A stretch of 46,265 nt of DNA from Betaproteobacteria bacterium (GTDB taxonomy: Bacteria; Pseudomonadota; Gammaproteobacteria; Burkholderiales; Casimicrobiaceae). The position numbers and the translations under genes were made by a program. The notes under the pieces were generated by a model. It worked only from the letters and a program-made list of their open reading frames with translations. It ran no database searches and was not told the origin of the DNA. The DNA lies in NCBI GenBank assembly GCA_005881895.1, contig VBCG01000060.1, positions 1 through 46,265 on the forward strand. The letters run 5' to 3'. Numbering within the stretch: the stretch's first letter is position 1; each line of letters begins with the position of its first letter. Below are positions 1 to 46,265 of this stretch, in pieces.

Positions 1-2
1 AC

Positions 3-860
3 AATCGCGTCGAATTCGGTTTGCGCGCAGCTCACGCGGTCTGGTACGAATCCCCTAGTTGGAGCGGCGTCTCGTTCAAGGCGATGTACTCGCCGGGCCA
101 GAACCGCACCGACGACAGCAGCATCGTCCCCTCGTCTGAACCGGACTGCAATGGCGGAAACATTCCCGGCAGCGGTGCGCTGCCTCCAACGTGCAACGAC
201 GGTTCCTTCGGGAACCTTTATAGCGCCAGCGCCGCTTATCAGACTGGCCCGCTTTATCTGACGGCCGCCTATGAAATGCACAAGAACGTCAATCGCACCA
301 GCGATCTCCCCAATCTCGACCCCACGGACGTCGGTGACGAATACGCATACAAGATCGGCGGTCAATACCTGTTCCCCTCCAGGACCACGGTCAACGCCCT
401 CTGGGAGAGGACGAAGAGAAAGCTTCCATCCGATCTCGAGTTCCAGAATGAACGCACGCGAAACAACGCGACCTGGCTGGCGCTAACACAAGTCCTGACT
501 GAGAAAGATAGCGTGAGCTTCGGATGGGGCCATGCAGGCGCGACGCCCGGCGACCCGGGTCAGCACAACACAACGGGCGGCCCGAACCCGGACAATTCGG
601 CCAATTTGTATTCGGCCGCTTGGCGACATGCGCTCGACAAGAACACGACGCTCTATGCGGACTGGGCGATGACGGTCAATCATCGCGATGCCCACTACGA
701 CCTCGGCGCGGGGGGCCATGGCGTCACCACGGACTGCCACGATTCGAGTCCGATGGCCGCTTTCGATCCGACGACCGGGGGCGTCAGCAACGACGGACCG
801 CATTGCTTCGCGGGCGGACGATTGCAAGGCGTTTCGGCAGGGGTAAATTACAAATTCTGA
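3..860 (+). CDS. Gram-negative porin, C-terminal part (5' end outside window)
   Basis: General outer-membrane porin. The open frame runs in from the left edge, and a TTG at 21 is only an internal codon, so the true start is upstream. The visible part is rich in alternating aromatic and polar residues typical of beta strands, for example AVWYESPSWSG near the edge. It has several Asp/Asn/Gly-rich loops, one carrying two Cys (SEPDCNGG and PPTCNDG) that could form a loop disulfide. A second Cys pair lies near the end (TDCHD, PHCFAG). The protein ends GVNYKF, with the terminal Phe that the BAM machinery recognises. It matches porin_4/OmpC-like porins of Burkholderiales, which are usually 350-400 residues, so about a quarter is missing. 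The substrate cannot be told from sequence. Confidence 0.88.
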   Translation, partial: NRVEFGLRAAHAVWYESPSWSGVSFKAMYSPGQNRTDDSSIVPSSEPDCNGGNIPGSGALPPTCNDGSFGNLYSASAAYQTGPLYLTAAYEMHKNVNRTSDLPNLDPTDVGDEYAYKIGGQYLFPSRTTVNALWERTKRKLPSDLEFQNERTRNNATWLALTQVLTEKDSVSFGWGHAGATPGDPGQHNTTGGPNPDNSANLYSAAWRHALDKNTTLYADWAMTVNHRDAHYDLGAGGHGVTTDCHDSSPMAAFDPTTGGVSNDGPHCFAGGRLQGVSAGVNYKF

Positions 861-1034
861 AGCTGCGATCGCAACTTCGGCTTCGGTGGTCCGTCGTGTC
901 GATGTGCGCGGTCGCTCCTCCTCCTCGCCCGCGAACATTGCACGGCGGGTCGCCCTCCTTGTAACAATCATCCGTTGATCCTTGACGTGCAGCCCGGCGG
1001 ATTCACGGTCGGGACTCACAAGCAATTTTAGTTT

Positions 1035-1050
1035 GCGCCGAATCCGGCGC
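1035..1050. terminator. small hairpin between convergent genes
   Basis: GCGCCG-AATC-CGGCGC forms a perfect 6-bp stem with a 4-base loop, between the 3' ends of the porin gene and the EthD-like gene. There is no clean T-run on either side, so it is at best a weak or Rho-assisted terminator. The rest of the 199-base gap from 861 to 1059 shows nothing recognisable. Confidence 0.35.
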
Positions 1051-1059
1051 TTGCATTGC

Positions 1060-1398
1060 TCAACTCCCACCTAACTTCACCACGTCCTCCTCGGCAATCA
1101 GAACGCTCGGGGCTCCTCCATTCGAAATCTTATGTGCATGCGCAAGCGCGTCGCGCCCCGCCTGCGATTCTGCGCAGGCCTGCAAAACTTGCATAGAAGG
1201 GAAGTGGATCTCGGCGATGCGATGGAACGCAGGCGTCCCGCCCGCCGCTTCGACAATCTTCGTCAGCACCGCCTTCGTCGCGCCAGCCGCTTGAAAAATC
1301 GGAGCCGCCATCGGAATGTGCTCGGCGCTGTAGGCTCGTTCGAATGCCGCCATATCCTTCGGCATTGGATACATCACGATCAGCTTGGCTGCCGCCAT
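1060..1398 (-). CDS. EthD-family protein
   Basis: Small ferredoxin-like (dimeric alpha/beta barrel) protein of about 112 residues. It shows family features: a short beta strand AKLIVMYPMP, then a segment around FERAYSAEHIPMAAP that corresponds to the F-x-x-Y-Y-x-x-x-H-x-P region of EthD, and HRIAEIHFPSM in the middle. EthD is needed for cytochrome P450 ether degradation in some actinobacteria, but most homologues have no known role. The ATG at 1398 is chosen because it follows CGGAG by six bases. A TTG seven codons upstream has no such site. It converges with the porin gene and lies 55 bases downstream of the secreted protein on the same strand, so the two may be cotranscribed. The family call is firm, the function is not. 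Confidence 0.8.
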   Translation of the reverse strand: MAAAKLIVMYPMPKDMAAFERAYSAEHIPMAAPIFQAAGATKAVLTKIVEAAGGTPAFHRIAEIHFPSMQVLQACAESQAGRDALAHAHKISNGGAPSVLIAEEDVVKLGGS

Positions 1399-1452
1399 GG
1401 GTTTTCTCCGTTGAGTCAAGTCATGCGATAGGCGCGACGAGTTGCCTGCTTT

Positions 1453-2091
1453 TTATTTTGCCGCGCGCACTTTGGCCGTTTTCGTCGGCGCCACCGGAAC
1501 CATCAGGTGCGCATAAGGTGTGCCCTTCCACATGACCCACGGCCCGCCGCTATTAGGATCCGTCGGAAACGCGTCAAGCATTTTTAGGTCGGCATAGAGC
1601 ACCATGATGTGCGGAGGCGACACGACCCAATTGTTCGTTGCGGTCGGACCGGTTGCGAACGGATCGGTGTTGCTAGCGCCCTTGTCGCCTTTGAGCATGT
1701 ACGCAATGCCGGTACCCTCCACCTTCGGTTGTGTTTTACTCATCCAGGCTTCACCCCAAGTCTGCCATTGCTTGTCCATGCACATCGGGTCGTCGCCGGA
1801 CGCCGCGCCGAATTCAGTCGGTGCGCTGGGAAAGCAAACCCATCCGTTGGTGCCCGCACGCAATTGCTTCGGTTGACCACCCTCTTTCTCGGGCCAATCC
1901 ATGATCGTGGCGTTCTTGCTGATCACGGCGGGCGCCGCACTCATGGCATTCGCAATCTTCTGCGCGGTTGTCATCTTCGGTGCCGCGGGCTTCGCTGTTT
2001 CGGACGGTGACGCCATCTTGTGTTGCGCGTTCAAGACCGACGACACGAGCAAAGCCACGGCAGCCAACGTAAGGACGATATATCTCCGCAT
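1453..2091 (-). CDS. secreted protein of unknown function
   Basis: A 212-residue protein with a clear signal peptide: MRRYIVLTLAAVALLVSSVLNAQ, with likely cleavage after LNA. The mature part begins with an Ala/Pro/Lys linker. A compact domain follows, with a Trp-rich region (NGWVCFPSAP, DKQWQTWGEAWMSK) and one Cys pair (WVCFP and DPMCMD). The phrase VVSPPHIMVLYAD and the C-terminal PYAHLMVPV resemble conserved hypothetical exported proteins of proteobacteria. No enzyme motif was recognised. The start is supported by GGGGAG eight bases before the ATG. The C-terminal AKVRAAK tail is basic. It is probably periplasmic. Confidence 0.82.
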   Translation of the reverse strand: MRRYIVLTLAAVALLVSSVLNAQHKMASPSETAKPAAPKMTTAQKIANAMSAAPAVISKNATIMDWPEKEGGQPKQLRAGTNGWVCFPSAPTEFGAASGDDPMCMDKQWQTWGEAWMSKTQPKVEGTGIAYMLKGDKGASNTDPFATGPTATNNWVVSPPHIMVLYADLKMLDAFPTDPNSGGPWVMWKGTPYAHLMVPVAPTKTAKVRAAK

Positions 2092-2238
2092 GGCGCATCT
2101 CCCCGAGCAATTGAAATTCCGTCCCAGATTGACGGAGCAACGAAGCTAGGCTCGACGGCGGCATCTGTCAAGATTCGCTGCCGCACCAGAGCCGCCGCAC
2201 CACACATGCATGAAGCTCGGATTAGCCTGGGAGTCGCC

Positions 2239-4008
2239 GTGAGTCGCTTTGTCGTCGTGACGCTCCTCGTCGCGGTCACGCTCGCGGCCCACGCCGCCGA
2301 CCCGGCCAAAGTCCTCCGCATCGCCTCCCCCGACATCGAGACACTCGACCCACACGCGTACACCGATGACCCATCGTTCCAGGTCATCCAGGCGATCTTC
2401 GAGCCGGCGTTCGAATGGGACTATCTCGCCTCGCCGCCCAAGCTGACGCCAGTGACTGCCGCAGTGCCGGTCGAGATCACCGATGGCGGAAAAGTATGGA
2501 CGATCCGGCTGACGCAAGGAATCCAATTCACCGATGATCCGGCCTTCAAAGGCAAGCCGCGCGAGCTCACCGCCGACGATTACGTCTACTCGTACAAGCG
2601 GTGGCTGGACCCGAACGGCCGCCGTGGCGGATCGCCGATTCTTACCGACCTCATCATCGGCGCGCGACCCGTCATCGACGCGGCGCGCGCCGCGGGCAAG
2701 TTCGACTTCGATCGACCCATCGAAGGGCTGCGCGCGCTCGGCCGCTATACCTTCCAAATACGACTGAACGAGCCCAACTATCCGAACGTCCGCGATCTGC
2801 TGGGCTTCGTCGGCGCCTCTGCTCGCGAAGTGGTCGAGGCCGCCGGCCCGGACATTCGCACGCGACCCGTGGGTACAGGTCCATTCCGATTACGCGAATG
2901 GAAGCGCGGCTCGCGCATCATGCTCGAAGCCAATCCGCGCTATCGCCCCGTTCACTTTCCGGAAAGCAGCAAACCCGCGCACGCTCCGCTCGTTCGCAGC
3001 ATGCAAGGCAAGATTCTGCCGCAGATAGGTGTCATCGAAATCAATATGATCGACGAAGACCTTACGCGCCTACTCCAATTCGAGAGAGGCGGTCTCGACT
3101 TCGTCTTATTGCGCGGTGAGGTCGCCACGCGACTCCTCGACAACGGCAAGCTCAAACCCGAATACGCAGCACGCGGCGTAACACGGATTGCCTTTCCGGA
3201 GCCGTTTGGCTTCTACCTCTATTTCAATGTCGCCGATGCCGACATCGGCGGGATGGGCAACGCGCGCATTGCGCTCCGCCGCGCCATCGCGCTCGCGTTC
3301 GACGCCGAGGAACTGACGAGGATTGTGTACGCTGGGCAGGCGATTCCGGCGAACCAGATCGTGCCGCCCGGCGTAGGCGGCCATGATTCCACGTTGCCCA
3401 CGAAATCGCTTTACGATCCCCCGACCGCAAAAGCGTTGCTCGATCGCTTCGGTTACCAGCGCGGCGGCGACGGTTATCGAAACGCTCCGGATGGAACGCC
3501 GCTGACGTTGACCTTGTCGCAGCGAAGCGGTGCGGTTTCACGCGAGATCGAGACGCTGTGGAAGAAGAACATGGATGCCATTGGCCTCCGCACGGCGTTC
3601 CGTCAGGCGCCATTCCAGGACATCATCAAGGAACTCGAGAAAGGGAAGTTCCAGCTCTATTACGGCGGCTTCGGTGGATCACCTTCGGGTTACGCGGAGC
3701 TCGTGCAGCTCAGCGGCAAGCAGCCGCAGCGGGTCAATGTCTCGCAGTTCAAGCTCGCCGAATACGATCGTTCGCTGGACCAGTTTCTGCGCACCGGCGA
3801 CGACGAAGAGCAAGCCGGCGCGGCGCGCACGATGTCGGAGATCGCGCGCACGTACATGCCGCAATTGCCGGCCGTGTATCGGCTCGACAACAACTTCGTG
3901 CAGCCGTGGGTCCGGGGTTTCGCGCCGCCGGTGTTCTCGAGTTACTGGAAATACCTCGATATCGACCTCGACCTTCGCCGCCGCACCACCCAGAAATCGC
4001 GACCGTAG
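2239..4008 (+). CDS. ABC transporter substrate-binding protein, family 5
   Basis: Periplasmic binding protein of the DppA/OppA/NikA class (SBP_bac_5), about 589 residues. A signal peptide (SRFVVVTLLVAVTLAAHA) is followed by the family's N-terminal phrase LRIASPDIETLDPHAYTDDPS. Later come the family blocks GTGPFRLREWKRGSRIMLEANPRY and RRAIALAFDAEEL. The C-terminal part includes PQLPAVYRLDNNFVQPWVRGF. A GTG at 2239 preceded by GGGAG at five bases is preferred. An in-frame ATG at 2206 would add 11 residues but has no ribosome site. No permease or ATPase gene adjoins it, so it is an orphan binding protein that must share a transporter encoded elsewhere. It is unusually long in its middle domain. 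The ligand is probably a peptide or similar solute, which the sequence does not settle. Confidence 0.9.
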   Translation: MSRFVVVTLLVAVTLAAHAADPAKVLRIASPDIETLDPHAYTDDPSFQVIQAIFEPAFEWDYLASPPKLTPVTAAVPVEITDGGKVWTIRLTQGIQFTDDPAFKGKPRELTADDYVYSYKRWLDPNGRRGGSPILTDLIIGARPVIDAARAAGKFDFDRPIEGLRALGRYTFQIRLNEPNYPNVRDLLGFVGASAREVVEAAGPDIRTRPVGTGPFRLREWKRGSRIMLEANPRYRPVHFPESSKPAHAPLVRSMQGKILPQIGVIEINMIDEDLTRLLQFERGGLDFVLLRGEVATRLLDNGKLKPEYAARGVTRIAFPEPFGFYLYFNVADADIGGMGNARIALRRAIALAFDAEELTRIVYAGQAIPANQIVPPGVGGHDSTLPTKSLYDPPTAKALLDRFGYQRGGDGYRNAPDGTPLTLTLSQRSGAVSREIETLWKKNMDAIGLRTAFRQAPFQDIIKELEKGKFQLYYGGFGGSPSGYAELVQLSGKQPQRVNVSQFKLAEYDRSLDQFLRTGDDEEQAGAARTMSEIARTYMPQLPAVYRLDNNFVQPWVRGFAPPVFSSYWKYLDIDLDLRRRTTQKSRP

Positions 4009-4058
4009 CAAGCGCAGCCCGGTTTCTCGGCGTCATGGCCGCTCAAAGATCACATCTG

Positions 4059-4850
4059 ATGGAATGGTTGATCCTGCTGATCGCAATCGTGCTCGGCGTG
4101 CCCGCAATCGCCTGGCTTGCGCAGGACCAGCTGATCTTTTTCCCCCAACCGATTGTGTCGACCGCGCACATCGGAACGGAGATCGCGCCGCTCGAAATCG
4201 CGTCGAGCGATGGAACGCGACTACGTGGCTGGATGCGTACTGCAACCGCGACGCCGGCGCCGGTCGTACTGTACTTCGGTGGCAATGCGGAGGAAGTCTC
4301 CTGGACGATCACCGAGCGGCGCTGGCCGTTTGGATGGACAATCGTCGCAATGAATTACCGCGGCTACGGGAAGAGCGAGGGATCGCCCGGTGAGAAGGCG
4401 CTCGTTGCCGATGCACTCGCGGTATATGACGCAGTGGCCGTGCGATCCGATGTGGACGCCACACATATCGTTGCAATGGGACGAAGTCTTGGTAGCGGTG
4501 TCGCGGTGAAGCTGGCCGCCGCAAGACCGCTCGCGGGCGTCATACTCGCCTCACCGTATGACAGCCTCGTCGCGCTCGGGCGCACGCATTATCCATGGTT
4601 GCCGGTGTCGTGGCTGCTGAAGCACCGATTCGATGTCGACGGCGATGCACGCCGGATGCGCGTTCCCATGCTCGCCGTCGTCGCGTCGAGCGATGTGATC
4701 ATTCCACGCACGCGATCGCAAGCACTATACGACGCTTGGGCCGGGCCGAAGACATGGCTCGACGTACCCGGCACGGATCACAACACGCTGAGCGTTCCGG
4801 ATACGTTCTGGACAGGCGTCGGTGAGTTTCTCGCGGCGAGATTGCAATGA
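4059..4850 (+). CDS. membrane-anchored alpha/beta hydrolase (BEM46-like)
   Basis: A 263-residue serine hydrolase with one N-terminal hydrophobic anchor (MEWLILLIAIVLGVPAIAWL) and the QDQLIFFPQP phrase common to BEM46/ABHD13-type proteins. The nucleophile elbow is GRSLGSG, with Ser as nucleophile. The oxyanion region is LYFGGNAEEV, the acid is likely the Asp in VVASSDVIIP, and the His is in GTDHNTL. NYRGYGKSEG is the usual strand-turn after the oxyanion strand. An alternative ATG at 4035 adds eight residues. The gene starts 50 bases after the binding-protein gene on the same strand, so cotranscription is possible. Homologues are general esterases or thioesterases of unknown substrate. The active site would face the periplasm if the anchor is uncleaved with the N-terminus inside. 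Confidence 0.88.
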   Translation: MEWLILLIAIVLGVPAIAWLAQDQLIFFPQPIVSTAHIGTEIAPLEIASSDGTRLRGWMRTATATPAPVVLYFGGNAEEVSWTITERRWPFGWTIVAMNYRGYGKSEGSPGEKALVADALAVYDAVAVRSDVDATHIVAMGRSLGSGVAVKLAAARPLAGVILASPYDSLVALGRTHYPWLPVSWLLKHRFDVDGDARRMRVPMLAVVASSDVIIPRTRSQALYDAWAGPKTWLDVPGTDHNTLSVPDTFWTGVGEFLAARLQ

Positions 4851-4868
4851 CCGCGGCCGATGGCCGAA

Positions 4869-7535
4869 CTAACGCGTCGCCCCGGAAAGTTGCAGTATCG
4901 CGTTGCCCTGTGCCGATCTTAATCGTGTGCAGAGCGCAATTCCCTCCAGCGTCTGCGCCAATTCTCGTTCCGCGCCCGCATAGTTCTTCGCGCGCTCTTT
5001 CCAAAATGCTTCGACATCCGCGCGATCTTTCTCCGAGCACAAGCCCGACGCGTAGTACGGCCAGCGACCCGGCTCGTCGCGTCCGACAGTCTTCGCGAGC
5101 GCGTCGAAGTTTGCCATGACGTAGTCGTTCGTCTCACGGCGCGTCGCATTCGCGGAGAAACCGGTCCACAACGCTGTCCAGGACTCGCGCGTGTCGAAGC
5201 TGGCGTCGAGCAGAAGCGCCATCCCCTTCCTGGCGAGCATCGGATCGCTGAACGAGAATAGCGCCATCATCAGATTGCGGCGGTCGAGGCCATCGGACGT
5301 CGCCTTCGCCTCGGCGAGAAGCGCGTCGAACATCGCGGCATCGCCCGTTTGCCCCGCAAGCATCAGCACCGTCTCGACCACTCCGGGATCGACCGCCCTG
5401 CGATTCTTGAGCCAAGCGAACGCGAGCTTTCGCGCTTGGGCGGCGAGCTGCGGGTCTTCGCGCCCAACGAACCGCAACACGCTGCGGCGCATCAGCTGAT
5501 CATCGTCGCTTTCGTTCGCCTTCGGCGAGAAACCGAGCGCCCTCGCCCGCGATCCGAACACTTCCCGCGCGAATGCCGAGAATTTCGGCCGCTCTCCATC
5601 CGCCACCAGCGTGTCACGTACGAATTCGCCCAACTCGATCGCAGCGAGCACGACGTGACGATCGTGTGCCGTGCCCGCCAAGCGGATCCACTCTATCGCT
5701 TGCGCCCCGCTGACCGAGTCCGCGCGAACCAGCGCGCGCATATCGTAGACAAGACTGGCGTATTCCGCCGTCGTCAACGAATTGCGATGCGTTGCGAGCT
5801 TCGCGAGCAGGTCGCCGCGATAATTGGGAACGTAATAGCCGCGACCACCCGCGTTGGCGAACACGAATGATGGACAACCGCCCTGCAGCGGAAGCGTCTT
5901 CGTCTCTTCAGTCATCAGCCCGCATGCCTGCCGAAACGAATTTCCGCTGCCGTAGTGCGTGCATACCGGAATTTGCCATTGCCGTGCGTCGACATTTTTC
6001 GCGCCGAGGGCCGCAAGCCGATGCTGCGTGAGCTCGATCCACGCGCGTGTCGGCGCGCAATGCAGTCTCACGTCGATCTGCGGCACCCCATTCTGATTCA
6101 AGAACGTGTTGAATGCCGGCGTGACAGGCAGTCGACTCACACGGGTGAGCGCCTGCAAAAAATCGTCGGCGGTCGCCGACCCATCCTGCCGCGAGTCGAG
6201 ATACTGACGCACGCCGCGCCGGAACTTTTCTTCGCCGATCCAGCCTTCGAACATGCCGATGACCGTTGCGCCCTTTTGATAAGTGATGTAATCGAAGGCG
6301 TTGAATATGTCGCTACGCGAGGTGACCGGCTCGCGTATCCGCCGCGCCGAAGTGAGCGCGTCGGCGTCGATTGCCTCCGCGCGCTCATTGATCCGAGCGG
6401 CACCGCGATCGTAGTCCGGTCGCCACTGGTTCACCATCTTCTCGGCGATCCACGTCGCGAACGCTTCGTTCAGCCAAATGTCGTCCCACCACGCGGGCGT
6501 GACGAGATTGCCGAACCACTGGTGCGCCATTTCGTGCGCGCCGACATTGGCCGCACCGCGGCGGAATCGTGGCGTCGCGGCATCCGTCTTCGCGAGCAAA
6601 CCTGGTGAACCGTACGTGATCAGTCCGACATTCTCCATCGCGAATCGGACAGTCAGCGGAATCGCGATGTGATCGAGCTTCTCGTAGGGGTACGGTATCC
6701 CGAACCACTTCTCGAGCTGCCCGAAGAGCCGCGGATACGAGCGAGTGACAAATTCGGTGTCGCCAAGGCGGCCCCGCGGCACGACGATGCGCATCGGCGT
6801 TGGCTTGGCGCCCAGGCGCCCGATATCGACAAATTGCCATGGTCCGACAGCGAATGCGATCAGATATGACGGCAGCGGACGCGTCTCGCCGAAGCGCACG
6901 GTTTTCAATCCATCGGTGCCCTGTATCACGCTCTCGATCGGCGTGTTCGATAACGCGACCAAGTCGCGCGGCACGCGCAATGTGAGCCGCCATGGCACCT
7001 TGAACCCCGGCTCGTCGAAGCATGGAAACGCCCGCCGCGCCGAGACCGCCTCGAATTGCGTCATCGCGTACGCCGCGCCGCCCTCCTCGAGCGCGAAGAT
7101 CCCGCGCGTCGAATTGCGGCTCTGCGGAGCCTCAAACGCAAGGGTGAGCCGATACTTGCCAGTAGGTAGCGGCGGGTCGAACGCGAGCCCGACGAATTGC
7201 TCATGGCCTGACAGCACCGTCACCCGCGTTCCGGGCGCATTGACCGATGCCCCCGAAATCGTCAGGGAATCGGCGTTGAGCCACAACACGGAATGCGGGC
7301 GCGAAAGCTCGACGTCGATCGCAATCTCACCCGGCGCCTTCGCGTCACCGGGTACGACCGTGAGCGTCAAATCATAGTGGAGCGGACGCGCGCCATCCGG
7401 AAGGCGAAATGCAGGAGGTGTCTGATCGCTGTTCGGCGCTGTCTGTGCGACGCCCATGTCGTGGGCAACGCACATTGCTGCGAACGCGATAATCGGAGCA
7501 ATCGACTTTGTATGCATGATTCTGTGCCGCTTCAT
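4869..7535 (-). CDS. exported M1-family zinc aminopeptidase
   Basis: An 888-residue metallopeptidase that removes N-terminal residues from peptides. A signal peptide (MHTKSIAPIIAFAAMCVAHDMGVAQ, if initiated at 7517) suggests periplasmic action. Substrate recognition uses the exopeptidase motif, here FAMEN at about residues 298-302 (usual GAMEN). Zinc binding uses HEMAH at 334-338 plus the Glu of LNEAFA 19 residues later, the canonical HExxHx18E. A C-terminal ERAP1-like helical domain follows. Length fits the puromycin-sensitive/ERAP-like subgroup. Two possible starts exist (7535 and 7517), neither with a strong ribosome site. It converges with the alpha/beta hydrolase gene, with only 18 bases between stop codons. 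The first residue of the exopeptidase motif, Phe instead of Gly, is a variant to note. Confidence 0.93.
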   Translation of the reverse strand: MKRHRIMHTKSIAPIIAFAAMCVAHDMGVAQTAPNSDQTPPAFRLPDGARPLHYDLTLTVVPGDAKAPGEIAIDVELSRPHSVLWLNADSLTISGASVNAPGTRVTVLSGHEQFVGLAFDPPLPTGKYRLTLAFEAPQSRNSTRGIFALEEGGAAYAMTQFEAVSARRAFPCFDEPGFKVPWRLTLRVPRDLVALSNTPIESVIQGTDGLKTVRFGETRPLPSYLIAFAVGPWQFVDIGRLGAKPTPMRIVVPRGRLGDTEFVTRSYPRLFGQLEKWFGIPYPYEKLDHIAIPLTVRFAMENVGLITYGSPGLLAKTDAATPRFRRGAANVGAHEMAHQWFGNLVTPAWWDDIWLNEAFATWIAEKMVNQWRPDYDRGAARINERAEAIDADALTSARRIREPVTSRSDIFNAFDYITYQKGATVIGMFEGWIGEEKFRRGVRQYLDSRQDGSATADDFLQALTRVSRLPVTPAFNTFLNQNGVPQIDVRLHCAPTRAWIELTQHRLAALGAKNVDARQWQIPVCTHYGSGNSFRQACGLMTEETKTLPLQGGCPSFVFANAGGRGYYVPNYRGDLLAKLATHRNSLTTAEYASLVYDMRALVRADSVSGAQAIEWIRLAGTAHDRHVVLAAIELGEFVRDTLVADGERPKFSAFAREVFGSRARALGFSPKANESDDDQLMRRSVLRFVGREDPQLAAQARKLAFAWLKNRRAVDPGVVETVLMLAGQTGDAAMFDALLAEAKATSDGLDRRNLMMALFSFSDPMLARKGMALLLDASFDTRESWTALWTGFSANATRRETNDYVMANFDALAKTVGRDEPGRWPYYASGLCSEKDRADVEAFWKERAKNYAGAERELAQTLEGIALCTRLRSAQGNAILQLSGATR

Positions 7536-7791
7536 TTATGGGCAGCTGGCTGAAACGCCCTAGCTTGCCCGAACTCGCCGTTCGGGGCATCCAAATGGCG
7601 GTTGCATGTGGACAAGCGTTCCTCGACAATGCGGGCGCGACGTAGCGGAGGTTTCCTTCGTAGCGTCGGGCACGCGTAGACGAAAAGCGCGTTTCAGCGA
7701 AGCAAAGGGGATGGTTCGCTGATTCGGCACGGCGCCCGTGATCATCGGACTGCCGCGACCGTTTTGGCGCACCGGCAAAAGGGAGAATCAA

Positions 7792-8247
7792 ATGAGAACG
7801 AGAATCAGATCGCTGCTATTCATCGCCGTCGCGTCTGCCGTACTCGCATCCTGCGCGCAACCGGGCTTCAAGCCCTCTGACACAACGAACCGATGCGCAG
7901 GGCCGGAGTGCGAAATTCCAGTAACCGTCAATTCGATCGGCGATTCATGTCAACCCGGTCCCGTCGCCGATATCGACGCCACCGCCGATGGTCCACACAA
8001 GATCACTTGGAAGATGATGACGCCGGGCTTTGAGTTTTCTGGCACGCCGGTCAAGTTCGCCATCTTTATCAAGGAAGACCCGGATGATGATTTCTCGAAT
8101 GCGATTGTTCCCGGAAATGGCCAGACCGTGACGATCATGTTCAATCATAAGCATCCGCGCAAGAACTACCGCTATGGCGTTAACGTTCGCCGATCGACTG
8201 GCGACAAGCCCTTCTGTGAGCCGCTCGATCCCTGGTTGATCAGCTGA
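7792..8247 (+). CDS. small lipoprotein of unknown function
   Basis: A 151-residue protein. Its signal peptide (MRTRIRSLLFIAVASAVLASC) ends in the lipobox LASC, so it should be acylated and anchored in a membrane. Three further Cys pairs are plausible: NRCAGPECEIP, IGDSCQPGP and KPFCEPL. The rest is a beta-rich domain of about 110 residues (PHKITWKMMTPGFEF, GQTVTIMFNHKHP, NYRYGVNVRR), which looks like an immunoglobulin-like fold. GGGAG lies seven bases before the ATG. It is divergent from the M1 peptidase gene across a 256-base gap that otherwise shows nothing clear, and a terminator follows. It resembles conserved hypothetical lipoproteins of betaproteobacteria, and no function can be assigned. 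Confidence 0.82.
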   Translation: MRTRIRSLLFIAVASAVLASCAQPGFKPSDTTNRCAGPECEIPVTVNSIGDSCQPGPVADIDATADGPHKITWKMMTPGFEFSGTPVKFAIFIKEDPDDDFSNAIVPGNGQTVTIMFNHKHPRKNYRYGVNVRRSTGDKPFCEPLDPWLIS

Positions 8248-8268
8248 GAATCGCTCACTTGACCGAGG

Positions 8269-8304
8269 CCGGGCGGGGCCGCGGGTGCGGAGGCCCCCGG
8301 TTTT
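8269..8304 (+). terminator. Rho-independent terminator after the lipoprotein gene
   Basis: A G+C-rich hairpin with inner stem GGGGCC (8275-8280) and GGCCCC (from 8292), extended by CCG/CGG across a bulge, followed by TTTTC. It lies 21 bases after the lipoprotein stop codon. It is also at the 3' end of the convergent regulator gene, so it may work for both. Confidence 0.65.
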
Positions 8305-8314
8305 CGCGCAACGG

Positions 8315-10951
8315 CTAGTTACGCGCAGCCAGCCACGTTCGTACTTCGGCAATTGCCGCTTCGAACGACATCGCTCGGCCCGACGCTTCAATAGCCGTAA
8401 ATCTCGATTCACCGAGCGCCTCGCGCGTCTTGGCGAGCAGCGGTTGCAAGAACGCTTCGTCCGCCGGATCGCGTCGAATACCGGTGCGCGCCGCTTGAGT
8501 TTCCGCAGCCGCGTAAGTACGCACGGCCCGTTCCCACTCGTTCAAATACGAAGCGAGGCCCGCGGAAACTTCCAGCGCACTTTGTGCCGCCGGGTGAGAT
8601 CGTGTTGCCTCGGCGATCGCTAGGGCCCGCCGGAGTAAATCGCTCGCACGCTGCGCCAGACCGCGACTGATCGCCACCATCGCGAGGCCAATAATTCCGA
8701 TAGCGGCGAATTCCTGGTCGTGAAGCTCGTGAGCCAACGCCACGACTTGCTCATAGAGCGGTTCGGCATCATCCAGATTGTCGTCCAACCGATGCAACTG
8801 GGCGAGCGCATTCGACGCCACGGTGATTTCGCGCTGATTGCCTGATTCGCGAGCCAGCTCGAGCGCTTGTTCGCTATGAACCCGGGCGGCGGCGCGATCG
8901 CCTAGTCCGAGCGCTGCCAAAGCAAGATAAGTGTGGATGGACGCGATCATGGACCGATCGTCGTGATGTCGCGCGATCGCGAGGCTCTCCTGCAGGTGCT
9001 GCTGCGCCTCTGCATAGCGGCCGGTGTAGCTGCAAATTTGTCCCGCAACCCACAGCGCCTTGCAACGCAGGAGGCTGTGCGGTCGAGGCGGCGGATTGGA
9101 AAGAGCTTCGACCGTCACGCGATGACCAAGATTGAGCAGACCGCGCACGAACCAGTAAAGCTTGATCGCGTGCACCAAACGGTAGCCTGTCTCGGCGCCG
9201 TCGCGCGTCCGTAAACACCACGTATGCGCGGAAAGCACGTTTTCGCGGTCGGCATCGAGCTGCTCGAGCCAAGTCGCTTGGTCCTCGCCTGTGAGGCCGG
9301 CCCCAGCCTTCTCGACGAACGCCAGATAGAAATCGAGTTGCCGTTGCCGAGCTTGTTCGCCCTCGCCTGCCTCGGTCAATCGCTCATCCGCATACTGGCG
9401 AACGGTTTCCAGAAAACGATAGCGTCTGCCTTCGCCGGAAATCACCACAAGCGACTTGTCGACGAGGTCGCCGAGCAAGTCGAGAATGTCCTGGCCGGAG
9501 ATGCTCCCGCCCGCCGCGACCGCCTCCGCGGCCTCGAGCGTCCAACCGCCCGCGAAGACGGCAAGCCGGCGAAAAAGGATCCGTTCCTGCTCGGTTAAGA
9601 GATCGTAGCTCCAGTCGATCGCCGAGCGCAGCGTCTGTTGGCGGCGCTCCCCCGTGCGGTCGCCCGTGGTGAGAAGCCGGAACCGATCGTTGACGCGCGC
9701 CGCGATTTGCTCGATCGACAACGTGCCTACGCGCGCTGCGGCAAGCTCGAGCGCGAGCGGAATGCCGTCGAGGCGCCGGCAAATCTCGACAACGGTCGGC
9801 GCATTGCGATCGGTCAGCCGGAATGCCGGTTGCACGGCCGTTGCCCGGTCCACGAAAAGACGCACCGCTTCGAACCCAGCGACCGCGTCGACCGACGACG
9901 TATCTTCCGAACCGGGGACGGAAAGCGGCGGCAACGTATAGACTTTTTCGCCCGCGACATTGAAGTGCTCACGGCTGGACGCGAGAATCTTCACGTGCGC
10001 ACCTGCCTGCAACAGTTGCTTCGCAAGGCGCGCACACCCGTGGATGACATGCTCGCAATTGTCGAGCACGAGCAAGAGCCGCCGGTCCCGCACGAATGCG
10101 ATCAGCGCCTCGCTCACGGGTCGACCCGGTTCTTCCTTGACGCCTAAAACCGACGCAACGGCCAGCGGCACGAGCGACATGTCGCTAATCGGCGCCAATT
10201 CGACAAACCAAACGCCGTCGGGATAATCAAGTCCGACGTCGGCGGCAACGTGTAACGAGAGACGTGTCTTGCCCATCCCGCCGACCCCGCTCAGCGTAAG
10301 CAGCCGCGTCGCGTTGAGCGCAACTTTGATTTCCCGGTGTTCCTGCTCGCGGCCCACGAAAGTCGTTAGCTGCTGCGGCAGGTTGTTCGGCAGGGCCTCC
10401 AGCGAGCGCAGCGCCGGGAAGTCGCATCGAAGCTTGGCATGCTCCACCTGATAGACGCGTTCGGCGCTCGACAGATCGCGTAAGCGCACGGCGCCAAGAT
10501 CGCGCAACGACACCCCGTTGGGAAGGCGATCGCGAACCAGATCGGCAACCGTCTGCGACACGAGCACCTGTCCGCCATGCGCGGCGCTCATGATGCGCGC
10601 GGCACGATTGACGGCAGTGCCGAAATAATCGTCCTCGCTGCGTTCGCTCACACCTGCGTGCATGCCGCAACGTATGTGCAGCGCAAGACCTTCGGTCAAT
10701 GCGTGATCCGCGAGCGCAATCTGCGCCTCGACGCTCGCGACGACTGCGTCGCGGGGATCCTGGAATGCTGCATGCACCCCGTCCCCCGTCGTCTTGACGA
10801 CAACGCCGTGCTGGCGCTCGACGGCCTCCCGGAGAAGCCGGTCGTGGCGACCAAGCGCACGACGCATCCGCTCCGGCTGATCCTCCCAAAGGCGCGTGCT
10901 GCCCTCGATGTCAGTAAAGAGGAAGGTCGTGACGGCAGATCGTTCGATCAC
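8315..10951 (-). CDS. adenylate/guanylate cyclase domain - NB-ARC ATPase - TPR regulator
   Basis: An 878-residue signalling protein. Residues about 8-170 form a class III nucleotidyl cyclase domain. It has the first metal Asp in FTDIEGST, the second in TGDGVHAAF with a Lys just before it (VVKTTGDG), and the transition-state Asn and Arg in AVNRAARI. The known catalytic positions thus look intact. Residues about 195-500 form an AAA/NB-ARC-type ATPase with Walker A GVGGMGKT near 221-229 and Walker B LLLVLDNCEH. The rest is helical with tetratricopeptide-like repeats (EQALELARESGNQREI and relatives). The architecture is like AfsR/MalT-family regulators with a cyclase domain in place of the DNA-binding domain, as known in mycobacteria and some proteobacteria. 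No helix-turn-helix was seen. Its output is therefore likely a cyclic nucleotide or a protein contact. Confidence 0.9.
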   Translation of the reverse strand: MIERSAVTTFLFTDIEGSTRLWEDQPERMRRALGRHDRLLREAVERQHGVVVKTTGDGVHAAFQDPRDAVVASVEAQIALADHALTEGLALHIRCGMHAGVSERSEDDYFGTAVNRAARIMSAAHGGQVLVSQTVADLVRDRLPNGVSLRDLGAVRLRDLSSAERVYQVEHAKLRCDFPALRSLEALPNNLPQQLTTFVGREQEHREIKVALNATRLLTLSGVGGMGKTRLSLHVAADVGLDYPDGVWFVELAPISDMSLVPLAVASVLGVKEEPGRPVSEALIAFVRDRRLLLVLDNCEHVIHGCARLAKQLLQAGAHVKILASSREHFNVAGEKVYTLPPLSVPGSEDTSSVDAVAGFEAVRLFVDRATAVQPAFRLTDRNAPTVVEICRRLDGIPLALELAAARVGTLSIEQIAARVNDRFRLLTTGDRTGERRQQTLRSAIDWSYDLLTEQERILFRRLAVFAGGWTLEAAEAVAAGGSISGQDILDLLGDLVDKSLVVISGEGRRYRFLETVRQYADERLTEAGEGEQARQRQLDFYLAFVEKAGAGLTGEDQATWLEQLDADRENVLSAHTWCLRTRDGAETGYRLVHAIKLYWFVRGLLNLGHRVTVEALSNPPPRPHSLLRCKALWVAGQICSYTGRYAEAQQHLQESLAIARHHDDRSMIASIHTYLALAALGLGDRAAARVHSEQALELARESGNQREITVASNALAQLHRLDDNLDDAEPLYEQVVALAHELHDQEFAAIGIIGLAMVAISRGLAQRASDLLRRALAIAEATRSHPAAQSALEVSAGLASYLNEWERAVRTYAAAETQAARTGIRRDPADEAFLQPLLAKTREALGESRFTAIEASGRAMSFEAAIAEVRTWLAARN

Positions 10952-11058
10952 GGCTATGCCCGGCAGACATTTCGACTAGGATAGCCGCAGCGAGCCGATG
11001 CAGCAAAGCGGGGTGAAACGATCTCTTTGTAGAATAGCGCCCAACCCGAGTTCATTGC

Positions 11059-11520
11059 ATGATTGCTGACCAAGGCATTCCGATCATCTCGCATGCGATC
11101 CAGCTTGCGATCGCGCCGGTTTTCCTGCTCACGGGTATTGCGGGATTGCTCGGCGTGATGGCGAACCGCCTGGCACGCGTCATCGATCGTGCGCGCCAGC
11201 TCGAGCAAATCTGGCCAACGCTGCACGAAGAAGACCGCAAAGCCGCGCGCGAAGAGCTCGACAATCTTGAACGTCGTCGTCACCTGGTGAGCTGGTCGAT
11301 CAATTTCTGCACGAGCGCAGCGCTGATCGTGTGCCTCGTGATCGTCACGCTCTTCCTCGAGGAATTCTTCTCCCGAAACTTTCGCTGGCTTGCGGGCCTG
11401 CTGTTCGTGAGCGCGATGATTGCGCTGATCGGCGGGCTCTTCTCGTTCTTGCGCGAGGTCCATCTGGCGACCCGCGTCGTGCGGATCGACGCCGCACGTT
11501 TGCGCGACCCGCGACGTTAG
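11059..11520 (+). CDS. DUF2721 integral membrane protein
   Basis: A 153-residue protein with three transmembrane segments: APVFLLTGIAGLLGVMA near 18-35, INFCTSAALIVCLVIVTLFL near 76-95 and LAGLLFVSAMIALIGGLFSF near 104-123. A charged cytoplasmic loop separates the first two (RLARVIDRARQLE ... EELDNLERRRHL). This is the standard DUF2721 layout, including the RLxRVIDRxR motif after the first helix. The function of the family is unknown. It is divergent from the cyclase/ATPase regulator across about 107 bases, and convergent with the cytochrome gene across 15 bases. Confidence 0.88.
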   Translation: MIADQGIPIISHAIQLAIAPVFLLTGIAGLLGVMANRLARVIDRARQLEQIWPTLHEEDRKAAREELDNLERRRHLVSWSINFCTSAALIVCLVIVTLFLEEFFSRNFRWLAGLLFVSAMIALIGGLFSFLREVHLATRVVRIDAARLRDPRR

Positions 11521-11535
11521 GCGATCAAGAAACCA

Positions 11536-12132
11536 CTACTGTGTCGGACACGGCGAGCCGGCGTCCATCCATGTCTTGAACGCGGCCGCTGTTTGCGCCT
11601 GTGTCGCGGGCGCCGGTGCACGATTGCCCCCGGGATTCCAGCCCCATGCGACCAGCTTGTCGTCGCGCATGTGCGCGTACATCGTATTCAGATCCTTGCC
11701 GCCCGTCATCCGCGGGTTCTTGATCGTCTCGCACAGCTGCCGGGGAGTGAGGCCGATAAAGACCATTTTCGTCTCGGGTGGCGGCAGATGCCAATTCGGC
11801 GCACCGGGCGGCGCTCGATCGCCGTACGATGCAGGTCGGTTGGAATCGCCGTGACACGTATTGCATTCCATCGCCACCGCGCCGTGGCCGGTCGGCCCGC
11901 GCATTACATACTGCGCATGCCGGAGGCCTTCGTCGTATTGCAGCGGTGCATCGCCCGGGATGTGGCAATTTTGGCAGCGCGGGTGCTGAAGGACCGACCG
12001 AACGAGGTCGAACGCGGCCAACGCGCGATCGGCGGGCTGCGCGCCGACGGTGCCGCACGCGAGTACCAACGTAGCGCCCGCGGCAAGAAGGTGGTTTGCT
12101 CGCCATCGAGCGATTGAGTGGTGTGCGCGCAT
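11536..12132 (-). CDS. exported di-haem c-type cytochrome
   Basis: A 198-residue protein with a signal peptide (RWRANHLLAAGATLVLACGTVGAQ) and two haem c attachment motifs, CQNCH near residue 53 and CNTCH near residue 90. It should therefore be a periplasmic di-haem electron carrier. Downstream phrases, including LTPRQLCETIKNPRMTGGKDL and VAWGWNPGG, match small cytochromes often labelled isoquinoline 1-oxidoreductase-like subunit. No molybdenum hydroxylase gene is nearby, so that label should not be read as a function. Met or His distal ligands could be Met97 onward or the several His, which are not resolved. It is divergent from the small membrane-protein gene. Confidence 0.82.
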   Translation of the reverse strand: MRAHHSIARWRANHLLAAGATLVLACGTVGAQPADRALAAFDLVRSVLQHPRCQNCHIPGDAPLQYDEGLRHAQYVMRGPTGHGAVAMECNTCHGDSNRPASYGDRAPPGAPNWHLPPPETKMVFIGLTPRQLCETIKNPRMTGGKDLNTMYAHMRDDKLVAWGWNPGGNRAPAPATQAQTAAAFKTWMDAGSPCPTQ

Positions 12133-12326
12133 CGGGCGACCCTCGGCGAATGGATGCGATGCAAGTCCACCATGGCCGGCGCATCAACACCGTAGGACAA
12201 CAGCGCGTGTTCGTGTCGGATTTTTGCGGAGAGAATCGGGTGAATTTTCACTTTCTTCTCGACATGCGCAACGCCATCATCCTGTCGTCCGACCTGGCGA
12301 AAGACGAATGCGCGAAAGGAACTCAG

Positions 12327-12566
12327 ATGGCAACCATCAAAGGGTACCGTGGTTTCGATCACTTGAGGCTTGCTTGGCTTGCGGGCCTGGTTGCGGCAGT
12401 GCTGGTCATCCTGAGTTTTCTGGTGCTCGCAGGACAGATGGTTCCTGATTACGGCGGGAGTCTAGTCGACGGGCTATACGATCCGATAGCGACGATGCAG
12501 GCAACCGTTCCCGCAACGTCGTCAGAGTCGGCCGCCGCAGGGAGCAACCGCGCTCCAACCAAGTAG
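12327..12566 (+). CDS. small single-span membrane protein
   Basis: A 79-residue protein with one hydrophobic helix (LAWLAGLVAAVLVILSFLVLAGQMV, residues about 15-39). A polar Ser/Ala/Thr-rich tail after the helix probably faces the periplasm. AAAGGA six bases before the ATG fixes the start, and longer in-frame versions lack a ribosome site. I recognise no family. It lies 58 bases upstream of the MgtC-like gene on the same strand and may share its transcript. Confidence 0.6.
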   Translation: MATIKGYRGFDHLRLAWLAGLVAAVLVILSFLVLAGQMVPDYGGSLVDGLYDPIATMQATVPATSSESAAAGSNRAPTK

Positions 12567-12624
12567 CTGTTCCGAGCCTACAATCCTCCCAAGCGCAAAT
12601 TTATGCGGCGCTGGGAGGACGATC

Positions 12625-13122
12625 GTGTGGGCATCGATACTCGCGGCGTTGCGTGACGAATTTTCCGATCTCGGCGACGCCTCGCAATTCACCCATGTCG
12701 TCGTTCGACTCCTGCTGGCGGTGTTGCTGGGCGCCGCGATCGGCTACGAGCGCGAGCGGCATCGACGTGCAGCGGGGCTGCGAACGCATATGCTGATCGC
12801 GCTGGGCGTCGCGTTAGCGGTGGTGGCGGCCGAGCAATCGGCCATGGCGATCGGCGACACGAGCCGCGTTTTGCAAGGGATATTGGCGGGAATCGGTTTT
12901 CTCGGCGCGGGCGCCATCCTCAAGCAAGGGGAGCCGGAGCACGTCAGAGGTTTGACCACGGCCGCATCGGTATGGGCAACCTCGGCGATCGCGATCGCCG
13001 CCGGATTGGGCCGCGCGACGACGGCGATATTCGCCACGATCATCGCGCTGATCATTCTGACGCTGCTCGTGCGCTTCGAACAAAAGATGCGCTCAAAGCC
13101 GCGCGACGACGAACGAAAATAA
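12625..13122 (+). CDS. MgtC/SapB family membrane protein
   Basis: A 165-residue integral membrane protein. It shows the MgtC N-terminal block: a helix VVVRLLLAVLLGAAIGYERE, then RHRRAAGLRTHMLIALGVAL, then GILAGIGFLGAGAIL and GLTTAASVWATSAIAIAAGLG. These are the four helices and the conserved Arg/Thr/Gly positions of the family. It lacks the C-terminal soluble domain found in Salmonella MgtC, so it is the short SapB/YhiD-like type. The start is a GTG with GGGAGGA five bases before it. Family members modulate Mg2+ homeostasis and ATP synthase in pathogens, but here the role is open. Confidence 0.9.
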   Translation: MWASILAALRDEFSDLGDASQFTHVVVRLLLAVLLGAAIGYERERHRRAAGLRTHMLIALGVALAVVAAEQSAMAIGDTSRVLQGILAGIGFLGAGAILKQGEPEHVRGLTTAASVWATSAIAIAAGLGRATTAIFATIIALIILTLLVRFEQKMRSKPRDDERK

Positions 13123-13145
13123 TTCCGGCGCTCGGCGGGCGATCG

Positions 13146-16100
13146 TTAACGCAAGTACGCGAGCAGCGGCGATCCGACCTGGCGTTTGATCAACGCGTCT
13201 TCAACCGCCCTCGCCTCGCGCGCCTCGAGCTCGACGATCCATTGTATTTCGCCGCCGATGAGCGCTGCGACCGGAACGCCGTCGCGGTACAGCACGCGGT
13301 TGTTCGTGAGCGCCGGTACTTTGGGTCCGGGCACGACGAGTCCGACGAGATTCAGCGGATCCGCCCCACAGACCGACACCAATGTTTCGGAGGACGGTGC
13401 GCGTCGCGTCTCGCGCAACAACCCCACCGCCTCCGGCAAGGCGAATTGCTCACCGGTGACATTCGCCACAAAACGGCCACCGCGAACGTCGCCGCGCGCT
13501 TCAAGCCGGCGCAAAACGCGCAACAACTCGCGCCATGGTGGCAGCCACGCGGCCTCACGCTGCAACACGCGCCAGCAAACGACGCCGTAACGGCGCAGCA
13601 ATGTGTGGACGATATGCTCGATGGTTTCAGGGTCGTGCGTCGGATAGCCGCGTGCGGCGGCGCCCTCGGGCGCGGAACGCTTGAGCAACGCCCAGCGTCC
13701 GGCATCCTCGATGCCGAACATCGAGCGTCGATGCCGTTTGCCGCCGCCTAGTGGCTTGCGCTTTTCCGACGGCGTCAGCAACGCACGGAGCCCCGCAAAG
13801 CTGTCCGAGCTGACGAGGCCGAGCGCGACCAATTCGGCGAGCGCGTCTTCGACATTCGTCCGCAGCAACCCCGTTCCCTCGACAATTTCGTCGAAGAACG
13901 ATGCGCCGTGCGTCCGCAAATGATCGGCGATCGCCTGCGCGCGCGCACTCGGCTGAGGCGCCACCGTCGAAGGCGCCGGCGCCGCGCGGGTCCATAGCAC
14001 ACCGTTGCGTCGCGGCAGCAGTGTGACCGGCGTCGTGCGGATCGGCCCGGGATTGTTCGCGGAGGCGCCGCCGGGCGGCAGCGTCAGGCGCGTCCATACC
14101 GCGCGTCCGGAGAGACACAGATCGTCGAGCCACGTGAAGTCGTAGTTCTCGAGACGCGCCGGCAGAATCTCCGACTCCCATGCGGCCGCCGGCGCTTCAA
14201 AGCCTTGAAGCTGCGCGATGACGGCGTCGAGCGCGTCCGGCCCCTGTCGCCGTTCGCTCGGCACGACGTGTTGCCAGCGAAACAGAAAGCGCAGGTAGTC
14301 CTGACCGGTCACGGGCTCGATTTCCTGCCGCAGCCGCTTGACCGTGTAACGATGAATGCGCGCGAGGAGCGTTCGATCGCACCATTCGGCCTCCGGTGCA
14401 TCGGGCGTGTAGAAGCCGCGCATCGCCACGCCTTCCGTCGCTAGTTTCGCGAGCGCCGCTTCAATGTCCGCCACCGTAATGTCCATTGAGTTGGCCATCG
14501 CCGTCGCGGTCACCGGTCCGAGACCTTCCAGGCGGCTCTGCACGATTTCGACCAGCGCTTCGTCACGCGACCATGAACGGCGCGCGAATTCATCGGGCGA
14601 CGCGATCGCAGGCGCGTAACGTGCGCGCGGGAACACGGTCTCGATTTGCGGCAAGCGTTCGGCGGCAACCCACAAGCGCTTTTCACCGCCACTTTCATCG
14701 ATGACGCATGTTGTCGCGCGCCGATCATCGGCGAGCGCGGCGAGATGCCCGGGCCACGCGTCCTGTTTTTCGGCTTCCTCGGCCGTGATAAAGGCAAGAC
14801 CCAGCAAGGCGTCGTGCATCTCGTCCGCGTTACCCGCTTCGGGCCACGCTTCTTCGCGAACGCGCTCGATCGCAGCGACGTCGAGGCGGCCGAGGTCGGT
14901 CGCAGTTTCCTCATCGAGCCACCGCCGGCTCATCACCGCTTGCGTGCGGCGTTCTTCCAGCGGCGCGTCGTCGAGATACGCGTACGGCCGCGCGGTCAGA
15001 ATCTCCAGCGCGAGCGGCGATGGCTGCGTCAAATCGCGCGCGACGATTTGCACGTCGCCGGCCTCGATCCGGCGGAGCAGCGCCTCCAACCCGTCGATGT
15101 CCATCGCTTCGTGCAGACAATCGTAAATTGCCTGCTGCACCAGCGGATGGTCAGGTATCTGCCGTTCGCCCACCAAGTTCTCGGCGCACGCGACCTGGTC
15201 GGGAAAGACCGACGCCATCAAGTCTTCGGCGCGCATCCGCTGCAACGGCGCGGGCACTTTCTTGCCGCCGCCGAAGCGGGGCAACGCAAGCGATGTCGCC
15301 GCGACCCATCGCCAACGCGCAGCGAACATCGGCGCGTCAAGCAGCGCTTGGATCAACACGGTCCTGACGCTATTGCTGTGCAGATAACGCGACACTTCTT
15401 CCAGCGGGAAGCTGTGGGAAGTCGAGAGCGACAAGACGATCGCATCTTCCGTCGCGGCCGCTTGCAGCTCGAAATTGAACTTGCGGCAGAAACGTTTGCG
15501 GAGCGCGAGACCCCACGCGCGGTTGATCCGGCTGCCGAACGGCGAATGAATCACCAGTTGCATGCCGCCCGATTCGTCGAAGAAACGCTCGAGCACGATG
15601 GTTTCTTGCGTGGGAAGGACCCCCAACGCAGCGCGCGCCGACGCCAGATAGTCGACAAGCTGCTCCGCCGCCGCCGGCGCCACGCCGATCGGTTCAATGA
15701 CGTTCTCGCGCGCCGACGATGCGTCGGGCTGCGCGGCGAATTCTTCGCGTAGCCGCGACACCGCTTGCGACAATTCGCTGCTGCGCGCCGGCGCTTCACC
15801 CAACCAGAAAGGGATTGTCGGCGGCTGGCCACGCGCATCCTCGACGCGGACGCGGCCGGCTTCAACGCGCAGGATCCGGTATGACGTGTTTCCCAGTTGA
15901 AAGATGTCGCCGGCGAGACTTTCGACGGCCCAGTCTTCGTGCACCGTTCCGACTTGCTGGCCGACCGGTTCGAGCACGACATCGTAGTCGGCGGTGTCGG
16001 GAATCGCGCCGCCGGACGTGATCGCGGTCAATCGAGCGCCACGCCGGCCTCGCAACATGCCGTTGACCGCATCGCGATGCAGATAGGCGCCGCGATGGCC

Positions 16101-17507
16101 GCGTCGCGTCGTGAAACCGCCGGCGAGCATCGCCACGACGTCGCGATACTCGTCGGGCGTCAGGTGTGCGTACGGATAGGCGCATTTGATTCGTTCGAAC
16201 AGCTCAGCCTCGGACCATTCGCGGGCAGCGACTTCGGCAACGATCTGCTGCGCGAGTACGTCGAGCGGCTTCGCCGGAATCGAGAGACGATCGAGCTCGC
16301 CGCGGCGAATCGCATCGAGCAGCGCCGTGCATTCGACGAGCTCGTCGCGCGACAGCGGAAAGATGCGCGCTTTCGGTACGCCGCCGACCTGATGGCTCGC
16401 TCGCCCCGCGCGTTGCAGAAACGTCGCGATCGACCGTGACGAGCCCAGTTGACAGACGAGCTCGACGTCGCCGATATCGATGCCCAGCTCTAGCGAGGCG
16501 GTGGCCACGAGCACTTTCAGGTCGCCGCTTTTGAGCCGCTGTTCCGCTTTGAGACGAAGCTCTTTCGCCATGCTGCCGTGGTGCGACATCACGTGCTCGG
16601 CGCCGATCAGGTCGGACAGATGACGCGCCGCGCGTTCGGCCATCCGCCGCGTGTTCACGAAAATGAGCGTCGTCCGGTGCGCTTGCGCGAGCTCGGCCAG
16701 GCGCGCGTAGACCTGCTGCCACACCTCCTGCGACATCACGGCGGAGAGCGGCGATGACGGAACTTCGAGCTCGAGATCGCGCGGGCGGATGTGGCCGGTG
16801 TCGACGATTTCGCAATGAGCGCCTTCCCCCACCAGAAAGCGCGCCATGTCCTCAATCGGCTTCTGCGTCGCCGACAGCCCGATTCTCACCGGCGACTGCA
16901 CGGTCAATGCACTGAGGCGCTCCAGCGACAACGCCAAGTGGCTGCCGCGCTTGTTCGCCGCGAGGGCATGAATTTCATCGACGATCACCGTGCGTGTCGT
17001 CGACAGCATCTGGCGCCCGGACTCGGATCCGAGCAGAACATAGAATGATTCGGGCGTCGTGACGACGATATGCGGCGGCCGTCGGCGCATGCCGGCGCGC
17101 TCCGTCTGCGGCGTGTCGCCGGTGCGCACCAGCGTGCGGATATCGACGTCGGCAAAACCCAGTGCGTCGAGCTCGGTACGCACGCCCGCGAGCGGCGCCG
17201 CGAGATTCTTCTGCACGTCGTTCGAGAGCGCCTTGAGCGGCGAGATGTAAACGACGAACGTTTCGTCGGGAAGCGGGCTTTGCACGCCGCGGCGCACGAG
17301 GTCGTCGATCGCTGCAAGGAACGCCGCCAGCGTCTTGCCGGAGCCGGTTGGCGCAGCGATCAACGTGTTCTGACCCGACTGGATCAGCGGCCAAGCCCGC
17401 GCTTGCGGTTCAGTCGGCGCCGGAAAATGCTTGCGAAACCAGGCGTCGACAGCGGGATGGAAAGTGGCGGTGGCGTGCATCGGAGCGGCAACGTTGCGAA
17501 ATGGCAT
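13146..17507 (-). CDS. lhr: Lhr-family ATP-dependent helicase (large form)
   Basis: A 1453-residue superfamily 2 helicase. The first RecA domain has Walker A APTGSGKT near residue 50, the DEIH box in [18 protein letters not shown] near 174, and motif [11 protein letters not shown]. The second RecA domain has [16 protein letters not shown] and [12 protein letters not shown]. The winged-helix and Lhr core domain follow, and then a long C-terminal region of about 600 residues, as in the full-length E. coli protein (about 1540 residues). Known Lhr proteins are 3'-5' translocases on RNA:DNA hybrids, linked to repair. The ATG at 17507 is preferred. An upstream in-frame ATG at 17585 would read through the putative hsp20 promoter, and an internal ATG at 17480 is also possible. 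It is divergent from hsp20-lon and convergent with the MgtC-like gene. Confidence 0.92.
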
Positions 17508-17559
17508 GAGGCGTCTTAGATCAGGGAGAAGCGCGAAAGTGCAAGGGATCGGCGATAGG

Positions 17560-17588
17560 ATTGCACCTTTCGTCCGCGACCCCATCTT
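17560..17588 (+). promoter_or_regulatory. putative sigma-32 (RpoH) heat-shock promoter for hsp20-lon
   Basis: The -10 element CCCCATCTT (17580-17588) matches the RpoH consensus CCCCATNT at every fixed base. A weaker -35 element, ATTGCAC (17560-17566; consensus CTTGAAA), lies 13 bases before it, within the allowed spacing. A transcript would start near 17595, giving a leader of about 77 bases before the hsp20 ATG. Both downstream genes are classic heat-shock genes, which supports the call. This is inferred from pattern only. Confidence 0.6.
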
Positions 17589-17612
17589 AACCTGTGATTG
17601 TCGGCAATTTTG

Positions 17613-17646
17613 GACCCCACGCTCGCGGCTTCGCCGCCGCTACCCG
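17613..17646 (+). repeat. partial copy of a dispersed repeat, in the hsp20 leader
   Basis: The stretch ACCCCACGCTCGCGGCTTCG and the following CCGCCGCTAC match one end of the full element at 24301-24390, with small changes. It covers only about a third of the element. It lies between the putative RpoH promoter and the hsp20 start, so it would be in the 5' untranslated RNA. The inverted halves GCGGCTTCGCCGC can form a hairpin. Confidence 0.5.
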
Positions 17647-17671
17647 GCAATTGCTTCCGGAGGTGCGACCG

Positions 17672-18073
17672 ATGCAGCGCCGTGACCAAGGTATGTGGAT
17701 GTGGGAGCAGGCATTCGACCTGCTCGAGCGGGCTGATCGCCTGCAGCGGCATTTCTTTCGGCTCGGCGCCGATCGGTCGAAGGGGCCGTCATGGGAGCCG
17801 CCGATCGACGTCATGGAGACCGATCGAAGGCTCGTGATCATCGTGGCGTTGCCCGGCATCGTCCCCGATCAGCTCGAGATCGTCGTCGGTGATTCCGCGT
17901 TATCGGTCGTTGGCGAGCGGCCGGTACACCTGCCCGTCGACGCGTTGATTCACAGGCTAGAGATCCCGTACGGTCGCTTCGAGCGGCGCATCAACTTGCC
18001 GCAGGGTCGTTTCGAGATTGAAGAACGCGCGCTCGAGCATGGCTGCTTGCGGCTCGTCCTGCGCAAGATTTGA
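17672..18073 (+). CDS. Hsp20/alpha-crystallin family small heat-shock protein
   Basis: A 133-residue protein with an N-terminal region MQRRDQGMWMWEQAFDLLER and an alpha-crystallin domain over residues about 45-133. Recognisable strands are PSWEPPIDVMETDRRLVIIVALPG, then ALSVVGERP, and ERRINLPQGRFEIEERALEHGCLRLVLRK. The usual G-x-L motif at the end is replaced by CLRLVL, and there is almost no C-terminal tail and no I-x-I motif. Oligomer assembly may therefore differ from canonical small heat-shock proteins. GGAGGT lies eight bases before the ATG. It is followed after 15 bases by lon, which implies a two-gene heat-shock operon of a holdase and a protease. Confidence 0.87.
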   Translation: MQRRDQGMWMWEQAFDLLERADRLQRHFFRLGADRSKGPSWEPPIDVMETDRRLVIIVALPGIVPDQLEIVVGDSALSVVGERPVHLPVDALIHRLEIPYGRFERRINLPQGRFEIEERALEHGCLRLVLRKI

Positions 18074-18088
18074 ATCGGACACGAAATT

Positions 18089-20485
18089 GTGAAAATGGAG
18101 ATGGAACAGGCAACGCCCGCCGCCAACGCGACGGCCGACGAAACGCGGCGTGAAAAGGAGAGCGTATTTCCGCCGATCCCCGAGGACGCGCTGATCATCC
18201 TGCCGACGCGCAACCTGGTGCTGTTTCCCGGGTTGGTGATGCCAATCAACGTCGGCCGAGAAGCATCGGTCGCCGCCGTCCAGGAAGCCGTGCGAAGCAA
18301 GCGGCGGATCGGCGTCGTCTTGCAGCAGAATGCTGCGACCGAAAACCCGACGCCCGCTGACCTGCATGAAGTCGGGACGGCTGCCGCCATCGTCCGTTAC
18401 CTGACGACGCCCGACGGCACGCATCATCTCGTGTGCCAAGGGCAGCAGCGCTTTCGCATCGTCAAGTTTCTGGACGGCTATCCGTTCCCGGTCGCGCGGG
18501 TCGAGCTCGCGCACGAAACGGACACGATCACGCCCGAGATCGAAGCGCGGATGATTCAGGTAAAAGAGCGCGCCGTCGAAGCGCTGGAGCTCATTCCGCA
18601 AGCGCCGGCCGAGCTTGCCGTCGCGGTGCAGGAGATCAAGCTGCCGGGCGTGCTCGCCGACTTCATCGCCGGCTTGATGGACATCCAGCCGGAGGAAAAG
18701 CAAAGCGTCCTTGAAACGGCCGATTCGCAGCGCCGGCTCGACATGATCTTGAGCCATCTGTTGAGCCGCATCGAGGTGCTCCGCCTGTCGCGCGAGATCA
18801 GCGACCAGACGCAGGAGCGGCTCGCGAAATCGCAACGCGACATGTTGTTGCGCGAGCAGTTGAAGACGATTCACGAGCAGTTGGGCGACGGCGAAGAAGG
18901 CGGCAGCGAGATTGCCGAGCTCACCAAGGCGGTTGACGAAGCCAAGATGCCCGAGGAGGTCGACCAGCACGCGCGCAAGGAGCTTAAACGGCTCGAGCGG
19001 ATGCAAGAGGGCAGCGGCGAGTATCCGATGCTCCGCACGTATCTCGAATGGCTGACGGAAGTGCCGTGGTCGAAGTCGACCGAAGATCACATCGATATCG
19101 CCCGCGCACGCGAGGTGCTGAACGACGACCACTTCGGTCTCGATAAGGTCAAGCGGCGAATCCTCGAGTACCTTGCAGTACGCAAGCTCAATCCGCAAGG
19201 CAAGAGCCCGATTCTTTGCTTCGTCGGACCGCCCGGCGTCGGCAAGACGTCGCTCGGGCAGAGCATCGCGAAGGCGACCGGGCGCAAGTTCGTGCGCGTG
19301 AGCTTGGGCGGCATTCACGATGAAGCGGAAATCCGCGGCCACCGTCGCACCTATGTCGGCGCGCTGCCGGGCAACATCATGCAGGCGATGCGCCGCGCCG
19401 GCGCGCGCAACTGCGTGATGATGCTGGATGAGATCGACAAGCTCGGTCACGGTATTCAGGGCGACCCGTCCGCTGCACTCCTTGAAGTGCTCGATCCGGA
19501 GCAGAACTCAACGTTTCGCGATAACTATCTCGCCGTGCCGTTCGATTTGTCGAAGGTGATGTTCATCTGCACGGCGAACGTGCTCGACACGATTCCGAGC
19601 CCGTTACGTGATCGGATGGAAGTGATCGAGCTTCCCGGCTACACGGAAGCGGAGAAGGCGGAGATCGCGCGCCGCTATCTGATCAAGCGCCAGCTCGAAG
19701 CGAATGGACTCGCTCCGGAGCAATGCGAGCTTTCCGACGCTGCTGTGCATACGATCATCGTCGACTACACACGCGAGGCAGGCGTGCGCAATCTCGAGCG
19801 CACGATCGGCAGCGTGTTTCGCCACGTCGCGATGCAAATTGCCGAAGGCGTCGCGCAGAAGGTGACGATCGGTCCCAACGAGCTTCGCGGCATCCTCGGA
19901 CCGAGAAAATTCGAGAACGAAGTCGCAATGCGCACCAGTCTGCCGGGCGTCGCGACGGGATTGGCATGGACGCCGGTGGGTGGCGACGTCCTCTTCATTG
20001 AAGCGAGCCGCACGCCGGGAAATGGAAAATTGATCCTCACCGGTCAGCTGGGCGATGTGATGAAAGAGAGCGCGCAAACGGCGCTGACGCTGGTCAAAGC
20101 GCGTTCTGCTGAACTCGGTGTGGCGCCGGAGCTATTCGAAAAAAGCGACATTCACGTCCACGTCCCTGCCGGCGCCATTCCGAAGGACGGGCCGAGCGCG
20201 GGCGTTGCGATGTTCACGGCGCTCGCCTCGCTGATGACCAACCGGCCGGTGCGCAGCGACCGCGCGATGACGGGCGAGATCAGCTTGCGCGGGCTTGTGC
20301 TGCCCGTCGGCGGCATCAAGGAAAAGGTGCTCGCTGCGCTTCGCGCGGGGATCAGCACGGTACTTTTGCCGGCGCGCAACAAGACGGATCTCGAGGAGAT
20401 TCCCGAGGATGCGCGCAAGCAGCTTGCGTTTGTCTGGCTGGAGACGGTCAGCGATGCAGTGAACGCGGCGATCGTGCCAAAGTGA
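18089..20485 (+). CDS. lon: ATP-dependent Lon protease
   Basis: A 798-residue cytosolic AAA+ serine protease that degrades misfolded and regulatory proteins. Residues about 35-230 are the Lon N-terminal domain (ALIILPTRNLVLFPGLVMPI). A coiled-coil region follows. The AAA+ module has Walker A GPPGVGKT near 381, Walker B with VMMLDEIDKLGHG near 447, and PSPLRDRMEVI. The protease domain has the catalytic Ser in PKDGPSAG at residue 703 and the dyad Lys in GGIKEKVLAA about 42 residues later. Length is normal for LonA. The GTG at 18089 and the ATGs at 18095 and 18101 are possible starts. It is cotranscribed with hsp20, probably from the RpoH-type promoter. Confidence 0.96.
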   Translation: MKMEMEQATPAANATADETRREKESVFPPIPEDALIILPTRNLVLFPGLVMPINVGREASVAAVQEAVRSKRRIGVVLQQNAATENPTPADLHEVGTAAAIVRYLTTPDGTHHLVCQGQQRFRIVKFLDGYPFPVARVELAHETDTITPEIEARMIQVKERAVEALELIPQAPAELAVAVQEIKLPGVLADFIAGLMDIQPEEKQSVLETADSQRRLDMILSHLLSRIEVLRLSREISDQTQERLAKSQRDMLLREQLKTIHEQLGDGEEGGSEIAELTKAVDEAKMPEEVDQHARKELKRLERMQEGSGEYPMLRTYLEWLTEVPWSKSTEDHIDIARAREVLNDDHFGLDKVKRRILEYLAVRKLNPQGKSPILCFVGPPGVGKTSLGQSIAKATGRKFVRVSLGGIHDEAEIRGHRRTYVGALPGNIMQAMRRAGARNCVMMLDEIDKLGHGIQGDPSAALLEVLDPEQNSTFRDNYLAVPFDLSKVMFICTANVLDTIPSPLRDRMEVIELPGYTEAEKAEIARRYLIKRQLEANGLAPEQCELSDAAVHTIIVDYTREAGVRNLERTIGSVFRHVAMQIAEGVAQKVTIGPNELRGILGPRKFENEVAMRTSLPGVATGLAWTPVGGDVLFIEASRTPGNGKLILTGQLGDVMKESAQTALTLVKARSAELGVAPELFEKSDIHVHVPAGAIPKDGPSAGVAMFTALASLMTNRPVRSDRAMTGEISLRGLVLPVGGIKEKVLAALRAGISTVLLPARNKTDLEEIPEDARKQLAFVWLETVSDAVNAAIVPK

Positions 20486-20499
20486 TATTTGTCGACAAA

Positions 20500-21093
20500 A
20501 TGAAGCAACTAAAGCACGCATTCGCCATCGCGCTCGTCGCCGCGGCACAGTTATCGCTCTCCAACAGCGCCGACGCGCAATTCAGCTCCAAGCCGGAAGC
20601 AGTCGCGCCGTACGCGGCGACGTTGACCGTGGTGGTCGATGCGATGTTGAAGCTGGCCGACGTCGGTCCCGATGATTTCGTCGTCGATCTCGGCTCGGGT
20701 GACGGGCGCATCGTCATCGCCGCGGCAACCAGGTTCAAAGCACGTCGCGGGCTCGGCGTCGATATCGAACCGAACCTCGTCAAATTTTCCAGCGATAGCG
20801 CCGCGCAAGCGGGCGTTGCCGATCGCGTGAAGTTTCGCGAAGAGGATTTGTTCAAGACCGACGTCAGCGAAGCGACCGTCGTGACGGTCTACCTGTTGCC
20901 ACGCGCGATGCCGCCGCTCGAACAAAAATTGTTGGCCGAGCTCAAGCCCGGAACGCGCGTCGTGGTGCAGGATTATCCGTTTCCAACGTGGCGTGCCGAG
21001 CGTGTGGTCGAGCTCAAGACACCCGACAAGGAAACGAGCGCGGGCTTGCCCTACGCGCAGCTCTATCTATACAAGGTCCCCGCGCGGAAATAG
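20500..21093 (+). CDS. exported class I SAM-dependent methyltransferase-like protein
   Basis: A 197-residue protein with a signal peptide (MKQLKHAFAIALVAAAQLSLSNSADAQ) and a Rossmann-type methyltransferase fold. Motif I is VVDLGSGDGRIVIAAA, motif II is the acidic GLGVDIEP, and FREEDLF resembles the adenine-contact region. The SAM-binding residues look intact. A periplasmic methyltransferase would lack an obvious supply of SAM, so either the leader acts as an anchor or the fold serves another purpose. A GTG at 20482 would overlap the lon stop codon by four bases (GTGA) and add six residues. The tight spacing suggests readthrough from lon. Similar exported methyltransferase-like proteins are annotated widely in proteobacteria without a known substrate. 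Confidence 0.8.
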   Translation: MKQLKHAFAIALVAAAQLSLSNSADAQFSSKPEAVAPYAATLTVVVDAMLKLADVGPDDFVVDLGSGDGRIVIAAATRFKARRGLGVDIEPNLVKFSSDSAAQAGVADRVKFREEDLFKTDVSEATVVTVYLLPRAMPPLEQKLLAELKPGTRVVVQDYPFPTWRAERVVELKTPDKETSAGLPYAQLYLYKVPARK

Positions 21094-21099
21094 CGCCAG

Positions 21100-21297
21100 T
21101 CAGCCCGTGGCGGCGGTAACGCGCCAAATCGCATTACCGACGTCGTCGGCAACGAGCAGTGCGCCACGCTTGTCGATTGCTACGCCGACCGGCCGGCCCA
21201 TCGCCTCGCCGGCATTGTTTACGAAACCGGTGAGCACGTCGCGCTCGCGGAGTTGAAGCGATCGGTAATTTTCGTCATGGCCGGCTCGCCGTTGGGA
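21100..21297 (-). pseudogene. C-terminal remnant of a PQQ-dependent sorbosone/glucose dehydrogenase-type gene
   Basis: About 65 codons on the minus strand read as the end of a beta-propeller sugar dehydrogenase. The key phrases are [36 protein letters not shown] and IWRVT, followed by a TGA at 21100-21102. This is the well-conserved final blade of the L-sorbosone dehydrogenase/YliI-type family. Upstream the frame meets an in-frame TGA at 21298-21300, and nothing further of the gene (normally 370-450 codons) is present. No start codon or ribosome site suits the fragment. It is therefore a deletion remnant, and the deletion point is near 21300. The fragment converges with the exported methyltransferase gene, seven bases apart. 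Confidence 0.75.
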
Positions 21298-21470
21298 TCA
21301 AAATTGGATCGAGTCGGTCACCGGGAGCTTCGCGGAAAGGACTGTTGCAAAAGCGTCTCAATCGTTGCTGCTTGTACACTATATTTGGTATCGGGTATGG
21401 CCAGTAGCCACAATATGTTGTAAGTTCGCGTCCAATGGCCCCAACGCACGACCATGGGCAGAAAAATGGA
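21298..21470. other. gene-less, relatively A+T-rich stretch
   Basis: No coding region or RNA gene was recognised. The central part (about 21370-21425) is markedly richer in A and T than its surroundings. It contains loosely mirrored ACACTATATTTGG and CCACAATATGTTGT. It begins where the dehydrogenase remnant breaks off, so it may be the scar of a deletion or insertion. Confidence 0.4.
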
Positions 21471-21496
21471 AAGGCCCCGCCGGCACGCGGGGCCTT
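21471..21496. terminator. perfect 10-bp hairpin, terminator-like
   Basis: AAGGCCCCGC and GCGGGGCCTT pair perfectly around a six-base loop. On the minus strand it is followed by TCCATTTTTC, and on the plus strand by TCGTCCTC. It therefore looks better as a minus-strand terminator, although no minus-strand gene ends directly before it. Confidence 0.55.
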
Positions 21497-21601
21497 TCGT
21501 CCTCATGAAGCACGGAAATCGATGACGGAACCGAGCAAGACATCGCTCGATGTCAACGATGTAGCGCAGTTCCCGCTGGGACGAAGCGCGACGGGGGTGG
21601 C

Positions 21602-21742
21602 ATGATGGTATCGACGTGGTGGCTGATGGTGGCGTTCGTGGTCGGCATCTATGCGGGCGTCTCGCTGATGGCGGTTCTCTACTTTGCGTCGCGCGAAACC
21701 GACGACGTCGCGGATTTGCCGGACATCATGCATCGATCGTAG
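21602..21742 (+). CDS. very small single-span membrane protein
   Basis: A 46-residue open frame: a hydrophobic helix (WWLMVAFVVGIYAGVSLMAVLYFA) followed by a short acidic tail (SRETDDVADLPDIMHRS). The layout of helix then acidic tail resembles small membrane proteins annotated next to phage or plasmid genes, but no specific family is claimed. GGGGGTGG lies just before the ATGATG start. A 27-codon frame beginning at 21522 (MTEPSKTSLDVNDVAQF...) ends in TGA overlapping the second base of this start, which would allow coupled translation. That upstream frame may be a leader peptide or chance. A terminator follows at 21796. Confidence 0.5.
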   Translation: MMVSTWWLMVAFVVGIYAGVSLMAVLYFASRETDDVADLPDIMHRS

Positions 21743-21795
21743 CGTTCCGGCAGGTCACTCACCGGCGTCGACACGGACGTCGGTGGTGCTGATTG

Positions 21796-21830
21796 GGGCC
21801 GCGCCCGAGAGGGAAGCGGCCCTTTGTCTT
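21796..21830 (+). terminator. bidirectional terminator between convergent small genes
   Basis: GGGCCGC (21796-21802) pairs with GCGGCCC (21816-21822) around a 13-base loop, followed on the plus strand by TTTGTCTTT. It lies between the ends of the 46-residue plus-strand gene and the 53-residue minus-strand gene, which supports both as real transcription units. Confidence 0.6.
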
Positions 21831-21991
21831 TACGCGGGGACTTTATCGCGCTCTTCGACGGGCTTGGCCGGTTCCTCGGTCTTCGCCGGAGCGGGCGTGA
21901 CCTGCTTGTTCAATGCATCAATGTTTTCCTGTGTTTTACGGAGCTGCTTTGCGCGCACTTTCTCGAACCATCCACTGTATTCGTAACACAT
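21830..21991 (-). CDS. small protein with MCYEYS N-terminus
   Basis: A 53-residue protein. It starts MCYEYSGWFEKVRAKQLRKT, continues as an amphipathic helix, and ends in a Pro/Ala/Lys/Glu-rich tail (PAPAKTEEPAKPVEERDK). AAGGAG five bases before the ATG is a near-perfect ribosome site, and it excludes the longer frame from 22027. Short proteins with this N-terminal signature, aromatic residues plus one Cys and then a charged helix, occur as conserved hypotheticals in betaproteobacteria. This is recalled, not searched. The single N-terminal Cys could bind metal or form a dimer. No function is known. Confidence 0.7.
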   Translation of the reverse strand: MCYEYSGWFEKVRAKQLRKTQENIDALNKQVTPAPAKTEEPAKPVEERDKVPA

Positions 21992-22084
21992 GGCGACTCC
22001 TTTTCCGTAAGTCGAGTCTCCCTGCATGTCGTTCGAGTTATGCAGTCGATGCTACGCTGCGACTCTAGCGATATCAAGCACCCG

Positions 22085-22101
22085 CTATGCGATTTGCATA
22101 G
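22085..22101. repeat. CTATGC/GCATAG inverted repeat
   Basis: CTATGC-GATTT-GCATAG is a perfect 6-bp dyad with a 5-base centre, between the 53-residue gene and the end of the cbp operon. It could be an operator for the small gene or a weak transcript end. Nothing decides between these. Confidence 0.35.
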
Positions 22102-22117
22102 TTGACTTCGCGTTTTC

Positions 22118-22261
22118 CTACATCGGAATCAGATTCCGCCGACCGATTCGCGCATCGATCAAGCGGATAGTACGAACCATGGCAGGAACCTCCCGGTGCA
22201 CTGTTTTGGTCGACGGGTCCACAACGGTCGCATTCACAGGGATGTTTCCTGCCATTCCCAT
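22118..22261 (-). CDS. possible small third gene of the cbp operon
   Basis: A 47-codon frame (MGMAGNIPVNATVVDPSTK ... RRNLIPM). It begins one base after the cbpM stop codon, with GGCGGTGA just ahead of its ATG. The position suggests translational coupling. The protein has no membrane segment, no Cys and no recognised motif. An internal ATG preceded by GGGAGG would give a 19-residue version. Its tight placement is the only real argument for it, and it may be chance. Confidence 0.3.
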   Translation of the reverse strand: MGMAGNIPVNATVVDPSTKTVHREVPAMVRTIRLIDARIGRRNLIPM

Positions 22262-22262
22262 T

Positions 22263-22565
22263 TCACCGCCGCGCTTCGCGTAACCGCGTCTCAAGCGCTT
22301 CGATTCGCTGCATGAGCCGCAGCACGACGGCGAGCGCATGCGTATCGTCCAGGGCGAACTCCTCCCGTAGCCTATAAGCTGTGCGCGCAACGACGACGCA
22401 GCGCGCGCTGAATGTCCACTCGGTCACATCGATCGGCGAAAACGCGCCGCATTCGATCAATTCACGCAATTCATGCTCTGAGAGACCCGAGCGCTCGGCG
22501 ATCTGCACGAGCGTCACGACATCGTTCTCCTCGAGAAACGTTGCTTCGGCGATTTCGACGTTCAT
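22263..22565 (-). CDS. cbpM: chaperone modulator CbpM
   Basis: A 100-residue MerR-like protein. The N-terminus [44 protein letters not shown] holds the helix-turn-helix-like region of Cbp[26 protein letters not shown] and a C-terminal helix [18 protein letters not shown] follow. CbpM binds the J domain of CbpA and inhibits both its DNA binding and its co-chaperone activity. Its start overlaps the cbpA stop codon by four bases (ATGA), the usual arrangement. Length equals that of the E. coli protein (about 101 residues). Confidence 0.93.
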
Positions 22566-23497
22566 CGCGGAGCCTCCTGTTCGAACTGTGCGCGTGGATT
22601 GAAGCTCGACGCGTTGGCGAGTTGCCGATACAACTCACGCTGACGCTCATCGACGACCGTTGGGACCGCGATCTGTACGTTGGCGTATAAGTGGCCCGCC
22701 GTTCCGTCGGGTCGTTTCAAACCGCGGCCGCCAAGCCGCAGCTTTTGACCCGCGCGAGTCCCGGGCGGCACTTTGAGCGAAACGGTTCCCCCAGGCGTCG
22801 GCATCTCAACGCTCGTGCCTAGCACCGCTTCCCACGGCGCGAGCGGAAGATCCATATACAGATCGAGACCTTCCGCGCGATAGAGCGGATGCGACTCGAC
22901 GCTGATATCGAGATACAAGTCGCCGTCGCGGCCGCCGCGCAAACCTTTGCCGCCCTTGCCGGGAACGCGGAGCTTCTGTCCATCGACGACGCCGGGCGGA
23001 ATGCGCACCTTGAGTCGATGCGGCACCCGTTTCGCGTTGCCCTGCTCGTCGTATTCGACCGCAATCAGGTCCAGTTCGATCTCCGCCCCGGCATACGCTT
23101 GATCGAATGCCAAACGGACCATTGCTTCATAGTCCGCGCCGCGAATAGGTCCGGGGCCTTGCCTGCTCCGTCGTCCTGCGAGCCCCGCGAAGAGATCGGC
23201 CAAGTCGAGATCGTCGAACGAGAACTGCGCGCCGCCGAATGACTGTTGCCAATCAGGCGGCGGCCGGAACTCTTCACCGGTCGAATGACGACCGAGCTGG
23301 TCGTACGCGGCGCGCTTTTCCGGGTCCTTCAGCGTTTCATACGCCTCGCCGACCTCCTTGAATTTCTCCTCGGCGTCGGCCTCCTTCGATACATCGGGAT
23401 GGTATTTGCGCGCGAGCTTGCGATATGCCTTCTTGATCTCGTCTTCAGTCGCGCCGCGTTCGACGCCGAGGGTCGCGTAGTAGTCCTTGTATTTCAT
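22562..23497 (-). CDS. cbpA: curved-DNA-binding J-domain co-chaperone CbpA
   Basis: A 311-residue DnaJ-class protein. The J domain occupies residues 1-70 ([34 protein letters not shown], with HPD near 32-34). A linker follows ([15 protein letters not shown]). Two C-terminal substrate-binding domains then include [19 protein letters not shown] and [20 protein letters not shown]. The zinc-finger domain of DnaJ is absent, as expected for CbpA. It works with DnaK as a co-chaperone and binds curved DNA in stationary phase. It is the first gene of the operon cbpA-cbpM, divergent from the PadR regulator across 136 bases that contain a perfect palindrome. No sigma-32 element was seen ahead of it. Confidence 0.94.
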
Positions 23498-23598
23498 TGA
23501 TGGACCCTTCGTAGGGCAGGCTCATTGAATCATCTACGGTTTGTCATTCCCACGCCAACTATCGGCGGGCGTCCCGACACTTGACCTAGAAGCTGGCT

Positions 23599-23612
23599 AT
23601 ATCGTACGATAT
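23599..23612. promoter_or_regulatory. palindromic operator candidate between cbpA and padR
   Basis: ATATCGTACGATAT is a perfect 14-bp palindrome, 22 bases before the PadR start codon and about 100 bases before cbpA. PadR-family regulators of the YqjI type bind A+T-rich palindromes in their own promoter regions. Position and symmetry fit autoregulation, and possible control of cbpA. The site does not match the ATGT-N8-ACAT form of classical PadR. Confidence 0.6.
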
Positions 23613-23633
23613 GTTTTTTGATAATGACCGGAG

Positions 23634-24287
23634 ATGGCGATGCATCACGGATTTGCAAGATGGTTTGGAGAAGCGCGGCGCTGCGGTCCTCGCATGGGCG
23701 GACGGCCTTTTGGGTTCTTCGGCGGCATGATGGGGCGTGGCGGACGCGGGATTCACGGGTTTCGGGCCGGGCGCAAGCTCGGCGCGGACGATCTGCAGCT
23801 CGTCATTCTGGCGCTGCTCGAAGAAAAGCCTCGTCACGGGTATGAAATCATCAGGGCACTCGAGGAGCGTTCGGGCGGCTTCTATAGCCCGAGCCCTGGA
23901 ATGGTGTATCCCGCCCTCACCTATCTCGAAGAGCTCGGCTACGCGGTCGTCGAGGCCGAAGGCACAAAGAAACTCTACCGGATCACCGACGACGGCCGGC
24001 GTCATCTTGACGAACGGCGCGCATTCGCCGAAGCGATCTTTGCGCAACTGCGCTGGATCGGCAGCAAGATGGAGCATGTCCGGCGGGCATTCGAGGGGGA
24101 TAACGCGGCATCGGCGACCGACACCGATTCAGCACCGCGGCATGGATTCGGCACGCCGTTGAACGACGCGCGCCGCGTTCTGCGCGCTGCGCTCATCTCG
24201 AAGTTCGACGCCGGCTCCGACGAGCAGAACCGCGTCGCGGAAATTCTTCGTCGCGCCGCCGACGAGATTGTCGGCAAGAAGCGCTGA
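23634..24287 (+). CDS. PadR-family transcriptional regulator, YqjI-like
   Basis: A 217-residue regulator. The first 48 residues are rich in Gly, Met, Arg and Phe with scattered His and one Cys (MAMHHGFARWFGEARRCGPR...). A PadR winged helix follows (DDLQLVILALLEEKPRHGYEIIRALEERSGG), then FYSPSPGMVYPALTYLEELGYAVV and KKLYRITDDGRRHLDE. The SPSPG(M/V)(V/I)YP signature and the unusual N-terminal extension resemble E. coli YqjI, where a His/Cys-rich extension senses nickel. Here the extension has fewer His and Cys, so metal sensing is uncertain. The C-terminal part is a dimerisation helix region. No siderophore-reductase (yqjH-like) gene is adjacent. A perfect palindrome lies just upstream. Confidence 0.88.
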   Translation: MAMHHGFARWFGEARRCGPRMGGRPFGFFGGMMGRGGRGIHGFRAGRKLGADDLQLVILALLEEKPRHGYEIIRALEERSGGFYSPSPGMVYPALTYLEELGYAVVEAEGTKKLYRITDDGRRHLDERRAFAEAIFAQLRWIGSKMEHVRRAFEGDNAASATDTDSAPRHGFGTPLNDARRVLRAALISKFDAGSDEQNRVAEILRRAADEIVGKKR

Positions 24288-24300
24288 TCCGGATGCTGTA

Positions 24301-24390
24301 CCCCACGCTTGCGGCTATCGCCGCTACGCTCTGCCCTCTGCCCCCGGAAGGGGAGTAATTCGCGCCTTGGGACGGCCCTGCGGCGCCCAT
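24301..24390 (-). repeat. dispersed intergenic repeat, full copy A
   Basis: Read on the minus strand the element starts GGGCGCCGCAGGGCCGTCCC, contains GAATTAC, a C4/G4 hairpin and AGCGGCGATAGCCGCAAGCG, and ends in TGGGG. It closely matches copy B at 31193-31271, apart from an 11-base difference after the hairpin. It lies eight bases past the amidohydrolase stop codon and 13 bases past the padR stop codon, so it fills the convergent gap. Confidence 0.75.
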
Positions 24391-24397
24391 AGGCGTC

Positions 24398-25867
24398 CTA
24401 TGCAGCGTTTCCTTCGCGCGCCTTCAGCGCGAGGAATTCGCGGCGCGTCTTGGGACCGTGCGTAAGGAAGCTCGGATCGGCGCGCTCGCGATAGTCGAGA
24501 CGCTCGCGCGCGACGCGATCTCGCGGCAAGTGCTTTTTCAGCACTTCACCGCTCACCTTGTAGATCTTGAGCGCGTTGCGGCCGAACACCTTCGCGCGCA
24601 ATCCAGGCGTGATCCGCGAATAGCCATGCTTCTCGGCGAGCGCGTCGGAGATCTGGAACGTGCGAAACCCCTGAATTTGATCCTGCGGCGAGCCGTACCA
24701 GATCGAGTCGGTGCCCCACAGCACGTTGTCTTGGCCGACGTACGTAAATAACTTTCCGAGCGCGTGCGCCGCCGCGTCGGGATCGCGCATCAGAAAGCGC
24801 CACGTCGAGCCGAGCTCGGCGTAGACGTTCGCGCCAGGCGCAATGCTGTTTTCGCGCAGACTCGTGCACAGCGCGTCGATGCCGTCGCGGCGTTTCGGAT
24901 CGTAGGGGCCTTCGGCTGCGCCGGCGACAAAGCCGGAGTGGTAGATCAAAAAGTTGACGTCCGGAAAGCGCTTGGCGACGCGCCCGACGTCGATACACGT
25001 CGAGTGCTCATACGACTGCGGCCCGAACGGCAATCCCTTGTGAACTGCGATATTGCGAATGCCGAGCTTCCGCGCTTTCTCGATGAACGCAAGGCCGACG
25101 TCGTCGTCGAGGAAGAAACCCTTCCCGTCCGGACCCCATTGCGTATAAGTCTTCCACGCGGCGATCGGATAGCGCTCCGCCAGCATATCCATGCCGTCGA
25201 GATCGCCAGCCTGATTGGGATTCACGCGCCCGTGCAACAGCACGCGGTGCGTGCCTTCCATCTTCTCGACGATGTGCGCGGTCGCTTGCGCCTCCTCGAT
25301 CGTCAGCGGCTCATCCTTGCGTGTTGACGGCACGAACGACAGCACGATCAAGTCGGTATCCGAATCGAGGAAGATGTCCTTGATGAATTCGTCGGAGCCG
25401 AGACATTGCAGGTACCCGAGCCCCGGCGCCGTCGCGGCGGCGCAGCCTTTGAGCTCGGTAAAGCGCAACGGCTGCGCGCCGGGCGGCAACGCCTTCGTCC
25501 ACGCGCCGGTCGGATTGACGAAGTGGCCCTGCACGTCGAACACGAACTCGTTGCGGTCGAGCGTCGAGCGAGCGACCTGCACATCGAGACCCGCCTCCTG
25601 CGGCACGTCGAAAAAGCCGCCGCGGCGACCCGCTGCGGCGTAAGCAGCGTTCATGCCGAGGAGCGTCGTCGCAGCGCCGCATGCGGAGACGAGGAACGCG
25701 CGCCGCGTGAGATTGAGGCGCCGGGCGTTGGTCGTCGCGTGTTCGAGCGCGAGCCGACGCGCGGCGCGATGCACCTGGCCAAGCGGGATCGGCGCGAACT
25801 CGCCGTTTGTTGCAGTGTCGAGCTTGATCGGCAACCGTGTGCCGTCAGGATCGTTTCGATAGCGCAT
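24398..25867 (-). CDS. Tat-exported amidohydrolase-2 family protein
   Basis: A 489-residue TIM-barrel metal hydrolase related to the ACMSD/amidohydrolase-2 group. A twin-arginine leader lies at about residues 48-79 (NLTRRAFLVSACGAATTLLG), after an unusually long N-terminal extension. Possible metal and active-site positions are FDVQGHFV, HGRVNPNQ, VHKGLPFG, IYHSGF and WGTDSIWYG. The first His of the usual D-x-H-x-H is Gln here (DVQGH), a variant that may change metal loading. The Asp in WGTDS is conserved. The start codon lies two bases after the stop of the upstream DUF6494 gene, so translation is likely coupled. The substrate is unknown. Copy A of the dispersed repeat follows it. Confidence 0.86.
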   Translation of the reverse strand: MRYRNDPDGTRLPIKLDTATNGEFAPIPLGQVHRAARRLALEHATTNARRLNLTRRAFLVSACGAATTLLGMNAAYAAAGRRGGFFDVPQEAGLDVQVARSTLDRNEFVFDVQGHFVNPTGAWTKALPPGAQPLRFTELKGCAAATAPGLGYLQCLGSDEFIKDIFLDSDTDLIVLSFVPSTRKDEPLTIEEAQATAHIVEKMEGTHRVLLHGRVNPNQAGDLDGMDMLAERYPIAAWKTYTQWGPDGKGFFLDDDVGLAFIEKARKLGIRNIAVHKGLPFGPQSYEHSTCIDVGRVAKRFPDVNFLIYHSGFVAGAAEGPYDPKRRDGIDALCTSLRENSIAPGANVYAELGSTWRFLMRDPDAAAHALGKLFTYVGQDNVLWGTDSIWYGSPQDQIQGFRTFQISDALAEKHGYSRITPGLRAKVFGRNALKIYKVSGEVLKKHLPRDRVARERLDYRERADPSFLTHGPKTRREFLALKAREGNAA

Positions 25868-25869
25868 CG

Positions 25870-26076
25870 CTATTGCAACTTGATCTCACCGTCGAATTTC
25901 GCGTGGATCTTGAGCCCGGCGACTTCCAACGTCACGTGCGCAGGAAAGGTCTCCGTGCCTTCAATCACGCCGTCGTTGACCGCCTGCAGGACCGCGCGCT
26001 CGATTTCGCGCTGCGAATTGATGCCGACCATTTTCAGGAATTTGCGAATGCTGAGGTTGAAGACTTCTTCGTTCAC
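25870..26076 (-). CDS. DUF6494 family small protein
   Basis: A 68-residue protein: NEEVFNLSIRKFLKMVGINSQ, then EIERAVLQAVNDGVIEG, then TLEVAGLKIHAKFDGEIKLQ. The pattern matches DUF6494, a small family seen beside transporters and hydrolases in proteobacteria. The start is a GTG, supported by AAAGGA six bases ahead, and no ATG fits. It is the second gene of a three-gene minus-strand operon (zinc-ribbon membrane protein, this protein, amidohydrolase). Function unknown. Confidence 0.82.
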   Translation of the reverse strand: MNEEVFNLSIRKFLKMVGINSQREIERAVLQAVNDGVIEGTETFPAHVTLEVAGLKIHAKFDGEIKLQ

Positions 26077-26116
26077 GTTTGTTCCTTTCCTAAACAGCGC
26101 GCGAACGACGACCACG

Positions 26117-27157
26117 CTACTTCTCGTCGACGCCAGCGCGGCATTCCTTCGGTAAATAATGCCGCGGGATATCGACCGGAATGCAAGTCCAGTGAATCCG
26201 TTGGAGCCAATCGGTGGCCGGCGCGAGAAGAATCGTCTTGCCCCACAGCTCGGGTATCGATGGCCCTAGGCCCACGCGTAGTCGTCCGGTGATCGGATTG
26301 ACTGTGACGTCGTCGAAGAATTCCGTCCAGCGCCGCGCGACGACCGCGGCGTCGGCCAAGGGGCGGGGCATCGAGACGAAATAGGACCACTGTTCCTCGA
26401 CTTCGCGTTTGAGCGGGGACAGCGCCGACAGGCTCGCCGCAATTTGCGCGCGGACGACGTGCTCGGCGTAGGCCGCGAACAGCCGTGGCGCGACGGGTGA
26501 TAGCGCGACGATCAGCGTGCCTATGCCGAAGATCAGCGCCGCGATCAACGACGTCGACCGATGCGAGGCGAGCAACGACGCGGCGTGCGCAGGGTCGCCG
26601 GCGACGCGTTCAGCGCGCCGCACCAGGCGTCGAATGCGGCCGTACAGGAGCGGAGTCGATAAGACCGCAGCGATGATGCCGGGAATGAGCCACATCGTAA
26701 CGGCCGCGCACAGCAACCACGGCACGCTCCAATCGTCGAGCGTTTGCGCAAACGAGACGAACGCGAGCGCGCCGGCTGCCGGCAACAAGGCGTAGAAGAT
26801 TCCGGGCAACCAAAGCTTGCGATAGAACGCCCAGACGCTTTGCAATAGCAGTGCGGGCCAATGCCATCCCGGCGCGCCGTGGCCGGCGCTCTCGTATTGC
26901 AAAAACCGCGGCGTATAGTAATCGGCGGCCGGCCCGACAGCGAGGCGGAAAAGCACGGCGAGCGTCGGGCGGACGACGCGTTCCTGCAGGTCGCCCGGCA
27001 TCAGCGCCGGAAGCCCGACAGTGTCGCCGCGAAGCGACACCTGGCGCGATACGGGCGCGGCGTCGATCGGTGGAAGCGCGGGAAGGTCCTTGTTACCGCA
27101 GACAACGCAGGTCTTTGCGTCGAGACTGAATCTGAAACCGCAGCGACGACAAGCCAA
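26117..27157 (-). CDS. zinc-ribbon polytopic membrane protein
   Basis: A 346-residue protein. The N-terminal zinc ribbon has two Cys pairs (ACRRCGF and CVVCGNKD, residues about 3-22). Four or five hydrophobic segments follow between residues 110 and 230 (LWLPGIFYALLPAAGALAFV, WLLCAAVTMWLIPGIIAAVL, LIAALIFGIGTLIVALSPVA). A C-terminal soluble part follows (residues about 235-346). The middle resembles DUF2628-type membrane proteins, but I am not sure. The start codon is TTG, chosen because GGAG stands eight bases before it and the first zinc-ribbon Cys follows at once. It is the first gene of the operon with the DUF6494 protein and the amidohydrolase. It is divergent from the methyltransferase gene at 27253. 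Confidence 0.75.
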   Translation of the reverse strand: MACRRCGFRFSLDAKTCVVCGNKDLPALPPIDAAPVSRQVSLRGDTVGLPALMPGDLQERVVRPTLAVLFRLAVGPAADYYTPRFLQYESAGHGAPGWHWPALLLQSVWAFYRKLWLPGIFYALLPAAGALAFVSFAQTLDDWSVPWLLCAAVTMWLIPGIIAAVLSTPLLYGRIRRLVRRAERVAGDPAHAASLLASHRSTSLIAALIFGIGTLIVALSPVAPRLFAAYAEHVVRAQIAASLSALSPLKREVEEQWSYFVSMPRPLADAAVVARRWTEFFDDVTVNPITGRLRVGLGPSIPELWGKTILLAPATDWLQRIHWTCIPVDIPRHYLPKECRAGVDEK

Positions 27158-27252
27158 CGATCTTCTCCAGCGAAAACGAAATCAAATCGTGAAACCGCGC
27201 GCATTTTAACAAGCGCTGCGTCTGTATCCAACACTTTTTTGAAAAGTTTTCG

Positions 27253-27894
27253 ATGCGTGTAGGACAGATGGAACTCGAAGCGATCACTGCACGCACGCTC
27301 GAGGACTACGACCGCAACGCTGTCGCGTTTCGCATCGGGACGCAGGATCATGACGTCAGTCAAAACATCGCGGCGCTTCTCAAGCACATCCGCGGCGCGC
27401 CACCATTCGTGTTGCTCGACTTCGGCTGCGGTCCCGGCCGCGATTTGAAGACATTGAAGGCACTGGGGCACCGTCCGATCGGCGTCGACGGCTCGCAGCG
27501 CTTCGTCGCGATGGCGCGCGAGGAAAGCGGCTGTGAAGTATGGCTGCAGGACTTCCTGCATCTCTGGCTACCTCACGAACATTTCGACGGCGTATTTGCG
27601 AACGCCGCGCTGTTCCATGTTCCCCGCCAGGAGCTCCCGCGTGTGTTGGCGCAACTTCACGCGACGCTGAAGATCGACGGTGTGCTGATGAGCTCCAATC
27701 CTCGTGGCGGTGACGAAGAAGGTTGGCACCGCGGTCGCTACGGCGTTTTTCACTCGCTTGAATCGTGGCGCCAGTACATGACGCAAGCAGGGTTCACCGA
27801 GCTCGCGCATTACTACCGCCCCGCGGGCTTGCCGCGGGAACAGCAACCGTGGCTCGCAACCGTCTGGCGTAAATCGCGAGCGATCACGGCATGA
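27253..27894 (+). CDS. class I SAM-dependent methyltransferase
   Basis: A 213-residue cytosolic methyltransferase. Motif I is LLDFGCGPGRDLKTLKALGH, the acidic residue after strand two is in PIGVDGSQRFVAMA, and FDGVFANAALFHVPRQEL is the motif IV/V region. The C-terminal part has FHSLESWRQYMTQAGFTEL, as in methyltransferase_11 proteins that modify small molecules. The substrate is unknown. The stop codon overlaps the start of the next gene by four bases (ATGA), so the two are translationally coupled. An ATG six codons in is an alternative start. Confidence 0.88.
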   Translation: MRVGQMELEAITARTLEDYDRNAVAFRIGTQDHDVSQNIAALLKHIRGAPPFVLLDFGCGPGRDLKTLKALGHRPIGVDGSQRFVAMAREESGCEVWLQDFLHLWLPHEHFDGVFANAALFHVPRQELPRVLAQLHATLKIDGVLMSSNPRGGDEEGWHRGRYGVFHSLESWRQYMTQAGFTELAHYYRPAGLPREQQPWLATVWRKSRAITA

Positions 27895-28787
27895 ACAAGC
27901 CGCAGCAAGCGCACCGCCGAAGCATCATCGCGCGCGCCTGGTATGCGGTCTTCGCTGCGCTCTTGTCGTCATGCGTCGTGCTCACGACGCTGCCCCGCGC
28001 CGTCGTCCAGAACGCCGACGGCAGCCTCGTCGTCCGCTCGATACCGTGCAGCGCCAACACGAACGCGATCAAGCCGGCGCGCGACGTCGCTCCGTCTCAG
28101 GCGCTCGATCCACGCGCAATTCGCGTGCTCACGTGGAACATTCACAAGGAGGGCGACGCTGGCTGGGATCGCGATCTGGCGCAATTCTTGGCGGCCAACG
28201 ATCTCGTCCTGCTGCAGGAAGCCGTGCTCTCGCCGGCCTTGCTCGATCTGTTGGAATCGCAAACGCTGCGTTTCACGATGGCGAGCTCGTTTCTGTATCA
28301 AGACGTCGACGTCGGCGTTCTCACGGCGGCGCATGTACTGCCTGTCGCAAGCTGCACCGAGCTCGTCGTAGAACCGTGGTTGCGGATCCCCAAATCAGCG
28401 ACTGTCGCGTGGTTCGCGCTCGAGGGGACGACGCAAACGCTCGCAGTCGTCAATGTCCATGCAATCAACTTCGCGCTTTCGCTCGACGTGTACCGCGAGC
28501 AATTTGATGGCCTCGTCGCCGCGCTTCGCAATCATGATGGGCCGATTATTTTCGCCGGCGATTTCAATACGTGGACCGACGCCCGGCTCGCCGTCGTGCT
28601 CGAGGCGGCTGCCAAGCTTCGCGTTACCGCTATACCGTTTGCCGAGGATCTGCGCTCGCTGTTTCTGGGTCACCAGCTCGACCACATGCTGGTTCGCGGA
28701 CTCGATGTCGTTCAGGCAGCCGCGATTGCGGTCAAATCTTCCGATCACAATCCGGTGACCGCAACGCTGCGTCTGCGCGTGCCTTGA
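27891..28787 (+). CDS. endonuclease/exonuclease/phosphatase-fold lipoprotein
   Basis: A 298-residue protein. The leader ends in ALLSSC, a lipobox, so it is probably a lipoprotein. The EEP fold shows VLTWNIHKEG (Asn ligand), VLLQEAVLSP (metal Glu), VVNVHAIN, IIFAGDFNTW (Asp-x-Asn) and LDHMLVRG plus SSDHNPV (catalytic Asp-His). All catalytic positions of the family are present. Members cleave phosphodiesters in DNA, phospholipids or nucleotides, and a cell-envelope location argues for a phospholipase or nuclease outside the cytoplasm. It is coupled to the preceding methyltransferase by an ATGA overlap. Confidence 0.88.
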   Translation: MNKPQQAHRRSIIARAWYAVFAALLSSCVVLTTLPRAVVQNADGSLVVRSIPCSANTNAIKPARDVAPSQALDPRAIRVLTWNIHKEGDAGWDRDLAQFLAANDLVLLQEAVLSPALLDLLESQTLRFTMASSFLYQDVDVGVLTAAHVLPVASCTELVVEPWLRIPKSATVAWFALEGTTQTLAVVNVHAINFALSLDVYREQFDGLVAALRNHDGPIIFAGDFNTWTDARLAVVLEAAAKLRVTAIPFAEDLRSLFLGHQLDHMLVRGLDVVQAAAIAVKSSDHNPVTATLRLRVP

Positions 28788-28840
28788 CGCTACGTGAATT
28801 GCGCCCGATGATTGTTCGGAAAGATGACAGTGGGTCTTTG

Positions 28841-29818
28841 ATGAATTTCAAAACTGTCGTGATGCTAAGCGTGGCCGCCCTCATCGGTGGCGCGCCGCTT
28901 GACGCGATCGCGCAAACAACGTACCCGAGCAAGCCGATCAAAATCATCGCACCGGTGCAACCGGGTGGCGGCGTCGATCTTGTTGCGCGGCAGACCGGTG
29001 ACGGACTTTCGAAAGCGCTCGGCCAGCCCGTCGTCGTCGAAAACCAGAGCGGCGGCGGTGGCGTCGTCGGGTCGCAAGCGACAGCGCGCGCGGCGCCCGA
29101 CGGCTACACGTTGATGGTCGGCTACGTCGGAACGCACGGCACGAATCCCGCGGTCCGCAAGCTGCCCTACGATGCGATCAAGGACTTCACGCCAATCGCG
29201 ATGGTCGGTGGAACGCCGAATGTTCTGGTCGTTCCGCCTTCCGTGCCGGCCGATACGCTTCGCAACTTCATTGCGTATGCAAAAGCCAATGCCGGCAAGC
29301 TGTCGTACGGGTCATCGGGTCCGGGAACGCTGACGCATCTCGCGATGGAGCAGCTCAAAGTCACCGCGGGATTGGATATCGTGCACGTGCCATATCGCGG
29401 CATCGGTCCGGCGTTCGCCGATATTCTTGGCGGCCAGACGCAGGCAATGTTTCCGGGACTCGCCGCCGCGTTGCCGCATATCAAAGCCGGCAAAGTAAAG
29501 CCGCTCGCGGTAACGGGAAACAAACGCCATCCGCTCGTGCCCGACGTTCCGACGTTCGAGGAGCTCGGCTTCGCGGGTTTCGATGGCGTGCAGTGGTATG
29601 GGATCGTGGGTCCCGCCAATCTCCCCGCACCCATCGTCAGGCGTTTGAACGACGAGATCAATCGACTGCTCGCAAGTGCCGACTTTCGCGACCGACTCTC
29701 GGGCGAGGCGCTCGAGCCGATGCCGATGACGCCTGATCAATTCGGCCGCTACATGCGCGACGACGTGGCGCGCTGGTCGAAGCTCGCCAAAGAGCGCGGC
29801 ATTCAGATTGCCGATTGA
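28841..29818 (+). CDS. Bug/TctC-family periplasmic solute receptor (first copy)
   Basis: A 325-residue tripartite-tricarboxylate-type receptor. A signal peptide (MNFKTVVMLSVAALIGGAPLDAIAQ) precedes the family phrases YPSKPIKIIAPVQPGGGVDLVAR, VVVENQSGGGGVVG, AAPDGYTLMVG, LPYDAIKDFTPIAMV, HVPYRGIGPAFADIL and IKAGKVKPLAVTG. These proteins bind carboxylates or aromatic acids in the periplasm for TctAB-type or shared transporters. No tctA or tctB is adjacent. An earlier ATG at 28808 would add 11 residues. It begins 53 bases after the EEP gene and is followed by the MmgE/PrpD gene after about 10 bases, so it belongs to a catabolic cluster. Confidence 0.92.
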   Translation: MNFKTVVMLSVAALIGGAPLDAIAQTTYPSKPIKIIAPVQPGGGVDLVARQTGDGLSKALGQPVVVENQSGGGGVVGSQATARAAPDGYTLMVGYVGTHGTNPAVRKLPYDAIKDFTPIAMVGGTPNVLVVPPSVPADTLRNFIAYAKANAGKLSYGSSGPGTLTHLAMEQLKVTAGLDIVHVPYRGIGPAFADILGGQTQAMFPGLAAALPHIKAGKVKPLAVTGNKRHPLVPDVPTFEELGFAGFDGVQWYGIVGPANLPAPIVRRLNDEINRLLASADFRDRLSGEALEPMPMTPDQFGRYMRDDVARWSKLAKERGIQIAD

Positions 29819-29828
29819 TTGCTCGAGG

Positions 29829-31196
29829 ATGACAGCACCAATGACCGTTGATGTGAACGCACCGCCGATCACGCGCACGCTTGCCGAATTCGTCGCGACG
29901 CATCCGTCGCGCGGGTGGGACGATGGCATCGACCGTGAGGCGCAGCGCACGGTCTTGAACTGGATCGGCTGCGCGATCGGCGCTGCGCATCATCCGGCGG
30001 CCGAGGCGGCAATCGCAGCGGTGTCGGAGCTTGCCCCTTCTCCACAGGCGACGATCCTCGGACGGCGCGAGCGCGTCGACATCGCGAGCGCAGCGCTCGT
30101 CAACGGCATCACTTCGCATACGTTCGATTTCGACGACACGCATTTGAAGACGATCATTCATCCGGGCGGGCCGGTCGCGTCGGCCGCGTTCGCGCTCGCT
30201 GAACAGTCAGGCGCAACCGGCCGGCAGTTCGTCGACGCGGTCATCCTCGGCGCGGATGTCGCGTGCCGCATCGGCAACGCAATCTATCCGGCGCATTACG
30301 ATCGCGGCTGGCACATCACCGGCTCGACCGGCATGCTCGGTGCCGCGGCGGCTTGCGCGCGCTTGCTGCGCCTGGATATCGAGCAGACGACGATGGCAGT
30401 CGGCATCGCGGCGTCGCAACCGACCGGCGTGCGCGAGCAATTCGGGTCGATGACCAAGGCGTTGCATCCCGGCGCCGCGGCGCGGGTGGGCTTGATGGCC
30501 GCGCTTCTTGCGCGCCATGGTTACACGGCATCGAGTCGCGCGCTCGAGGCGCCGCGCGGGCTCCTGCAGACGTATTCGACACAGTGGAAATGGGACGCGA
30601 TCACCGCTGGTCTGGGAAAGGATTTCGAAATCGCGTACAACACGTACAAGCCGTTCGCCTGCGGCGTCGTCATTCATCCCAGCATCGATGGTTGCGTACA
30701 GCTTGGAGAAGCGCATCGTTTGCAGGCGCAGGACATCGAGCGAGTCGAGTTGCGCGTCCATCCGCTGGTGCTGGAGTTGACCGGAAAGAAGACGCCGCGT
30801 AACGGACTCGAAGGCAAGTTCAGCGTCTATCATGCGTGCGCGGCCGCGATCATTTTTGGGCAGGCGGGCGAAAGCGAGTTTTCCGATGCTGTCGTTGCGC
30901 GTCCCGACGTGGTCGCATTACGCGGACGCGTCGCGGCTACCATCGCCAGCGACATTGGCGAAGATGCCGCCGACGTCACAATCCACTGCAACGACGGCCG
31001 GCGACTGCACACGTTCGTCGCGCATGCGATCGGCAGTCTGCAACAGCCGATGAGCGACGCCGACCTCGCGCGCAAATTTCACGGCCTCGTCGATCCGGTG
31101 CTCGGCGCCGAACGCGCGGCGGAATTGATCGGGGCCTGCCGCAAGCTCGCGGACGCGCCGGACGTGCGCGAGCTCGCGAATCTGACGCGGCCATGA
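29829..31196 (+). CDS. MmgE/PrpD family protein
   Basis: A 455-residue protein of the MmgE/PrpD fold, which includes 2-methylcitrate dehydratase, cis-aconitate decarboxylase and iminodisuccinate-type enzymes. Typical phrases are LNWIGCAIGAAHHPAAEAA, FDFDDTHLKTIIHPGGPV, GWHITGSTGMLGAAAACARLL, KPFACGVVIHPSIDGC and GLEGKFSVYHACAAA. The His in IHPG and the Lys and Tyr in KFSVYH correspond to known active-site regions. An ATG at 29841 is also possible, with GAGGA 11 bases upstream. It sits between two Bug receptors, which suggests it acts on the imported carboxylate, but its substrate cannot be told. Confidence 0.9.
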   Translation: MTAPMTVDVNAPPITRTLAEFVATHPSRGWDDGIDREAQRTVLNWIGCAIGAAHHPAAEAAIAAVSELAPSPQATILGRRERVDIASAALVNGITSHTFDFDDTHLKTIIHPGGPVASAAFALAEQSGATGRQFVDAVILGADVACRIGNAIYPAHYDRGWHITGSTGMLGAAAACARLLRLDIEQTTMAVGIAASQPTGVREQFGSMTKALHPGAAARVGLMAALLARHGYTASSRALEAPRGLLQTYSTQWKWDAITAGLGKDFEIAYNTYKPFACGVVIHPSIDGCVQLGEAHRLQAQDIERVELRVHPLVLELTGKKTPRNGLEGKFSVYHACAAAIIFGQAGESEFSDAVVARPDVVALRGRVAATIASDIGEDAADVTIHCNDGRRLHTFVAHAIGSLQQPMSDADLARKFHGLVDPVLGAERAAELIGACRKLADAPDVRELANLTRP

Positions 31197-31271
31197 GCGC
31201 CGCAGGGCCGTCCCGAGGCCCGAATTACACCCCTTTGGGGCAGCGCAGCGGCGAAAGCCGCAAGCGTGGCG
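31193..31271 (+). repeat. dispersed repeat copy B, overlapping the start of a Bug receptor gene
   Basis: This copy begins AGCGCCGCAGGGCCGTCCC, carries CCCCTTTGGGG as a hairpin, and ends AGCGGCGAAAGCCGCAAGCG then TGG. It aligns over its whole length with copy A at 24301-24390 in inverted orientation. It starts within the stop codon of the MmgE/PrpD gene and supplies the ATG and the first 26 codons of the downstream receptor. Confidence 0.75.
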
Positions 31272-32239
31272 ATCATAAAAGCGCTTTCCGCTTTGCGGTT
31301 GCCGTCACCGCGCTGCTGTGCTGCCACGCGTTGCACGCGCAGGACTATCCGACGCGGCCCGTGCGTGTCATCGTTCCTTTTTCTCCCGGCGGCGCCGTCG
31401 ACGGCCCGATGCGCGTGATCGCACAGGACCTGTCGAAGCGGCTTGGGCAGCAGGTCTTCGTCGAGAATAAACCGGGTGCGGGCGCGATGATCGGGAGCGA
31501 GATCGTCGCCAAAGCGGCGCCCGACGGTTACACCCTGCTCCTTGCATCGCAAACGAACGCGATCAGCGCGTCGCTCTATCGCACGCTTTCGTTCGATCCA
31601 ATCGACGACTTTGCACCCATCGCGCTCGTCGGACGCGAGCCGGGCGTCCTCGTCGTGCATCCGTCACTGCCGGTGCACACGCTCGCAGAATTCATCGGGT
31701 ACGTGAAAGAGCGGCCTGGCAAAGTCGATTACGCATCATCGGGCAATGGCAGCGGCCAGCATCTGTTCATGGCGCTGCTCGCGTCGACGACGGGCATGCA
31801 GTTGAATCACGTTCCGTACCGCGGCAGTGGCCAGGCGACGACCGATCTTCTGGCCGGCGTTGTCCCCGTCTCGATTCCGGGCACCGCGGGAATGGTTGGT
31901 CATATCAAAGCGGGCAAGCTTCGTCCGCTCGCGGTAACGGGCGTCAAACGTTCGCCGCAATTGCCCGACGTCCCGACCATCGCCGAATCGGGCGTGCCAG
32001 GCTATTCGGCGTACGTCTGGATGGGGCTCCTCGCACCGAAAGGAACCCCGCCGGCGATCATCGATCGACTGCAGCGAGCGTTGGCGCAGGCGCTCGCCGG
32101 CGACGAAGTGCGGAGTTACATGGAAACCGCGGGCATCGAGATCGTGGGATCGACGCCGACCGAATTCAGCACGTTTTTCCATGCGGAGAAGGAGCGTTGG
32201 GCGAAAGTGATCAAGGAAACGGGCGCGAAGGTAGACTGA
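31193..32239 (+). CDS. Bug/TctC-family periplasmic solute receptor (second copy)
   Basis: A 348-residue Bug receptor. Typical phrases are YPTRPVRVIVPFSPGGAVDGPMR, VFVENKPGAGAMIGS, AAPDGYTLLLAS, DPIDDFAPIALV, HVPYRGSGQATTDLL and IKAGKLRPLAVTG. The signal-peptide core FAVAVTALLCCHALHAQ starts only at about residue 33. The preceding residues, SAAGPSRGPNYTPLGQRSGE and onward, are encoded by the dispersed repeat. No in-frame ATG lies between repeat and signal core, so the ATG at 31193 (overlapping the PrpD stop as ATGA) is the only likely start. The N-region of the signal peptide is therefore unusually long but basic (RKRGDHK). Function parallels the first copy, for a related ligand. Confidence 0.9.
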   Translation: MSAAGPSRGPNYTPLGQRSGESRKRGDHKSAFRFAVAVTALLCCHALHAQDYPTRPVRVIVPFSPGGAVDGPMRVIAQDLSKRLGQQVFVENKPGAGAMIGSEIVAKAAPDGYTLLLASQTNAISASLYRTLSFDPIDDFAPIALVGREPGVLVVHPSLPVHTLAEFIGYVKERPGKVDYASSGNGSGQHLFMALLASTTGMQLNHVPYRGSGQATTDLLAGVVPVSIPGTAGMVGHIKAGKLRPLAVTGVKRSPQLPDVPTIAESGVPGYSAYVWMGLLAPKGTPPAIIDRLQRALAQALAGDEVRSYMETAGIEIVGSTPTEFSTFFHAEKERWAKVIKETGAKVD

Positions 32240-32248
32240 ATCGAGTGA

Positions 32249-32281
32249 GCTGCGAATCCGAGCTCCCGCCGGATTCGCAGC
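32249..32281 (+). terminator. 12-bp perfect hairpin after the Bug receptor gene
   Basis: GCTGCGAATCCG and CGGATTCGCAGC pair perfectly around nine bases, ten bases past the stop codon. No T-run follows, so it may stabilise the mRNA 3' end or pause polymerase rather than terminate by itself. Confidence 0.55.
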
Positions 32282-32369
32282 GGAAGAATCACAACGCGGT
32301 GTCGTGATTCGAAAAGCTGATTAGAGGCAAATCGCGGAGCCCGACGATTTGCTTAAAATCTTGGACCGG

Positions 32370-33275
32370 ATGATGAGCAATGCCGTCACGGGCAACGAGC
32401 ACTGGGCGCACAAAGGCGCCGTGCGCCTGTTCCTGTGGGAGAAATATGTCGGGACGCCCGATGGCAAGCCTGCGGCGCTTTTCGTGCATGGCTCCTCGAT
32501 GGCATCGCAGCCGACCTTCGACCTCACTGTGCCCGACCGCCCCGATTCATCGGTCATGGACTGGTTCGCGCGGCGCGGCTTCGTCTGTTGGTGCGTCGAC
32601 ATGGAGGGCTACGGTCGCTCGGACAAGTCGCGTGACATCTATTGCGACATCGCCAACGGTGCCGACGATCTCGCCGCCGCGACCGATTACATCGCGAAAA
32701 CGCGTGGCGTCAAAAACCTTCTGACGTACGGGATCTCGTCGGGTGCGCTTCGGGCGGCGTTGTTCGCGCAACGACATCCCGATCGTGTCGCGCGACTGGC
32801 GCTCGACGCATTCGTCTGGACGGGCGAAGGCGCCCCCACGCTCGCTGAGCGGCGCAAGAAGCTGCCGCAGTTCCTCGCGGCGAAGCGCCGGCCAATCGAC
32901 CGTGCGTTCGTCTATTCGATCTTCGAACGCGACCATCCGGAGTGCGCCGAAAGGCGCGTGGTCGATGCCTTTGCCGACGCGATTCTTGCGCTCGATTCCT
33001 CGATGCCCAACGGCACGTATATCGACATGTGCTCGAAGCTGCCGATCGTCGATCCGCAACGGATTAAGATGCCGACACTGTTGATGCGAGGGCAGTACGA
33101 CGGCATCGCGGCATTCGATGATCTGATCGAGTTCTTCAAACGGCTGCCGAGCAGCGACAAGCAGATCACAGTGATGGCGGGCATTTCGCATGCCAGCTTT
33201 CAGCAGAAAAACTATTTGATGGTGTACGACATCCTGCACGGCTGGTTCGCTCGCCCGGCACCGGTCTATCGCTGA
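32370..33275 (+). CDS. alpha/beta hydrolase
   Basis: A 301-residue cytosolic hydrolase. The oxyanion strand is AALFVHGSSMASQ, followed by CVDMEGYGRSDKS. The nucleophile elbow is TYGISSGALRAALFA with Ser in G-I-S-S-G. The acid is probably the Asp in LMRGQYDGIA, and the His is in AGISHASFQ. A cap domain lies between residues about 155 and 215. Starts at 32370, 32373 or TTG 32349 are possible, with none clearly favoured. It lies downstream of the receptor/PrpD cluster after a hairpin, and could process the same class of substrate (lactone or ester). The substrate is unknown. Confidence 0.87.
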   Translation: MMSNAVTGNEHWAHKGAVRLFLWEKYVGTPDGKPAALFVHGSSMASQPTFDLTVPDRPDSSVMDWFARRGFVCWCVDMEGYGRSDKSRDIYCDIANGADDLAAATDYIAKTRGVKNLLTYGISSGALRAALFAQRHPDRVARLALDAFVWTGEGAPTLAERRKKLPQFLAAKRRPIDRAFVYSIFERDHPECAERRVVDAFADAILALDSSMPNGTYIDMCSKLPIVDPQRIKMPTLLMRGQYDGIAAFDDLIEFFKRLPSSDKQITVMAGISHASFQQKNYLMVYDILHGWFARPAPVYR

Positions 33276-33397
33276 CGTATTGACCACGTCGCAGGCGGCG
33301 GCTCCCGATCTCGCCAGTCGAAACGTCCGCGCGTATGATGCTGCGGTCCGAGTGGCTGCCGCCACGTTTCGGACGCCCTATTCTCGAGGAGACGATC

Positions 33398-33625
33398 ATG
33401 GCAAGAAAGCCGCGCGCCGCTGACGGTGTGTACCGAGTGATCGACGTGATAGGCACCAGCACGCAATCGTGGGAGGACGCCGCGTCCAACGCCGTGGCGA
33501 CGGCGAGCAAATCGCTGCGCGATCTGCGTATCGCTGAAGTGTCGAAGCTCGACGTGAAAATCGAGGACGGCAAGGTCGTTGCCTATCGATGCCGCGTCCA
33601 GTTGTCGTTTAAATACGAACCCTAG
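33398..33625 (+). CDS. dodecin-family protein lacking the flavin-stacking Trp
   Basis: A 75-residue protein with the dodecin pattern beta-alpha-beta-beta: VYRVIDVIGTSTQSWEDAAS, then ATASKSLRDLRIAEV, then DVKIEDGKVVAYRCRVQLSFKYE. Dodecins form hollow 12-mers that store flavins. The Trp that stacks on flavin in characterised dodecins (in LRWFEV) is Ile here (LRIAEV). This matches a common Trp-less dodecin-like subgroup. Flavin binding is therefore doubtful, and another ligand or a structural role is possible. GAGGAG six bases before the ATG fixes the start. Confidence 0.88.
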   Translation: MARKPRAADGVYRVIDVIGTSTQSWEDAASNAVATASKSLRDLRIAEVSKLDVKIEDGKVVAYRCRVQLSFKYEP

Positions 33626-33703
33626 CCTGCGGTTGCAGACGGCTTGCCGCGCTCGCGGCGGCTGTGTCGCGCGCCTACGTCGACAAAAAAGCACGGAGGA
33701 CGC

Positions 33704-34873
33704 ATGAAATCGTGGCTGATCGGAATACTCGCCGCCGGCAGCATCGCCACAGGCGCGCTCGCGGCCGACATCATCGTATCGGCGCAGGACGGCAAGTTCG
33801 TCCGCGTCGACGGACGCGCGACATTTCCCGAACCGGCACCGCCGGACAGTCTCGTCGTTATCGACGCGTCGCAATTTCCGCCCAAGCTAAAGGGCACCGT
33901 CGAAGGGATGGAGCACACCGTGCAGGGCCCGCCCCAGGCGGTCGCCGTAACGCCGGATGGCAAGCTCGCGATCGTCGCGGCGCCGTCACGTTATGACTAC
34001 GCCGCGAAGAAAGAGGTGCTCGACAATTTCCTGCAGGTCGTCGACATCGAAGCGTCGCCGCCGAAAATCATCGCCAAGGTCGACGTCGGCGCGCATCCTA
34101 ACGGATTGGCGATCAATCGTGACGGCACGCTGTTGTTGGCCGCCGCACATGATGGCGCCGTGAAGGTGATCGCGATCGAGGGCAAAACTCTGCGGATGCT
34201 CGGCGACGTCAAGGTGGGCGAAAAGCGACTCTCCGGCATCTCGTTCACGCACGACGGCAAAGCGGCCATCGTTGCGCAGCGCGACGAAAATGGCGCCGCG
34301 GTGCTCACCGTCGACGGAACGACCATCAAGCTTACGAACGAAAAAATCTCGACGGGCGTCACGCCTTACGCCGTCGATGTGTCGAGCGACGGCAAATGGG
34401 CGGTCATCGGCAACACCGGCGTGCAGGGAATGGCCGGTCTCGCCGGGCGTACCGCAGGTGATGCCGACATCGTTACGCTCGTCGACGTTTCGCAGCGTCC
34501 GTTTCGCGCCGTGCAGCAGATTTCAGTGCCCAACTCGCCCGAAGGTGTCGCGATTTCGCCGGACGGGCGTTATGTCGTGGTCTCGTCAATGGCCGGCTCC
34601 AACCTGACGCCCGATAATCCGGGCCGCAACAAGCTGGGCAGCGTGACGCTGTTCGAGATCCGCGACAGCGCGGCGGTCAAAGTCAACGACGTCCAAGGCG
34701 GCGAAGCGGCCCAAGGCGTCGTGTTTACGCAGGACAGCCGTTACGTGCTGCTGCAAATGGACGTCGAAAGGGCGATTGCGGTTTATGCGGTGCGCGACGG
34801 CAAGCTGGTCGATACGGGCGAGCGCATCAAGCTCGCGGCTGGACCGGTCTCGCTCCGCTCGATGCCCCGCTGA
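33704..34873 (+). CDS. exported beta-propeller (YncE/lactonase-like) protein
   Basis: A 389-residue protein with a signal peptide (MKSWLIGILAAGSIATGALA). At least six repeats of the propeller pattern follow, each with a phrase like VAVTPDGKLAIVAA, LAINRDGTLLLAAA, ISFTHDGKAAIVAQ, VDVSSDGKWAVIGN, VAISPDGRYVVVSS or VVFTQDSRYVLLQ. The fold is that of seven-bladed 6-phosphogluconolactonase/YncE proteins in the periplasm. No catalytic residues can be assigned. GGAGGA seven bases before the ATG supports the start. Its last 47 bases overlap a possible small minus-strand gene. Confidence 0.87.
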   Translation: MKSWLIGILAAGSIATGALAADIIVSAQDGKFVRVDGRATFPEPAPPDSLVVIDASQFPPKLKGTVEGMEHTVQGPPQAVAVTPDGKLAIVAAPSRYDYAAKKEVLDNFLQVVDIEASPPKIIAKVDVGAHPNGLAINRDGTLLLAAAHDGAVKVIAIEGKTLRMLGDVKVGEKRLSGISFTHDGKAAIVAQRDENGAAVLTVDGTTIKLTNEKISTGVTPYAVDVSSDGKWAVIGNTGVQGMAGLAGRTAGDADIVTLVDVSQRPFRAVQQISVPNSPEGVAISPDGRYVVVSSMAGSNLTPDNPGRNKLGSVTLFEIRDSAAVKVNDVQGGEAAQGVVFTQDSRYVLLQMDVERAIAVYAVRDGKLVDTGERIKLAAGPVSLRSMPR

Positions 34874-35033
34874 CGAAGCGAGACGTGAGCGTCGTCAACC
34901 GTTGCCACCACGATTGCAACAGCGCATACGTATACTCTCGCCGCATCGCGCGCGCTTCCCGCTCGATCATGAAATGGTCGTACGCCGTCCAGAATCTGCG
35001 ATCCGGCGCATCGTCGTCCAATCTCAATGCCAT
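34827..35033 (-). CDS. small charged protein of unknown function
   Basis: A 68-residue frame: MALRLDDDAPDRRFWTAYDH, then FMIEREARAMRREYTYALL, then QSWWQRL and a Ser/Arg/Ala tail. The middle is a strongly amphipathic helix with several aromatic residues, and the codon choice is like that of neighbouring genes. GAGGTGAAGGCC precedes the ATG with good spacing. The 3' end overlaps the convergent beta-propeller gene by 47 bases. The frame on the opposite strand over 34885-35178 looks like a shadow. No family was recognised. Confidence 0.5.
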   Translation of the reverse strand: MALRLDDDAPDRRFWTAYDHFMIEREARAMRREYTYALLQSWWQRLTTLTSRFVSGASSGARPVQPRA

Positions 35034-35183
35034 GGCCTTCACCTCGATAACGATGTACTCATGCGGGCGTGATTCGCCCGTACGAGAACGTTATCGAAGC
35101 CCGACGGGTGAATCCAATCGTATCGCTGGATCGCGGCGATCGACGCCCGCGATCAAAAGGTCGTCATCGACCGTCTAAGCGCG

Positions 35184-35408
35184 ATGTCATCGAATCCTCA
35201 ACCCGACGACGGACAGGCCGAACTCAATCGACTTGTCGGCGAGCTCGAAAAGGCCGAAGCCTACGAGGTCCGGCTGCGGCAATTTTTCATCGACATCAAG
35301 GCCGAGCTTGCGGCCGGACATACGGCCAACGCGATGTCAATGTTGAACGAAGCGCTACGCTTTATCGATGACGCTACCGACGTCGTTGCTCCGCATCAGG
35401 AGCCCTGA
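35184..35408 (+). CDS. small helical protein of unknown function
   Basis: A 74-residue acidic protein: SSNPQPDDGQAELNRLVGEL, then EKAEAYEVRLRQFFIDIKAEL, then AAGHTANAMSMLNEALRFIDD. It predicts as two or three helices, and the final part resembles a single TPR-like hairpin. There is no signal peptide, Cys or metal motif. The ribosome site is weak. It lies in the same direction as the exported YXWGXW-type gene downstream, separated by a palindrome. Coding status rests on composition. Confidence 0.5.
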   Translation: MSSNPQPDDGQAELNRLVGELEKAEAYEVRLRQFFIDIKAELAAGHTANAMSMLNEALRFIDDATDVVAPHQEP

Positions 35409-35419
35409 AGTAGCCGCCT

Positions 35420-35452
35420 TACAGTGTCGGTGAATCTCCGACAGCCACTGTA
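35420..35452. promoter_or_regulatory. nested palindrome upstream of the YXWGXW-type gene
   Basis: TGTCGGTGAATCTCCGACA (35425-35443) is an imperfect palindrome with 6-bp arms TGTCGG/CCGACA. It is enclosed by a further dyad TACAGTG/CACTGTA (35420-35426 and 35446-35452). A close relative stands at 39045-39063, upstream of another exported protein, which suggests a shared regulator site. As RNA it could also fold as a terminator after the 74-residue gene, but there is no T-run. Confidence 0.5.
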
Positions 35453-35580
35453 GGCGCAACGCTGATTTCGACCCCGCGAGAGCCCCCGCGGGAACCCTGT
35501 CTCGATCCAAACAGTCCCTCTAAGGTCGCTTCTGCGAGGAATATGTGTATCTTGCGTCGCGGACGTCGAAAGGAGGTTCC

Positions 35581-35892
35581 ATGAAAAGATTTCGCGAGAT
35601 GTTGATCGTGTCCGCGCTCGCCGCCGCGGCACTCGCCGCACCGGGCGTTGCGCAGGCACGAGTCGACGTGTCGGTCAACATCGGGCCGCCGGCGCCGATT
35701 TACGAGCCGGTTCCTCCGCCTCGGCCGGGCTGGGTTTGGGCGCCAGGCTACTGGGACTGGAACGGACATCGGCATGCTTGGCACCACGGCTACTGGCAAC
35801 GCGAGCGTGCTGGTTATCGATGGGAACCGCACCATTGGGCACATCATGGCGATCGCTGGGTGCTTGAGCGTGGCCGCTGGAACCGCGGCTAG
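35581..35892 (+). CDS. exported YXWGXW-repeat-like protein
   Basis: A 103-residue protein with a signal peptide (MLIVSALAAAALAAPGVAQA). The short mature part is rich in Trp, His, Tyr and Arg. After PAPIYEPVPPPRPGWVWAPG come repeated units of the type YWDWNGHRHAW, YWQRERAGYRW and HHWAHHGDRW. The spacing of aromatic residues resembles the YXWGXW lipoprotein-type repeat found in small envelope proteins of proteobacteria. AAGGAGG six bases before the ATG fixes the start. It may bind metal or sugar through His and Trp, but nothing is known. A TGTCGG palindrome stands about 140 bases upstream. Confidence 0.82.
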   Translation: MKRFREMLIVSALAAAALAAPGVAQARVDVSVNIGPPAPIYEPVPPPRPGWVWAPGYWDWNGHRHAWHHGYWQRERAGYRWEPHHWAHHGDRWVLERGRWNRG

Positions 35893-36007
35893 CCAGCAGT
35901 ACGAAATGCAACACCAATGGACGGAGGGCCGGATTCACGGTCCTCCGTTTTCTTTGCTCTCGTCGGGCGCACGGGTGACGCGGGCGCCGACGCGCGAACG
36001 CGCTGCT

Positions 36008-36502
36008 TCAGCGGCTACGCCGGGCGCGCGTGCGCGCAGCTTTGCGTGCAGCGGCCTTGCGCGCCATCGGTCCCTTGGTCTTGACCGCCTTGCGGCCGGC
36101 CGCAGACCGTGCCGCTGCGCCGCGCTTCTTCGCAGCGGATTTCGTTTGCGCCGACAATGCCGAATGCGATGCGGCGCCGCGACCTTCCCGTTTCAGAACG
36201 GCAACGCGGGCGCGCGACCGTTTCGGCGAGGGCTTGGCGCCGGTCTTGCCCTTGGCCAAGTCGCGAGCAGCTTTCTTGCGGGTTTCGGCGCTTTGTCCTT
36301 TGCTCGGAGCCGGCAGATCGACGCCGGAGCGGCGCGCCTTGGACAAACCGATCGCAATCGCCTGTTTCGGATTGCGTGCGCCATGCTTACCCTCACGCAC
36401 ATGATGCATTTCCTCCCGTACGAATTCTCCGGCTTGCGTCGTGGGCGCTTTGCCTTCGCGCTTATCCTCTTGTGCAGCTTCCAATGTCTTTTTCTCCGGC
36501 AT
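36008..36502 (-). CDS. DUF6496 protein with a histone-like basic tail
   Basis: A 164-residue protein. The N-terminal half holds EFVREEMHHVREGKHGARNP, then KQAIAIGLSKARRSGVDLP, the DUF6496 pattern. The C-terminal 70 residues are almost entirely Ala, Lys and Arg with a few Gly and Ser (KTKGPMARKAAARKAARTRARRSR is split here as KTKGPMARKAAAR and KAARTRARRSR). This resembles histone H1 tails and AlgP-like bacterial proteins and should bind DNA or RNA. GAGGAG seven bases before the ATG fixes the start and excludes a longer frame from 36640. The long plus-strand frames over it are composition artefacts. Confidence 0.85.
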   Translation of the reverse strand: MPEKKTLEAAQEDKREGKAPTTQAGEFVREEMHHVREGKHGARNPKQAIAIGLSKARRSGVDLPAPSKGQSAETRKKAARDLAKGKTGAKPSPKRSRARVAVLKREGRGAASHSALSAQTKSAAKKRGAAARSAAGRKAVKTKGPMARKAAARKAARTRARRSR

Positions 36503-36709
36503 GCTGATCTCCTCGAAGAGAATGACCCTTCGCTGCATCGCAAGATGCATGCCGACAAGAGATCGCCGCGCGCACGGGACCGACGAAGCGAAATCACCGC
36601 GCGACTCTCGCGATCCGCTGTAAGGTCTGCAATGCGACAACGCAATTTATGCAACCAATCGAGCGGAACGCGCATGCGTCGTCCGTTTGCCGTGGCAGCG
36701 TGACGAGCG

Positions 36710-37612
36710 ATGGCCACCGCGCCCGCGATTCGGCCGTCGTCGCTCATCGTCGCGCATCCATTGCGGTTCATCGGCGTGGTCTTGAGCCGCTTTCGTGCGA
36801 ATCAGGGACTGTTGCTGGCGGGCGCGGTCGCGTACTACACGCTGCTGTCGCTGATCCCGCTGTTGATCCTGCTGCTGATCGCGTTGTCGCGCGTGATCGA
36901 TGAGGCCCGCGTGCTGGCGACGCTCGCGGAGTATCTCGAGTTCGTCATCCCCGGCCAGTCGGCCGCGATCGTCGACGAGCTGCTCGGCTTTCTCGCCCAC
37001 CGCGAGACGATCGGCGCCGTGCTGCTGATATCGATGCTCCTGTTCAGCGCGCTGGCGTTCACCGTGCTCGAGAATGCGATGTCGGTGATTTTCTTTCACC
37101 GCGTGTCGATCCGGCGCCGGCGCTTCATCGTCTCCGCGCTGCTGCCCTATGTCTTTATCGTTTTCCTCGGGGTCGGCCTGCTCGTCGTGACCGTTGTATC
37201 GGGCAAGCTGGCTGCGCTGGCGACACACAACGTCACGTTGTTCGGCGTTCCCCGTTCACTGGAGGATCTGTCGAGCTATTTGCTGTACCTGGTGGGCGTC
37301 GCCGGCGAAATTCTTGTGCTGACGGCGATCTACGTCGTGATGCCGGTCGGCCGGCTGTCCATTCGCCATGCATTGATTGGTGGCGTGACCGCCGGACTGT
37401 TGTGGGAAATCACCCGGCATGCGCTGGTCTGGTATTACGGCACGATCTCACAAATTCAGGTCGTGTACGGGTCACTGACCACCGCCATTGCCGTCCTGTT
37501 GAGCGTCGAAATCGCGGCGATCGTGCTGCTGTTGGGCGCACAGGTCATCGCCGAATACGAGCGACTCGGCCGTGAACCTCGCGACTGGGGAACGCCGGCG
37601 CTTCGCACTTAA
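36710..37612 (+). CDS. YihY/BrkB-family membrane protein
   Basis: A 300-residue integral membrane protein with about six hydrophobic segments: LLLAGAVAYYTLLSLIPLLILLLIAL, ETIGAVLLISMLLFSALAFTVL, LLPYVFIVFLGVGLLVVTVV, LLYLVGVAGEILVLTAIYVVMP and two more. Family motifs include AVAYYTLLSLIPL near the N-terminus and the VYGSLTTAIAVLLSVEIAAIVLLLGA block. The family was once called ribonuclease BN by error, and its members are now regarded as transporters or envelope proteins of unknown function. The ribosome site is weak (GACGAG). Upstream, 36503-36709 shows nothing clear. Confidence 0.9.
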   Translation: MATAPAIRPSSLIVAHPLRFIGVVLSRFRANQGLLLAGAVAYYTLLSLIPLLILLLIALSRVIDEARVLATLAEYLEFVIPGQSAAIVDELLGFLAHRETIGAVLLISMLLFSALAFTVLENAMSVIFFHRVSIRRRRFIVSALLPYVFIVFLGVGLLVVTVVSGKLAALATHNVTLFGVPRSLEDLSSYLLYLVGVAGEILVLTAIYVVMPVGRLSIRHALIGGVTAGLLWEITRHALVWYYGTISQIQVVYGSLTTAIAVLLSVEIAAIVLLLGAQVIAEYERLGREPRDWGTPALRT

Positions 37613-37717
37613 AGTTTTGTCCAGTCTGCTGTTATCGGCGCAGGAATAGTCCTCGACGCCCACTGTATGTATCTGCGTAGCGCACCCGTCGGCCCACCAC
37701 TAACAAAGGAGGAATGC

Positions 37718-38236
37718 ATGCAACGCCTTTTCTTGTCTTCAGCTGTATGCGCTTTTGCGGCGGCTGTCGCGCTGGCGACTCCTGCCGCGGCGGAAACGGT
37801 CACGGTGCAGCTTCGCGGCTTCGAGGAAGTGCCCGTGAACGTGAGCCCGGCGACGGGGTCGCTGCGGCTCTTCATCAACGATCGCGCGGGCACGATCGAT
37901 TACGAGCTGACTTACGACAATCTGGTGGGAACGGTGACGCAGTCCCATATCCATGTCGGGCAGATGAGCGTCAATGGAGGTATCACGCTCTGGCTGTGCG
38001 GAACATCGTTCAGCGCCACGACGCCCGGTCCAGCCGGCACGCCAACGTGCCCCGCAGGGCGTAGCGGCACCGTCACTGGAACGCTCACGGCCGCCAATGT
38101 CCAGCCGATCACTGCGCAACTCGTCACGGCGGGCGACCTCGACGACGTGATCCGCGCCATTCGCTCGGGCGTGGCGTACGGTAACGTGCACAGCACGGTC
38201 GAGCTGGGCGGCGAGATCCGCGCCCAACTTCACTGA
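37718..38236 (+). CDS. exported CHRD-domain protein
   Basis: A 172-residue protein: a signal peptide (MQRLFLSSAVCAFAAAVALATPAAA) followed by one CHRD domain. Domain features are VQLRGFEEVPVNVSPATGS, LRLFINDRAGTIDYELTYDN, SHIHVGQMSVNGGITLWLCG, and the C-terminal YGNVHSTVELGGEIRAQL. Two Cys (LWLCG and TPTCPAG) probably pair. CHRD is found in chordin and in many bacterial exported proteins, and its bacterial role is unknown. AAAGGAGG before the ATG gives a very strong ribosome site. A strong terminator follows. Confidence 0.9.
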   Translation: MQRLFLSSAVCAFAAAVALATPAAAETVTVQLRGFEEVPVNVSPATGSLRLFINDRAGTIDYELTYDNLVGTVTQSHIHVGQMSVNGGITLWLCGTSFSATTPGPAGTPTCPAGRSGTVTGTLTAANVQPITAQLVTAGDLDDVIRAIRSGVAYGNVHSTVELGGEIRAQLH

Positions 38237-38254
38237 CCGGTGTTGTCGGCAGGT

Positions 38255-38284
38255 AAACGGGGTCCGAGCGGCCCCGTTTTTTTT
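38255..38284 (+). terminator. Rho-independent terminator after the CHRD gene
   Basis: AAACGGGG and CCCCGTTT pair around a nine-base loop and are followed by a run of eight T residues counting the stem end. It lies 18 bases past the stop codon. This is the clearest intrinsic terminator in the window. Confidence 0.88.
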
Positions 38285-38722
38285 CCTAGCGGGGCGAGCC
38301 GCTGCGCTCAGGGCTTCGGGTGGCGCAAACCGTGTCGGCGAGCGGGTACCCCGCGCGGCTTCGTCGTCGACCCAACGACTCCTCGCCGCGCGACCCGCTT
38401 TTCGCCGACTGCGCCACGGGCGCCTCTCGCGCAGTGGCTCACCCCGCTTCGCTGCGCTGGCGATGATCCGAGGCATGCAACGCGTTGCGTCGGGGCGCTA
38501 CGCATCGGCACCAGCGTTTCCGAGGCAGCGGGCAGGGCGCGGCGAGCGGGAGTGGACGCGACTTGCGTAGCGGGTGGCGCGGCCGTGTCCGCGGCGTTCG
38601 GTCGACGCTCTCGGCCGCTCGCGCGCATCCTCCCATTGGTCGGATGCGCCCCGCAGGAAGACGTTTGCAGACATCCGAGCGTAGAGACGTGCCCTGCCCG
38701 CTGCCTTTTTCTAAGATGGCTC
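38285..38722. other. G+C-rich stretch without a convincing gene
   Basis: About 440 bases between the CHRD terminator and the metallothionein-like gene. Long open frames exist on both strands, but they consist largely of Arg, Ala, Pro and Gly, lack ribosome sites and match no family I know. The minus-strand frame contains SHCARGARGAVGEKRVARRG. I recall such phrases from small hypothetical proteins scattered in betaproteobacterial genomes, which would point to a non-coding repeat read as protein. GTGGCGCA/TGCGCCAC-type dyads occur inside. It is best treated as a probable intergenic repeat. Confidence 0.4.
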
Positions 38723-38723
38723 T

Positions 38724-38978
38724 TTATGCCGGCGCGGACGCGGCGTCAGCGCGATCGCGCAGGCCGCTGACGCCGGATTTCTTGGCGCAATGCGCACAAC
38801 AGTAGAACGCGCCTTCGGATTCGACGCCGTGACCAATGATTGCGCAATCGCAATGCGCGCAACGCGGTGCGAGCGTCGCGATCGCGCATTCGAAGCTGTC
38901 GAACGTGTGGCTTTGCTCGTCCATCGTCACGGTGAAGCTCTTGTCGTATTCGTTGCCGCAGTGTTCGCAACGTGCCAT
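38724..38978 (-). CDS. prokaryotic metallothionein-like Cys-rich protein
   Basis: An 84-residue protein. MARCEHCGNEYDKSFTV is followed by HTFDSFECAIATLAPRCAHCD and by EGAFYCCAHCAKKSGVSGLR. Nine Cys (CxxC, a single C, CxxCxC and CCxxC) and several His form what look like two metal sites. The layout matches small proteins labelled prokaryotic metallothionein or zinc-ribbon-like. It probably binds Zn2+ in the cytoplasm, since there is no signal peptide. AAGGAG before the ATG fixes the start and excludes a longer frame from 39092. Confidence 0.82.
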   Translation of the reverse strand: MARCEHCGNEYDKSFTVTMDEQSHTFDSFECAIATLAPRCAHCDCAIIGHGVESEGAFYCCAHCAKKSGVSGLRDRADAASAPA

Positions 38979-39044
38979 GAGCGCTCTCCTTGTCTCACGC
39001 GTGAGCCAACACTCGTCACAATAGTCGCTCGGTCCGATGCACGG

Positions 39045-39063
39045 CGTCGGTGATTGTCCGATA
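39045..39063. promoter_or_regulatory. TCGGTGA-type palindrome upstream of the TIGR03118 gene
   Basis: CGTCGGTGATTGTCCGATA differs at only a few positions from TGTCGGTGAATCTCCGACA at 35425-35443. It lies about 135 bases before the start of the TIGR03118 gene. A further half-site CTCCGACA stands at 39079-39086. The repetition suggests a regulator binding site. Confidence 0.45.
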
Positions 39064-39142
39064 CCGATGCTCGTGTTTCTCCGACAAAACATCTATTCGA
39101 TCGCGACGCCGAAATAAACGCGCTGCAAAACATGTTTACTGG

Positions 39143-39175
39143 GTCGGAGACCGCCTCACCCGTCCAGGCTCCGAC
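39143..39175. promoter_or_regulatory. GTCGGAG/CTCCGAC dyad in the TIGR03118 leader
   Basis: GTCGGAG (39143-39149) and CTCCGAC (39169-39175) form a perfect 7-bp inverted repeat with a 19-base centre, ending 23 bases before the start codon. The half-site is the same as in the two palindromes above. It may be an operator overlapping the promoter, or a leader hairpin near the ribosome site. Confidence 0.45.
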
Positions 39176-39198
39176 AAGCCCGTAATCAGGAGAACATC

Positions 39199-40332
39199 AT
39201 GAGTCGAATTCGCAGCTTGCTTTTGGCGGGTACGGCGTTCGCCGTCGCCGCCGCGGCGACAAGCCCGACACTCGCACAACAAAATCGCTATGAGGCGAAG
39301 GTGCTGGTGTCGGATGGATTCGTGCCGAATACCCCCGTCGATCCTCATCTCGTCAACGGTTGGGGTGTTGCGTTGAGCGCCACCAGCCCGATGTGGGTCT
39401 CGGACAATGGCACCGGCCTGTCGACGATCTACACGGTTAATAGCAGTGGCGTCGGGGTTCCGGGAGGCCTGGTTGTCACGATACCGCCGGCGCCGGGCAA
39501 CACGCAGGGCAAACCCACCGGCATCGTATTCAACACTACCTCCGTCACCGCTACGCCTGATTTTCTCATTCCGCCTTCCGGCGCCCTCAGCCGCTTCATC
39601 TTCGCGACCGAGGATGGTCTGATCGCGGCCTGGTCCGGCGGCACCACGGCCGTTCAGGTCTATCCGCCCAATGGCGGAACACCCGTAGTGGGCACCGTTT
39701 ACAAGGGCTTGGCCCTCGCCCATAACGGCACGGCGAATTTTCTTTACGCGGCCGATTTCGTCGGCGGCAAGATTGACGTTTTCGACAAGAATTTCGCGCC
39801 GGTTACATCGCCCGGCGGATTTGTCGATCCGGACCTCCAGAAGAACTTTTCGCCCTTCAATGTCCAGAACATCAAAGGGAATCTGTTCGTCACCTACGCA
39901 AAACTTGGAGAAGACGCACCCGACGAAACCGCCGGCCCAAGTCTGGGCATCGTGAACGAGTTCAACGCCGACGGTGTCTTGCTGCGCCGTTTCGCCACGC
40001 GCGGCCGGCTCAACGCGCCGTGGGGCGTCGCGCTCGCGCCGGCATCGTTCGGCAAGTTCGGCGGTGCCCTGCTGATCGGAAACTTCGGTGACGGGACGAT
40101 CAATGCATTCGACTTGCAAACCGCGGAATTCCTCGGTCAGCTCAAAGGCCTCAACAATCGATCGCTGAAGCTGGACGGCCTTTGGGGGATGGCGTTTGGC
40201 AACGATCACAACAATTTGTCTTCAGGCACGCTGTATTTCGCGGCGGGTCCCAACGACGAAGATAATGGTGTCTTCGGTTCGGTCACGCCGGCGCCCAATG
40301 AAAAGGGCGATGCGAAGGCCGACGGCGATTGA
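39199..40332 (+). CDS. TIGR03118 family exported protein
   Basis: A 377-residue protein with a signal peptide (MSRIRSLLLAGTAFAVAAAATSPTLAQ) and a beta-propeller-like domain. Family phrases are DPHLVNGWGVALSATSPMWVS, NGTGLSTIY, FIFATEDGLIAAWSGG, YKGLALAHNG, FSPFNVQNI and LDGLWGMAFGND. TIGR03118 proteins often carry a PEP-CTERM sorting tail, but this one ends in NEKGDAKADGD and lacks it, so it should be freely periplasmic or secreted. AGGAG seven bases before the ATG supports the start. The upstream region holds the repeated TCGG-type sites. Confidence 0.88.
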   Translation: MSRIRSLLLAGTAFAVAAAATSPTLAQQNRYEAKVLVSDGFVPNTPVDPHLVNGWGVALSATSPMWVSDNGTGLSTIYTVNSSGVGVPGGLVVTIPPAPGNTQGKPTGIVFNTTSVTATPDFLIPPSGALSRFIFATEDGLIAAWSGGTTAVQVYPPNGGTPVVGTVYKGLALAHNGTANFLYAADFVGGKIDVFDKNFAPVTSPGGFVDPDLQKNFSPFNVQNIKGNLFVTYAKLGEDAPDETAGPSLGIVNEFNADGVLLRRFATRGRLNAPWGVALAPASFGKFGGALLIGNFGDGTINAFDLQTAEFLGQLKGLNNRSLKLDGLWGMAFGNDHNNLSSGTLYFAAGPNDEDNGVFGSVTPAPNEKGDAKADGD

Positions 40333-40413
40333 CGGTCGCTGCAGAGCCCCAATCCATTACGCGTAGAATCGCCAGCGGCCGCGCACGGGACGCGCGGTCG
40401 CGGAGATTCACGC

Positions 40414-41127
40414 GTGACCTGGTCGATCGTTGCCCGGGATGCGTCCGGAAGCCTGGGCATCGCCATCGCGAGCCGGTTTTTTGCCGTCGGTGCGCTATGC
40501 CCGTATGTGCGCGCCAACATCGGCGCGCTCGCCACGCAGGCGCTTTGCAATCCCCTCTACGCATCGCCGGCCCTCGACGCGATGTCACGCGGCGACGACC
40601 CGGCATCGATCGTCGCCGCGCTGACGGTGGCCGACGAAGGTCGCGACCACCGCCAGATTCACTTGATCGATGCGCGCGGCCGCATTGGCGCGCACACCGG
40701 GGCAGCCTGCGTTGATTGGTGCGGACAATGGACGGGTGCGGACTTTTCGGTCGCAGGCAACATGTTGGCGGGTCCCGCGGTGCTCTCGGCCACTGCCGCC
40801 GCATACGAAGCAGCAGCATCGCGTCCGTTTGCTGAACGTTTAATCGCAGCGCTTGGCGCGGGAGAAGGGGCCGGCGGCGACAAGCGCGGCAAGCAAGCCG
40901 CCGCATTGTTGATCGCGACGACCGAGGACTATCCTGCGCTCGATCTTCGTGTCGATGATCATGCCGAGCCGATTGCGGAGCTCGCCCGGCTCTACGAAAA
41001 GAGCGGCGAGCGATTTCAGCCGTTCGTCGCCTGTCTGCCGTCGCGACATCGGCCCGCCGGCGTCGTTGATCGCACGTTGATCGAAATGGAAATCGAACGC
41101 TTTCACGCAGCGCGCGGCAGGCGATGA
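40414..41127 (+). CDS. DUF1028 family protein (Ntn-hydrolase-like)
   Basis: A 237-residue protein that starts TWSIVARDASGSLGIAIASR and continues with FFAVGALCPYVRANIGALATQ. It also has GRIGAHTGAACVDWCGQWTG, FSVAGNMLAG and KRGKQAAALLIATTEDYPALDLRVDDH. These are the standard DUF1028 blocks. The fold is related to Ntn hydrolases such as proteasome subunits, and members are thought to be peptidases or amidases, without proof. The start is a GTG with no obvious ribosome site. It ends 82 bases before the ABC binding protein. DUF1028 genes often accompany peptide or amino-acid importers, which fits this neighbourhood. Confidence 0.88.
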   Translation: MTWSIVARDASGSLGIAIASRFFAVGALCPYVRANIGALATQALCNPLYASPALDAMSRGDDPASIVAALTVADEGRDHRQIHLIDARGRIGAHTGAACVDWCGQWTGADFSVAGNMLAGPAVLSATAAAYEAAASRPFAERLIAALGAGEGAGGDKRGKQAAALLIATTEDYPALDLRVDDHAEPIAELARLYEKSGERFQPFVACLPSRHRPAGVVDRTLIEMEIERFHAARGRR

Positions 41128-41208
41128 ATTCACGCGCGACGCTCATGGTATGCTGATTTTGCACGGCGCTGCGGCGACGTCTGCGTGCGTTTTCCGGGGG
41201 AAGCATTC

Positions 41209-42717
41209 ATGCGAATTCTGATGCGGTTCGCCGTCGGCGTCACGTTGATTTTTCTTGCGATAGCAACGCATGCGCAAACGCTGCGTATCGGTCTCGCCGA
41301 AGATCCCGATGTGCTCGATCCGACCCTGGCGCGAAGCTTCGTCGGCCGCATCGTTTTCGCCGCGTTGTGCGACAAGCTGTTCGATATCGACGAAAAGCTG
41401 ACCATCGTCCCGCAGCTCGCGACTGCCTACGAGTGGGCGTCCGACAACAAGGCGCTGACGATCAAGCTCCGCCCCGGCGTGATGTTTCATGACGGCGAAA
41501 AGCTCGACGCCGCCGCGGTGAAATTCAGCCTCGAGCGCCACAAGACGATGGCCGGCAGCAATCGTCGCGGCGAGCTCGCGCCGGTCGCAACGGTTGACGT
41601 CGTCGATCCGATGACGGTGCGTCTCAATCTTTCCGCGCCGTTCTCGCCGTTGCTCGCGCAGCTCGCCGATCGCGCCGGCATGATCGTTTCACCGAAGGCC
41701 GCGCAAGCCGAAGGCGACAAGTTCGGCGCCAAGCCTGTCTGCGCGGGACCGTTCCGCTTTGTCGAGCGCATTGCGCAGGACCGCATCGTGCTCGAGCGTT
41801 ATCCGAATTACTGGAACAAGGGCGAGATCCATTTCGATCGCGTCGTGTTCTTGCCGATCCCGGATGCGACGGTGCGCCTCGCCAATCTCCGTTCGGGCCA
41901 ACTCGATTTCATCGAGCGGCTCGCCGCTTCCGATGTACCGCAACTCAAATCCGATGCGCGTTTCAAGATCGCGAAGATCACGGAGATCGGCTATCAGGGC
42001 GTCACGATCAACGTCGGCAAAAGCGAGCTTGCGCAGAAGACGGCACTCGGCCGCGATCCGCGCGTGCGCGAGGCGTTCGAGCTCGCGCTGGATCGCGACG
42101 GCATCGTCCAGGTGGCGATGGACGGCGAAGCCGACGTCGGCAATCAATGGGTCGCTCCGACCAACGCGTTTTACGCGAAGAACATGCCGATACCGAAACG
42201 CGACGTTGCGCGCGCGAAGGCATTGCTCAAGGAAGCAGGCGTGACGAATCCGGAAGTGACGCCGAAGCCGCCCACGACCGCGGATGCGCAGCGGATTGCG
42301 CAGGTCGTGCAAGCGATGGTGAAGGATGCGGGATTCGACGTGAAGATTCAGTCGACTGAATTCGCGACGTCGCTCGATCTCGCCGACAAAGGTCAGTTCG
42401 ACGCTTACGTCCTTGCGTGGAGCGGACGCGCCGATCCCGACGGCAACATCTTCAATTTCGACGCTTGCAAGCAGCCGCTCAATTACGCTGGCTATTGCAA
42501 GCCGGAAGTCGACGACCTGCTGAACAAATCCCGCGCGGCGCGCGACGTAGCCGAGCGCCGCAAGCTATTTGAGCAACTTGCGGCGATCGTCCTCAAGGAC
42601 CGGCCCATCGTATATCTCTATCACCGCCACTGGCTGTGGGCATATACCGCGAAGCTGTCGGGGCTGCGCACGATTCCCGATGGTCTCGTGCGGGTACAGG
42701 GGCTCCGCTTCAACTAA
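41209..42717 (+). CDS. ABC importer substrate-binding protein, family 5 (DppA-like)
   Basis: A 502-residue periplasmic binding protein with a signal peptide (MRILMRFAVGVTLIFLAIATHAQ). Family phrases are LRIGLAEDPDVLDPTLARSFVG, LATAYEWASDNKALTIKLRPGVMFHDGEKLDA, CAGPFRFVERIAQDRIVLERYPNYW and DPRVREAFELALDRDGIVQVAM. The length is normal for DppA/OppA/GsiB proteins. GGGGGA before the ATG supports the start. It should feed the two permeases at 43901-46011, but a reverse-oriented gene lies between. The ligand is probably a short peptide or glutathione-like compound, without evidence for which. Confidence 0.92.
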   Translation: MRILMRFAVGVTLIFLAIATHAQTLRIGLAEDPDVLDPTLARSFVGRIVFAALCDKLFDIDEKLTIVPQLATAYEWASDNKALTIKLRPGVMFHDGEKLDAAAVKFSLERHKTMAGSNRRGELAPVATVDVVDPMTVRLNLSAPFSPLLAQLADRAGMIVSPKAAQAEGDKFGAKPVCAGPFRFVERIAQDRIVLERYPNYWNKGEIHFDRVVFLPIPDATVRLANLRSGQLDFIERLAASDVPQLKSDARFKIAKITEIGYQGVTINVGKSELAQKTALGRDPRVREAFELALDRDGIVQVAMDGEADVGNQWVAPTNAFYAKNMPIPKRDVARAKALLKEAGVTNPEVTPKPPTTADAQRIAQVVQAMVKDAGFDVKIQSTEFATSLDLADKGQFDAYVLAWSGRADPDGNIFNFDACKQPLNYAGYCKPEVDDLLNKSRAARDVAERRKLFEQLAAIVLKDRPIVYLYHRHWLWAYTAKLSGLRTIPDGLVRVQGLRFN

Positions 42718-43670
42718 CGGGCAGAATACCGCTCGGGCACGTAATACCCCGATGCCACGCGGTCTTGCGTCCACGGCAGATGCGCATAGTCGCCCGGGCC
42801 GAACGTTTGGCAATGACCGGCGAAGTCCGCGTCGCTGCAGAAGAACCAGCTGCCACCCTCGATCCGCATCGATCCCGCACCGTTTTCGAACCATTGATAC
42901 GTCAGACGGTGGATCACGGGCCGATCGACAACGATCGAACGTCCGCGGAAATTCGGATACTGGTAGAACACCACGCGCGCTGGCCCAGGGGGCGTGGTAG
43001 CCACATTCGGCGACGGTTGCGCAAGCGGCGGTGCTTGCTGCACAAGAGGGGTAGTCGACGGTCGATCGATGATGTCCGCCGATGCGACGCGCCCGTTCAG
43101 CACGCCCAGCGACTCGTAGCGGCCGGGAAGAAGCTCGACGCACGAATTTTGCGTGCTGTCACACAAGCGCCATACGCCGTCGTACACGATGGCCGAATCC
43201 ACGCTGTCGCCGATTTGCACGCGATCGAGGTTGCGTACGCTCCCCGTCAGCGTGACCGAACGACCGCCAAACCCCGCATGCTCGTAAAGAGCGATTCGGG
43301 GCGATGTGCCCGCGCCCACCGCCGGCGACCCGCCTACCGTCTGCGTCACTTCGCGCAGCGATGCCACGCGGTCGCTCGCGCTCGTTCCAAAACTGCTGTA
43401 TTCGCCCGGCTGCAGTTGCACGCAATGTCCCTCAAAGTAGGGCTTATCGCAGACTTCCCAAACGCCGGCGCGCACGACAAGCGACGACGCGGTATCGTTG
43501 TAACCGATCCGTTCGAGATTCGGCGACGGTCCGCGCACCGTCATCGCGTTGCCCTTGAAGTCGCGGTCGGCGAAAACCGTGACCTCGCCGGCAAACGCGC
43601 TTCGGGCTACGCTCGAGACGATGACAATCGCGCCGGTTGCGAACAACAAACCCATTTGCTTCGCATTCAT
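42714..43670 (-). CDS. exported triple beta/gamma-crystallin-like protein
   Basis: A 318-residue protein with a signal peptide (MNAKQMGLLFATGAIVIVSSVARSAFA). Three crystallin-type domains follow. Domain 1: EVTVFADRDFKGNAMTV ... WEVCDKPYFEGHCVQL. Domain 2: RIALYEHAGFGGRSVTL ... WRLCDSTQNSCVEL. Domain 3: RVVFYQYPNFRGRSIVV ... WFFCSDADFAGHCQTF. Each has one Cys pair and a trailing G-x-Y segment (PGEYSSFG, PGRYESLG, PGDYAHLP). A Pro/Gln-rich linker separates domains 2 and 3. Some bacterial members bind Ca2+. GGAGGT precedes the ATG at 43670. Its stop codon overlaps the stop of the convergent binding-protein gene by three bases. The gene splits the ABC importer cluster. Confidence 0.88.
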   Translation of the reverse strand: MNAKQMGLLFATGAIVIVSSVARSAFAGEVTVFADRDFKGNAMTVRGPSPNLERIGYNDTASSLVVRAGVWEVCDKPYFEGHCVQLQPGEYSSFGTSASDRVASLREVTQTVGGSPAVGAGTSPRIALYEHAGFGGRSVTLTGSVRNLDRVQIGDSVDSAIVYDGVWRLCDSTQNSCVELLPGRYESLGVLNGRVASADIIDRPSTTPLVQQAPPLAQPSPNVATTPPGPARVVFYQYPNFRGRSIVVDRPVIHRLTYQWFENGAGSMRIEGGSWFFCSDADFAGHCQTFGPGDYAHLPWTQDRVASGYYVPERYSAR

Positions 43671-43813
43671 CGTGGAAACCTCCGGAACACACCGGTCCGA
43701 TACGGCCGGCAAGCCTTTGGACCATGGACTTCTCGCAACGTTTTGACGCGCGTGTCTCATTTCCACCGATGCGTGCGTCAGACAAAGTCGGATAATCGAT
43801 GACTACAAACTGT

Positions 43814-43850
43814 CCCCTCACCCCAACCCTCTCCCGCGAGCGGGAGAGAG
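43814..43850. repeat. CTCTCCCG/CGGGAGAG dispersed intergenic repeat
   Basis: CCCCTCACCCCAACCCTCTC leads into the perfect 8-bp hairpin CTCTCCCG-CGAG-CGGGAGAG (43829-43848). This sequence type, CCCTCACCCCAACCCTCTCC followed by a G+C hairpin, is a very common intergenic repeat in proteobacteria. It stands 50 bases before the first permease gene. Confidence 0.7.
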
Positions 43851-43900
43851 AGCGCGACGGATAGTGTCGAGCGGCCGAGGGGCACCTCCAGCGCCATTCG

Positions 43901-44851
43901 ATGTTCACCTTTCTCGTCCGCAGAATCGCGACGATCATTCCGACGCTGATCTTCGTGTCGGTATTGATATTCGCGCTGCAACAGCTGTTGCCGGGCGATC
44001 CGGCCGTGATCCTCGCGGGCGAAGAGCGCGACCCTAACGTCGTCGCGTATCTGCACGAGAAGCTGCACCTGGACGAGCCGTTTCCCGTTCGCTATTACTA
44101 CTGGATCAGCGGAGTGCTGCACGGCGATCTCGGCGAATCGCTGCGCCTGCAACGGCCCGTTCTCGCGCTGATTCTCGAGAAGCTGCCGGTCACGATCGAG
44201 CTCGCCTCGTTTGCGATCGTGATTGCGCTGCTGATTGGAATTCCCGCCGGAATCATTTCCGCGGTCAAGCGCAACACCGCTTGGGACTACGGCGCCAACA
44301 TGATCGCCCTGTGGGGATTGTCCACGCCGAATTTCTGGCTTGGCATCATGCTGATCCTGCTGTTTTCGGTGACGCTCGGCTGGTTGCCGGCGTCGGGTTT
44401 CGTCAGTCCGTTCGAGAACTGGCGCGCGAATGTCGCGTCGCTCGTCATGCCGGCGTTCGTGCTCGGCAACGCGATCGCCGCGGTGCTGATGCGCCATACG
44501 CGAAGCGCGATGCTGCAAGTGCTGTCGTCCGACTATGTCCGCACGGCGCGCGCCAAGGGTTTGCCCGAGACCGGCGTCGTGCTGAAGCACGCGCTTCGCA
44601 ACGCGCTGATCCCGGTCATTACGCTCGGCGCACTGGAGCTCGGCACGCTGCTCTCGGGCGCGGTGCTCACCGAGCAGGTGTTCACGATTCCAGGATTCGG
44701 CAAGCTGATCGTCGACGCCGTGTTCAATCGCGACTATGCCGTCGTGCAGGGCGTCGTCCTCTTCACCGCCACCGCGTACATCGTGCTGAACCTCGTCGCT
44801 GACGTCGCGTACGTGTTGGTCAATCCACGGATTCGCGTGGGGGACCTCTGA
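43901..44851 (+). CDS. ABC importer permease, DppB/OppB-like
   Basis: A 316-residue inner-membrane permease with six transmembrane helices. The N-terminus FTFLVRRIATIIPTLIFVSVLIFAL and LLPGDPAVILAGEE are typical of DppB. Later come IPAGIISAVKRNTAWDY and LSTPNFWLGIMLILLFS. The EAA loop that contacts the ATPase is RTARAKGLPETGVVLKHALRNALIPV. The C-terminus VLVNPRIRVGDL is the normal end of the family. Its last codons and stop codon form the left arm of a 25-bp inverted repeat whose right arm contains the ribosome site of the second permease. Confidence 0.94.
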   Translation: MFTFLVRRIATIIPTLIFVSVLIFALQQLLPGDPAVILAGEERDPNVVAYLHEKLHLDEPFPVRYYYWISGVLHGDLGESLRLQRPVLALILEKLPVTIELASFAIVIALLIGIPAGIISAVKRNTAWDYGANMIALWGLSTPNFWLGIMLILLFSVTLGWLPASGFVSPFENWRANVASLVMPAFVLGNAIAAVLMRHTRSAMLQVLSSDYVRTARAKGLPETGVVLKHALRNALIPVITLGALELGTLLSGAVLTEQVFTIPGFGKLIVDAVFNRDYAVVQGVVLFTATAYIVLNLVADVAYVLVNPRIRVGDL

Positions 44852-45125
44852 GTGGGTCCCGCGCGGATTGCGCTGCTACGCAAAATGCGGATGACTGCGA
44901 GACGGACGACGAAGGTGATAGTTCATCCTATTACCGAGGAGGGCCGCGGAGTAGGCGCCGCATTTTGCCGCAGCCCGATTGGACGGCCACGTTTCGGGCG
45001 GTCTCCTTTGTCGCAGCTTCGCTTGTGTACGCTCAGTACACGTCGCTTGCTGCTTCAGTTAGCAAATGAGGTATCCCATCCCGAAACGCGGCCGGCGCAA
45101 CCGCGCGGGACCCATTCAGAGGTCC
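44842..45125 (+). repeat. 284-bp inverted-repeat element between the two permease genes
   Basis: The left arm, 44842-44866, is GGACCTCTGAGTGGGTCCCG then CGCGG. The right arm at 45101-45125 is its reverse complement except for one position, which becomes a G-U pair in RNA. After a one-base bulge the stem continues with TTGCGC/GCGCAA. Inside is a second dyad, GCAAAATGCGG (44880-44890) with CCGCATTTTGC (44958-44968). There is also a small hairpin GTGTAC-GCTCA-GTACAC (45025-45041). The arms include the first permease's stop codon and the GAGGTCC ribosome site of the second. An open frame from the GTG at 44852 spans the element but looks non-coding. Confidence 0.85.
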
Positions 45126-45129
45126 TTTG

Positions 45130-46011
45130 ATGGCGACCATCGCCGACACGCTGCCGCAAGTCGTTTCGCCTGCCGCTCAACCCCGCACCCATCCGTTGCG
45201 CCGGTTGCTGCGACGGCGCTTTGCAGCGTTCGGGCTCGCCGTCATCGCTCTCTTCGTCGCGCTCGCACTCTTTGCGCCGCTGGTGGCGCCGTACGATCCG
45301 CTTGCAACATCCTGGGGCGCGATTCGCAAGCCGCCAAGCCTGGAACACTGGTTCGGCACCGACGAGATCGGCCGCGACGTGGCATCGCGCGTGATATTCG
45401 GCGCGCGCGCGTCACTGCTCGCCGGTGTCGTCTCGGTTCTTATCTCGCTGTCGATCGGCATCCCGATTGGATTACTCGCCGGCTACGCGGGTGGCAAGGT
45501 CGACATGCTGATTTCGCGGCTGACCGACGCTGTGCTCGCGTGTCCTTTTCTCATCCTCGCGATTGCGCTCGCGGCGTTCCTCGAACCGAGTCTTACCAAC
45601 GCGATGATCGCGATCGGCATTTCCGCGACGCCGGTCTTCGTGCGGCTCACCCGCGGGCAGACGCTCGCGATCAAAGCGGAAGATTTCATCCTCGCGGCGC
45701 GGGCGATCGGCAACCCACCGTGGCGGATTGCGCTGCGCCATGTGTTGCCGAACGTCGTCCCGGCGCTGATCGTCCAGGCGACGCTCGCCATCGCGGCGGC
45801 GGTGATCGCCGAAGCAAGCCTGTCGTTTCTTGGACTCGGCCAACAACCGCCGGCGCCGAGCTGGGGCAGCATGCTCAATACGGCGAAGAACTATATTGAC
45901 AACGCGCCATGGATGGCGATCTGGCCGGGGCTTTCGATATTCCTGTTGGTACTTTCGTTCAACCTCGTTGGCGACGGCCTGCGCGACGCGCTTGATCCCC
46001 GAAGCGTCTGA
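45130..46011 (+). CDS. ABC importer permease, DppC/OppC-like
   Basis: A 293-residue inner-membrane permease. An N-terminal cytoplasmic segment with Arg (RTHPLRRLLRRRFAAFGLAV) precedes the OppC-type helix and the periplasmic LFAPLVAPYDPLATSW. The phrase EHWFGTDEIGRDVASRVIFGARASL is the family signature. The EAA loop is AARAIGNPPWRIALRHVLPN. The end, LVGDGLRDALDPRS, is typical. GAGGTCC five bases before the ATG is the ribosome site, and it lies within the right arm of the inverted repeat upstream. No ATPase genes follow in the window, since 46012-46237 is non-coding. Confidence 0.94.
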   Translation: MATIADTLPQVVSPAAQPRTHPLRRLLRRRFAAFGLAVIALFVALALFAPLVAPYDPLATSWGAIRKPPSLEHWFGTDEIGRDVASRVIFGARASLLAGVVSVLISLSIGIPIGLLAGYAGGKVDMLISRLTDAVLACPFLILAIALAAFLEPSLTNAMIAIGISATPVFVRLTRGQTLAIKAEDFILAARAIGNPPWRIALRHVLPNVVPALIVQATLAIAAAVIAEASLSFLGLGQQPPAPSWGSMLNTAKNYIDNAPWMAIWPGLSIFLLVLSFNLVGDGLRDALDPRSV

Positions 46012-46172
46012 ACGATTTATTTTGGGCCCGGTCGGACCGATGGGGACGCGTTAACGCCGCAGGAATGCGTCATCGCGGTGCGCTGTTCGTGCGTTATATG
46101 GGATCGACCATCGCCACGACGGACGCACGCCGTTGAAGCTTGACGGTTCCCCGCCTCGACGATGGACAAACA

Positions 46173-46194
46173 TCGCAATACCTTGGCATTGCGA
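46173..46194 (+). repeat. TCGCAAT/ATTGCGA hairpin in the leader of the last gene
   Basis: A perfect 7-bp dyad around eight bases, about 45 bases before the start codon at 46238. The rest of 46012-46237 shows no gene. A CCATT/AATGG pairing nearer the start (46200-46221) could add a second stem. A structured leader is possible. Confidence 0.35.
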
Positions 46195-46237
46195 AGGGCC
46201 ATTCCATCGGCCATGGCAATGGGTACGGAGGGTCTTC

Positions 46238-46265
46238 ATGTTCAAACGATTGATTGCATTTGCGC
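46238..46265 (+). CDS. start of an exported protein, truncated by the window edge
   Basis: ATG with GGAGGG six bases before it. The nine visible codons read MFKRLIAFA, a typical beginning of a signal peptide (basic residues, then hydrophobic). Nothing more can be said about the product. Confidence 0.55.

Follow-up and report, generated by a model that had tools for sequence, protein, structure and literature searches.

ERIC and NEMIS repeats are palindromic and intergenic and are able to alter mRNA stability, and NEMIS is tied to RNase III. Among MITEs, MITEPsy1 of Pseudomonas syringae pv. phaseolicola is related to IS5, non-coding and 100 nt long, and was trapped moving in vivo according to the portions of its description cited here (PMC3189936). 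QMITE2 of Coxiella and Chunjie of Geobacter are short and TIR-bounded; the cited portions of the source present MITE transcripts as stable stem-loops and report that Chunjie copies differ in size (PMC10969869).

The stretch of DNA that we analysed, hereafter the window, is 46,265 nucleotides of contig VBCG01000060.1 from a member of the Casimicrobiaceae. It encodes a DppB-like ABC permease at 43901-44851 on the plus strand (open reading frame; Pfam PF00528 and PF19300) and a DppC-like ABC permease at 45130-46011 on the same strand (orthologs; PF00528 and PF12911). An earlier note on this DNA had proposed that a long inverted repeat spans the junction of the two genes, and a repeat search bore this out. 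The 25-nt arms at 44842-44866 and 45101-45125 are complementary at 24 positions (96%) across a 234-nt spacer, and the sole exception is a G against a T, which is a G-U pair in RNA. As had been described, the final dppB codons and the stop codon TGA (44849-44851) lie in the left arm, the right arm contains AGAGG just 5' of the dppC ATG at 45130, 278 nt separate stop from start, and a nested dyad is present (44984-44998/45080-45094, 93% complementary). By our estimate the 24/25 match is far beyond chance expectation for 551 bases, and the sibling copies have it too. The RNA fold of 44830-45140 has a computed energy of -172.7 kcal/mol versus -121.6 +/- 5.9 kcal/mol in 100 shuffles (z = -8.7). This assembly is fragmented and the arms are GC-rich, which would favor a chance dyad or an assembly artefact, but the z-score and the occurrence of the same interior in copies from other assemblies, including those of Variovorax, Pseudorhodoferax and Thiobacillus, make either explanation next to impossible.

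That dppB and dppC normally adjoin, as the earlier note had stated, holds within the genus. A DppC search gave matches in 19 of 22 genus genomes, and the best 15 loci were used; one of these is the window and one has no dppB. At all 13 remaining junctions the gap is about -5 to 29 bp, with the dppC starts set by alignment, and the element is absent, compared with a gap of 278 bp in the window. The closest of them, in genome G020 (91% and 87% identity), reads CAC-TGA-TGG, a stop/start overlap. Its DppB ortholog ends in NPRIRVH-stop versus NPRIRVGDL-stop in the window, where GDL and the TGA come from the end of the element. Upstream of dppB, positions 43815-43853 hold the sequence CCCTCACCCCAACCCTCTCCCGCGAGCGGGAGAGAG, presumably a common GC-rich repeat hairpin. 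On the opposite strand, between a dpp substrate-binding-like gene and dppB, lies a 350-aa frame (42714-43766, minus strand) that may be crystallin-like, judging by its sequence.

The earlier note had suggested a blastn search in which many copies with the same ends would support a mobile element, and multiple, co-terminal copies were what we found. The window's own genome contains two full relatives (contigs C214, 87% identity, and C130, 82%); further, partial relatives lie on C95, C63 and C41, and GGRRCCTCTGAA occurs there 11 times versus once for the reversed control. Element matches at E<=1e-5 were obtained in 7 of 100 genomes, the window's own included. Distant full-length copies (69-73% identity) have their termini within two positions of 44844 and 45123; most of their ends read GGAACCTCTGAAYAAGTC or something similar, frequently followed by the four bases CTAA, TTAG, TTAA or CTAG. 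Identical 4-bp flanks, all of the form YTAR, bound 22 of 53 TIR-bounded copies, where the 53 include two alternative boundaries (L141 and L171) and the 22 include one copy (L120) with no blast link to the family. The combined TIR-plus-YTAR pattern was present in 8 of 64 family genomes (one mismatch allowed) and 3 of 399 order genomes (none allowed), and its reversed control gave no match in either set. The strict pattern had no match in the window's own genome, and plasmid blastn with the element as query also gave none. Two further kinds of sequence were seen in these searches. Perfect 20-bp palindromes AGGGCGTGTTAACACGCCCT lie at L275 (G022:C1:922350), L283 (G022:C1:1539039) and L280 (G041:C15:77649), with an imperfect one of the same type at L279 (G022:C1:1351020); these amount to two TIRs fused without an interior, and may be either what was left when extruded hairpins were deleted or a motif of another kind. 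On contig C42 of the window's own genome, a 319-bp copy (L091, 1501-1819) is predicted to form one near-perfect hairpin of great length (-279 kcal/mol), which looks as though one of its arms had overwritten the opposite side.

The sibling copies define the layout at the junction. Distant siblings are co-terminal at 44844-45123; their ends are GGAACC/GGTTCC, and addition of the GG/CC gives a whole element of 284 bp at 44842-45125. Its left TIR (44842-44866, plus strand) reads GGACCTCTGA, is mostly GGAACCTCTGA in siblings, and holds the dppB stop; its right TIR (45101-45125, plus strand) ends in TCAGAGGTCC and supplies the Shine-Dalgarno-like AGAGG (45118-45122, plus strand), 7 nt before the ATG. 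The interior begins with arm 1 (44878-44967, minus strand), which matches our covariance model R1 in antisense orientation (cmsearch, 35.1 bits, E 3.9e-6). A central mini-hairpin follows at 44974-44982, recognized from sequence and folds; it reads CCCGATTGG, and CCCGAAGGG in many siblings. Arm 2 (44990-45091, plus strand) matches R1 in the opposite orientation to arm 1 (32.0 bits, E 2.2e-5) and has 12 bases inserted in the window copy. The element encodes no transposase: 284 bp is too short, and the frame that lies mostly inside it is 92 aa (44852-45130). As read from its sequence, the window copy is a decayed two-armed MITE: no target duplication is recognizable (the flanks are TGGG and TTTG), and its ends (GGACCTCTGAGTGGGTC) each lack one base that the siblings have by consensus, with more divergence farther inward.

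We looked for a transposase that could act on these ends. Contig 51 of genome G032 starts at a left end GGAACCTCTGAATAA, encodes a 341-aa transposase that matches NCBIfam IS5_4 (NF033581; 344.8 bits, E 3.7e-103), and has a right end followed by CTAA. The outer ~15 bp are common to this IS and the MITE. A tblastn search of plasmids with the G032 transposase matched at least 5000 records and gave, as the best match among those listed, an annotated IS5-family element on the Achromobacter plasmid pA81 (66% identity). Its left end TTAAGGAACCTCTGAACAAGTCC agrees with the MITE consensus, being identical over GGAACCTCTGAACAAGTCC, its right end is GGAAGGTCTGAACAAGGC, and TTAA stands at both ends; the right ends of the G032 and pA81 IS both read GGAAGGTCTG. 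Related ends and YTAR were found in four of five plasmid matches examined (pA81, Pseudomonas 4810-S13, Methylibium and Variovorax paradoxus), and an end search of the fifth, ISPssy of P. avellanae, gave no convincing ends. In the 260 contigs of the window's own genome we saw no IS5_4-type transposase with the element's TIR, and neither of the two PF01609 matches there could be tied to this TIR. A TIR-like start near a PF01609 match on C141 was rejected as a candidate, as it is part of a sequence shared with C83 and has no definable IS boundary; the common stretch (L093 1501 on C83, L096 102 on C141) starts with GGAACCTCTGAACAAGCC, and the DDE_Tnp_1 frame of C141 lies beyond the point of divergence. 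Around single TIR matches in relatives (L151-L170), a partner TIR at ~1.1 kb was seen at L154, among whose listed frames no transposase was recognized by eye. For the AGGGCSTGTT ends of G022 and G041, no IS-sized pair with a recognizable transposase was found, a 1018-bp pairing (L300) being set aside.

Two readings of the gap had been offered, a MITE-like insertion or a structured regulatory RNA, and the first of these stands. We are highly confident that the 284-bp segment is a non-autonomous MITE that inserted at the dppB/dppC junction, as directly indicated by its multiple copies, common and defined ends, YTAR duplications of siblings, empty junctions in relatives, and insertion sequences whose ends match or resemble its own. 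An IS5-family transposase (NCBIfam transpos_IS5_4 group) presumably moved it in trans, and the event would date to an ancestor of the present genome, which is Casimicrobiaceae-like. Against this explanation stand the window copy itself, with its diverged ends and no recognizable target duplication, the strict pattern and the matching transposase not seen in its own genome, and, for the IS partners, a similarity of the G032 IS that covers about the outer 15 bp and right ends that in both IS read GGAAGGTCTG. With the left TIR providing the dppB stop and the right TIR the dppC Shine-Dalgarno sequence, the operon could probably survive the loss of its stop/start overlap. The locus shows how a tightly overlapping operon can take an insertion with both genes keeping a stop and a ribosome site.

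Stop codons were also prominent at the insertion sites of other copies. Among 51 sites with flanks of at least 330 bp, a set that includes the double-bounded L171 and L202 and one site with other ends (L274), the stop codon of a frame of at least 100 codons lay inside the 4-bp target at 20 and near the end at 26. The background was 33 of 265 YTAR sites of the same loci, counting L171 and L202 twice (Fisher p = 1.9e-5). Genes in this test were frames of at least 100 codons that passed a GC3 filter rather than gene-caller output, and a second test reduced the denominator to 47 with all 20 positives kept. At L051 and L213 the target holds the stop of a frame from each side; in the window, the dppB stop is at +8 within the TIR by the boundaries of this test. 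Because YTAR contains TAA/TAG, target choice together with purging of gene-breaking insertions may suffice for the excess, which may reflect survivorship.

We then considered the consequences for dppC translation. In the free transcript the Shine-Dalgarno sequence is predicted to be fully paired (unpaired probability 0.0), and opening 45115-45135 costs 29.7 kcal/mol. With the left arm kept unpaired, as a ribosome at the dppB stop would keep it, the cost fell to 12.3-15.2 kcal/mol and the unpaired probability rose to 0.51-0.52; the uninterrupted G020 junction, folded in a shorter context, has a similar cost of 12.6 kcal/mol. These values are what would be expected of a structured regulatory RNA selected at this locus, in which the dppC ribosome site is masked by the arms until ribosomes completing dppB translation release it. 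Several observations speak against that explanation and make it very unlikely. All 13 related junctions are without the element, the same arms recur at unrelated loci as transposon ends, Rfam gave no match at E<=1 (window 44700-45250 and 15 other loci), and the dppC start codon is still mostly paired with the left arm blocked (unpaired probability 0.10-0.31). Conservation at the same gene in relatives, by which a cis-regulatory RNA would be recognized, was not found, and this part of the earlier proposal lacks support in the sense of a conserved device: the relatives have neither the gap nor the element. For the inserted MITE, the modeled energies make control of dppC thermodynamically plausible without its being conserved, and a coupling of dppB to dppC across the insertion is possible as a non-conserved by-product of TIR symmetry. 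The probable local effect would be a long double-stranded RNA between the cistrons, a likely RNase III target, with dppC initiation in part dependent on ribosomes reaching the dppB stop.

The interior was investigated in folds of 14 single copies. Eleven share an outer stem, arm 1, the mini-hairpin and arm 2; L091, L171 (whose bounds are too wide) and L176 deviate from this plan. Arm 1 when reversed resembles arm 2, such that the interior amounts to the same ~90-nt arm present twice, in inverted orientation, with the mini-hairpin in between. Each arm has a long stem, mismatched loops and a terminal hairpin, and either strand can be folded into a cloverleaf. A weak third R1 match in the window, at 36674-36774 on the plus strand (17.5 bits, E 0.065), is probably due to chance.

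For covariation, we used 113 distinct arms from 143 matches (97 sources given). Arm pairing held in 91.1% of cells versus 67.0% when shuffled, with double changes in 26 of 29 pairs and 721 cells versus 236.5; the A2 alignment was made to the R1 model and leans toward it, and the 88.5% paired in A1 is biased since the R1 seed arms were picked by motif and folding. When the partner was slid by 1-3 columns, pairing fell to 36-42%. Compensatory changes, which the earlier note would have taken as support for a regulatory RNA if seen in one conserved copy, are present, but between many copies and not at one conserved locus. Stem A has 933 Watson-Crick pairs in 988 cells, with 20 G-U and 14 A-C, and stem B has 798 in 889, with 8 G-U and 21 A-C. 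Over all arm pairs there are 104 G-U and 91 A-C, of which one column pair each contributes 62 and 40.

Helices kept as RNA should favor G-U over A-C. The absence of a clear G-U excess in the arm helices is the reason why we prefer upkeep at the DNA level. If the interior were a non-coding RNA gene that travels with the MITE and is kept for its RNA, this would account for the strong covariation and for the U-G conserved at one arm position (62 of 112 rows). We nevertheless regard such a gene as unlikely in view of the G-U and A-C counts, the presence of one arm in each orientation on each strand, and the lack of an Rfam match. A promoter and terminator scan revealed no pattern, a result of little power as the shuffles gave 0.0 and 0.6.

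Of 12 opposed loop positions tried, five with ten letters or fewer were left out. Positions 19/117, 20/116, 28/96 and 29/95 are mostly unpaired, with Watson-Crick pairs in 11, 36, 6 and 12 of 111 rows (and G-U in 28 more at 29/95), whereas the inner-loop positions 32/90 and 33/89 are pairable in about half of 109 rows; 33/90 is paired in 7 of 109. These positions bear on a further explanation, in which the paired changes are only template-switch repair of hairpins in replication, with no selection on shape. Template switching is able to maintain stems, as described in the cited part of the source (PMC8794818). Few G-U intermediates, many transversion-type swaps, the pairable positions 32/90 and 33/89, and the TIR-only palindromes of G022 and G041, which look like deletion scars of extruded hairpins, all fit it. 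Simple hairpin correction would not predict persistence of the four opposed positions that stay unpaired in most rows, however, and elements that differ in their TIRs and base composition retain the layout; we therefore consider repair as the sole cause rather doubtful, while still a serious contender. With the G-U counts compared and some mismatches seen to persist, a selected DNA shape, a selected RNA and template-switch upkeep become separable questions.

Maintenance of the arms at the DNA level remains our preferred reading, and the same interior extends well beyond elements with the window's ends. An exact motif scan of a species-genome collection identified 27 stretches, 26 in Betaproteobacteria or taxa within it and one (L204) recorded only as Proteobacteria. 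Several of the 11 stretches that were read have other ends, for example AGGGCCTGTTCRC (Variovorax, L204), AGGGCCTGTTAAC in Pseudorhodoferax, GAGCCTATTTGAG in Thiobacillus, and AGAGCCCGTAACA in L194 and L200. R1 matches were present in 26 of 64 family genomes (E<=0.001) and, at E<=1e-5, in 63 of 300 order genomes and 12 of 398 phylum genomes; R1 copy counts are lower bounds, with at most 68, 14 and 10 candidates scored per genome for family, order and phylum. Seven of the 12 phylum genomes lie outside the order, two of which (G572 and G697) have matches near 1e-5. Nine loci, five of them outside the order, were predicted to have an outer stem and two large branches, with the mini-hairpin in all but L272. 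L269, from another class, has a window-type end; L236, L241 and L243 are one-arm forms. The arm motif was found in none of the viral contigs.

MITEs are usually taken to be deletion leftovers that are known by their ends. Because ends and stems vary while an architecture of mismatched arms is retained from genus to genus and even outside the order, the interior here may have its own function. What these data describe is a widespread, little-described group of elements that keeps a cloverleaf-like interior fold as sequence and ends change. As a tentative proposal, to which we give somewhat less than an even chance, the group would be phylum-wide and non-autonomous, united by the conserved shape of its single-stranded DNA (a mini-hairpin flanked by two inverted arms with mismatches) rather than by ends or sequence. 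Its core would have repeatedly swapped ends and so recruited different transposases, its fold would have a DNA job, such as exposing the ends while the lagging strand is synthesized, attracting a host factor or escaping nucleases that attack palindromes, and it would settle preferentially on gene stop codons.

Compared with known systems, ERIC and NEMIS differ from the window element in their ends and targets. The IS5-family IS of pA81 and G032:C51 (NF033581) have the same or similar termini and YTAR flanks as the element, and differ from it in being ~1.2 kb long with a transposase. Among the matches listed in open-licence PubMed Central literature, no cloverleaf or two-armed MITE was described, and the element's ends were found only in MITEPsy1. 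The MITEPsy1 TIR (GGAAGGTCTGAAAAAGCC / GTATCCTCTGAAAAAGCC) is close to GGAACCTCTGAACAAGTC of the window family and its duplication is a 4-nt CTAG or YTAA, but at 100 nt it is too short for two ~90-nt arms, and the cited portions of its description mention no interior fold (PMC3189936). QMITE2 and Chunjie are each presented in one host in the cited portions of the source (PMC10969869), whereas the interior layout of the window element is common to elements with different TIRs across the phylum. The element is thus ordinary in kind, a MITE, and unusual in its anatomy and breadth.
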